From Siphonodentalium dalli (Eukaryota > Mollusca > Scaphopoda > Gadilida > Siphonodentaliidae), in NCBI GenBank assembly GCA_032622095.1, contig CP136064.1:7927512-7991511 (forward strand): a stretch of DNA of 64,000 nt, given 5' to 3'. Position 1 is the first letter of the stretch, and every line of letters begins with the position of its first letter. The translations under genes were made by a program, and so were the position numbers. The notes beneath the pieces are model-generated. The model searched no databases and was not told the origin of the DNA. It saw nothing but the letters and a program-made list of their open reading frames with translations. Positions 1 through 64,000 of the stretch are shown piece by piece.

Positions 1-289
1 ACGTATAACGGCAGAGAGAAGCGCCAATCTGTTGAGTGCATGATCACGTATAATGACAGCAATCCGGTGGGTATAACGACAGAGAGAAGCGCCAATCTGT
101 TGAGTGCATGATCACGTATAACGACAGAGAGAAGCGCCAATCTGTTGAGTGCATGATCATGTATAATGACAGCAATCCGGTGGGTATAACGACAGAGAGA
201 AGCGCCAATCTGTTGAGTGCATGATCACGTATAATGACAGTAATCCGGTGGGTATAACGACAGAGAGAAGCGCCAGTCTGTTGAGTGCA

Positions 290-2540
290 TGATCACGTAT
301 AATGACAGCAATCCGATGGGTATAACGACAGAGAGAAGCGCCAATCTGTTGAGTGCATGATCACGTATAATGACAGCAATCCGGTGGGTATAACGACAGA
401 GAGAAGCGCCAATCTGTTGAGTGCTTGATCACATATAATGACAGTAATCCGATGGGTATAACGACAGAGAGAAGCGCCAATCTGTTGAGTGCATGATCCC
501 GTATAATGACAGAGCGAAGCGCCAATCTGTTGAATGTATAATGACAGCAATCCGATGCGTATAACGACAGGGAGAAGCGCCAGTCTGTTGAGTGCATGAT
601 CACGTATAATTACAGCAATCCGGTGGGTATAACGACAGAGAGAAGCGCCAATCTGTTGAGTGTATAATGACAGCAATCCGGTGGGTATAACGACAGAGAG
701 AAGCGCCAATATGTTGAGTGCATGATCACATATAATGACAGTAATCCGATGGGTATAACGACAGAGAGAAGCGCCAATCTGTTGAGTGCATGATCCCGTA
801 TAATGACAGAGCGAAGCGCCAATCTGTTGAGTGTATAATGACAGCAATCCGATGCGTATAACGACAGAGAGAAGCGCCAATCTGTTGAGCGCATGATCCC
901 GTATAATGACAGCAATCCGGTGGGTATAACGACAGAGAGAAGCGCCAGTCTGTTGAGTGCATGATCACGTATAATGACAGCAATCCGGTGGGTATAACGA
1001 CAGAGAGAAGCGCCAATCTGTTGAGTGTATAATGACAGCAATCCGGTGGGTATAACGAAAGAGAGTGCATGGTCACGTATAAGGACAGCAATCCGATGTG
1101 TATAACAACAGAGAGAAGCGCCAATCTGTTGAGTGCTTGATCACGTATAACGACAGAGAGAAGCGCCAATCTGTTGAGTGCATGATCACGTATAACGACA
1201 GAGAGAAGCGCCAATCTGTTGAGTGCATGGTCACGTATAAGGACAGCAATCCGATGGGTATAATGACAGAGTGAAGCGCCAATCTGTTAAGTGCTTGATC
1301 ACGTATAATGACAGCAATCCGGAGGGTATAACAACAGAGAGAAGCGCCAATCTGTTGAGTGCTTGATCACGTATAATGACAGCAATCCGGTGGGTATAAC
1401 GACAGAGAGAAGCGCCGATCTGTTGAGTGCTTGATCACGTATAATGACAGCAATCCGGTGGGTATAACGACAGAGAGAAGCGCCAATCTGTTGAGTGCTT
1501 GATCACGTATAATGACAGAGCGAAGCGCCAATCTGTTGAGTGCATGGTCACGTATAAGGACAGCAATCCGATGGGTATAACGACAGAGTGAAGCGCCAAT
1601 CTGATGAGTTCATGATCACGTTTAATGGCAGCAATCCGGTGGGTATAACGACAGAGAGCAGCGCCAATTTGTTGAGTGCATGATCACGTTTAATGGCAGA
1701 AATCCGGTGGGTATAACGCCAGAGAGAAGCGCCAATCTGTTGAGTTCATGATCACGTTTAATGGCAGCAATCCGATGGGTATAACGAAAGAGAGAAGCGC
1801 CAGTCTGTTGAGTGCATGATCACGTATAACGGCAGAGAGAAGCGCCAATCTGTTGAGTGCATGATCACGTATAATGACAGCAATCCGGTGGGTATAACGA
1901 CAGAGAGAAGCGCCAATCTGTTGAGTGCATGATCACGTATAACGACAGAGAGAAGCGCCAATCTGTTGAGTGCATGATCATGTATAATGACAGCAATCCG
2001 GTGGGTATAACGACAGAGAGAAGCGCCAATCTGTTGAGTGCATGATCACGTATAATGACAGTAATCCGGTGGGTATAACGACAGAGAGAAGCGCCGATCT
2101 GTTGAGTGCATGATCACGTATACTGACAGTAATCCGGTGGGTATAACGACAGAGAGAAGCGCCAATCTGTTGAGTGCATGATCACGTATAATGACAGCAA
2201 TCCGGTGGGTATAACGACAGAGAGAAGCGCCAATCTGTTGAGTGCATGATCACGTATAATGACAGAGAGATGCGCCAATCTGTTGAGTGCATGACCACGT
2301 ATAATGACAGAGAGAAGCGCCAATCTGTTGAGTGTATAATGACAGCAATCCGGTGGGTATAACGACAGAGAGAAGCGCCAATCTGTTGAGTTCATGATCA
2401 CGTATAAGGACAGCAATCCGATGGGTATAACGAAAGAGAGAAGCGCCAATCTGTTGAGTGCATGATCACGTATAACGACAGAGTGAAGCGCCAATCTGTT
2501 GAGTGCATGATCGCGTATAATGACAGCAATCCGGTGGGTA
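290..2540. repeat. Higher-order block of array A, copy 1 (partner at 17.3-19.5 kb)
   Basis: The order of variant monomers between about 290 and 2,540 reappears at a constant offset of 17,006 bp. Examples are the open frames 293-880, 726-1214 and 2114-2494, matching 17299-17886, 17732-18220 and 19120-19500 with only scattered substitutions. The first part (293-948) also matches 3922-4577 at an offset of 3,629 bp. The first ~280 bp of the window resemble 1,822-2,100. Boundaries are approximate. Confidence 0.85.
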
Positions 2541-4593
2541 TAACGACAGAGAGAAGCGCCAATCTGATGAGTGTATGATCACGTATAACGACAGAGAGAA
2601 GCGCCAATCTGTTGAGTGTATAATGACAGCAATCCGATGGGTATAACGACAGAGAGAAGCGCCAATCTGTTGAGTGCATGATCACGTATAATGACAGCAA
2701 TCCGGTGGGTATAACGAAAGAGAGAAGCGCCAATCTGTTGAGTGCATGATCACGTATAATGACAGCAATCCGGTGGGTATAACGACAGAGAGAAGCGCCA
2801 ATCTGTTGAGTGCATGATCACGTATAACGACAGAGAGAAGCGCCAGTCTGTTGAGTGCATGATCACGTATAATGACAGCAATCCGATGGGTATAACGACA
2901 GAGAGAAGCGCCAATCTGTTGAGTGCATGATCGCGTATAACGACAGAGCGAAGCGCCAATCTGTTGAGTGTATAATTACATAAATCCGATGGGTATAACG
3001 AAAGAGAGAAGCGCCAGTCTGTTGGGTGCATGATCACGTATAATGACAGCAATCCGGTGGGTATAACGAAAGAGAGAAGCGCCAATCTGTTGAGTGTATA
3101 ATGACAGCAATCCGGTGGGTATAACGACAGAGAGAAGCGCCAATCTGTTGAGTGCATGATCACGTATAACGACAGAGAGAAGCGCCAGTCTGTTGAGTGC
3201 ATGATCACGTATAATGACAGCAATCCGGTGGGTATAACGAAAGAGAGAAGCGCCAATCTGTTGAGTGTATAATGACAGCAATCCGGTGGGTATAACGACA
3301 GAGAGAAGCGCCAATCTGTTGAGTGCATGATCACGTATAACGACAGAGAGAAGCGCCAGTCTGTTGAGTGCATGATCACGTATAATGACAGCAATCCGAT
3401 GGGTATAACGACAGAGAGAAGCGCCAATCTGTTGAGTGCTTGATCACGTATAATGACAGTAATCCGGAGGGTATAATGCCAGAGAGAAGCGCCGATCTGT
3501 TGAGTGCTTGATCACGTATAATGACAGTAATCCGGAGGGTATAACGAAAGAGAGAAGCGCCAGTCTGTTGAGTGCATGATCACGTATAATGACAGCAATC
3601 CGGTGGGTATAACGAAAGAGAGAAGCGCCAGTCTGTTGAGTGCATGATCACGTATAATGACAGCAATCCGGTGGGTATAACGAAAGAGAGAAGCGCCAAT
3701 CTGTTGAGAGTATAATGACAGCAATCCGGTGGGTATAACGACAGAGAGAAGCGCCAATCTGATGAGTGCATGATCATGTATAATGACAGAGAGAAGCGCC
3801 AGTCTGTTGAGTGTATAATGACAGCAATCCGATGGGTATAACGACAGAGAGAAGCGCCAATCTGTTGAGTGCATGATCACGTATAACGACAGAGAGAAGC
3901 GCCAGTCTGTTGAGTGCATGATCACGTATAATGACAGCAATCCGATGGGTATAACGACAGAGAGAAGCGCCAATCTGTTGAGTGCATGATCACGTATAAT
4001 GACAGCAATCCGGTGGGTATAACGACAGAGAGAAGCGCCAATCTGTTGAGTGCTTGATCACATATAATGACAGTAATCCGATGGGTATAACGACAGAGAG
4101 AAGCGCCAATCTGTTGAGTGCATGATCCCGTATAATGACAGAGCGAAGCGCGAATCTGTTGAATGTATAATGACAGCAATCCGATGCGTATAACGACAGG
4201 GAGAAGCGCCAGTCTGTTGAGTGCATGATCACGTATAATGACAGCAATCCGGTGCGTATAACGACAGAGAGAAGCGCCAATCTGTTGAGTGTATAATGAC
4301 AGCAATCCGGTGGGTATAACGACAGAGAGAAGCGCCAATCTGTTGAGTGCATGATCACATATAATGACAGTAATCCGATGGGTATAACGACAGAGAGAAG
4401 CGCCAATCTGTTGAGTGCATGATCCCGTATAATGACAGAGCGAAGCGCCAATCTGTTGAGTGTATAATGACAGCAATCCGATGCGTATAACGACAGAGAG
4501 AAGCGCCAATCTGTTGAGCGCATGATCCCGTATAATGACAGCAATCCGGTGGGTATAACGAAAGAGAGAAGCGCCAATATGTTGAGTGCATGA

Positions 4594-7500
4594 TCACGTA
4601 TAACGACAGAGAGAAGCGCCGATCTGTTGAGTGCATGATCCCGTATAATGACAGCAATCCGGAGGGTATAATGACAGAGAGAAGCGCCGATCTGTTGAGT
4701 GCATGATCATGTATAACGAAAGAGAGAAGCGCCAATCTGTTGCGTGCATGATCACGTATAATGACAGCAATCCGATGGGTATAACGAAAGAGAGAAGCGC
4801 CAATCTGTTGAGTGCATGATCCCGTATAATGACAGAGAGAAGCGCCAATCTGTTGAGTGCATGATCACGTATAACGACAGAGAGAAGCGCCAATCTGTTG
4901 AGTGCATGATCACGTATAACGAAAGAGAGAAGCGCCAGTCTGTTGAGTGCATGATCACGTATAATGACAGCAATCCGGTGGGTATAACGAAAGAGAGAAG
5001 CGCCAGTCTATGAGTGCATGATCCCGTATAATGACAGAGAGAAGCGCCAATCTGTTGAGTGCATGATCACGTATAACGACAGAGAGAAGCGCCAATCTGT
5101 TGAGTGCATGATCACGTATAACGAAAAAGAGAAGCGCCAGTCTGTTGAGTGCATGATCACATATAATGACAGTAATCCGGAGGGTATAACGACAGAGAGA
5201 AGCGCCAATCTGTTGAGTGCATGATCACGTATAATGACAGCAATCCGGTGGGTATAACGACAGAGAGAAGCGCCAATCTGTTGAGTGCATGATCATGTAT
5301 AATGACAGAGAGAAGCGCCGATCTGTTGAGTGCATGCTCACGTATATCGACAGAGAGAAGCGCCAATATGTTGAGTGCATTATCACGTATATCGACAGCA
5401 ATCCGGTGGGTATAAGGACAGTGAGAAGCGCCAATCTGTTGAGTGCATGATCACGTATATCGACAGAGAGAAGCGCCGATCTGTTGCGTGCATGATCACA
5501 TATAATGACAGCAATCCGGTGGGTATAACGAAAGAGAGAAGCGCCAATCTGTTGAGTGCATGATCACGTATAATGACAGCAATCCGGTGGGTATAATGAC
5601 AGAGAGAAGCGCCAATCTGTTGAGTGCATGATCACATATAATGACAGCAATCCGGTGGGTATAACAAAAGAGAGAAGCGCCAATCTGTTGAGTGCATGAT
5701 CACGTATAATGACAGCAATCCGGTGGGTATAACGAAAGAGAGAAGCGCCAGTCTGTTGAGTGCATGATCCCGTATAAGGACATAAATCCGATGGGTATAA
5801 CGAAAGAGAGAAGCGCCAGTCTGTTGAGTGCATGATCCCGTATAAGGACATAAATCCGATGGGTATAACGAAAGAGAGAAGCGCCAGTCTGTTGAGTGCA
5901 TGATCACGTATAATGACAGCAATCCGGTGGGTATAACGACAGAGAGAAGCGCAAATCTGTTGAGTGCATGATCGCGTATAATGACAGAGCGAAGCGTCAG
6001 TCTGTTGAGTGTATAATGACATAAATCCGATGGGTATAACGACAGAGAGAAGCGCCAATCTGTTGAGTGCATGATCACGTATAATGACAGCAATCCGGTG
6101 GGTATAACGAAAGAGAGAAGCGCCAATCTGTTGAGTGCATGATCATGTATAATGACAGAGAGAAGCGCCAATCTGTTGAGTGTTTAATGGCAGAAATCCG
6201 GTGGGTATAACGACAGAGTGAAGCGCCAATCTGTTGAGTTCATGATCACGTTTAATGGCAGCAATCCGGTGGGTATAACGACAGAGAGAAGCGCCAATCT
6301 GTCGAGTGCATGATCACGTATAATGACAGCAATCCGGTGGGTATAACAACAGAGTGAAGCGCCGATCTGTTGCGTGCATGATCACATATAATGACAGCAA
6401 TCCGGTGGGTATAACGAAAGAGAGAAGCGCCAATCTGTTGAGTGCATGATCACGTATAATGACAGCAATCCGGAGGGTATAATGACAGAGAGAAGCGCCG
6501 AACTGTTGAGTGCATGATCATGTATAACGAAAGAGAGAAGCGCCAATCTGTTGAGTGCATGATCCCGTATAATGACAGCAATCCGGTGGGTATAACGAAA
6601 GAGAGAAGCGCCAATCTGTTGAGTGCATGATCCCGTATAATGACAGAGAGAAGCGCCAATCTGTTGAGTGCATGATCACGTATAACGACAGAGAGAAGCG
6701 CCAATCTGTTGAGTGCATGATCACGTATAACGAAAGAGAGAAGCGCCAGTCTGTTGAGTGCATGATCACGTATAATGACAGCAATCCGGTGGGTATAACG
6801 AAAGAGAGAAGCGCCAGTCTATGAGTGCATGATCCCGTATAATGACAGAGAGAAGCGCCAATCTGTTGAGTGCATGATCACGTATAACGACAGAGAGAAG
6901 CGCAAATCTGTTGAGTGCATGATCACGTATAACGAAAGAGAGAAGCGCCAGTCTGTTGAGTGCATGATCACATATAATGACAGTAATCCGGAGGGTATAA
7001 CGACAGAGAGAAGCGCCAATCTGTTGAGTGCATGATCACGTATAATGACAGCAATCCGGTGGGTATAACGACAGAGAGAAGCGCCAATCTGTTGAGTGCA
7101 TGATCATGTATAATGACAGAGAGAAGCGCCGATCTGTTGAGTGCATGATCACGTATATCGACAGAGAGAAGCGCCAATATGTTGAGTGCATGATCACGTA
7201 TATCGACAGCAATCCGGTGGGTATAAGGACAGAGAGAAGCGCCAATCTGTTGAGTGCATGATCACGTATATCGACAGAGAGAAGCGCCGATCTGTTGCGT
7301 GCATGATCACATATAATGACAGAAATCCGGTGGGTATAACGAAAGAGAGAAGCGCCAATCTGTTGAGTGCATGATCACGTATAATGACAGCAATCCGGTG
7401 GGTATAATGACAGAGAGAAGCGCCAATCTGTTGAGTGCATGATCACATATAATGACAGCAATCCGGTGGGTATAACGAAAGAGAGAAGCGCCAATCTGTT

Positions 7501-8240
7501 GAGTGCATGATCACGTATAATGACAGCAATCCGGTGGGTATAACGAAAGAGAGAAGCGCCAGTCTGTTGAGTGCATGATCCCGTATAAGGACATAAATCC
7601 GATGGGTATAACGAAAGAGAGAAGCGCCAGTCTGTTGAGTGCATGATCCCGTATAAGGACATAAATCCGATGGGTATAACGAAAGAGAGAAGCGCCAGTC
7701 TGTTGAGTGCATGATCACGTATAATGACAGCAATCCGGTGGGTATAACGACAGAGAGAAGCGCCAATCTGTTGAGTGCATGATCGCGTATAATGACAGAG
7801 CGAAGCGTCAGTCTGTTGAGTGTATAATGACATAAATCCGATGGGTATAACGACAGAGAGAAGCGCCAATCTGTTGAGTGCATGATCACGTATAATGACA
7901 GCAATCCGGTGGGTATAACGAAAGAGAGAAGCGCCAATCTGTTGAGTGCATGATCATGTATAATGACAGAGAGAAGCGCCAATCTGTTGAGTGTTTAATG
8001 GCAGAAATCCGGTGGGTATAACGACAGAGTGAAGCGCCAATCTGTTGAGTTCATGATCACGTTTAATGGCAGCAATCCGGTGGGTATAACGACAGAGAGA
8101 AGCGCCAATCTGTCGAGTGCATGATCACGTATAATGACAGCAATCCGGTGGGTATAACAACATAGTGAAGCGCCGATCTGTTGCGTGCATGATCACATAT
8201 AATGACAGCAATCCGGTGGGTATAACGAAAGAGAGAAGCG
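4594..8240. repeat. 1,811-bp higher-order tandem duplication inside array A
   Basis: Two adjacent copies of about 1.8 kb. Landmarks at 4816, 5157, 5375 and 5564 recur at 6627, 6968, 7186 and 7375, always 1,811 bp later. They include rare variants such as the shortened CCAGTCTATGAGTG unit (5,010 and 6,821) and the TATATCGACAG units near 5,345 and 7,156. A third partial copy starts near 9,932 (offset 5,338 from the first). Single-base differences between copies are few, so the duplication is young relative to the array. Confidence 0.88.
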
Positions 8241-8754
8241 CCAATCTGTTGAGTGCATGATCACGTATAATGACAGCAATCCGGAGGGTATAATGACAGA
8301 GAGAAGCGCCGATCTGTTGAGTGCATGATCATGTATAACGAAAGAGAGAAGCGCCAATCTGTTGAGTGCATGATCACGTATAATGACAGCAATCCGATGG
8401 GTATAACGACAGAGAGAAGCGCCAATCTGTTGAGTGCATGATCGCGTATAATGACAGAGAGAAGCGCCAATCTGTTGAGTGCATGATCACGTATAATGAC
8501 AGCAATCCGATGGGTATAATGACAGAGAGAAGCGCCGATCTGTTGAGTGCATGATCATGTATAACGAAAGAGAGAAGCGCCAATCTGTTGCGTGCATGAT
8601 CGCGTATAATGACAGCAATCCGGTGGGTATAAGGACAGAGAGAAGCGCCAATCTGTGGAGTGCATGATCGCGTATAATGACAGAGGGAAGCGCCAATCTG
8701 TTGAGTGCATGATCGCGTATAACGACAGAGAGAAGCGCCAATCTGTTGAGTGCA

Positions 8755-9630
8755 TGATCACGTATAATGACAGCAATCCGATGGGTATAACGACAGAGAG
8801 AAGCGCCGATCTGTTGAGTGCATGATCATGTATAATGACAGAGAGAAGCGCCGATCTGTTGAGTGCATGATCATGTATAACGAAAGAGAGAAGCGCCAAT
8901 CTGTTGCGTGCATGATCACGTATAATGACAGCAATCCGGTGGGTATAACGAAAGAGAGAAGCGCCAATCTGTTGAGTGCATGATCACGTATAACGACAGA
9001 GAGAAGCGCCGATCTGTTGAGTGCATGATCATATATAATGACAGAGAGAAGCGCCAATCTGTTGAGTGCATGATCATGTATAATGACAGAGAGAAGCGCC
9101 AATCTGTTGAGTGCATGATCGCGTATAACGACAGAGAGAAGCGCCAATCTGTTGAGTGCATGATCACGTATAATGACAGCAATCCGATGGGTATAACGAC
9201 AGAGAGAAGCGCCGATCTGTTGAGTGCATGATCATGTATAATGACAGAGAGAAGCGCCGATCTGTTGAGTGCATGATCATGTATAACGAAAGAGAGAAGC
9301 GCCAATCTGTTGAGTGCATGATCACGTATAATGACAGCAATCCGATGGGTATAATGACAGAGAGAAGCGCCAATCTGTTGAGTGCATGATCGCGTATAAT
9401 GACAGAGAGAAGCGCCAATCTGTTGAGTGCATGATCGCGTATAACGACAGAGAGAAGCGCCAATCTGTTGAGTGCATGATCACGTATAATGACAGCAATC
9501 CGATGGGTATAATGACAGAGAGAAGCGCCGATCTGTTGAGTGCATGATCATGTATAATGACAGAGAGAAGCGCCGATCTGTTGAGTGCATGATCATGTAT
9601 AACGAAAGAGAGAAGCGCCAATCTGTTGCG
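8755..9630. repeat. 158-bp higher-order repeat (68+45+45) run in array A
   Basis: Here units cycle in a 68, 45, 45 pattern with a recurring order of GATCATGTATAA, GATCGCGTATAA and GATCACGTATAA junctions. Equivalent points lie 158 bp apart (8758/8916, 9164/9322) and 406 bp apart (8916/9322). The stretch sits between the end of the 1,811-bp duplication and the 9.9-kb partial copy. Confidence 0.7.
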
Positions 9631-11344
9631 TGCATGATCACGTATAATGACAGCAATCCGGTGGGTATAACGACAGAGAGAAGCGCCGATCTGTTGAGTG
9701 CATGATCACGTATAACGACAGAGAGAAGTGCCGGTCTGTTGAGTGCATGATCGCGTATAATGACAGCAATCCGATGGGTATAAGGACAGAGAGAAGCGCC
9801 GATCTGTTGAGTGCATGATCATGTATAATGACAGAGAGAAGCGCCAATCTGTGGAGTGCATGGTCACGTATAATGACAGCAATCCGGTGGGTATAACGAA
9901 AGAGAGAAGCGCCAATATGTTGAGTGCATGATCACGTATAACGACAGAGAGAAGCGCCGATCTGTTGAGTGCATGATCCCGTATAATGACAGCAATCCGG
10001 AGGGTATAATGACAGAGAGAAGCGCCGATCTGTTGAGTGCATGATCATGTATAACGAAAGAGAGAAGCGCCAATCTGTTGCGTGCATGATCACGTATAAT
10101 GACAGCAATCCGATGGGTATAACGAAAGAGAGAAGCGCCAATCTGTTGAGTGCATGATCCCGTATAATGACAGAGAGAAGCGCCAATCTGTTGAGTGCAT
10201 GATCACGTATAACGACAGAGAGAAGCGCCAATCTGTTGAGTGCATGATCACGTATAACGAAAGAGAGAAGCGCCAGTCTGTTGAGTGCATGATCACGTAT
10301 AATGACAGCAATCCGGTGGGTATAACGAAAGAGAGAAGCGCCAGTCTATGAGTGCATGATCCCGTATAATGACAGAGAGAAGCGCCAATCTGTTGAGTGC
10401 ATGATCACGTATAACGACAGAGAGAAGCGCCAATCTGTTGAGTGCATGATCACGTATAACGAAAGAGAGAAGCGCCAGTCTGTTGAGTGCATGATCACAT
10501 ATAATGACAGTAATCCGGAGGGTATAACGACAGAGAGAAGCGCCAATCTGTTGAGTGCATGATCACGTATAATGACAGCAATCCGGTGGGTATAACGACA
10601 GAGAGAAGCGCCAATCTGTTGAGTGCATGATCATGTATAATGACAGAGAGAAGCGCCGATCTGTTGAGTGCATGATCACGTATATCGACAGAGAGAAGCG
10701 CCAATATGTTGAGTGCATGATCACGTATATCGACAGCAATCCGGTGGGTATAAGGACAGAGAGAAGCGCCAATCTGTTGAGTGCATGATCACGTATATCG
10801 ACAGAGAGAAGCGCCGATCTGTTGCGTGCATGATCACATATAATGACAGCAATCCGGTGGGTATAACGAAAGAGAGAAGCGCCAATCTGTTGAGTGCATG
10901 ATCACGTATAATGACAGCAATCCGGTGGGTATAATGACAGAGAGAAGCGCCAATCTGTTGAGTGCATGATCACATATAATGACAGCAATCCGGTGGGTAT
11001 AACGAAAGAGAGAAGCGCCAATCTGTTGAGTGCATGATCACGTATAATGACAGCAATCCGGTGGGTATAACGAAAGAGAGAAGCGCCAGTCTGTTGAGTG
11101 CATGATCCCGTATAAGGACATAAATCCGATGGGTATAACGAAAGAGAGAAGCGCCAGTCTGTTGAGTGCATGATCCCGTATAAGGACATACATCCGATGG
11201 GTATAACGAAAGAGAGAAGCGCCAGTCTGTTGAGTGCATGATCACGTATAATGACAGCAATCCGGTGGGTATAACGAAAGAGAGAAGCGCCAATCTGTTG
11301 AGTGCATGATCATGTATAATGACAGAGAGAAGCGCCAATCTGTT

Positions 11345-14300
11345 GAGTGTTTAATGGCAGAAATCCGATGGGTATAACGACAGAGAGAAGCGCCAATCTG
11401 TTGAGTGCATGATCACGTATAATGACAGCAATCCGGTGGGTATAACGAAAGAGAGAAGCGCCAATCTGTTGAGTGCATGATCATGTATAATAACAGAGAG
11501 AAGCGCCAATCTGTTGAGTGTTTAATTGCAGAAATCCGGTGGGTATAACGACAGAGAGAAGCGCCAATCTGTTGAGTGTTTAATGGCAGAAATCCGGTGG
11601 GTATAACGACAGAGTGAAGCGCCAATCTGTTGAGTTCATGATCACGTTTAATGTCAGCAATCCGGTGGGTATAACGACAGAGAGAAGCGCCAATCTGTCG
11701 AGTGCATGATCACGTATAATGACAGCAATCCGGTGGGTATAACGACAGAGAGAAGCGCCAATCTGTTGAGTGCATGGTCACGTATAATGACATAAATCCG
11801 ATGGGTATAACGACAGAGAGAAGCGCCAATCTGTCGAGTGCATGATCACGTATAATGACATAAATCCGATGGGTATAACGACAGAGAGAAGCGCCAATCT
11901 GTTGAGTGCATGGTCACGTATAAGGACAGCAATCCGATGGGTATAACAACAGAGAGAAGCGCCAATCTGTTGAGTGCTTGATCACGTATAACGACAGAGA
12001 GAAGCGCCAATCTGTTGAGTGCATGATCACGTATAACGACAGAGAGAAGCGCCAATCTGTTGAGTGCATGGTCACGTATAAGGACAGCAATCCGATGGGT
12101 ATAACAACAGAGAGAAGCGCCAATCTGTTGAGTGCTTGATCACGTATAATGACAGCAACCCGGTGGGTATAACGACAGAGAGAAGCGCCGATCTGTTGAG
12201 TGCTTGATCACGTATAATGACAGCAATCCGGTGGGTATAACGACAGAGAGAAGCGCCAATCTGTTGAGTGCTTGATCACGTATAATGACAGAGCGAAGCG
12301 CCAATCTGTTGAGTGCATGGTCACGTATAAGGACAGCAATCCGATGGGTATAACGACAGAGTGAAGCGCCAATCTGTTGAGTTCATGATCACGTTTAATG
12401 GCAGCAATCCGGTGGGTATAACGACAGAGAGCAGCGCCAATTTGTTGAGTGCATGATCACGTTTAATGGCAGAAATCCGGTGGGTATAACGACAGAGAGA
12501 AGCGCCAATCTGTTGAGTTCATGATCACGTTTAATGGCAGCAATCCGATGGGTATAACGAAAGAGAGAAGCGCCAGTCTGTTGAGTGCATGATCACGTAT
12601 AACGGCAGAGAGAAGCGCCAATCTGTTGAGTGCATGATCATGTATAATGACAGCAATCCGGTGGGTATAACGACAGAGAGAAGCGCCAATCTGTTGAGTG
12701 CATGATCACGTATAATGACAGTAATCCGGTGGGTATAACGACAGAGAGAAGCGCCGATCTGTTGAGTGCATGATCACGTATAACGGCAGAGAGAAGCGCC
12801 AATCTGTTGAGTGCATGATCATGTATAATGACAGCAATCCGGTGGGTATAACGACAGAGAGAAGCGCCAATCTGTTGAGTGCATGATCACGTATAATGAC
12901 AGTAATCCGGTGGGTATAACGACAGAGAGAAGCGCCGATCTGTTGAGTGCATGATCACGTATAATGACAGTAATCCGGTGGGTATAACGACAGAGAGAAG
13001 CGCCAATCTGTTGAGTGCATGATCACGTATAATGACAGCAATCCGGTGGGTATAACGACAGAGAGAAGCGCCAATCTGTTGAGTGCATGATCACGTATAA
13101 TGACAGCAATCCGGTGGGTATAACGACAGAGAGAAGCGCCAATCTGTTGAGTGCATGATCACGTATAATGACAGAGAGAAGCGCCAATCTGTTGAGTGCA
13201 TGATCACGTATAATGACAGAGAGAAGCGCCAATCTGTTGAGTGTATAATGACAGCAATCCGGTGGGTATAACGACAGAGAGAAGCGCCAATCTGTTGAGT
13301 TCATGATCACGTATAAGGACAGCAATCCGATGGGTATAACGAAAGAGAGAAGCGCCAATCTGTTGAGTGCATGATCACGTATAACGACAGAGTGAAGCGC
13401 CAATCTGTTGAGTGCATGATCGCGTAAATGACAGCAATCCGGTGGGTATAACGACAGAGAGAAGCGCCAATCTGATGAGTGTATGATCACGTATAACGAC
13501 AGAGAGAAGCGCCAATCTGTTGAGTGCATGATCACGTATAATGACAGCAATCCGGTGGGTATAACGAAAGAGAGAAGCGCCAATCTGTTGAGTGCATGAT
13601 CACGTATAATGAGGGCAATCCGGTGGGTATAACGACAGAGAGAAGCGCCAATCTGTTGAGTGCATGATCACGTATAACGACAGAGAGAAGCGCCAGTCTG
13701 TTGAGTGCATGATCACGTATAATGAGGGCAATCCGGTGGGTATAACGAAAGAGAGAAGCGCCAATCTGTTGAGTGCATGATCACGTATAATGACAGCAAT
13801 CCGGTGGGTATAACGAAAGAGAGAAGCGCCAGTCTGTTGAGTGCATGATCCCGTATAAGGACATAAATCCGATGGGTATAACGAAAGAGAGAAGCGCCAG
13901 TCTGTTGAGTGCATGATCCCGTATAAGGACATACATCCGATGGGTATAACGAAAGAGAGAAGCGCCAGTCTGTTGAGTGCATGATCACGTATAATGACAG
14001 CAATCCGGTGGGTGTAACGAAAGAGAGAAGCGCCAATCTGTTGAGTGCATGATCATGTATAATGACAGAGAGAAGCGCCAATCTGTTGAGTGTTTAATGG
14101 CAGAAATCCGATGGGTATAACGACAGAGAGAAGCGCCAATCTGTTGAGTGCATGATCACGTATAATGACAGCAATCCGGTGGGTATAACGAAAGAGAGAA
14201 GCGCCAATCTGTTGAGTGCATGATCATGTATAATAACAGAGAGAAGCGCCAATCTGTTGAGTGTTTAATTGCAGAAATCCGGTGGGTATAACGACAGAGA

Positions 14301-16230
14301 GAAGCGCCAATCTGTTGAGTGTTTAATGGCAGAAATCCGGTGGGTATAACGACAGAGTGAAGCGCCAATCTGTTGAGTTCATGATCACGTTTAATGTCAG
14401 CAATCCGGTGGGTATAACGACAGAGAGAAGCGCCAATCTGTCGAGTGCATGATCACGTATAATGACAGCAATCCGGTGGGTATAACGACAGAGAGAAGCG
14501 CCAATCTGTTGAGTGCATGGTCACGTATAATGACATAAATCCGATGGGTATAACGACAGAGAGAAGCGCAAATCTGTCGAGTGCATGATCACGTATAATG
14601 ACATAAATCCGATGGGTATAACGACAGAGAGAAGCGCCAATCTGTTGAGTGCATGGTCACGTATAAGGACAGCAATCCGATGGGTATAACAACAGAGAGA
14701 AGCGCCAATCTGTTGAGTGCTTGATCACGTATAACGACAGAGAGAAGCGCCAATCTGTTGAGTGCATGATCACGTATAACGACAGAGAGAAGCGCCAATC
14801 TGTTGAGTGCATGGTCACGTATAAGGACAGCAATCCGATGGGTATAACAACAGAGAGAAGCGCCAATCTGTTGAGTGCTTGATCACGTATAATGACAGCA
14901 ACCCGGTGGGTATAACGACAGAGAGAAGCGCCGATCTGTTGAGTGCTTGATCACGTATAATGACAGCAATCCGGTGGGTATAACGACAGAGAGAAGCGCC
15001 AATCTGTTGAGTGCTTGATCACGTATAATGACAGAGCGAAGCGCCAATCTGTTGAGTGCATGGTCACGTATAAGGACAGCAATCCGATGGGTATAACGAC
15101 AGAGTGAAGCGCCAATCTGTTGAGTTCATGATCACGTTTAATGGCAGCAATCCGGTGGGTATAACGACAGAGAGCAGCGCCAATTTGTTGAGTGCATGAT
15201 CACGTTTAATGGCAGAAATCCGGTGGGTATAACGACAGAGAGAAGCGCCAATCTGTTGAGTTCATGATCACGTTTAATGGCAGCAATCCGATGGGTATAA
15301 CGAAAGAGAGAAGCGCCAGTCTGTTGAGTGCATGATCACGTATAACGGCAGAGAGAAGCGCCAATCTGTTGAGTGCATGATCACGTATAATGACAGCAAT
15401 CCGGTGGGTATAATGACAGAGAGAAGCGCCAATCTGTTGAGTGCATGATCATGTATAATGACAGCAATCCGGTGGGTATAACGACAGAGAGAAGCGCCAA
15501 TCTGTTGAGTGCATGATCACGTATAATGACAGTAATCCGGTGGGTATAACGACAGAGAGAAGCGCCGATCTGTTGAGTGCATGATCACGTATAATGACAG
15601 TAATCCGGTGGGTATAACGACAGAGAGAAGCGCCAATCTGTTGAGTGCATGATCACGTATAATGACAGCAATCCGGTGGGTATAACGACAGAGAGAAGCG
15701 CCAATCTGTTGAGTGCATGATCACGTATAATGACAGCAATCCGGTGGGTATAACGACAGAGAGAAGCGCCAATCTGTTGAGTGCATGATCACGTATAATG
15801 ACAGAGAGAAGCGCCAATCTGTTGAGTGCATGATCACGTATAATGACAGAGAGAAGCGCCAATCTGTTGAGTGTATAATGACAGCAATCCGGTGGGTATA
15901 ACGACAGAGAGAAGCGCCAATCTGTTGAGTTCATGATCACGTATAAGGACAGCAATCCGATGGGTATAACGAAAGAGAGAAGCGCCAATCTGTTGAGTGC
16001 ATGATCACGTATAACGACAGAGTGAAGCGCCAATCTGTTGAGTGCATGATCGCGTAAATGACAGCAATCCGGTGGGTATAACGACAGAGAGAAGCGCCAA
16101 TCTGATGAGTGTATGATCACGTATAACGACAGAGAGAAGCGCCAATCTGTTGAGTGCATGATCACGTATAATGACAGCAATCCGGTGGGTATAACGAAAG
16201 AGAGAAGCGCCAATCTGTTGAGTGCATGAT
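11345..16230. repeat. ~2.7-kb higher-order duplication inside array A
   Basis: The segment 11,345-12,600 is repeated at 14,088-15,340 (offset 2,743; compare landmarks 11413/14156, 11846/14589, 11914/14657). The segment 12,890-13,600 is repeated at 15,520-16,230 (offset 2,630; 13023/15653). The 113-bp difference equals one 68-bp plus one 45-bp unit, as expected if monomers were gained or lost after the large duplication. Confidence 0.82.
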
Positions 16231-16888
16231 CACGTATAATGAGGGCAATCCGGTGGGTATAACGACAGAGAGAAGCGCCAATCTGTTGAGTGCATGATCA
16301 CGTATAACGACAGAGAGAAGCGCCAGTCTGTTGAGTGCATGATCACGTATAATGACAGCAATCCGATGGGTATAACGACAGAGAGAAGCGCCAATCTGTT
16401 GAGTGCATGATCGCGTATAACGACAGAGCGAAGCGCCAATCTGTTGAGTGTATAATGACATAAATCCGATGGGTATAACGAAAGAGAGAAGCGCCAGTCT
16501 GTTGAGTGCATGATCACGTATAATGACAGCAATCCGGTGGGTATAACGAAAGAGAGAAGCGCCAATCTGTTGAGTGTATAATGACAGCAATCCGGTGGGT
16601 ATAACGACAGAGAGAAGCGCCAATCTGTTGAGTGCATGATCACGTATAACGACAGAGAGAAGCGCCAGTCTGTTGAGTGCATGATCACGTATAATTACAG
16701 CAATCCGATGGGTATAACGACAGAGAGAAGCGCCAATCTGTTCAGTGCTTGATCACGTATAATGACAGTAATCCGGAGGGTATAATGCCATAGAGAAGCG
16801 CCGATCTGTTGAGTGCTTGATCACGTATAATGACAGTAATTCGGAGGGTATAACGAAAGAGAGAAGCGCCGATCTGTTGAGTGCATGA

Positions 16889-19546
16889 TCACGTATAATG
16901 ACAGTAATCCGGAGGGTATAACGAAAGAGAGAAGCGCCAGTCTGTTGAGTGCATGATCACGTATAATGACAGCAATCCGGTGGGTATAACGAAAGAGAGA
17001 AGCGCCAGTCTGTTGAGTGCATGATCACGTATAATGACAGCAATCCGGTGGGTATAACGAAAGAGAGAAGCGCCAATCTGTTGAGAGTATAATGACAGCA
17101 ATCCGGTGGGTATAACGACAGAGAGAAGCGCCAATCTGATGAGTGCATGTTCATGTATAATGACAGAGAGAAGCGCCAGTCTGTTGAGTGTATAATGACA
17201 GCAATCCGATGGGTATAACGACAGAGAGAAGCGCCAATCTGTTGAGTGCATGATCACGTATAACGACAGAGAGAAGCGCCAGTCTGTTGAGTGCATGATC
17301 ACGTATAATGAGAGCAATCCGATGGGTAAAACGACAGAGGGAAGCGCCAATCTGTTGAGTGCATGATCACGTATAATGACAGCAATCCGGTGGGTATAAC
17401 GACAGAGAGAAGCGCCAATCTGTTGAGTGCTTGATCACACATAATGACAGTAATCCGATGGGTATAACGACAGAGAGAAGCGCCAATCTGTTGAGTGCAT
17501 GATCCCGTATAATGACAGAGCGAAGCGCCAATCTGTTGAATGTATAATGACAGCAATCCGATGCGTATAACGACAGGGAGAAGCGCCAGTCTGTTGAGTG
17601 CATGATCACGTATAATGACAGCAATCCGGTGGGTATAACGACAGAGAGAAGCGCCAATCTGTTGAGTGTATAATGACAGCAATCCGGTGGGTATAACGAC
17701 AGAGAGAAGCGCCAATCTGTTGAGTGCATGATCACATATAATGACAGTAATCCGATGGGTATAACGACAGAGAGAAGCGCCAATCTGTTGAGTGCATGAT
17801 CCCGTATAATGACAGAGCGAAGCGCCAATCTGTTGAGTGTATAATGACAGCAATCCGATGCGTATAACGACAGAGAGAAGCGCCAATCTGTTGAGCGCAT
17901 GATCCCGTATAATGACAGCAATCCGGTGGGTATAACGACAGAGAGAAGCGCCAGTCTGTTGAGTGCATGATCACGTATAATGACAGCAATCCGGTGGGTA
18001 TAACGACAGAGAGAAGCGCCAATCTGTTGAGTGTATAATGACAGCAATCCGGTGGGTATAACGAAAGAGAGTGCATGGTCACGTATAAGGACAGCAATCC
18101 GATGGGTATAACAACAGAGAGAAGCGCCAATCTGTTGAGTGCTTGATCACGTATAACGACAGAGAGAAGCGCCAATCTGTTGAGTGCATGATCACGTATA
18201 ACGACAGAGAGAAGCGCCAATCTGTTGAGTGCATGGTCACGTATAAGGACAGCAATCCGATGGTTATAATGACAGAGTGAAGCGCCAATCTGTTGAGTGC
18301 TTGATCACGTATAATGACAGCAATCCGGAGGGTATAACAACAGAGAGAAGCGCCAATCTGTTGAGTGCTTGATCACGTATAATGACAGCAATCCGGTGGG
18401 TATAACGACAGAGAGAAGCGCCGATCTGTTGAGTGCTTGATCACGTATAATGACAGCAATCCGGTGGGTATAACGACAGAGAGAAGCGCCAATCTGTTGA
18501 GTGCTTGATCACGTATAATGACAGAGCGAAGCGCCAATCTGTTGAGCGCATGGTCACGTATAAGGACAGCAATCCGATGGGTATAACGACAGAGTGAAGC
18601 GCCAATCTGTTGAGTTCATGATCACGTTTAATGGCAGCAATCCGGTGGGTATAACGACAGAGAGCAGCGCCAATTTGTTGAGTGCATGATCACGTTTAAT
18701 GGCAGAAATCCGGTGGGTATAACGACAGAGAGAAGCGCCAATCTGTTGAGTTCATGATCACGTTTAATGGCAGCAATCCGATGGGTATAACGAAAGAGAG
18801 AAGCGCCAGTCTGTTGAGTGCATGATCACGTATAACGGCAGAGAGAAGCGCCAATCTGTTGAGTGCATGATCACGTATAATGACAGCAATCCGGTGGGTA
18901 TAACGACAGAGAGAAGCGCCAATCTGTTGAGTGCATGATCACGTATAACGACAGAGAGAAGCGCCAATCTGTTGAGTGCATGATCATGTATAATGACAGC
19001 AATCCGGTGGGTATAACGACAGAGAGAAGCGCCAATCTGTTGAGTGCATGATCACGTATAATGACAGTAATCCGGTGGGTATAACGACAGAGAGAAGCGC
19101 CGATCTGTTGAGTGCATGATCACGTATAATGACAGTAATCCGGTGGGTATAACGACAGAGAGAAGCGCCAATCTGTTGAGTGCACGATCACGTATAATGA
19201 CAGCAATCCGGTGGGTATAACGACAGAGAGAAGCGCCAATCTGTTGAGTGCATGATCACGTATAATGACAGAGAGAAGCGCCAATCTGTTGAGTGCATGA
19301 TCACGTATAATGACAGAGAGAAGCGCAAATCTGTTGAGTGTATAATGACAGCAATCCGGTGGGTATAACGACAGAGAGAAGCGCCAATCTGTTGAGTTCA
19401 TGATCACGTATAAGGACAGCAATCCGATGGGTATAACGAAAGAGAGAAGCGCCAATCTGTTGAGTGCATGATCACGTATAACGACAGAGTGAAGCGCCAA
19501 TCTGTTGAGTGCATGATCGCGTATAATGACAGCAATCCGGTGGGTA
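16889..19546. repeat. Higher-order block of array A, copy 2
   Basis: Partner of the leftmost block: 17,296-19,546 corresponds to 290-2,540 (offset 17,006), and 16,889-17,886 corresponds to 3,512-4,509 (offset 13,377). Downstream, 19,946-20,623 matches 2,750-3,427 at an offset of 17,196. The change in offset fits a local gain between 19,472 and 19,700, where the segment seen at 19,120-19,500 is partly repeated. Confidence 0.82.
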
Positions 19547-22500
19547 TAACGACAGAGAGAAGCGCCAATCTGTTGAGTTCATGATCACGTATAAGGACAG
19601 CAATCCGATGGGTATAACGAAAGAGAGAAGCGCCAATCTGTTGAGTGCATGATCACGTATAACGACAGAGTGAAGCGCCAATCTGTTGAGTGCATGATCG
19701 CGTATAATGACAGCAATCCGGTGGGTATAAGGACAGAGAGAAGCGCCAGTCTATGAGTGCATGATCACGTATAATGACAGCAATCCGGTGGGTATAACGA
19801 CAGAGAGAAGCGCCAATCTGATGAGTGTATGATCACGTATAACGACAGAGAGAAGCGCCAATCTGTTGAGTGCATGATCACGTATAATGACAGCAATCCG
19901 GTGGGTATAACGAAAGAGAGAAGCGCCAATCTGTTGAGTGCATGATCACGTATAATGACAGCAATCCGGTGGGTATAACGACAGAGAGAAGCGCCAATCT
20001 GTTGAGTGCATGATCACGTATAACGACAGAGAGAAGCGCCAGTCTGTTGAGTGCATGATCACGTATAATGACAGCAATCCGATGGGTATAACGACAGAGA
20101 GAAGCGCCAATCTGTTGAGTGCATGATCGCGTATAACGACAGAGCGAAGCGCCAATCTGTTGAGTGTATAATGACATAAATCCGATGGGTATAACGAAAG
20201 AGAGAAGCGCCAGTCTGTTGAGTGCATGATCACGTATAATGACAGCAATCCGGTGGGTATAACGAAAGAGAGAAGCGCCAATCTGTTGAGTGTATAATGA
20301 CAGCAATCCGGTGGGTATAACGACAGAGAGAAGCGCCAATCTGTTGAGTGCATGATCACGTATAACGACAGAGAGAAGCGCCAGTCTGTTGAGTGCATGA
20401 TCACGTATAATGACAGCAATCCGGTGGGTATAACGAAAGAGAGAAGCGCCAATCTGTTGAGTGTATAATGACAGCAATCCGGTGGGTATAACGACAGAGA
20501 GAAGCGCCAATCTGTTGAGTGCATGATCACGTATAACGACAGAGAGAAGCGCCAGTCTGTTGAGTGCATGATCACGTATAATGACAGCAATCCGATGGGT
20601 ATAACGACAGAGAGAAGCGCCAATCTGTTGAGTGCTTGATCACGTATAATGACAGTAATCCGGAGGGTATAATGCCAGAGAGAAGCGCCGATCTGTTGAG
20701 TGCTTGATCACGTATAATGACAGCAATCCGGTGGGTATAACGAAAGAGAGAAGCGCCAGTCTGTTGAGTGCATGATCACGTATAATGACAGCAATCCGGT
20801 GGGTATAACGAAAGAGAGAAGCGCCAATCTGTTGAGAGTATAATGACAGCAATCCGGTGGGTATAACGACAGAGAGAAGCGCCAATCTGATGAGTGCATG
20901 ATCATGTATAATGACAGAGAGAAGCGCCAGTCTGTTGAGTGTATAATGACAGCAATCCGATGGGTATAACGACAGAGAGAAGCGCCAATCTGTTGAGTGC
21001 ATGATCACGTATAACGACAGAGAGAAGCGCCAGTCTGTTGAGTGCATGATCACGTATAATGACAGCAATCCGATGGGTATAACGACAGAGAGAAGCGCCA
21101 ATCTGTTGAGTGCATGATCACGTATAATGACAGCAATCCGGTGGGTATAACGACAGAGAGAAGCGCCAATCTGTTGAGTGCTTGATCACATATAATGACA
21201 GTAATCCGATGGGTATAACGAAAGAGAGAAGCGCCAGTCTGTTGAGTGCATGATCACGTATAATGACAGCAATCCGGTGGGTATAACGAAAGAGAGAAGC
21301 GCCAGTCTGTTGAGTGCATGATCACGTATAATGACAGCAATCCGGTGGGTATAACGAAAGAGAGAAGCGCCAATCTGTTGAGAGTATAATGACAGCAATC
21401 CGGTGGGTATAACGACAGAGAGAAGCGCCAATCTGTTGAGTGCATGATCACGTATAACGACAGAGAGAAGCGCCAATCTGATGAGTGCATGATCATGTAT
21501 AATGACAGAGAGAAGCGCCAGTCTGTTGAGTGTATAATGACAGCAATCCGATGGGTATAACGACAGAGAGAAGCGCCAATCTGTTGAGTGCATGATCACG
21601 TATAATGACAGCAATCCGGTGGGTATAACGACAGAGAGAAGCGCCAATCTGTTGAGTGCTTGATCACATATAATGACAGTAATCCGATGGGTATAACGAC
21701 AGAGAGAAGCGCCAATCTGTTGAGTGCATGATCCCGTATAATGACAGAGCGAAGCGCCAATCTGTTGAATGTATAATGACAGCAATCCGATGCGTATAAC
21801 GACAGGGAGAAGCGCCAGTCTGTTGAGTGCATGATCACGTATAATGACAGCAATCCGGTGGGTATAACGACAGAGAGAAGCGCCAATCTGTTGAGTGTAT
21901 AATGACAGCAATCCGGTGGGTATAACGACAGAGAGAAGCGCCAATCTGTTGAGTGCATGATCACATATAATGACAGTAATCCGATGGGTATAACGACAGA
22001 GAGAAGCGCCAATCTGTTGAGTGCATGATCCCGTATAATGACAGAGCGAAGCGCCAATCTGTTGAGTGTATAATGACAGCAATCCGATGCGTATAACGAC
22101 AGAGAGAAGCGCCAATCTGTTGAGCGCATGATCCCGTATAATGACCGCAATCCGGTGGGTATAACGACAGAGAGAAGCGCCAGTCTGTTGAGTGCATGAT
22201 CACGTATAATGACAGCAATCCGGTGGGTATAACGACAGAGAGAAGCGCCAATCTGTTGAGTGTATAATGACAGCAATCCGGTGGGTATAACGAAAGAGAG
22301 AAGCGCCAGTCTATGAGTGTATAATGACAGCAATCCGATGCGTATAACGACAGGGAGAAGCGCCAATCTGTTGAGTGTATAATGACAGCAATCCGGTGGG
22401 TATAACGACAGAGAGAAGCGCCAATCTGTTGAGTGCTTGATCACGTATAATGACAGCAATCCGGTGGGTATAACGACAGAGAGAAGCGTCAGTCTGTTGA

Positions 22501-23787
22501 GTGCTTGATCACGTATAATGACAGCAATCCGGTGGGTATAACGACAGAGAGAAGCGCCAATCTGTTGAGTGCTTGATCACGTATAATGACAGCAATCCGG
22601 TGGGTATAACGACAGAGAGAAGCGCCAATCTGTTGAGTGCTTGATCACGTATAATGACAGCAATCCGGTGGGTATAACGACAGAGAGAAGCGCCGATCTG
22701 TTGAGTGCTTGATCACGTATAACGACAGAGAGAAGCGCCGATCTGTTGTGTGCTTGATCACGTATAATGACAGCAATCCGGTGGGTATAACGACAGAGAG
22801 AAGCGCCAATCTGTTGAGTGTATAATGACAGCAATCCGGTGGGTATAACGACAGAGAGAAGCGCCAATCTGTTGAGTGCATGATCACGTATAATGACAGA
22901 GAGAAGCGCCAATCTGTTGAGTGCATGATCACGTATAATGACAGAGAGAAGCGCCGATCTGTTGAGTGCATGATCACGTATAATGACAGCAATCCGATGG
23001 GTATAACGACAGAGAGAAGCGCCAATCTGTTGAGTGCATGATCACGTATAATGACAGAGAGAAGCGCCAATCTGTTGAGTGCTTGATCACGTATAATGAC
23101 AGCAATCCGGTGGGTATAACGACAGAGAGAAGCGCCAATCTGTTGAGTGCATGATCACGTATAACGACAGAGAGAAGCGCCAGTCTGTTGAGTGCATGAT
23201 CACGTATAATGACAGCAATCCGGTGGGTATAACGACAGAGAGAAGCGCCAATCTGTTGAGTGCATGATCACGTATAATGACAGCAATCCGGTGGGTATAA
23301 CGACAGAGAGAAGCGCCGATCTGATGAGTGCATGATCACGTATATCGACAGAGAGAAGCGCCAATCTGTTGAGTGCATGATCACGTATAACGACAGAGAG
23401 AAGCGCCAATCTGTTGAGTGCATGATCACGTATAATGACAGCAATCCGGTGGGTATAACGACAGAGAGAAGCGCCAGTCTGTTGAGTGCATGATCACGTA
23501 TATCGACAGAGAGAAGCGCCAATCTGTTGAGTGCATGATCACGTATAACGACAGAGAGAAGCGCCAATCTGTTGAGTGCATGATCACGTATAACGACAGA
23601 GAGAAGCGCCAATCTGTTGAGTGCATGATCACGTATATCGACAGAGAGAAGCGCCAATCTGTTGAGTGCATGATCACGTATAACGACAGAGAGAAGCGCC
23701 AATCTGTGGAGTGCATGGTCACGTATAATGACAGCAATCCGGTGGGTATAATGACAGCAATCCGGTGGGTATAACGAAAGAGAGAAG

Positions 23788-24257
23788 TTTAGGATGATAC
23801 CCTATCATGAATACGTGGGTTGAACAAGCAAAGATTAAGCACATTTACACCAAGCTCCGGTAACGAATAATCAAATCCGATTTGCCTGTCGCAATGCCTC
23901 GGTGGTGACCGTGACTTATAACGAACCTTTATAAATAGAGATGTTTTGTAAAACTTACGATTCAGATAACATTTACGATTACGGTGCGGGTAATATACGT
24001 GTAGGCCAAGTTATGTGAATGTTTTATTTTTTTATCGGGTGCCTCAAGAAAACCACGGGGTTAGAAACAAAATCCGCCTATCTGACAAGTCTATCATACG
24101 CATTCCGAAAGTTAAGTATTTACGCGAACCAAAAATGTATAGGTTTCATAAATTCCCTTTCGAGGCGACACCTATGTCCATATGTGCCTGGAGTATAATG
24201 ATATTTTAAAGTGGAATTATATTTTTATGTTAATATTTGTTATCTAATTTGTACTTT
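23788..24257. other. Unique spacer between satellite arrays A and B
   Basis: About 470 bp of non-repetitive, AT-rich sequence separating two unrelated satellites. The longest open frame (24,015-24,209, plus strand, 64 codons) has no recognisable motif and no flanking splice or start context I can defend. I see no tRNA, inverted repeat or transposon ends here. Confidence 0.8.
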
Positions 24258-27200
24258 GGACTAAAGACCCACCTTTATCGCCGATCACTAGCTGGTTTGA
24301 ATGCCCACCTTTATCAACCGATCACTAGCTGGATTAAAGGCCTACCTTTATCAACCGATCACTAGCTGGATTAAAGGCCTACCTTTATCAACCGACCACT
24401 AGCTGGATTAAAGACCCACCTTTATCAACCGACCACTAGCTGGATTAAATGCCCACCCTTATCAACCGATCACTAGCTGGATTAAAGGTCCACCCTTATC
24501 AACCGATCACTAGCTGGATTAAAGGTCCACCCTTATCAACCGATCACTAGCTGGATTAAATGCCCACCTTTATCAACCGATCACTAGCTGGATTAAAGGT
24601 CCACCTCTATCAACCGATCACTAGCTTGATTAAAGGCCCACCTCTATCAACCGATCACTAGCTGGATTAAAGACCCACCTTTATCAACCGACCACTAGCT
24701 GGATTAAATGCTCACCTTTATCAACCGATCACTAGCTGGATTAAAGACCCACCTCTATCAACCGATCACTAGCTGGATTAAAGACCCACCTTTATCAACC
24801 GACCACTGGCTGGATTAAATGCCCACCTTTATCAACCGATCACTAGCTGGATTAAAGACCCACCTTTATCAACCGATCACTAGCTGGATTAAAGACCCAC
24901 CTTTATCAACCGATCACTAGCTGGATTAAAGACCCACCTTTATCAACCGATCACTAGCTGGATTAAAGACCCACCTTTATCAACCGATCACTAGCTGGAT
25001 TAAAGGCACACCTCTATCAACCGACCACTAGCTGGATTAAAGGCCCACCTCTATCAACCGACCACTAGCTGGATTAAAGACCCACCTTTATCAGCCGATC
25101 ACTAGCTGGATTAAAGGCCCACCTCTATCAACCGACCACTAGCTGGATTAAAGGCCCACCTCTATCAACCGATCACTAGCTAGATTAAAGGCCCACCTTT
25201 ATCAACCGACCACTAGATGGATTAAAGGCACACCTTTATCAACCGACCACTAGCTGGATTAAAGGCCCACCTTTATCAACCGATCACTAGCTGGATTAAA
25301 GGCCCACCTTTATCAACCGATCACTGGCTGGATTAAAGGCCCACCTTTATCAACCGATCACTAGCTGGATTAAAGGCCCACCTCTATCAACCGATCACTA
25401 GCTGGATAAAGGTCCACCTTTATCAACCGATCACTACCTGGATTAAAGACCCACCTTTATAAACCGACCACTAGCTGGTTTAAAGGCCCACCTTTATCAA
25501 CCGATCACTAGCTGGATTAAAGACCCACCTCTATCAACCGATCACAAGCTGGATTAAGGACCCACCTTTATAAACCGACCACTAGCTGGATTAAAGGCCC
25601 ACCTTTATCAACCGATCACTAGCTGGATTAAAGGCCCACCTTTATCAACCGATCACTAGCTGGATTAAAGACCCACCTTTATCAACCGATCACTAGCTGG
25701 ATTAAAGGCCCACCTTTATCAACCGATCACTAGATGGATTAAATGCCTACCTTTATCAACCGATCACTAGCTGGATTAAAGGCCTACCTTTATCAACCGA
25801 TCACTAGCTGGATTAAAGGCCCACCTCTATCAACCGATCACTAGCTGGATTAAAGGCCCACCTTTATCAACCGATCACTAGCTGGATTAAAGGACCACCT
25901 CTATCAACCGATCACTAGCTGGATTAAAGGCCCACCTTTATCAACCGATCACTAGCTGGATTAAAGACCCACCTTTATCAACCGATCACTAGATGGATTA
26001 AAGGCCCACCTCTATCAACCGATCACTAGCTGGATTAAAGGCCCACCTTTATCAACCGATCACTAGCTGGATTAAAGGCCCACCTTTATCAACCGACCAC
26101 TAGCTGGATTAAAGGCCCACCTCTATCAACCGATCACTAGCTAGATTAAAGGCCCACCTCTATCAACCAATCACTAGCTGGATTAAAGGCCCACCTTTAT
26201 CAACGGATCACTAGCTAGATTAAAGACCCACCTTTATCAACCGATCACTAGCTAGATTAAAGGCCTACCTTTATCAACCGATCACTAGCTGGACTAAAGA
26301 CCCACCTCTATCAACCGATCACTAGCTAGATTAAAGACCCACCTTTATCAACCGATCACTAGCTGGATTAAAGGCCTACCTTTATCAACCGATCACTAGC
26401 TGGATTAAAGACCCACCTCTATCAACCGATCACTAGCTAGATTAAACACCCACCTCTATCAACCGATCACTAGCTAGATTAAAGGCCCACCTTTATCAAC
26501 CGATCACTAGCTGGATTAAAGGCCCACCTTTATCAACCGATCACTAGCTGGATTAAAGGCCCACCTTTATCAACCGACCACTAGCTGGATTAAAGGCCCA
26601 CCTTTATCAACCGATCACTAGCTGGATTAAAGGCCTACCTTTATCAACCGATCACTAGCTGGATTAAAGACCCACCTCTATCAACCGATCACTAGCTAGA
26701 TTAAAGACCCACCTTTATCAACCGATCACTAGCTAGATTAAAGACCCACCTTTATCAACCGATCACTAGCTAGATTAAAGGCCTACCTTTATCAACCGAT
26801 CACTAGCTGGATTAAAGACCCACCTCTATCAACCGATCACTAGCTAGATTAAAGACCCACCTCTATCAACCGATCACTAGCTAGATTAAAGACCCACCTC
26901 TATCAACCGATCACTAGCTAGATTAAAGGCCCACCTTTATCAACCGATCACTAGCTGGATTAAAGGCCCACCTTTATCAACCGATCACTAGCTGGATTAA
27001 AGGCCCACCTTTATCAACCGACCACTAGCTGGATTAAAGGCCCACCTTTATCGACCGATCACTAGCTGGATTAAAGGCCTACCTTTATCAACCGATCACT
27101 AGCTGGATTAAAGACCCACCTCTATCAACCGATCACTAGCTAGATTAAAGACCCACCTCTATCAACCGATCACTAGCTAGATTAAAGACCCACCTCTATC

Positions 27201-30200
27201 AACCGATCACTAGCTAGATTAAAGGCCCACCTTTATCAACCGATCACTAGCTGGATTAAAGGCCCACCTTTATCAACCGATCACTAGCTGGATTAAAGGC
27301 CCACCTTTATCAACCGACCACTAGCTGGATTAAAGGCCCACCTTTATCAACCGATCACTAGCTGGATTAAAGGCCCACCTTTATCAACCGATCACTAGCT
27401 GGATTAAAGACCCACCTTTATCAACCGATCACTAGATGGATTAAAGGCCCACCTCTATCAACCGATCACTAGCTGGATTAAAGGACCACCTTTATCAACC
27501 GACCACTAGCTGGATTAAAGACCCACCTTTATCAACCGACCACTAGCTGGATTAAAGACCCACCTTTATCAACCGATCACTAACTGGATTAAAGGCCCAC
27601 CTTTATCAACCGATCACTAGCTGGATTAAAGGCCCACCTTTATCAACCGATCACTAGCTGGATTAAAGGCCCACCTCTATCAACCGATCACTAGCTGGAT
27701 TAAAGGCCCACCTCTATCAACCGATCACTAGCTGGATTAAAGGCCCACCTCTATCAACCGATCACTAGCTGGATTAAAGGCCCATCTTTATCAACCGACC
27801 ACTAGCTGGATTAAAGACCCACCTTTATCAACCGATCACTAGCTGGATTAAAGGCCCACCTCTATCAACCGATCTCTAGATGGATTAAAGACCCACCTCT
27901 ATCAACCGATCACTAGATGGATTAAAGGCCTACCTTTATCAACCGATCACTAGCTGGATTAAAGGCCCACCTTTATCAACCGATCACTAGCTGGATTAAA
28001 GGCCCACCTTTATCAACCGACGACTAGCTGGATTAAAGGCCCACCTTTATCAACCGACCACTAGCTGGATTAAAGGCCCACCTTTATCAACCGATCACTA
28101 GCTGGATTAAAGGCCCATCTTTATCAACCGATCACTAGATGGATTAAAGGCCTACCTCTATCAACCGACCACTAGCTGGATTAAAGACCCACCTCTATCA
28201 ACCGATCACTAGATGGATTAAAGGCCCACCTTTATCAACCGATCACTAGATGGATTAAAGGCCCATCTTTATCAACCGATCACTAGCTGGATTAAAGGCC
28301 CACCTTTATCAACCGATCACTAGCTGGATTAAGACCCACCTTTATCAACCGACCACTAGCTGGATTAAAGGCCCACCTTTATCAACCGACCACTAGCTGG
28401 ATTAAAGGCCCACCTTTATCAACCGATCACTAGCTGGATTAAAGGCCCACCTCTATCAACCGATCACTAGCTGGATTAAAGACCTACCTTTATCATCCGA
28501 TCACTAGCTGGATTAAAGGCCCACCTCTATCAACCGACCACTAGCTGGATTAAAGGCCCACCCTTATCAATCGATCACTAGCTGGATTAAAGACCCACCA
28601 TTATCAACCGATCACTAGCTGGATTAAAGGCCCAACTTTATCAACCGACCACTAGCTGGATTAAAGGCCCACCTTTATCAACCGATCACTAGCTGGATTA
28701 AAGGCCCACCTTTATCAACCGATCACTAGCTGGATTAAAGGCCCACCTCTATCAACCGATCACTAGATGGATTAAAGACCCACCTTTATCAACCGATCAC
28801 TAGATGGATTAAAGACCCACCTTTATCAACCGATCACTAGATGGATTAAAGACCCACCTTTATCAACCGATCACTAGATGGATTAAAGACCCACCTTTAT
28901 CAACCGACCACTAGCTGGATTAAAGGCCCACCTTTATCAACCGATCACTAGCTGGATTAAAGGCCCACCTCTATCAACCGATCACTAGCTGGATTAAAGG
29001 CCCACCTTTATCAACCGATCACTAGCTGGATTAAAGGCCCACCTTTATCAACCGATCACTAGCTGGATTAAAGGCCTACCTTTATCAACCGATCTCTAGC
29101 TGGATTAAAGACCCACCTCTATCAATCGATCACTAGCTGGATTAAAGGACCACCTCTATCAACCGATCACAAGCTGGATTAAAGGCCCACCTTTATCAAC
29201 CGATCACTAGCTGGATTAAAGGCCCACCTTTATCAACCGACCACAAGCTGGATTGAAGGCCCACCTTTATCAACCGATCACTAGCTGGATTAAAGACCTA
29301 CCTCTATCAACCGATCACTATCTGGATTAAAGACCTACCTTTATCATCCGATCACTAGCTGGATTAAAGACCTACCTTTATCAACCGATCACTAGCTGGA
29401 TTAAAGACCCACCTCTATCAATCGATCACTAGCTGGATTAAAGGACCACCTTTATCAACCGATCACAAGCTGGATTAAAGGACCACCTCTATCAACCGAT
29501 CACTAGCTGGATTAAAGGACCACCTTTATCAACCGATCACTAGCTGGATTAAAGGCCTACCTTTATCAACCGATCCCAAGCTGGATTAAAGGACCACCTC
29601 TATCAACCGATCACAAGCTGGATTAAAGGACCACCTCTATCAACCGATCACTAGCTGGATTAAAGGACCACCTTTATCAACCTATCACAAGCTGGATTAA
29701 AGGACCACCTCTATCAACCGATCACTAGCTGGATTAAAGGACCACCTTTATCAACCGATCACTAGCTGGATTAAAGGCCTACCTTTATCAACCGATCACT
29801 AGCTGGATTAAAGGACCACCTTTATCAACCGATCACTAGCTGGATTAAAGGACCACCTTTATCAACCGATCACTAGCTGGATTAAAGACCCACCTCTATC
29901 AATCGATCACAAGCTGGATTAAAGGACCACCTTTATCAACCGATCACTAGCTGGATTAAAGGACCACCTCTATCAACCGATCACTAGCTGGATTAAAGAC
30001 CTACCTTTATCAACCGACCACTAGCTGGATTAAAGGCCCATCTTTATCAACCGACCACTAGCTGGATTAAAGGCTCACCTTTATCAACCGATCACTAGCT
30101 GGATTAAAGGCCCACCTTTATCAACCGACCACTAGCTGGATTAAAGGCCCACCTTTATCAACCGATCACTAGCTGGATTAAAGGCCCACCTTTATCAATC

Positions 30201-33200
30201 GATCACTAGCTGGATTAAAGGCCTACCTCTATCAACCGACCACTAGCTGGATTAAAGGCCCACCTTTATCAATCGATCACTAGCTGGATTAAAGGCACAC
30301 CTTTATCAACCGATCACTAGCTGGATTAAAGGCCCACCCTTATCAACCGATCACTAGCTAGATTAAAGGCCCACCTTTATCAACCGATCACTAGCTGGAT
30401 TAAAGGCCCACCTTTATCAACCGACCACTAGCTGGATTAAAGACCCACCTTTATCAACCGATAACTAGCTGGATTAAAGGCCCACCTTTATCAACCGATC
30501 ACTAGCTGGATTAAAGACCCACCTTTATCAACCGATCACTAGCTGGATTAAAGACCCACCTTTATCAACCGATAACTAGCTGGATTAAAGACCCACCCTT
30601 ATCAACCGATCACTAGCTAGATTAAAGGCCCACCTTTATCAACCGATCACTAGCTGGATTAAAGACCCACCTTTATCAACCGATCACTAGCTGGATTAAA
30701 GACCCACCCTTATCAACCGATCACTAGCTAGATTAAAGGCCCACCTTTATCAACCGACCACTAGCTGGATTAAAGACCCACCTTTATCAACCGATCACTA
30801 GCTGGATTAAAGGCCCACCTCTATCAACCGATCACTAGCTGGATTAAAGGCCCACCTTTATCAACCGATCACTAGCTGGATTAAAGGCCCACCCTTATCA
30901 ACCGATCACTAGCTGGATTAAAGACCCACCTCTATCAACCGATCACTAGCTGGATTAAAGGCCTACCTTTATCAACCGATCACTAGCTGGATTAAAGGCC
31001 CACCCTTATCAACCGATCACTAGCTGGATTAAAGACCCAACTTTATCAACCGATCACTAGCTGGATTAAAGGTCCACCCTTTATCAACCGATCACTAGCT
31101 GGATTAAAGACCCACCTCTATCAACCGATCACTAGCTGGATTAAAGGTCCACCCTTTATCAACCGATCACTAGCTGGTTTAAAGACCCACCTCTATCAAC
31201 CGACCACTAGCTGGATTAAAGGCCCACCTTTATCAACCGACCACTAGCTGGATTAAAGACCCACCTCTATCAACCGATCACTAGCTGGATTAAAGGCCCA
31301 CCTTTATCAACCGATCACTAGCTGGATTAAAGACCCACCTTTATCAACCGACCACTAGCTGGATTAAAGACCCACCTCTATCAACCGATCACTAGCTGGA
31401 TTAAAGACCCACCTCTATCAACCGACCACTAGCTGGATTAAAGACCCACCTCTATCAACCGAACACTAGCTGGATTAAAGGCCCACCTCTATCAACCGAT
31501 CACTAGCTGGATTAAAGGCCCACCTTTATCAACCGACCACTAGCTGGATTAAAGGCCCACCTTTATCAATCGATCACTGGCTGGATTAAAGGCCCACCTT
31601 TATCAACCGATCACTGGCTGGATTAAAGGCCCACCTTTATCAACCGATCACTAGCTGGATTAAAGGCCCACCTCTATCAACCGATCACTAGCTGGATTAA
31701 AGGCCCACCTTTATCAACCGACCACTAGCTGGATTAAAGGCCCACCTTTATCAATCGATCACTGGCTGGATTAAAGGCCCACCTTTATCAACCGATCACT
31801 AGCTGGATTAAAGGCCCACCTCTATCAACCGACCACTAGCTGGCTTAAAGACCCACCTTTATCAACCGATCACTAGCTGGATTAAAGGCCCACCTTTATC
31901 AACCGATCACTAGCTGGATTAAAGACCCACCTTTATCAACCGATCACTAGCTGGATTAAAGGTTCACCTCTATCAACCGATCACAAGCTGGATTAAAGGC
32001 CTACCTCTATCAACCGACCACTAGCTGGATTAAAGGCCCACCTTTATCAACCGATCACTAGCTGGATTAAAGACCCACCATTATCAACCGATCACAAGCT
32101 GGATTAAGGAACCCACCTTTATCAACCGATCACAAGCTTGATTAAAGGCCCATCTTTATCAACCGATCACTAGCTGGATTAAAGGCCCATCCTTATCAAC
32201 CGATCACTAGATGGATTAGAGGCCCACCCTTATCAACCGATCACTAGCTGGATTAAAGGCCCATCTTTATCAACCGACCACTAGCTGGATTAAAGGCCCA
32301 TCCTTATCAACCGACCACTAGCTGGATTAAAGGCCCACCTTTATCAACCGATCACTAGCTGGATTAAAGGACTACCTTTATCAACCGATCACTAGCTGGA
32401 TTAAAGGCCCACCTCTATCAATCGATCACTAGCTGGATTAAAGGCCCACCTCTATCAACCGATCACTAGCTGGATTAAAGGCCCACCTATATCAACCGAC
32501 CACTAGCTGGATTAAAGGCCCACCTATATCAACCGACCACTAGCTGGATTAAAGGCCCACCCTTATCAACCGACCACTAGCTGGATTAAAGGCCCACCCT
32601 TATCAACCGATCACTAGCTTGATTAAAGGCCCACCTTTATCAACCGATCACTAGCTGTATTCAAGGCCCACCTTTATCAACCGACCACTAGCTGGATTAA
32701 AGGCCCACCTTTATCAACCGACCACTAGCTGGATTAAAGGCCCACCCTTATCAACCGACCACTAGCTGGATTAAAGGCCCACCCTTATCAACCGACCACT
32801 AGCTGGATTAAAGGCCTACCTTTATCAACCGACCACTAGCTGGATTAAAGGCCCACCCTTATCAACCGACCACTAGCTGGATTAAAGGCCCACCCTTATC
32901 AACCGATCACTAGCTTGATTAAAGGCCCACCTTTATCAACCGATCACTAGCTGGATTAAAGGCCCATCTTTATCAACCGACCACTAGATGGATTAAAGAC
33001 CCACCCTTATCAATCGACCACTAGATGGATTAAAGGCCTACCTTTATCAACCGACCACTAGCTGGATTAAAGGCCCACCTTTATCAACCGACCACTAGCT
33101 GGATTAAAGGCCTACCTTTATCAACCGACCACTAGCTGGATTAAAGGCCCACCCTTATCAACCGACCACTAGCTGGATTAAAGGCCCACCTTTATCAACC

Positions 33201-35019
33201 GATCACTAGCTGGATTAAAGGCCTACCTTTATCAACCGACCACTAGCTGGATTAAAGGCCCACCCTTATCAACCGACCACTAGCTGGATTAAAGGCCTAC
33301 CTTTATCAACCGACCACTAGCTGGATTAAAGGCCCACCCTTATCAACCGACCACTAGCTGGATTAAAGGCCTACCTCTATCAACCGACCACTAGCTGGGT
33401 TAAAGGCCTATCCTTATCAACCGACCACTAACTGGATTAAAGGCCCACCTCTATCAACCGATCACTAGCTGGATTAAAGGCCCACCTTTATCAACCGACC
33501 ACTAGCTGGATTAAAGGCCCACCCTTATCAACCGACCACTAGCTGGATTAAAGGCCCACCCTTATCAACCGACCACTAGCTGGATCAAAGTCCCACCTTT
33601 ATCAACCGACCACTAGCTGGATTAAAGGCCTACCTTTATCAACCGACCACTAGCTTGATTAAAGGCCCACCCTTATCAACCGACCACTAGCTGGATTAAA
33701 GGCCTACCTCTATCAACCGACCACTAGCTGGGTTAAAGGCCTACCCTTATCAACCGACCACTAACTGGATTAAAGGCCCACCTCTATCAACCGATCACTA
33801 GCTGGATTAAAGGCCCACCCTTATCAACCGACCACTAGCTGGATTAAAGGTCTACCTCTATCAACCGACCACTAGCTGGGTTAAAGGCCTACCCTTATCA
33901 ACCGACCACTAACTGGATTAAAGGCCCACCTCTATCAACCGATCACTAGCTGGATTAAAGGCCCACCTTTATCAACCGACCACTAGCTGGATTAAAGGCC
34001 CACCTTTATCAACCGATCACTAGCTGGATTAAAAGCCCACCTTTATCAACCGACCACTAGCTGGATGAAAGGCCCACCCTTATCAACCGATCACTAGCTG
34101 GATTAAAGGCCCACCTTTATCAACCGACCACTAGCTGGATTAAAGGCCCACCCTTATCAACCGACCACTAGCTGGATTAAAGGCCCACCTTTATCAACCG
34201 ACCACTAACTAGATTAAAGGCCCACCTCTATCAACCGATCACTAGCTGGATTAAAGGCCCACCTTTATCAACCGACCACTAGCTGGATTAAAGGCCCACC
34301 CTTATCAACCGACCACTAGCTGGATTAAAGGCCCACCTATATCAACCGACCACTAGCTGGATTAAAAGCCCACCTTTATCAACCGACCACTAGCTGGATT
34401 AAAGGCCCACCCTTATCAACCGATCACTAGCTGGATTAAAGGCCCACCTTTATCAACCGACCACTAGCTGGATTAAAGGCCCACCTCTATCAACCGATCA
34501 CTAGCTTGATTAAAGGCCCACCTTTATCAACCGATCACAAGCTGGATTAAAGGCCCACCTCTATCAACCGATCACAAGCTGGATTAAAGGCCCACCTATA
34601 TCAACCGATCACTAGCTGGATTAAAGGCCCACCTTTATCAACCGACCACTAGCTGGATTAAAGGCCCACCCTTATCAACCGATCACTAGCTGGATTAAAG
34701 GCCCACCTTTATCAACCGACCACTAGCTGGATTAAAGGCCCACCCTTATCAACCGACCACTAGCTTGATTAAAGGCCCACCTTTATCAACCGATCACTAG
34801 CTGGTTTAAAGGCCCACCTTTATCAACCGATCACTAGCTGGATTAAAGACACACCCTTATCAACCGACCACTAGCTTGATTAAAGGCCCACCTTTATCAA
34901 CCGACCACTAGCTGGATTAAAGGCCCACCTTTATCAACCGATCACAAGCTTGATAAAAGGCCCACCTTTATCAACCGACCACTAGCTGGATTAAAGGCCC
35001 ACCCTTATCAACCGACCAC

Positions 35020-37870
35020 TAGCTGGATTAAAGGCCTACCTTTATCAACCGACCACTAGCTGGATTAAAGGCCCACCCTTATCAACCGACCACTAACTGG
35101 ATTAAAGGCCCACCTATATCAACCGATCACTAGCTGGATTAAAGACCTACCTGTATCAACCGATCACTAGCTAGATTAAAGGCCCACCTGTATCAACCGA
35201 CCACTAGATGGATTAAAGGCCTACCTTTATCAACCGATCACTAGCTGGATTAAAGGCCCACCCTTATCAACCGACCACTAGCTGGATTAAAGGCCCACCC
35301 TTATCAACCGACCACTAGCTTGATTAAAGGCCCACCTTTATCAACCGACCACTAGCTGGATTAAAGGCCCACCTCTATCAACCGATCACTAGCTGGATTA
35401 AAGGCCCACCCTTATCAACCGACCACTAGCTTGATTAAAGGCCCACCTTTATCAACCGACCACTAGCTGGATTAAAGGCCCACCTCTATCAACCGATCAC
35501 TAGCTGGATTAAAGGCCCACCTCTATCAACCGATCACTAGCTGGATTAAAGGCCCACCCTTATCAACCGATCACTAGCTGGATTAAAGGCCCACCTCTAT
35601 CAACCGATCACTAGCTTGATTAAAGGCCCACCTTTATCAATCGATCACTAGCTGGATTAAAGACCCACCTCTATCAACCGATCACTAGCTGGATTAAAGG
35701 CCCATCTTTATCAACCGATCACTAGCTGGATTAAAGGCCCACCTCTATCAACCGACCACTAGCTGGATTAAAGACCCACCTCTATCAACCGACCACTAGC
35801 TAGATTAAAGGCCCACCTCTATCAACCGATCACTAGCTGGATTAAAAGCCCACCCTTATCAACCGATCACTAGCTGGATTAAAGGCCCACCTCTATCAAC
35901 CGACCACTAGCTGGATTAAAGACCCACCTCTATCAACCGATCACTAGCTGGATTAAAGGCCCACCTCTATCAACCGACCACTAGCTGGATTAAAGACCCA
36001 CCTCTATCAACCGACCACTAGCTGGATTAAAGGCCCACCTCTATCAACCGATCACTAGCTGGATTAAAGACCCACCTTTATCAACCGATCACTAGCTGGA
36101 TTAAAGGCCCATCTTTATCAACCGATCACTAGCTGGATTAAAGGCCCACCTCTATCAACCGACCACTAGCTGGATTAAAGACCCACCTCTATCAACCGAC
36201 CACTAGCTAGATTAAAGACCCACCTCTATCAACCGATCACTAGCTGGATTAAAAGCCCACCCTTATCAACCGATCACTAGCTGGATTAAAGGCCCACCTC
36301 TATCAACCGACCACTAGCTGGATTAAAGACCCACCTCTATCAACCGATCACTAGCTGGATTAAAGGCCCACCTCTATCAACCGACCACTAGCTGGATTAA
36401 AGACCCACCTCTATCAACCGACCACTAGCTGGATTAAAGGCCCACCTCTATCAACCGATCACTAGCTGGATTAAAGACCCACCTTTATCAACCGATCAAT
36501 AGCTGGATTAAAGACCCACCTCTATCAACCGATCACTAGCAGGATTAAAGACCCACCTCTATCAACCGATCACAAGCTGGATTAAAGGCCCACCTCTATC
36601 AACCGATCACAAGCTGGATTAAAGGCCCACCTTTATCAACCGATCACAAGCTGGATTAAAGGCCCACCTTTATCAACCGATCACTAGCTGGATTAAAGAC
36701 CTACCTTTATCAACCGACCACTAGCTGGATTAAAGGCCCACCCTTATCAACCGACCACTAGCTGGATTAAAGGCCTACCTTTATCAACCGACCACTAGCT
36801 GGATTAAAGGCCCACCCTTATCAACCGACCACTAACTGGATTAAAGGCCCACCTATATCAACCGATCACTAGCTGGATTAAAGACCTACCTGTATCAACC
36901 GATCACTAGCTAGATTAAAGGCCCACCTGTATCAACCGACCACTAGATGGATTAAAGGCCTACCTTTATCAACCGATCACTAGCTGGATTAAAGGCCCAC
37001 CCTTATCAACCGACCACTAGCTGGATTAAAGGCCCACCCTTATCAACCGACCACTAGCTTGATTAAAGGCCCACCTTTATCAACCGACCACTAGCTGGAT
37101 TAAAGGCCCACCTCTATCAACCGATCACTAGCTGGATTAAAGGCCCACCCTTATCAACCGACCACTAGCTTGATTAAAGGCCCACCTTTATCAACCGACC
37201 ACTAGCTGGATTAAAGGCCCACCTCTATCAACCGATCACTAGCTGGATTAAAGGCCCACCTCTATCAACCGATCACTAGCTGGATTAAAGGCCCACCCTT
37301 ATCAACCGATCACTAGCTGGATTAAAGGCCCACCTCTATCAACCGATCACTAGCTTGATTAAAGGCCCACCTTTATCAATCGATCACTAGCTGGATTAAA
37401 GACCCACCTCTATCAACCGATCACTAGCTGGATTAAAGGCCCATCTTTATCAACCGATCACTAGCTGGATTAAAGGCCCACCTCTATCAACCGACCACTA
37501 GCTGGATTAAAGACCCACCTCTATCAACCGACCACTAGCTAGATTAAAGGCCCACCTCTATCAACCGATCACTAGCTGGATTAAAAGCCCACCCTTATCA
37601 ACCGATCACTAGCTGGATTAAAGGCCCACCTCTATCAACCGACCACTAGCTGGATTAAAGACCCACCTCTATCAACCGATCACTAGCTGGATTAAAGGCC
37701 CACCTCTATCAACCGACCACTAGCTGGATTAAAGACCCACCTCTATCAACCGACCACTAGCTGGATTAAAGGCCCACCTCTATCAACCGATCACTAGCTG
37801 GATTAAAGACCCACCTTTATCAACCGATCAATAGCTGGATTAAAGACCCACCTTTATCAACCGATCACAA
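35020..37870. repeat. 1,739-bp (47-monomer) higher-order duplication in array B
   Basis: A rare variant pair containing ACCTGTATC starts at 35,149 and again at 36,888, exactly 1,739 bp (47 x 37) later. The surrounding order of variants also repeats over about 1.1-1.2 kb. Nested inside, the variant order near 35,774 recurs near 36,181 (407 bp, 11 x 37). Confidence 0.85.
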
Positions 37871-40800
37871 GCTGGATTAAAGGCCCACCTTTATCAACCG
37901 ATCACTAGCTGGATTAAAGACCTACCTTTATCAACCGACCACTAGCTGGATTAAAGGCCCACCTTTATCAACCGACCACTAGCTGGATTAAAGACCCACC
38001 TCTATCAACCGACCACTAGCTGGATTAAAGGCCCACCTTTATCAACCGATCACTAGCTGGATTAAAGGCCCACCTTTATCAACCGATCACTAGCTGGATT
38101 AAAGGCCCACCTTTATCAACCGATCACTAGCTGGATTAAAGACCCACCTTTATCAACCGACCACTAGCTGGATTAAAGACCCACCTTTATCAACCGACCA
38201 CTAGCTGGATTAAAGACCCACCTCTATCAACCGATCATTAGCTGGATTAAAGACCCACCTTTATCAAACGATCACTAGCTGGATTAAAGACCCACCTTTA
38301 TCAAACGATCACTAGCTGGATTAAAGACCCACCTTTATCAACCGATCACAAGCTGGATTAAAGACCCACCTCTATCAACCGATCATTAGCTGGATTAAAG
38401 ACCCACCTTTATCAAACGATCACTAGCTGGATTAAAGACCCACCTTTATCAAACGATCACTAGCTGGATTAAAGACCCACCTTTATCAACCGATCACAAG
38501 CTGGATTAAAGGCCCACCTTTATCAACCGATCACTAGCTGGATTAAAGACCTACCTTTATCAACCGACCACTAGCTGGATTAAAGGCCCACCTTTATCAA
38601 ACGATCACTAGCTGGATTAAAGACCCACCTCTATCAACCGACCACTAGCTGGATTAAAGGCACACCTTTATCAACCGATCACTAGCTGGATTAAAGGCCC
38701 ACCTTTATCAACCGATCACAAGCTGGATTAAAGGCCCACCCTTATCAACCGATCACTAGCTGGATTAAAGGCCCACCTCTATCAACCGATCACTAGCTGG
38801 ATTAAAGGCCCACCTTTATCAACCGATCACTGGCTGGATTAAAGGCCCACCTTTATCAACCGATCACTAGATGGATTAAAGGCCCACCTTTATCAACCGA
38901 TCACTGGCTGGATTAAAGGCCCACCTCTATCAACCGATCACTAGCTGGTTTGAAGGCCCAACTTTATCAACCGATCACTAGCTGGATTAAAGATCCATAT
39001 TGATCAACCGATCACTAGCTGGATTAAAGAACCACCTCTATCAACCGACCACTAGCTGGATTAAAGGCCCACCTCTATCAACCGATCACTAGCTGGATTA
39101 AAGGCCCACCTTTATCAACCGACCACTAGCTGGATTAAAGACCCACCTCTATCAACCGACCACTAGCTGGATTAAAGGCCCACCTCTATCAACCGATCAC
39201 TAGCTGGATTAAAGGCCCACCTCTATCAACCGATCACTAGATGGATTAAAGGCCCACCTTTATCAACCGACCACTAGCTGGTTTGAAGGCCCAACTTTAT
39301 CAACCGATCACTAGCTGGATTAAAGGCCCACCTCTATCAACCGATCACTAGCTGGATTAAAGACCCACCTCTATCAACCGATCACTAGCTGGATTAAAGG
39401 CCCACCTCTATCAACCGATCACTAGCTGGATTAAAGGCCCACCTTTATCAACCGATCACTAGCTGGATTAAAGGCCCACCTTTATCAACCGATCACTAGC
39501 TGGATTAAAGGCCCACCTTTATCAACCGACCACTAGCTGGTTTGAAGGCCCAACTTTATCAACCGATCACTAGCTGGATTAAAGGCCTACCTCTATCAAC
39601 CGATAACTAGCTGGATTAAAGGCCCAACTTTATCAACCGATCACTAGCTGGATTAAAGGCCCACCTTTATCAACCGATCACTGGCTGGATTAAAGACCCA
39701 CCTTTATCAACCGATCACTAGATGGATTAAAGGCCTACCTTAATCAACCGATCACTGGCTGGATTAAAGGCCTACCTTTATCAACCGATCACTGGCTGGA
39801 TTAAAGGCCCACCTTTATCAACCGACCACTAGCTGGTTTAAAGGCCCACCTTTATCAACCGATCACTAGCTGGATTAAAGGCCCACCTTTATCAACCGAT
39901 CACTAGCTGGATTAAAGGCCCACCTTTATCAACCGATCACTAGCTGGATTAAAGACCCACCTCTATCAACCGATCACTAGCTGGATTAAAGGCCCACCTT
40001 TATCAACCGATCACTAGCTGGATTAAAGAACCACCTTTATCAACCGATCACTAGCTGGTTTGAAGGCCCAACTTTATCAACCGATCACTAGCTGGATTAA
40101 AGATCCATATTGATCAACCGATCACTAGCTGGATTAAAGGCCCACCTCTATCAACCGATCACTAGCTGGATTAAAGGCCCACCTTTATCAACCGACCACA
40201 AGCTGGATTAAAGACCCACCTTTATCAACCGATCACTAGCTGGATTAAAGGCCCACCTTTATCAACCGACCACTAGCTGGATTAAAGGCCCACCTTTATC
40301 AACCGACCACTAGCTGGATTAACGGCCCACCTTTATCAACCGACCACTAGCTGGATTAAAGGCCCACCTTTATCAACCGACCACTAGCTGGATTAAAGAC
40401 CTACCTTTATCAACCGATCACTAGCTGGATTAAAGGCCCACCTCTATCAACCGATCACTAGCAGGATTAAAGACCCACCTCTATCAACCGATCACTAGCT
40501 GGATTAAAGGCCCACCTCTATCAACCGATCACTAGCTGGATTAAAGGCCCACCTCTATCAACCGATCACTAGATGGATTAAAGGCCCACCTCTATCAACC
40601 GATCACTAGATGGATTAAAGGCCCACCTTTATCAACCGATCACTAGCTGGATTAAAGACCCACCTTTATCAACCGATCACTAGCTGGATTAAAGGCCCAC
40701 CTTTATCAACCGACCACTAGCTGGATTAAAGACCCACCTCTATCAACCGATCACTAGCTGGATTAAAGGCCCACCTTTATCAACCGACCACTAGCTGGAT

Positions 40801-42360
40801 TAAAGACCCACCTTTATCAACCGATCACTAGCTGGATTAAAGACCCACCTTTATCAACCGATCACTAGCTGGATTAAAGGCCCACCTTTATCAACCGATC
40901 ACTAGATGGATTAAAGACCCACCTTTATCAACCGATCACTAGCTGGATTAAAGACCCACCTTTATCAACCGATCACTAGCTGGATTAAAGGCCCACCTTT
41001 ATCAACCGATCACTAGCTGGATTAAAGGCCCACCTTTATCAACCGACCACTAGCTGGATTAAAGGCCCACCTTTATCAACCGATCACTAGCTGGATTAAA
41101 GACCCACCTTTATCAACCGATCACTAGCTGGATTAAAGGCCCACATTTATCAACCGATCACTAGCTGGATTAAAGGACCACCTTTATCAACCGACCACTA
41201 GCTGGATTAAAGACCCACCTTTATCAACCGATCACTAGCTGGATTAAAGACCCACCGTTATCAACCGATCACTAGCTGGATTAAAGGCCCACCTTTATCA
41301 ACCGATCACTAGCTGGATTAAAGGCCCACCTTTATCAACCGATCACTAGCTGGATTAAAGGCCCACCTTTATCAACCGATCACTAGCTGGATTAAAGACC
41401 CACCTTTATCAACCGATCCCTAGCTGGATTAAAGGCCCACCTTTATCAACCGATCACTAGCTGGATTAAAGGCCCACCTTTATCAACCGACCACTAGCTG
41501 GATTAAAGGCCCACCTTTATCAACCGATCACTAGCTGGATTAAAGGCCCACCTTTATCAACCGATCACTAGCTGGATTAAAGTCCCACCTTTATCAACCG
41601 ACCACTAGCTGGATTAAAGGCCCAACTTTATCAACCGATCACTAGCTGGATTAAAGATCCATATTGATCAACCGATAACTAGCTGGATTAAAGGCCCACC
41701 TTTATCAACCGATCACAAGCTGGATTAAAGGCCCACCTTTATCAACCGATCACTAGCTGGATTAAAGGCCCACCTTGATCAACCGATCACTAGCTGGATT
41801 AAAGGCCCACCTTGATCAACCGATCACTAGCTGGATTAAAGGCCCACCTTTATCAACCGATCACTAGCTGTATTAAAGACCTACCTTTATCAACCGATCA
41901 CTAGCTGGATTAAAGACCTACCTTTATCAACCGACCACTAGCTGGATTAAAGACCTACCTTTATCAACCGATCACTAGCTGGATTAAAGACCTACCTTTA
42001 TCAACCGATCACTAGCTGGATTAAAGACCTACCTTTATCAACCGACCACTAGCTGGATTAAAGACCTACCTTTATCAACCGATCACTAGCTGGATTAAAG
42101 ACCTACCTTTATCAACCGATCACTAGCTGGATTAAAGGTCTACCTTTATCAACCGACCACTAGCTGGATTAAAGACCTACCTTTATCAACCGATCACTAG
42201 CTGGATTAAAGGCCCACCTTTATCAACCGATCACTAGCTGGATTAAAGGCCCACCTTTATCAACCGATCACTAGCTGGATTAAAGACCTACCTTTATCAA
42301 CCGATCACTAGCTGGATTAAAGACCTACCTTTATCAACCGATCACTAGCTGGATTAAAGG

Positions 42361-45100
42361 CCTACCATTATCAACCGATCACTAGCTGGATTAAAGGCCT
42401 ACCTTTATCAACCGATCACTAGCTGGATTAAAGGCCCACCTTTATCAACCGATCACTAGCTGGATTAAAGGCCTACCATTATCAACCGATCACTAGCTGG
42501 ATTAAAGGCCTACCTTTATCAACCGATCACTAGCTGGATTAAAGGCCCACCTCTATCAACCGATCACTAGCTGGATTAAAGGCCCACCTTTATCAACCGA
42601 TCACTAGCTGGATTAAAGACCTACCTTTATCAACCGATCACTAGCTGGATTAAAGACCTACCTTTATCAACCGATCACTAGCTGGATTAAAGGCCCACCC
42701 TTATCAACCGACCACTAGCTGGATTAAAGGCCCACCTTTATCAACCGATCACTAGCTGGATTAAAGGCCCACCTTTATCAACCGATCACTAGCTGGATTA
42801 AAGGCCCACCTTTATCAATCGATCACTAGCTGGATTAAAGGCCCACCTTTATCAACCGACCACTAGCTGGATTAAAGACCCACCTCTATCAACCGATCAC
42901 TAGAAGGATTAAAGGCCCACCTTTATCAACCGATCACTAGCTGGATTAAAGGCCCACCCTTATCAACCGACCACTAGCTGGATTAAAGACCCACCTTTAT
43001 CAACCGATCACTAGCTGGATTAAAGGCCTACCTTTATCAACCGATCACTAGCTGGATTAAAGGCCCACCTCTATCAACCGATCACTAGCTGGATTAAAGG
43101 CCCACCTTTATCAACCGATCACTAGCTGGATTAAAGACCTACCTTTATCAACCGATCACTAGCTGGATTAAAGACCTACCTTTATCAACCGATCACTAGC
43201 TGGATTAAAGGCCCACCCTTATCAACCGACCACTAGCTGGATTAAAGGCCCACCTTTATCAACCGATCACTAGAAGGATTAAAGGCCCACCTTTATCAAC
43301 CGATCACAAGCTGGATTAAAGGCCCACCCTTATCAACCGACCACTAGCTGGATTAAAGGCCCACCTTTATCAACCGATCACTAGAAGGATTAAAGGCCCA
43401 CCTTTATCAACCGATCACTAGCTGGATTAAAGGCCCACCCTTATCAACCGACCACTAGCTGGATTAAAGGCCTACCTTTATCAACCGATCACTAGAAGGA
43501 TTAAAGGCCCACCTTTATCAACCGATCACTAGCTGGATTAAAGTCCTACCTTTATCAACCGATCACTAGCTGGATTAAAGGCCCACCTTTATCAACCGAC
43601 CACTAGCTGGATTAAAGGCCCACCTTTATCAACCGACCACTAGCTGGATTAAAGGCCCACCCTTATCAACCGATCACTAGAAGGATTAAAGGGCCACCTT
43701 TATCAACCGATCACAAGCTGGATTAAAGACCCACCGTTATCAACCGATCACTAGCTGGATTAAAAGCCCACCTTTATCAACCGATCACAAGCTTGATTAA
43801 AGGCCCACCTCTATCAACCGATCACTAGCTGGATTAAAGGCCTACCATTATCAACCGACCACTAGCTGGATTAAAGGCCCACCTTTATCAACCGATCACT
43901 AGAAGGATTAAAGGCCCACCTTTATCAACCGATCACAAGCTGGATTAAAGACCCACCTTTATCAACCGATCACTAGCTGGATTAAAAGCCCACCTTTATC
44001 AACCGATCACAAGCTTGATTAAAGGCCCACCTCTATCAACCGATCACTAGCTGGATTAAAGGCCTACCATTATCAACCGATCACAAGCTGGATTAAAGAC
44101 CTACCTTTATCAACCGATCACTAGCTGGATTAAAGACCTACCTTTATCAACCGATCACTAGCTGGATTAAAGGCCTACCATTATCAACCGATCACTAGCT
44201 GGATTAAAGGCCTACCTTTATCAACCGATCACTAGCTGGATTAAAGACCTACCTTTATCAACCGATCACTAGCTGGATTAAAGACCTACCTTTATCAACC
44301 GATCACTATCTGGATTAAAGACCTACCTTTATCAACCGACCACTAGCTGGATTAAAGACCTACCTTTATCAACCGATCACTAGCTGGATTAAAGACCTAC
44401 CTTTATCAACCGATCACTAGCTGGATTAAAGGCCTACCTTTATCAACCGACCACTAGCTGGATTAAAGACCTACCTTTATCAACCGATCACTAGCTGGAT
44501 TAAAGACCTACCTTTATCAACCGATCACTAGCTGGATTAAAGGCCTACCTTTATCAACCGATCACTAGCTGGATTAAAGGCCCACCTTTATCAACCGATC
44601 ACTAGCTGGATTAAAGGCCCACCTTTATCAACCGATCACTAGCTGGATTAAAGACCTACCTTTATCAACCGATCACTAGCTGGATTAAAGACCTACCTTT
44701 ATCAACCGATCACTAGCTGGATTAAAGGCCTACCATTATCAACCGATCACTAGCTGGATTAAAGGCCTACCTTTATCAACCGATCACTAGCTGGATTAAA
44801 GGCCCACCTTTATCAACCGATCACTAGCTGGATTAAAGGCCTACCATTATCAACCGATCACTAGCTGGATTAAAGGCCTACCTTTATCAACCGATCACTA
44901 GCTGGATTAAAGGCCCACCTCTATCAACCGATCACTAGCTGGATTAAAGGCCCACCTTTATCAACCGATCACTAGCTGGATTAAAGACCTACCTTTATCA
45001 ACCGATCACTAGCTGGATTAAAGACCTACCTTTATCAACCGATCACTAGCTGGATTAAAGGCCCACCCTTATCAACCGACAACTAGCTGGATTAAAGGCC
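42361..45100. repeat. 2,368-bp (64-monomer) higher-order duplication in array B
   Basis: The rare CCTACCATTATC variant occurs at 42,361 and 42,472 (111 bp apart) and again at 44,729 and 44,840 (also 111 bp apart). The pairs are separated by 2,368 bp, exactly 64 x 37. The monomers following each pair share the same order (GGCCC-CTCTATC, GGCCC-CTTTATC, GACCT, GACCT, GGCCC-CCTTATC). Confidence 0.85.
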
Positions 45101-46834
45101 CACCCTTATCAACCGATCACTAGCTGGATTAAAGGCTCACCTCTATCAACCGACCACTAGCTGGATTAAAGGCACACCTTTATCAACCGACCACTAGCTG
45201 GATTAAAGGCCTACCTTTATCAACCGATCACTAGCTGGATTAAAGGCCCACCTTTATCAACCGAACACTAGCTGGATTAAAGACCCACCTTTATCAACCG
45301 ACCACTAGCTGGATTAAAGTCCTACCTTTATCAACCGATCACTAGCTGGATTAAAGGCCCACCTTTATCAACCGACCACTAGCTGGATTAAAGTCCTACC
45401 TTTATCAACCGATCACTAGCTGGATTAAAGGCCCACCTTTATCAACCGATCACTAGAAGGATTAAAGGCCCACCTTTATCAACCGATCACTAGCTGGATT
45501 AAAGTCCTACCTTTATCAACCGATCACTAGCTGGATTAAAGGCCCACCTTTATCAACCGACCACTAGCTGGATTAAAGGCCCACCTTTATCAACCGACCA
45601 CTAGCTGGATTAAAGGCCCACCCTTATCAACCGATCACTAGAAGGATTAAAGGGCCACCTTTATCAACCGATCACAAGCTGGATTAAAGACCCACCTTTA
45701 TCAACCGATCACTAGCTGGATTAAAAGCCCACCTTTATCAACCGATCACAAGCTTGATTAAAGGCCCACCTTTATCAATCGACCACTAGCTGGATTGAAG
45801 GCCCACCTTTATCGCCGATCACTAGCTGGATTAAAGGCCCACCTCTATCAACCGACCACTAGCTGGATTAAAGACCCACCTTTATCAACCGATCACTAGC
45901 TGGATTAAAGACCCACCTTTATCAACCGACCACTAGCTGGATTAAAGACCCACCTTTATCAACCGACCACTAGCTGGATTAAAGGCCCACCTTTATCGCC
46001 GATCACTAGCTGGATTAAAGGCCCACCTCTATCAACCGACCACTAGCTGGATTAAAGACCCACCTTTATAAACCGATCACTAGCTGGATTAAAGGCCCAC
46101 CTTTATCAACCGACCACTAGATGGATTAAAGGCCCACCTTTATCAACCGATCACTAGCTGGATTAAAGGCCCACCTTTATCAACCGATCACTAGCTGGAT
46201 TAAAGACCCACCTTTATCAACCGACCACTAGCTGGATTAAAGACCCACCTTTATCAACCGACCACTAGCTGGATTAAAGGCCCATCTTTATCAACCGACC
46301 ACTAGCTGGATTAAAGGCCCACCTCTATCAACCGACCACTAGCTGGATTAAAGACCCACCTTTATCAACCGATCACTAGCTGGATTAAAGACCCACCTTT
46401 ATCAACCGACCACTAGCTGGATTAAAGACCCACCTTTATCAACCGACCACTAGCCTGATTAAAGGTCCACCTTTATCGCCGATCACTAGCTGGTTTGAAG
46501 GCCCAACTTTATCAACCGACCACTAGCTGGATTAAAGGCCCACCTTTATCAACCGATAACTAGATGGATTAAAGGCCCACCTTTATCAACCGATCACTAG
46601 CTGGATTAAAGGCCCACCTCTATCAACCGATCACTAGCTGGATTAAAGACCCACCTTTATCAACCGATCACTAGCTGGATTAAAGGCCCACCTTTATCAA
46701 CCGATCACTAGCTGGATTAAAGGCCCACCATTATCAACCGATCACTAGCTGGATTAAAGGCCCACCTTTATCAACCGACCACTAACTGGATTAAAGGCCC
46801 ACCTTTATCAACCGACCACTAGATGGATTAAAGG

Positions 46835-49340
46835 CCTACCTCTATCAACCGACCACTAGATGGATTAAAGACCCACCTTTATCAACCGATCACTAGCTGG
46901 ATTAAAGGCCCACCTTTATCAACCGATCACTAGCTGGATTAAAGGCACACCTTTATCAACCGACCACTAGCTGGATTAAAGACCCACCTCTATCAACCGA
47001 TCACTAGCTGGATTAAAGGCCCACCTCTATCAACCGACCACTATCTGGATTAAAGGCCCACCTCTATCAACCGATCACTAGCTGGATTAAAGGCCCACCT
47101 TTATCAACCGATCACTAGCTGGATTAAAGGCCCACCTTTATCAACCGACCACTAGCTGGATTAAAGGCCTACCTCTATCAACCGATCACTAGCTGGATTA
47201 AAGGCCCACCTCTATCAACCGATCACTAGCTGGATTAAAGGCCCACCTCTATCAACCGATCACTAGATGGATTAAAGGCCCACCATTATCAACCGATCAC
47301 TAGCTGGATTAAAGGCCCACCTTTATCAACCGACCACTAACTGGATTAAAGGCCCACCTTTATCAACCGACCACTAGATGGATTAAAGGCCTACCTCTAT
47401 CAACCGACCACTAGATGGATTAAAGACCCACCTTTATCAACCGATCACTAGCTGGATTAAAGGCCCACCTTTATCAACCGATCACTAGCTGGATTAAAGG
47501 CCCACCTTTATCAACCGACCACTAGCTGGATTAAAGACCCACCTCTATCAACCGATCACTAGCTGGATTAAAGGCCCACCTCTATCAACCGACCACTAGC
47601 TGGATTAAAGGCCCACCTCTATCAACCGATCACTAGATGTATTAAAGGCCCACCTTTATCAACCGATCACTAGCTGCATTAAAGGTCCACCTTTATCAAC
47701 CGATCACTAACTGGATTAAAGGCCCACCTTTATCAACCGATCACTAGCTGGATTAAAGGCCCACCTCTATCAACCGATCACTAGCTGGATTAAAGGCCCA
47801 CCTTTATCAACCGATCACTAGATGTATTAAAGGCCCACCTTTATCAACCGATCACTAGCTGGATTAAAGGTCCACCTTTATCAACCGATCACTAACTGGA
47901 TTAAAGGCCCACCTCTATCAACCGATCACTAGCTGGATTAAAGGCCCACCTCTATCAACCGATCACTAGCTGGATTAAAGACCCACCTTTATCAACCGAT
48001 CACTAGCTAGATTAAAGACCCACCTCTATCAACCGATCACTAGCTGGATTAAAGACCCACCTCTATCAACCGACCACTAGCTGGATTAAAGGCCCACCTC
48101 TATCAACCGATCACTAGCTGGATTAAAGGCCCACCTCTATCAACCGATCACTAGCTGGATTAAAGACCCACCTTTATCAACCGATCACTAGCTGGATTAA
48201 AGACCCACCTTTATCAACCGATCACTAGCTAGATTAAAGACCCACCTTTATCAACCGATCACAAGCTGGATTAAAGACCCACCTCTATCAACCGATCACT
48301 AACTGGATTAAAGGCCCACCTCTATCAACCGATCACTAGCTGGATTAAAGGCCCACCTTTATCAACCGACCACTAGCTGGATTAAAGGCTCACCTTTATC
48401 AACCGATCACTAGCTGGATTAAAGGCCCACCTCTATCAACCGATCACTAGCTGGATTAAAGACCCACCTTTATCAACCGACCACTAGCTAGATTAAAGGT
48501 CCACCTTTATCAACCGATCACTAGCTGGATTAAAGGCCCACCTTTATCAACCGATCACTAGCTGGATTAAAAGCCTACCTTTATCAACCGATCACAAGCT
48601 GGATTAAAGGCCCACCTTTATCAACCGATCACTAGCTGTATTAAAGGCCCACCTCTATCAACCGATCACTAGCTGGATTAAAGGGCCACCTTTATCAACC
48701 GATCACTAGATGGATTAAAGGGCCACCTTTATCAACCGATCACTAGCTGGATTAAAGGCCTACCATTATCAACCGACCACTAGATGGATTAAAGGCCCAC
48801 CTTTATCAACCGATCACTAGCTGGATTAAAGGCCCACCTTTATCAACCGATCACTAGCTGGATTAAAGGCCCACCTTTATCAACCGATCACTAGCTGGAT
48901 TAAAGGCCTACCTCTATCAACCGATCACTAGCTGGATTAAAGGCTCACCTTTATCAACCGATCACTAGCTAGATTAAAGGTCCACCTTTATCAACCGATC
49001 ACTAGCTGGATTAAAGGCCCACCTCTATCCACCGACCACTAGATGGATTAAAGGCCCACCTTTATCAACCGATCACTAGCTGGATTAAAGGCCCACCTTT
49101 ATCAACCGATCACTAGCTGGATTAAAGGCCCACCTTTATCAACCGATCACTAGCTGGATTAAAGGCCCACCTCTATCAACCGATCACTAGCTGGATTAAA
49201 GACCCACCTTTATCAACCGACCACTAGCTAGATTAAAGGTCCACCTTTATCAACCGATCACTAGCTGGATTAAAGGCCCACCTTTATCAACCGATCACTA
49301 GCTGGATTAAAAGCCTACCTTTATCAACCGACCAATAGCT
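46835..49340. repeat. Short higher-order duplications (555 and 740 bp) in array B
   Basis: The variant order around 46,835 (GGCCTACCTCTATC followed by an AGATGG unit) returns at 47,390, 555 bp or 15 monomers later. The order around 48,481 (AGCTAG followed by GGTCC) returns at 49,221, 740 bp or 20 monomers later. Confidence 0.75.
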
Positions 49341-50733
49341 GGATTAAAGGCCTACCTTTATCAACCGATCACTAGCTGGATTAAAGGCCCACCTCTATCA
49401 ACCGATCACTAGCTGGATTAAAGGCCCACCTTTATAAACCGATCACTAGCTGGATTAAAGGCCCACCTTTATCAACCGATCACTAGCTAGATTAAAGGCC
49501 CACCTTTATCAACCGATCACTAGCTAGATTAAAGGCCCACCTTTATAAACCGATCACTAGCTGGATTAAAGGCCCATCTTTATCAACCGATCACTAGCTA
49601 GATTAAAGGCCTACCTTTATCAACCGATCACTAGCTGGATTAAAGACCCACCTTTATCAACCGATCACTAGCTGGGTTAAAGGCCCACCTTTATCAACCG
49701 ATCACTAGCTAGATTAAAGGCCTACCTTTATCAACCGATCACTAGCTAGATTAAATGCCCACCTTTATCAACCGATCACTAGCTAGATTAAAGGACCACC
49801 TTTATCAACCGATCACTAGCTAGATTAAACGCCCACCTTTATAAACCGATCACTAGCTGGATTAAAGGCCCACCTTTATCAACCGATCACTAGCTAGATT
49901 AAAGACCCACCTTTATCAACCGATCCCAAGCTGGATTAAAGGCCCACCATTATCAACCGATCACTAGCTGGATTAAAGGCCCACCTCTATCCACCGACCA
50001 CTAGCTGGATTAAAGGCCTACCTTTATCAACCGATCACTAGATGGATTAAAGGCCCACCTTTATCAACAGATCACTAGCTGGATTAAAAGCCTACCTTTA
50101 TCAACCGACCAATAGCTGGATTAAAGGCCTACCTTTATCAACCGATCACTAGCTGGATTAAAGACCCACCTTTATCAACCGATCACTAGCTGGATTAAAA
50201 GCCTACCTTTATCAACCGACCAATAGCTGGATTAAAGGCCTACCTTTATCAACCGATCACTAGCTGGATTAAAGGCCTACCTTTATCAACCGATCACAAG
50301 CTTGATTAAAGGCCCACCTTTATCAACCGATCACTAGCTGGATTAAAAGCCTACCTTTATCAACCGACCAATAGCTGGATTAAAGGCCTACCTTTATCAA
50401 CCGATCACTAGCTGGATTAAAGGCCTACCTTTATCAACCGATCACAAGCTGGATTAAAGGTCCACCTTTATCAACCGATCACAAGCTGGATTAAAGGCCC
50501 ACCTTTATCAACCGATCACTAGCTGGATTAAAAGCCCACCTCTATTAACCGATCACTAGCTGGATTAAAGACCCACCTTTATCAACCGATCACTAGCTGG
50601 ATTAAAGGCCTACCTCTATCAACCGATCACTAGCTGGATTAAAGGCCCACCATTATCAATCGATCACTAGCTGGATTAAAGGCCCACCTTTATCAACCGA
50701 TCACTAGCTGGATTAAAGGCCTACCTTTATCAA

Positions 50734-51040
50734 CCGATCACAAGCTTGATTAAAGACCCACCTTTATCAACCGATCACTAGCTTGATTAAAGACCCACCT
50801 TTATCAACCGATCACTAGCTTGATTAAAGACCCACCTTTATCAACCGATCACAAGCTTGATTAAAGACCCACCTTTATCAACCGATCACTAGCTTGATTA
50901 AAGACCCACCTTTATCAACCGATCACTAGCTTGATTAAAGACCCACCTTTATCAACCGATCACTAGCTTGATTAAAGACCCACCTTTATCAACCGATCAC
51001 TAGCTTGATTAAAGACCCACCTTTATCAACCGATCACTAG
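50734..51040. repeat. Locally homogenised AGCTTG/GACCC block at the right end of array B
   Basis: About eight consecutive monomers share the combination AGCTTG plus GACCC, which is scattered and uncommon elsewhere. They lie immediately before the array terminus. Confidence 0.8.
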
Positions 51041-51056
51041 CTGGATTAAAGATCCA

Positions 51057-51115
51057 CCGGTTTCAATAATATCACATTTACCACACGTCAAACGATCACA
51101 AGCTGGTTTAAGTCA
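51057..51115. repeat. Degenerate tail of array B
   Basis: After the last good monomer the sequence decays. A recognisable remnant (AAACGATCACAAGCTGG followed by TTTAAG) lies at 51,090-51,112, suggesting an eroded edge monomer. Confidence 0.6.
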
Positions 51116-51496
51116 AAGGAAAGTTAAACTACCAACAACAAAAGCGTGTGTCGGATTTCATTTATTGGTGATGATGGGTGCACTCTGCCCTCGTTAGTTT
51201 GTGTGTCCTCGCTTTGATGTCGTAACTTTAAGCGACCTGTTTATGTGGCCTACACAAGTGACGGGGTGCGATCTAGTCGAATTAGTCATGGTGTATTTGT
51301 ATACTGCGCAGATGACCCACACAGATAGGTGGCCATAATTGTGCATAATAATTATTCCATTGTTGGTAACATTGTTGGTATCGATGCATATTCCGATTTG
51401 ACGCAACATTAACCACACCATGAGGCTAACATAGGCTAACTATGTAAATAAACCGGAAAATTATTTCCGACCATAAACGAAACATCATCTGTCATT
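51116..51496. other. Unique flank between array B and the 51.5-kb minisatellite
   Basis: No convincing gene. A 75-codon minus-strand open frame (51,194-51,421) shows no motif or protein-like pattern that I recognise. No inverted repeats stood out. Confidence 0.6.
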
Positions 51497-52210
51497 TAAT
51501 GTTGATTGTAATAATGATCTAAATGGGCTAATGCTGGTTGTAGTTATGCTATGGATTTATGTTGGTTCTAGCAATGGAACGTATGGCGATCTGGGTTAAT
51601 GTTGATTGTAATAATGATATGCATGGGTTAATATTGGTTGTAGTTATGATATGGGTTAATGTTGGTTCTAGTAATGGGACGAGTGGCGGTCGAGGTTAAT
51701 GTTGACTGTAATAATGATATGCATGGGTTAATGTTGATTGTAGTAATGATATGGGCCAATGTTGGTTCTTGTAATGGAACGTGTGGCGATCTGGGTCAAT
51801 GTTGATTGTAATAATGATCTGCATGGGTTAATATTGATTGTAGTAATGATATGGGTTAGTGTTGGGTATAGTAATGGTACATGTGGCGATCGAGGTTAAT
51901 GTTGACTGTAATAATGATCTGCATGGGTTAATGTTGGTTGTAATTATGATCTGCATGCGTTAATATTGGTTGTAGGTAAGCTAAGGGTTAATGTAGGCTG
52001 TAGTAATGCTATGCTGGGTTACTTTTGGTTGGCGTAATGGCGCGATTGGCTATCTGGGTTAATGTTGGCTGGAGTAATGGAACGTGTGGCGATATGGGTT
52101 AATGTTGGCTGGAGTAATGGAACGTGTGGCGACCTGGGTTAATGTTGGCTGGAGTAATGGAACATGTGGCGATCTGGGTTAATGTTGGCTGAAGAAACGG
52201 AACGCGTGCA
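51497..52210. repeat. Degenerate minisatellite with ~97-bp three-part unit
   Basis: Repeated GGGTTAATGTTGGTTGTAGT-like modules of about 28-40 bp. In the left part they alternate in a trimer: a TGTAATAATGATCTGCAT module, a TGTAGTTATGATAT module, and a longer module ending GGAACGTGTGGCGATCT. The GTGGCG landmark recurs roughly every 95-105 bp. From about 52,050 only the longest module is repeated (about 40-bp period, four copies, nearly identical), so the right end has been re-amplified more recently. Confidence 0.9.
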
Positions 52211-52993
52211 TGTCCATGCTAATCACCGTTCATATATTTGTTGTGTATCTTCCGTAAATAGTTGTGACTGCGGCACGTATTCCTACCCCCGTCTTCTCAG
52301 AACGCTTTAATTAAGGTATTGTGTCTTGCGTTTTAATCCTCGAACCATGACAGTACGTGTGTAGTGTTAAGTTTCACCCAGTCATCTGTCATATATTTAA
52401 ATACTTTAAAGCGACCAACTCTAAATCCCATATATGCTGAAGCGCGCGACGTGCGTTACTCATTTTATATAAATTTGTTTGGAGTGGAGATTAATATATT
52501 ATGGAATCATTCTGAACACACCAGAGGGCGCACTTAAGGTGCTTAATGAATACGGAATCATGTAACTGTTTTCTTTTGTATTTTACGGCGGAGTATTAAT
52601 ACATATCTAGGACATGTTATATTCATAGATTATAGTCAAGTGCTTATAGTCACGGGGATTTACCGACAAGGAAGGTTTGATCATGTTACATACGGATACC
52701 GATAATAGTGACAATAAATTACAATTCGTATGCCGGTAATTTGAACAGGGAATAGTCGGCAACAGTTTTATGACCAATGTCTTGCAGTTTCCGCTCTCAT
52801 TATGGTGATAGAACCGCGGACCGCCATCGCTGGTATAGTTGATGCCGCCAGTTGATGATCGCTCAAAACCGTGTGCTTCATTTACTAAACGTTACAACGT
52901 GTTGCCATTTTGTGGTACATGTATATTAACGGAAACAATTTTTACGCTGTTTTAACAATTCGGGGAAGACGGCAACCCCTTTAAGGATCGGAA
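52211..52993. other. Upstream region of the membrane-protein exon
   Basis: Non-repetitive AT-rich DNA ahead of the coding exon. It should hold the promoter and 5' untranslated region, but I cannot assign a TATA box or initiator with confidence. AT-rich TATAAA-like strings (around 52,460) are expected by chance in such composition. An in-frame TAA at 52,982-52,984 lies just before the start codon. Confidence 0.5.
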
Positions 52994-53470
52994 ATGTCGT
53001 GTGATGACAGTGACCCGGCAGTGAATATCAGACTTGTCGACGGAGATAATAATGCACAATATCACAAAAACGGGAACTACAAAATGAACAACTTAAACGA
53101 AACGAAGCCGCAAGATAAGACATCTGATGATGGTATCGGAACAGTGGAAGAGATTTCACGAATGAGGAATCGACTATTTGGGCTCACTATTTTGGCTGTC
53201 CTCGGGAATGTTATTTTAATCATCGCTTGCTCAGTGCTATTCGGAGTATTGGATCACAATATCGCTACGCACAAACATCCACCAGACGTCGGCGAACAGA
53301 TAGCTAAGATTCTGAACCGGGAGCCGCTGTGTCTTCCGTGCGACAGCATTAAGTTAGGACCGAGTCCACAGGAGAACGGAATGCTGAACGAATTTAACCG
53401 GCGGCCGGACGGCGAGATAGAACAGTGCTGTATAGAAACGCCGGGACAACTGCTCAAAATGATCGACATG
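52994..53470 (+). CDS. First coding exon of a type II single-pass membrane protein (TNF-ligand-like N-terminal part, partial gene)
   Basis: The exon encodes 159 residues in phase 0 and ends at a consensus donor (GACATG|GTAAGT). The ATG is favoured because an in-frame TAA lies three codons upstream and a G sits at -3. Residues 1-60 are hydrophilic, rich in D/N/K, and end in a basic patch (RMRNR). Residues 61-86 (LFGLTILAVL to VLFGVL) form one clear membrane segment, and there is no cleavable signal peptide. By the positive-inside rule the N-terminus is cytoplasmic and the C-terminus extracellular. The extracellular part has a CLPC motif (Cys113, Cys116), then LGP, then a CC pair (145-146) followed by ETPGQLLKM. 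I recall this arrangement from molluscan membrane proteins with a C-terminal TNF-like jelly-roll domain, but that domain is not present in this exon, so the family call is tentative. Further exons must lie downstream, possibly beyond the window. The last 56 bp belong to a tandem repeat that continues into the intron. Confidence 0.72.
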
Positions 53471-53833
53471 GTAAGTTTAACCCTAAATAGAACAGTGCTG
53501 TATAGAAACGCCGGGAAAACTGCTCAAAATGATCGACATGGTAAGTTTAACCCTGAATAGAACAGTGTTGTATAGAACCGCCGGGCCAACTCCTAAACAT
53601 GATCGAAATGGTAAGTTTAACCCTAGATAGAACAGTGCTGTATAGAACCACCGGGCCAACTCCTAAACATGATCGACATGGTAAGTTTAACCCTAGATAG
53701 AACAGTGTTGTATAGAACCACCGGGCCAACTCCTAAACATGATCGACATGGTAAGTTTAACCCTAGATAGAACAGTGTTGTATAGAACCGCCGGGCCAAC
53801 TCCTAAAATGATCGATGCTCAGTTTAACCCTTT
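53415..53833 (+). repeat. 70-bp minisatellite spanning the exon-intron junction (six copies, five splice donors)
   Basis: Units begin at 53,415, 53,485, 53,555, 53,625, 53,695 and 53,765. Each contains GATAGAACAGTG, GTATAGAA, CCGGG and GATCGACATG followed, in the first five, by GTAAGTTTAACCCT. The first copy is coding up to 53,470 and the others are intronic. Copy 2 is closest to the exonic copy (2-3 differences before the donor). Copies 3-6 share CCGGGCCAACTCCTAAA. In copy 6 the donor is destroyed (ATCGATGCTCAGTTT). Confidence 0.95.
53471..53476 (+). other. Splice donor 1 (GTAAGT), with identical donors at 53,541, 53,611, 53,681 and 53,751
   Basis: GACATG|GTAAGT fits the major-class 5' splice-site consensus. 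The same hexamer recurs every 70 bp. Donor 2 extends the open frame by 70 bp, changing the exon phase from 0 to 1. An in-frame TAG at 53,558-53,560 means donors 3-5 could only be used with a premature stop. Confidence 0.75.
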
Positions 53834-54058
53834 CTATACTGAATGGAGTATCCCACCAGCTATACAAGTATATACATTGGAATGGTATATTATTCACTTG
53901 GAGGGATGTCTAGGTAGTACAAGCAACCGACAGACAAGTGAAATGATAATATAACTACATAATGGTTCATATCGACGATATGTTTTTGTAGATTGCGCGC
54001 GAGCAACCACATATTGACAATAGAAAAGGGAGGCAAAGACAACCAGTAATACCATTAG

Positions 54059-54307
54059 GAAATCGGCTGTGTTCCATGTGTGTCAAACAATGTGTCGAAT
54101 TTGAAATGCATTTTATCATTGAATAACGCATACGATGATTTAAGATCTAATTTATTCAGCGAAATTGAGAAACATGATAGTGAATTCAATAATTTTAATG
54201 ACGCAGATAAATTTGCACTGATTATGATAAATGATAATATTAAATTAATTAACAAGGTTTCCAACATTGTCCGGCTATTCTTCCTTCGGCGGAATAATAA
54301 AACTTGA
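54059..54307 (+). other. Doubtful candidate terminal exon
   Basis: An open frame of 82 codons plus stop begins right after a TTAG that could serve as a splice acceptor. It is in phase 0, matching donor 1 of the upstream exon. The predicted peptide is rich in Asn, Asp and Leu with a helical look (DDLRSNLFSEIEKHDSEF) and no domain I recognise. Against it, the acceptor lacks a pyrimidine tract, the region is AT-rich, and several chance open frames of similar size exist nearby. AATAAA at 54,428 could end such a transcript. Confidence 0.2.
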
Positions 54308-54427
54308 AGAAATTGTTGAGGGAATGTTGATAAGAACTGTGTTTGTTATAATAATTTGTTTATGTATTGCTTATTTATGTATGTGATACTCATCAGTATC
54401 GTTCAACTGCCCACTGAGGTGTTTTGC

Positions 54428-54433
54428 AATAAA
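54428..54433 (+). terminator. Possible polyadenylation signal AATAAA
   Basis: AATAAA followed within 10-25 bp by a GT-rich stretch (TGTATTTGTGTCGATG). It is only meaningful if the candidate terminal exon just upstream is real; such hexamers are common in AT-rich DNA. Confidence 0.15.
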
Positions 54434-55260
54434 TTATTGTATTTGTGTCGATGTATGGTAAATGTTCAGCTAATAAGTTCAACAAACGACCATATTGGTC
54501 ATGTGATGAACTCGCGATCTGAACAATTCCATCCAAATATGAGTTCTTCTGAACATTTCCCATCAATCGATGTGAATCATTAACTTGTGTTATCATTTCT
54601 CCGATCTGTCGTCAACTTATATTTCCCGATCGTCCCCCCAATGAGGAATAGTAATAGTTCTTTGTTATGACGTGGCAGGAGAATTCATTTAGTAAAACAT
54701 AAAAAGATAAAATCCATCGCCCATAGTTATCATTGGCCCAACATGCAGCCGACATTTATTGAAGAAATGTTTTGTAAATTTGCAGGAATGTTTAGGATCA
54801 CTTCCATTGATTGTTTAAAGACATATTATGTACTTGTTCGGGTGCGTGAAACTGATAAGTTAGTATTCAGGCACTATGCCAATTGGAGGAATGCAACATT
54901 CTACTAACACCGTTGAAACTATGAAGCAAATCGACTGTACCACTCCATAGAAAACACCGTCTGAACTATGCTCAAATGTAAATATTTGCTACGCGATTCG
55001 GGACGCATCTGAAGGCAATAAACTAACGAAAACGATTTCACCATCGAGAGTCACTGCGTTTATTTAATACATAAGAATGATGGCGTATGTTGTCAATTTA
55101 GATATAATATTTGTAAAAATAACTACTTTGAACAAGATTATTCTCCATTTCTATCTGATCACCCTACCGGAGTGTTTCACATCACTTTAATGAACTTGTT
55201 ATCTAAACATTTTGTTCCTAAGGGAACTACTCGTCGATGAGTCTTTACTATGTAATGGTT
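54434..55260. other. Intron or intergenic, no recognised feature
   Basis: AT-rich, non-repetitive. A 54,362-54,583 plus-strand frame starts with a hydrophobic stretch (MYCLFMYVILISIVQL) resembling a signal peptide, but the rest shows no family pattern; I treat it as chance. Confidence 0.5.
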
Positions 55261-55341
55261 AGAGCACAAGAATTGTTCTTTACCAGAATCAATCGAGTCG
55301 AAGACGAGATTTATTCTAGTAAAGAACAATTCGCGTGCTCT
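55261..55341. repeat. Imperfect inverted repeat (29-bp arms, 23-nt loop)
   Basis: Arm 1 (55,261-55,289) and arm 2 (55,313-55,341) are reverse complements with three mismatches. The core GAATTGTTCTTTAC pairs perfectly with GTAAAGAACAATTC. Outer ends are AGAGCAC and GTGCTCT. It may be a fold-back element remnant or a small transcribed hairpin. Confidence 0.8.
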
Positions 55342-56257
55342 GACCAACTTAGAGCACAATTGATCCCACATAATGCAATCAACTAAAAATTTGCCTTTGA
55401 GAGTGTTTTGACCACGACGCACAATCCGTGCGCTGGCCGCGATTGGAAATAATAGCGGTTAGCCACGCCCAGAAACGCGATTATCATGCACTATCGCCGT
55501 TGAATGTGAATAGATATGTCCGAAACAACCCGGACTGGTTCCACTTTGAAGAGCCCGTGCGATGCGATTTGTCTGTTATGAGTTTCGTGTGCTTAACAAT
55601 GGGATAATCACTGAACTATTCCTTTGCCAGCCTTGGGAATTGTTGTGCTTTACCAAAACTCAGGGAACGACTGCAACAATGGGATTGTGCTCTAAAGAAG
55701 GGTTAAATATAGCAGCCACACGCGGCGTACTTGTATATTCAATATCAAGCAGTTAGGAAACAAACAATGCTCTATGAACTCAAGTAAATGCGAGGCGGCG
55801 TAAACAACAATTAAGGTCACAACGTCCTATTTCTATAAAAGTACACTGCTACTAATAAGGCAGATTTTTAAAGTGCAGAAGAATCCATAATCATCGGTTA
55901 AGATACAAAGTTCATGGCAATATCATAGGATTTCCCCGTCGTCGCCCAACGTTTTGAGTTTTTCAAAGAAATATAACTCTAATAAGCTCTAAACGAATCA
56001 CACTATATAGAGACACATTTCAAGAACGCTATAGGAAATAGACATGGCAGGGTGTGTGGGCTTTCGGATATTGGCGGCACATTCTAACAAACTGCAGCCC
56101 AAAAATTTATCGACGGGAGATTGCCAAGAAGGGGTAAAGAAGGGTTGGTATCGAGAAAGGTTCGGTTTTTGCGCGTTCATCGTCGCCCAAATCCTTTAAC
56201 CACGCCGTTTTCCTTTCCTTGTATTGGTGGTCAAGAAACGATTACCCACCGGAATTT
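55342..56257. other. Intron or intergenic, no recognised feature
   Basis: A 64-codon plus-strand frame (55,562-55,756) and a 60-codon minus-strand frame (55,998-56,180) have no recognisable motifs. No tandem repeats were noticed. Confidence 0.5.
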
Positions 56258-56315
56258 GTCAGAACCCAGGATCCCCAGCCGGTCACCCAATCCAAGGACT
56301 GTATAACCGAGCTGG
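56258..56315 (-). repeat. 5S rRNA-like fragment (possible SINE head or pseudogene)
   Basis: Read on the minus strand, the segment contains CTCGGTTA, then CCTTGGATTGGGTGACCGG, then CTGGGGATCCTGGGTTCTG. This resembles the 3' half of eukaryotic 5S rRNA, including the internal control region that recruits TFIIIA (consensus CTTGGATGGGTGACCGCCTGGGAA). The 5' half of 5S is not recognisable upstream, so it is not a functional gene. It could be a 5S-derived SINE fragment, an old pseudogene, or coincidence in another repeat. The match is by eye and memory. Confidence 0.3.
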
Positions 56316-57066
56316 ATGTTGCCAAAATTGGTTAATTTTCAAAAGAAATCTCAATTTCAAGCTATCAATTTAAGTATGTTCCTTTTTTTAAATATTTTTA
56401 TTGGGATCAAAATATGAATACCATTATTCGGCAGAAGTTCGCAGAAATAAAACATGACAATTGGGTTTTACTTAAAGATGATTAAAGCAATCCAGTGGGT
56501 TAAAGATGCGGGCGGCGTTGGCTGTGGGTATGCTATTAAAATATTTAGCTCCGTCAAAACCGCCATAAACAGAAAGAATAGTAAAATATGGACAGACTTT
56601 GTTCTCATACCAATCAGAACTATGGCATAAACAGTATGCTATTGTCAAATGTTTTTTCCTTTGTTATGTAAACAAAAGCAAAAAACGTTACATAACCTGG
56701 CTTTGGTTTAGATCCGGATATGGTAAACATAAAGCGCGTTATTTGTTACTGTTTTCCTGATATGGAAATAATAAAGAGCGTTTATATCATTTGTGTGTGA
56801 TTAACCAATAGAATTGCGATGTGTTATGTAAACAGAAGCAAAACATCTTTAACACGAGCAGGTTTTTGTTTACGTACACCATCGTATGTCTTGACGACAA
56901 TATACTATTTACGCGCTGATTATGTTTGGCATTATGAACAAAACTATATATATTTTAATATTCTTTCCGTTGATGGCGATTTGAACAAATATGAATATTT
57001 CTCAACGAACGCCGCCCGTGCCTTTAAACTAATATTTTGAGACACCTGGTCATCATATCTCCAGAT
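56316..57066. other. Intergenic with a small local repeat
   Basis: A roughly 22-bp motif starting TGTTATGTAAACA occurs at about 56,660 and 56,820. The first copy also forms a hairpin with TTACATAAC (9-bp arms, about 56,662-56,698). No gene recognised; a 73-codon frame at 56,819-57,040 lacks motifs. Confidence 0.5.
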
Positions 57067-57260
57067 GTATTTGAGGAGCCTATTGGCTTGAAACTATTCG
57101 ATATATCAATCAATCAATCACCCGCGATGAGTATTTGAGGAGCCTATTTGCCTTGAATCTGTTCGATATATCAATCAATCAATCACCCGCGATGAGTATT
57201 TGAGGAGCCTATTTGATGAGCCTATATGAGGAGCCTATTTCAGGAGCCTATTTGCCTTAT
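57067..57260. repeat. 64-65-bp tandem repeat plus GAGGAGCCTATT run
   Basis: GTATTTGAGGAGCCTATT begins at 57,067, 57,131 and 57,196. Between copies is an ATCAATCAATCA stretch and CACCCGCGATGA. After the third start only the short GAGCCTATT core is repeated about four times. Confidence 0.9.
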
Positions 57261-57342
57261 TATTGTCCAATATATAGATTGCTGATATCTTTGGAAAATA
57301 GAGTAAAACGAGTGTTAAAATATAGAGCAAACTATGATGCAG

Positions 57343-57412
57343 GTACCTGATCCTGGTATCTGACCCTCGCACCTGACCTTGGAACCTGACCTTGGCACCT
57401 GACCCTGGCACC
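57343..57412. repeat. ~15-bp minisatellite (CACCTGACCCTGG type)
   Basis: About five tandem copies of CCTGACCYTGGCA with small variations. Confidence 0.85.
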
Positions 57413-57629
57413 GCTCTGCCAACTTTGAACCACAACATTCGACTCACGGGGATTATATATGTATTTCTAATAATGGTAATTAATTGATGGTGTGATGTTG
57501 TATCCGGTACTCTGGTGATTCCCTGGTCCACACGACGCCACATTTAAGCCACAACACACCATTCAATTTCACGTATAGATGCTTATACAGTACATGTATA
57601 ACTTTTATGAAGATCGGCGACACAATTTT

Positions 57630-57790
57630 GCCCATGCGCTTTCGGTGTAGCTTCCCACCCTAGCATTGACTCGAATGGGACCATGCACTTTTGGTGTCGC
57701 TCCACACCCAATAACTGACTCGAATAGGACCATGCACTTTCGGTGTCGCTCCCCACCCAATAACTGACTCGAATAGGACCATTCACTTTG
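57630..57790. repeat. 49-bp tandem repeat, three to four copies
   Basis: CCATGCACTTTYGGTGTCGC recurs at about 57,632 (as CCATGCGCTT), 57,681, 57,730 and 57,779 (partial, CCATTCACTT), an exact 49-bp period. Units also share CCAATAACTGACTCGAATAG. Confidence 0.9.
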
Positions 57791-57809
57791 ATTTCTTTCA
57801 GTAACATCG

Positions 57810-58410
57810 TTATATTCCCGTATCATGGACATGGCTATACATGTATAACTTTGTTGGATATCGGCGACTAAAACATTCTTATTAATAATGTTAGTGCCCT
57901 CCCCTCTCCATCCAAGACACACATGGCAACAAATGTGGCGTCCTAACCCACGATCTAATGGAGAAGATTGTGTATAGATTTGGTGATTTGTGCCCCCCCC
58001 CCCTATCTCTCACAAAACGGCACCAATTTGGCGTCTGTAAACCACACGATTAGACTCCTCATATCACGGTGAAGAATATATATCAATTTGGTAGAAATTG
58101 ACCCTAAACATATTGTTTATCAATTTTGATATAAATAAACCACACCATTAGAATCTGCATATAATAGAGATGATTATGTATATGTTTGGTGGAAACGGCG
58201 ACAAAACAAATTCTCCCCATCTATCACTTCAAACGGCAACAATTTTGGCGTCTTTAAATCGCACGATCATATTCCTTCTATCATGGAAATGAATATGTAT
58301 CAATATGGTGGAAATCGACGCTAAAAATATTTCTAATAAAATGTGTTGCCCCTCTCTCCCTCCGTGCACCCCTGACTCGAACGTTGCCACTTTTTTCAGA
58401 TTGAACTCCT
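57810..58410. repeat. Old degenerate tandem repeat (~100-120-bp unit)
   Basis: Diverged units share TATCATGGAAATGAATATGT-like, TTTGGTGGAAATCG-like and GGCGTCTTTAAACCACACGA-like modules. Equivalent points are near 57,822, 57,950, 58,058, 58,159 and 58,279. A C-run (about 57,991-58,003) lies inside. An open frame at 58,229-58,429 (minus) is a by-product. Confidence 0.7.
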
Positions 58411-58473
58411 TGCTCAATTTAACAAACATCTCCTTTTTTGTAATTTATTTTTATTTTGAAAAAATAACGCTGC

Positions 58474-58550
58474 AATAACATCGGCCGGGGTACCCCGAAT
58501 CACCCCGAATCACCACACCTAATAACATCGGCCGGGGTACCCCGAATCAC
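58474..58550. repeat. 47-bp direct repeat with CGGGGTACCCCG palindrome
   Basis: AATAACATCGGCC followed by GGGGTACCCCGAATCAC occurs at 58,474 and again at 58,521. The CCCCGAATCAC piece is additionally duplicated after the first copy. Confidence 0.85.
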
Positions 58551-58648
58551 TCATACATAATCTGTACTTATTCAACTGCTTAGATAGTATCATGGAAAAT
58601 TATGTGTGCTAAAGATAGTCAAGCCTTGATATAGTGTGCCTGTCATTT

Positions 58649-58741
58649 GCAGAATGAGGTCCCCAGAGGGTGAATTTAGTGACCCTATCTCATATTGCGG
58701 GGTAGCGTCACCAATTTCACCCTCTGGGAACATCATTCTGC
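58649..58741. repeat. Inverted repeat, ~41-bp arms, 11-nt loop
   Basis: Arms 58,649-58,689 and 58,701-58,741 are reverse complements with about six mismatches. Outer ends GCAGAATGA / TCATTCTGC and the inner GGTGAA / TTCACC blocks are perfectly paired. It looks like a small fold-back element; no clear target-site duplication was found. Confidence 0.8.
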
Positions 58742-59544
58742 TGAGGACTCAACTGCTGTGGGAGGCCTAGGATAAGATTGAAGATTCCCAGTTGAAGTTG
58801 GTGGTGTTCACCCATTAGTCACCTCAATTATGCATTTTATCTTCTGCAAATTAAGGGATATAGAAACTGAACAGAAGGGAATAAGTAACTAATTTGGTTG
58901 AAATCGGCACAGGTATCTCGTAGACAGACAGATCCTACTTTTTTCTATATACATAGCAAAGTGAAAAACGTTTTAGGGACCCAGTGTAACGAACACATCG
59001 AAATCATTGGTGTGTACCATTACAATGTTAATCACACGAGTTCCTATAGTTAACAATTCCATCTTGTACAGTAGTATTATTTCCGAATATGACCAGGCTT
59101 CCGTGAATCATGTGCAGTGCGCACTTAAACATTGCGAATATATATGGCTGATGAACATTTAATACCACGCAACTAGCTCGGTAAAAGCACGTAAACACGG
59201 GCGGAAATAATGCAGATAGTGTGCAATCATGCAATGACAGATTTACAAGCAGTTCGCCGTAGAGTACTCTTGTGTGCAATATATGGATGACATACTACTT
59301 ACAAGAAAACCATAGTCAGAAATGGTAACGCCACCAAGATCGTATTATTAGCCATAAATATAAATAATAATACAATTATTCTATAAACTAGCTTTCAAAT
59401 TTTATGCGGGAAATTTGCGTACTTCCATATTTCAAGTTTTCCCGTTTCTCGTGGCATACATTACTTTCATCAAACTGTCTTCTTTATTACACAAGCTGAT
59501 AGGCCCGACTTCACCCGGGCTGTTTCACATCTGCTTTCCGGTGA
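58742..59544. other. Intergenic, no recognised feature
   Basis: AT-rich unique sequence. An 83-codon minus-strand frame (59,028-59,279) has no recognisable domain. Confidence 0.5.
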
Positions 59545-60065
59545 AAGGCGCGATTTGACCTTCAATTGACTATTTCGAAAGTCAAGGTCAGGTCAGGGTC
59601 ATGATTTGTCCAGTCCAAAACACCCCCACCCGTAGAAAACTACCCATAGGTATCAAATTTCGTCGAAATCCGTCCGTTTTACCCAACTTGACCTTTAATT
59701 AACAATTTTGAAGGTCAAGGTAAGGTCAGAGTCATGATTTGACCCGTCCAAAACACCCCCCCCCCCGACAAAAGTACCCATAGGTATCAAATTTCGTCGA
59801 AATCTATCCGTTTTATCCGAGTTGACCTTTGATTGGCCATATTGAAGGTCAAGGTCAGGCCGAGGTCACGATTTGACCCGTTCAAAACTCTCCTCAGACC
59901 AAAGTATCCCTAGTATCAAATTTCGCCGAAATTTGTCCGTTTTACCCAAATTGACCTTGCATTGACAGTTTTAAAGGTCAAGGTCAGGTCGGGGTCACGA
60001 TTTGACCCGTTCAAAACACTTCCCGGACACAAATACCCATAGGTATCAAATTACGTTGAAATCTA
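59545..60065. repeat. ~130-bp tandem repeat (four copies) rich in AGGTCA half-sites
   Basis: AAGGTCAAGG-type cores lie at about 59,578 (AAGTCAAGG), 59,711, 59,845 and 59,974. Each unit also carries TTGACCTT about 15-20 bp upstream of the core, GGGGTCACGATTTGACCCGT or similar, CCATAGGTATCAAATT and TTCGTCGAAATC. Core sequences combine TCAAGGTCA with neighbouring AGGTCA. TTGACCTT and AAGGTCAA can pair as a short hairpin. The first copy is the most divergent at its left end. Confidence 0.9.
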
Positions 60066-60520
60066 TGGAAAGCCGAGGAGGACATGTTGGTTGCTAATTG
60101 CTAGATATACGACGCGGTATTTTGAAGGTGTTTCAAACTAGGAGATAGAAGTATTCTGCCTTTCAAATGGCGATGAATTATAGTAGTTTATTCAAATTTT
60201 ATGGCATAAATTGTTATTAAAACCGTATATACTATAAAAAATTAATGACTCGAAAATTAAGTGGGCCTTTAAACAAAGTCACAATTGCATTTAGGCTCAT
60301 CTCATACTCGTCCATTCAGCGATATTCTACTGCGCAGTTTGTTATAGCCTCCAGTATTTATTGAGCGTTATACCCCCAACTGTTATAATTCGCCTTTAGC
60401 AGGCGTACTCTTGCCTCAGATTATTGAGATATTAGGTCACACATAATCACATTAAATCGCATCGTAACATAGCAATTGTGTGGGCTCCTTGGCGTGAATA
60501 TGTAATGAGAAATAAGGTGA
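60066..60520. other. Intergenic, no recognised feature
   Basis: AT-rich unique sequence with no open frame or repeat I can support. Confidence 0.5.
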
Positions 60521-61290
60521 TACGTAATGACATTAAACTCAAGAAAACCCTCGAAAACAAAACAAAATCACATTTAATGTTTTACGTTATTTCCTTCATA
60601 AAAAGAATCTTCGTGATAATGAACCCTCTCGTTACTTTAGAATATAGAATTAACCTTAAAATAAAAAAATCTTTGGAACACAGAACCTTCGGAATAACGA
60701 ACCTTCTGATTGGTGAACCTTCGGAATAGCGAACATTCAGAGAAATTTCGGAATAGTGGACCTTCGGGATAGTGAACCTTCGGAATAGAGCCATGCCCCC
60801 CAATATTCATATTATATGCCCAGAGTTCAAAGGTATGGACCCATAAAATTCTAAACTTGGCCCTTAAAATAATGAACTCCAAATTGGAGCACACACAGAA
60901 CACCACTTAAGTCAACTGAACCTATGTCATGTCCCAATGCGGGAGGGTCCATATATACCACAACATTCATAGTATATGCCAAGAATTCAAAGGTATGGGC
61001 CCACGTAATGACATAAAATCTCAAGAAAACCAGCGAAAACAAAACAAAATCACATTTAATGTTCTAAGTTAAGTTATTTCCTCCTGTATCTGTATCGGTG
61101 TGCGCGCATGATCAGTTCGGATGTGAGCGCACACTCCATATAAAGAATCTTTGTGAAAATGAACCCTCTCAAATTAGTCTCAATACTTTAAAATATAGAA
61201 TTAACCTAAAAATAACAAAAACCTTCGGAATAGAGAACCTTCGGAATAGCGGACCTTCGGGATAGCAAACCTTCATAATAGAAGCATGTC
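60521..61290. repeat. Local ~290-bp direct duplication (offset ~481 bp) with CCTTCGGAATAG runs
   Basis: Copy 1 (60,521-60,790) and copy 2 (61,002-61,290) share ACGTAATGACAT, CTCAAGAAAACC, CACATTTAATGTT, AATGAACCCTCTC and GAATTAACCT in the same order. Both end in short repeats of GAACCTTCGGAATAG. A second shorter duplication (ATTCATANTATATGCC to TTCAAAGGTATGG) lies at about 60,803-60,840 and 60,963-61,000. Minus-strand frames here only read the repeats. Confidence 0.88.
61098..61134. repeat. Small hairpin present only in copy 2 of the 290-bp duplication
   Basis: GTGTGCGC (61,098) pairs with GCGCACAC (61,127-61,134) around GCATGATCAGTTCGG. The corresponding place in copy 1 lacks this segment, implying an insertion in copy 2 or a loss in copy 1. 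Confidence 0.65.
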
Positions 61291-61840
61291 CCCACAATTA
61301 CACCGGTGACGTAAACACATGTGCCAATCTTAGTTGTACTCTCGTAATTATCGGTACGATGAAACGGTGACGGAATCTGACGAGGTTTGCCGAATGTACA
61401 ATCACCCAGTGAATTATCGATCGCCCATGCGATACAAAAAAACCAAAAGCAATAAACACCACACTACGGTGGCGTAATAAAGTACACTCGCCTAACAATT
61501 CACTGCATACACAAGGCGATATGCGTGGTTCCTTTATTAACGTGTTATACACTGACATTTTCTAGAAATTAGCCTTAACATATCTGACAATACGCAAGAG
61601 TGTTAATGGCTGTGCAAGTTATGTTACCCAATTTCGCAGTCATATATTTTTATCGCTATTACTTAAATGCACATATATGCGGGGTTATTTGTGATTCATT
61701 AAGTCGGGTACATTTATCACGACGGAGATATTCAGTCCATTCATTAGATGATTGTGCTGAACCCGGTGAATAACATCATTCACCAGCAATAATGTTAATG
61801 TTGGCAGGACATCTCTGCAAACCATCATTCTTGATGTCAT
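61291..61840. other. Intergenic, no recognised feature
   Basis: Unique sequence; an 86-codon minus-strand frame (61,298-61,558) has no identifiable motif. Confidence 0.5.
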
Positions 61841-61874
61841 ATTCTGGTATATTCAGGTATATTCAGGTATATTT
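61841..61874. repeat. 10-bp microsatellite (ATTCAGGTAT), three copies
   Basis: ATTCTGGTAT followed by two ATTCAGGTAT copies abuts the long hairpin. The same decamer family recurs at 62,871. Confidence 0.9.
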
Positions 61875-62021
61875 AAGAAATAAATACACGGTGTAGAGGT
61901 GTGTATGGTCAAGTTGTACCACACAAAACTGATTGTAGGACGACGCATAGCGGAGTCCTACAATCAGTTTTTTGTGGTACAACTTGACCATACACACCGA
62001 TACACCGTGTATTTATTTCTT
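61875..62021. repeat. Near-perfect long hairpin (67-bp arms, 13-nt loop)
   Basis: Arm 1 (61,875-61,941) and arm 2 (61,955-62,021) are reverse complements with only three mismatches: GA versus TC after GGTGTA, and one C versus A in the ACCACA region. Outer ends are AAGAAATAAATACACGG and its complement; inner ends are GTAGGAC and GTCCTAC. No open frame. It could be a recent fold-back MITE or the source of a long hairpin RNA. Confidence 0.92.
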
Positions 62022-62750
62022 TTGTAATAAGACTGAAAGTTTATGGTCACAATTCGACTGAATAGTCAACGAAATACTGCACTTTTTCGGTCTCAGGTGA
62101 GAAAACATTTCGTGGTGTAATTCGTATTGGGCGTACTCGATTCTTTGCATGGAGTACTCTAGTAATTTGTTTGCGTAAATAATCGTTGTGATTGGCTAAA
62201 AAAACATGTGTTTTCAGCGGCGCCCGTGCCTTTCATTTAAATTGTACAGGAAATACGATTGCTGTCATTTCTGTGTTGAACGTTGTTGGGACAACATGAA
62301 TATTATCATCGACTATGGACCATTTTCCTTACACAAAGCGATCTAAATTATCTAGTTTACTAAACTAATCTTATTCCCCTTCTGTACTGGTGAACAAGCG
62401 CTTTCATTTTCAACTTGATTCCGAAATATCGAATATGATCGCGATTCGAATCGACGAATGCACAGCCCGGCCCCATGGATATATTTTGTCATTTAATATA
62501 CTTATTAAGTAACTTTCTTTGGTCGTAACATATATCAGTATATAATAACATCATTTGGACAATATTCATTGGCAACCAAACTGGTTTCAAGCGAAAAATC
62601 GCTAGAAAATTCGCAAGATTGTCAAGATGTATAGCAAAATAATTCAAAGGGTTATGGGTGCGGGTGTACTCCGTTGATGCCCCGTTTGCGCGGAGTTAGA
62701 AAAGACGGGAAAAGTCGCGTGCGGCGATCTGAATAAACCGATTTTTTTCG
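62022..62750. other. Intergenic, no recognised feature
   Basis: Unique AT-rich sequence; a 60-codon minus-strand frame overlapping 62,644-62,826 has no motif. Confidence 0.5.
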
Positions 62751-62783
62751 TGGTACAATTGGAAAAAGTAGAATTGTACCACA
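62751..62783. repeat. Short perfect inverted repeat (GTGGTACAATT)
   Basis: 11-bp arms at 62,751-62,761 and 62,773-62,783 with an 11-nt loop. The arm and its flank (TTGTACCAC then AAAACTG) resemble the inner part of the 61.9-kb hairpin arm. Confidence 0.8.
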
Positions 62784-62870
62784 AAACTGGAACGAGATAG
62801 CCATGGTAACTCGGGCCACTGGCCAATCAGGACATGGCTTTTAAGCATAGTTAGGCAGGGTCGTATTACA

Positions 62871-62940
62871 ATCAGGTATATTCTGGTATGTTCTGGTATA
62901 TTCTGGTATATTCTGGTATATTTGTATCTTCGGGTATATT
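62871..62940. repeat. 10-bp microsatellite (GTATATTCTG), about five to seven units
   Basis: Tandem GGTATATTCT decamers with single-base variants, decaying at the right end (GTATCTTCGG). Confidence 0.92.
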
Positions 62941-63136
62941 AGGCAGGTTCTGTATATGCATGTGCGCATACATAAACATGTGAGAACATATCTGGGAACT
63001 CAGTTCTGATTACGTCGAACAGACGGATCATTCCTATTGAGATCAGGCATTATAAATATGCGCTTACTACGGAACCTCCTGGAATTAACACAAATTGATT
63101 ATTATTTACTTTTTCGACAATAATATTTGGGTCTAT

Positions 63137-63230
63137 TTAGGTTTCCAGACGTCTGTGACCACAGGCCATTATATATAAATTAATTAGGTATCCAGACGTC
63201 TGTGACCACAGGCCATTATATATAAATTAT
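63137..63230. repeat. 47-bp direct repeat, two copies
   Basis: Units 63,137-63,183 and 63,184-63,230 share CCAGACGTCTGTGACC, ACAGGCCATT and ATATATAAATTA with one or two differences. CAGACGTCTG is itself a palindrome. Confidence 0.93.
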
Positions 63231-63306
63231 TTAGTTTACGTAACACACCCACCATGTAACATTTACTAACACAAGTAATCTTTTCCACTCGACCACCTAT
63301 CCACTA

Positions 63307-63711
63307 AGGGTACGTTCATACGCTGGCAAGTTTACACGGTATGGTTTTGTGGGCATTTCGTCATAGAAAACCACATAGTGCCAAAATATGAACCGTAACA
63401 TGCATCTTTACCAAAGCTAACGACTTGAGAAGTAAAATGTATGTAGTTCCACTTGTAACGGTGCTACTGTAATTTGCCTTCAAATACCTGTATGATTTAT
63501 TCTTGCGAGATAATTGTATGATATTTACAGGCAAATTCCTGTAGCATCATTACTAGTGGAACTATTGAGATTCTACTTCGCACGTAGTTAGCTGTGGCAC
63601 AGATGCACTTTATGTGCCTGTTTCCGTTCATATTATGGCACCATATCGTTTTATACGACAAAATGCCTGCAAACCATACCGTGCAAACTTGCCAGTGTAT
63701 GAACGTACCCT
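63307..63711. mobile_element. Fold-back MITE-like element, 405 bp
   Basis: The element begins AGGGTACGTTCATACGCTGG and ends with its near-complement (CCAGTGTATGAACGTACCCT). Similarity between the two halves continues almost to the centre (about 63,509), for example AGTTCCACTTGTAA versus TTACTAGTGGAACT, and AATTTGCC versus GGCAAATT. It has no coding capacity. I could not find a convincing target-site duplication, so the superfamily is unassigned. The inner arms are clearly more diverged than the outer ~45 bp. Confidence 0.82.
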
Positions 63712-64000
63712 AGCGGTAACGATTCACATAGGTTATTTGTTGAAAACATGTTACATGTGGTCCAGGTAACTAGATAATTTATGTGTTGATTATACATGTA
63801 GAACAACACGACTTTTCCCATTTCTACCGAAGAGATTTCGCTAGAATAGGACAGCGTTGAATTTTCATTAAAGATCACCTTGATATTATTTGTATTGTTA
63901 GATTTCCGAACGAGGTATCTCAATTTCCTGACATTCGCACAAATGTACTGAAACTAGAGTGCACTTGATAACACAATCTGGTATGTTATACATAATATGT
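63712..64000. other. Right edge, no recognised feature
   Basis: AT-rich sequence with a 90-codon minus-strand frame (63,651-63,923) that partly overlaps the fold-back element; no domain recognised. Confidence 0.5.

Follow-up and report, generated by a model that had tools for sequence, protein, structure and literature searches.

The window examined here, the whole 64,000-nt stretch of DNA that was analysed (C4:7927512-7991511, contig CP136064.1), lies in the 2.23-Gb, nine-contig genome of Siphonodentalium dalli and contains the first exon and part of the first intron of a predicted four-exon gene, here termed gene A, which runs approximately 19 kb past the end of the window and encodes a protein of 342 aa (Table 1). 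As the start codon of exon 1 we assumed the first ATG in the conserved frame, and the product of this exon comprises an N-terminal part, a hydrophobic stretch visible in the translation, and a putative stalk. A Pfam search with exon 1 alone returned no families; the full predicted protein matches PF00229 over residues 212-342 (E 1.3e-25, 90.3 bits, cut-off 23), and its best match in the PDB is 5l19 (TNFSF6, E 4.7e-18). With a TNF homology domain at its C-terminus, gene A is a TNF-superfamily ligand gene.

A genome search with the exon 1 peptide gives seven matches (E 0.001 or better), which all lie on C4, and in each case a TNF-domain exon follows 15 to 98 kb further along the same strand; these seven TNF exons are the best of 13 PF00229 matches. 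Gene models were built for four of the seven paralogues, A being the gene in the window and B, C and D lying on C4 at 12.81, 12.355 and 34.89 Mb, respectively. The four models share one common exon structure and give full predicted open reading frames of 342 aa each in A, B and C and of 289 aa in D. Values of dN/dS of 0.15 between A and C (whole gene) and 0.41 between A and D indicate that these genes are under constraint and have been kept despite the arrays described below. The coding sequences of A and C differ at 62 of 1,026 nt, with a dS of 0.195. Within intron 1, outside the window, a 3.5-kb piece (C4:7995367-7998868) is 97.7% alike between A and C, which exceeds the likeness of their coding sequences, pointing to later transposition or conversion.

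Table 1. Features of gene A and of its splice-site arrays. Positions are those of the window unless given on contig C4, in which case the feature lies outside the window.
Feature	Position	Strand	Remarks
Exon 1, coding sequence	52994..53470	+	477 nt, 159 codons, phase-0 end; open frame, 7 matches on C4, full model open
Donor array, units 1-6	53415-53484, 53485-53554, 53555-53624, 53625-53694, 53695-53764, 53765-53831	+	five of 70 nt, last of 67 nt
Donor 1, GTAAGT	53471..53476	+	sole donor giving full-length protein with exon 2
Donor 2, GTAAGT	53541..53546	+	+70, phase 1; in frame only with exon 2 skipped
Donor 3, GTAAGT	53611..53616	+	+140; past in-frame stop
Donor 4, GTAAGT	53681..53686	+	+210; past in-frame stop
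Donor 5, GTAAGT	53751..53756	+	+280; past in-frame stop
TAG closing the exon 1 read-through frame past donors 1 and 2	53558..53560	+
Last unit, donor lost	53765..53831	+	TGCTCAGT in place of TGGTAAGT
MITE-like element, 5' part	53824..53975 (right border approximate)	+	TTAA target, CCCTTTCTATACTG... end; adjoins last unit
Intron 1, part in window	53471..64000	+	whole intron 19,616 nt
Acceptor array	about C4:8000147-8000618
Exon 2	C4:8000598-8000634		37 nt, phase 0 to 1
Exon 3	C4:8005470-8005562		93 nt (108 in D), phase 1 to 1, codes AHLIG motif
Exon 4, TNF domain	C4:8010308-8010729

The junction between exon 1 and intron 1 of gene A is spanned by a minisatellite of six units of about 70 bp (53415-53831), in which each full unit consists of the 56 nt that end the exon and the 14 nt that begin the intron; TRF, run on gene A, gives a period of 70, 6.0 copies, 93% matches and a score of 652. 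Five of the six units carry an identical donor, ATG/GTAAGTTT (exon/intron), whose GTs open the donor intervals of Table 1, and unit six reads GATGCTCAGTTT and is without a donor. A preliminary description of the window had reported the exon-intron minisatellite of six units, the GTAAGT donor shared by five of them, the shift of phase at donor 2 (70 is not a multiple of 3; 70 mod 3 = 1) and the placement of donors 3-5 beyond an in-frame stop. These features are all borne out by the unit coordinates and TRF, by the reading of GTAAGTTT in all five units and by the TAG within the third unit, and the coordinates first given for the array were exact except for its end at 53833, which lies 2 nt past the last unit.

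In three of the paralogues this junction is covered by a tandem array in which several units retain an intact donor. A near-identical array of five units lies in B, and C has seven units (70, 70, 74, 74, 74, 74 and 76 nt) of a partly different type, such that GTAAGT is intact in 5/6 units of A, 4/5 of B and 6/7 of C, and the donor of the final unit is damaged in B and C as it is in A. In D, exon 1 ends at a single donor, GTACAT, and there is no donor array. Exon 1 ends at GTAAGT in the paralogue termed E and at GTGAGT in F and G, and inspection by eye of 150-200 nt in these three genes found no second donor copy. In gene A the acceptor of this intron, 19.6 kb downstream and, being outside the window, out of reach of the preliminary description, is likewise part of an array, which holds seven copies of TTTCTATTTT[CT]AG together with the start of exon 2, mostly spaced 73 nt apart. 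A pyrimidine tract and an AG are present in each copy, acceptors 2-6 being CAG and the last, productive acceptor TAG. A and B have minisatellites of similar unit length at both ends of intron 1, and the numbers of donors and acceptors are five and seven in A, four and seven in B, six and one in C, and one and two in D.

The close likeness of A and B, which lie 4.8 Mb apart on one contig and differ by 2 nt in their coding sequences, with aligned intron pieces and flanks 97-100% alike, raises the possibility of an assembly artefact, at least in the form of unmerged haplotypes. We regard this as very unlikely: the first introns of A and B differ in length by approximately 7 kb (19,616 and 12,494 nt), C has a separate donor array, and even if A and B were allelic, the arrays would be genuine as well as polymorphic.

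At the right edge of the donor array, the last unit adjoins the 5' part of a MITE-like element that may be of piggyBac type, a group marked by TTAA target duplications and by terminal inverted repeats that start with CCC. The element is dispersed in the genome: of the 41 matches listed, 35 are at other places and cover its first part (40 of 1,304 candidates were scored). Among four dispersed copies that were read, two (L031 and L032) run from TTAACCCTTT to AAGGGTTAA with TTAA at both ends, a third (L033) has one visible end, GGGATAA, and in the fourth (L034) a 5' end, TTCAACCC, was seen and no 3' end; the copy in the window shows no matching 3' end. The border of the element is marked by the dispersed copies with TTAA...AAGGGTTAA ends (two of the four read). 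The upstream units of the array keep the TTAA, at +7 to +10 of the intron, plus the first 4 nt of the element (CCCT), and since the border of the repeat unit thus falls 4 nt inside the element, the element came before the array. The donor region of D has neither the element nor a donor array. At L032:1490-1510, a copy of the MITE-like element directly follows a donor-like AAGGTAAG, and extended donor sequences may thus repeatedly contain the TTAA target.

Comparison of the units between genes provides a relative chronology for the two arrays. The junction between units 1 and 2 is at the identical place in A, B and C, which indicates that the first duplication is probably older than the split between A/B and C. 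Past the second unit the copies cluster by gene, with A3-A5 and B3-B4 forming one type, C3-C6 sharing a 4-nt insertion and C7 carrying a 2-nt form of that insertion, and units of 74 nt are found only in C. At the other end of the intron, acceptor copy 1 in A, B and D has a common GGCATTCCAT without the GCAG insertion, and the acceptor duplication therefore probably predates the split of A to D; the single acceptor copy of C looks like a fusion of the first and last copies. Copy number changes fast, with six donor units in A and five in B despite the likeness of their aligned flanks.

Several further repeats were observed in and around these loci. Approximately the first 24,000 nt of the window (1-24000) are taken up by a very long field of minisatellites composed of modules of 45 nt (GTATAACGACAGAGAGAAGCG...) and 23 nt (GTATAATGACAGCAATCCGGTGG), with higher-order periods such as 68, 113, 158 and 181 among those listed. 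At approximately 61867-62872 lies an interspersed repeat, about 1 kb long, whose inverted ends measure about 147 nt, and 38 of the 40 candidates scored for it (all but A and B) match at 98-99% on all nine contigs, suggesting a recent spread. Upstream of B, at C4:12805996-12811705, a segment of about 1.27 kb corresponding to window positions 49800-51066 is matched at several partly overlapping places, which indicates that it is repeated there (the list of matches does not include A's own place). Elsewhere in the genome, the minus strand of C2 at 149.83-150.60 Mb carries over 75 protein-kinase ORFs (PF00069) that are nearly identical, mostly 281 aa long and often 2.4, 2.6 or 2.9 kb apart, which constitute a large tandem gene array; a control with kinase exons gave 28 loci of 135 matches, all 28 in this one amplified cluster.

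All donor-acceptor pairs were tested for a reading frame open to the end, which is found for one of the 35 pairs of A, one of the 28 of B, two of the six of C and both pairs of D. The sole open pair in A and B joins donor 1 to the last acceptor, the outermost sites of both arrays; all extra donors are intronic relative to donor 1, and the frame is disrupted in the other 34 pairs of A. These results bear directly on the proposal, made in the preliminary description, that additional donors guard exon 1 against mutation of its donor. The identity of the five donors would fit such a backup role, but in A and B only donor 1 yields a full-length protein with any exon 2 acceptor, no alternative donor restores the full frame, and only donor 3 of C could partly serve. 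Reading frame thus rejects donor backup in A and B, and as a general explanation of the arrays we consider it extremely improbable.

A second proposal of that description was that the array creates isoforms. Splicing from donor 2 to exon 3, with exon 2 skipped, keeps an open frame in A, B and C because 70 and 37 both leave a remainder of 1 on division by 3, and in C donor 3 is also open into exon 2. The first of these products would have a stalk without exon 2 and its basic RRFR stretch, which we take to be a possible furin-type site with putative cleavage, so that release from the membrane may be changed; the second would add residues before exon 2. Against this reading, the donor 2 extension of 23 codons differs between A and C by 12 nt and 8 aa, with a dN of 0.217 that exceeds its dS of 0.137, and by simple reckoning a stretch of 23 codons would lack a stop by chance in about a third of cases. 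As judged from these substitutions, the extra peptide is without purifying selection and is not conserved. The donor 2 isoform as a conserved product is unsupported by the substitution pattern, and an isoform-generating role for the array appears unlikely. The third proposal of the description was that the extra donors may act as decoy U1 sites, for which they would be in the intron as counted from donor 1.

The upstream acceptor copies followed by GTAATA are candidate mini-exons of 42 nt (38 or 44 nt in some), separated by gaps of about 31 nt, which is short for an intron. When placed between donor 1 and the last acceptor, two of the six are open in A and two of six in B, the others being frameshifted or stopped, and an in-frame TAG occurs in 3/6 upstream copies of A and 2/6 of B. 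An in-frame mini-exon cassette was rejected on these counts.

If most transcripts used inner sites and were degraded, the arrays could exert a negative control by unproductive splicing, in which repeat number would tune the output of ligand between individuals or paralogues. The disrupted frame of 34 of the 35 pairs of A, the early TAG in half of its upstream acceptor copies and the difference in unit number between A and B are compatible with such control. CAG acceptors are generally as strong as or stronger than TAG, and the inner acceptors 2-6 of A may accordingly be equal to or stronger than the last. This reading is nevertheless improbable in our estimation, as the signal of constraint on the repeated sites is weak. 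Positions -3 to +6 of the donor are unchanged in the 15 non-terminal units (five of A, four of B and six of C; P = 0.039, with 20/70 columns variable), a count that leaves out the three terminal units, whose donors are all damaged and with which 3/9 columns vary. P is 0.12 for GTAAGT alone, 0.19 when A is taken by itself and 0.14 for C by itself. The weakness of the signal follows from the copying of units from one another, many being identical through recent copying. The variable sites of the exon frame fall at third positions in 7/9 cases in A (P 0.008), 4/12 in C and 8/17 when pooled (P 0.17), and conservation of the exon frame in all units was therefore not upheld.

The location of the arrays was likewise compared with the general abundance of tandem repeats at these genes. 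Minisatellites with a period of 30 or more make up 8.3%, 7.6%, 13.2% and 13.4% of A, B, C and D, respectively, and with 7.6-13.4% of the loci in this form, position in an array is by itself weak evidence of function. Two of the six splice sites of A lie in arrays (P 0.08, or 0.04 with both arrays removed from the background), a slight excess that was judged after the fact.

The outermost position of the productive pair in both arrays of A and B could also be read as a ladder for nested splicing, in which inner donor and acceptor copies help to remove a long intron in steps; for example, splicing of donor 5 to acceptor 1 would be followed by that of donor 1 to acceptor 7 to give the final mRNA. 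In its fullest form, the arrays would act as a repeat-built, length-variable rheostat, with an intron of 12-20 kb removed in nested steps and repeat number tuning the output of a TNF-type ligand. Products of inner splicing would remain substrates of the outermost pair, the residual intron being 716 nt in A and 646 nt in B, and the intact GTAAGT of most units in A, B and C, together with the pyrimidine tract and AG of each acceptor copy of A, agree with working inner sites. Intrasplicing and nested introns are known from 4.1R and dystrophin (PMC5126111), and the likeness is that inner sites of a long intron could act before the outer pair; unlike those cases, the sites here arose by tandem repetition. 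However, the outermost geometry is automatic whenever a junction duplicates. In addition, C has one acceptor and D one donor, and both genes look intact; each being without one of the arrays, nested removal is not required. We therefore hold stepwise removal to be a doubtful explanation, and give its extension to a rheostat of ligand output no better a chance.

The reading we prefer, to which we assign a probability of roughly 60%, is a neutral growth of minisatellites over splice sites in a minisatellite-rich gene, tolerated because the productive pair takes the outermost place in the arrays; both the succession of events and their neutrality are what we infer from the comparison of the genes. 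The TTAA at +7 to +10 of intron 1 would have been the insertion site of a MITE-like element, and the 70-bp minisatellite would have begun with a duplication whose left end lay 56 nt inside exon 1 and whose right end lay 4 nt inside the end of the element. This first donor duplication probably took place before A/B and C diverged, with separate later expansions in A/B and in C. Independently, and probably before A to D diverged, the start of the 37-nt exon 2 would have been duplicated together with its 3' splice site, the acceptor copies then growing to seven in A/B; the single copy of C is perhaps the result of collapse. Under neutral growth, splicing would mostly join donor 1 to the last acceptor, the only pair predicted to give the full protein in A and B, and the inner copies would act as decoys, their products being cut short by an early stop or undergoing a further round of splicing. 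Persistence of the arrays would be explained by the placement of every additional copy within the intron that the productive pair defines. In favour of this reading are the constraint on the genes, the single open pair of A and of B, the fast change in copy number, the unconserved donor 2 extension, the stops in candidate mini-exons and the abundance of minisatellites at these loci. The unchanged positions -3 to +6 and the slight excess of splice sites in arrays speak against it, though weakly, as does the third-position excess of A, which C and the pooled count do not share.

Minisatellites and duplications that involve splice sites have precedents in other systems. The minisatellite of the human gene IFI6 has a much shorter repeat unit, of 12 bp. 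Reportedly, it was described as supplying multiple splice donors by Turri, Cuin and Porter in 1995 (NAR 23:1854). PMC4526556, PMC2572611 and PMC3618361 cite IFI6 (6-16, G1P3) as having a minisatellite with multiple splice donors, and in PMC4526556 two downstream repeat units are reported as donors that lead to three mRNA species. In potato RdRp, according to PMC4974935, an intron was gained by tandem duplication across an intron-exon (3' splice) boundary. The arrays of S. dalli resemble that of IFI6 in that a minisatellite supplies several potential splice donors, and differ from it in affecting a different gene, in having units of 70-74 bp in several paralogues, in the presence of another array at that intron's acceptor and in the MITE-like end that serves as a repeat border. 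They differ from potato RdRp, where the new intron was detected, in comprising up to seven copies. Minisatellites derived from transposable elements are described in the human genome (PMC3389668), and these are alike in that the tandem unit includes transposon sequence; the unit described here, in contrast, holds only 4 nt of the element end plus the TTAA target, the rest being exon and splice site.

A donor minisatellite is thus already on record for one human gene, IFI6, and what is new here are the arrays at both ends of one intron, for which a literature search of limited scope found no description. Together, the donor and acceptor numbers of A to D constitute a natural series for testing the choice of the spliceosome among identical tandem sites, and the same series also allows repeat number to be tested against the output of a cytokine-like gene. 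Furthermore, these loci illustrate how a minisatellite that copies a splice site can take its border from the end of a transposable element.
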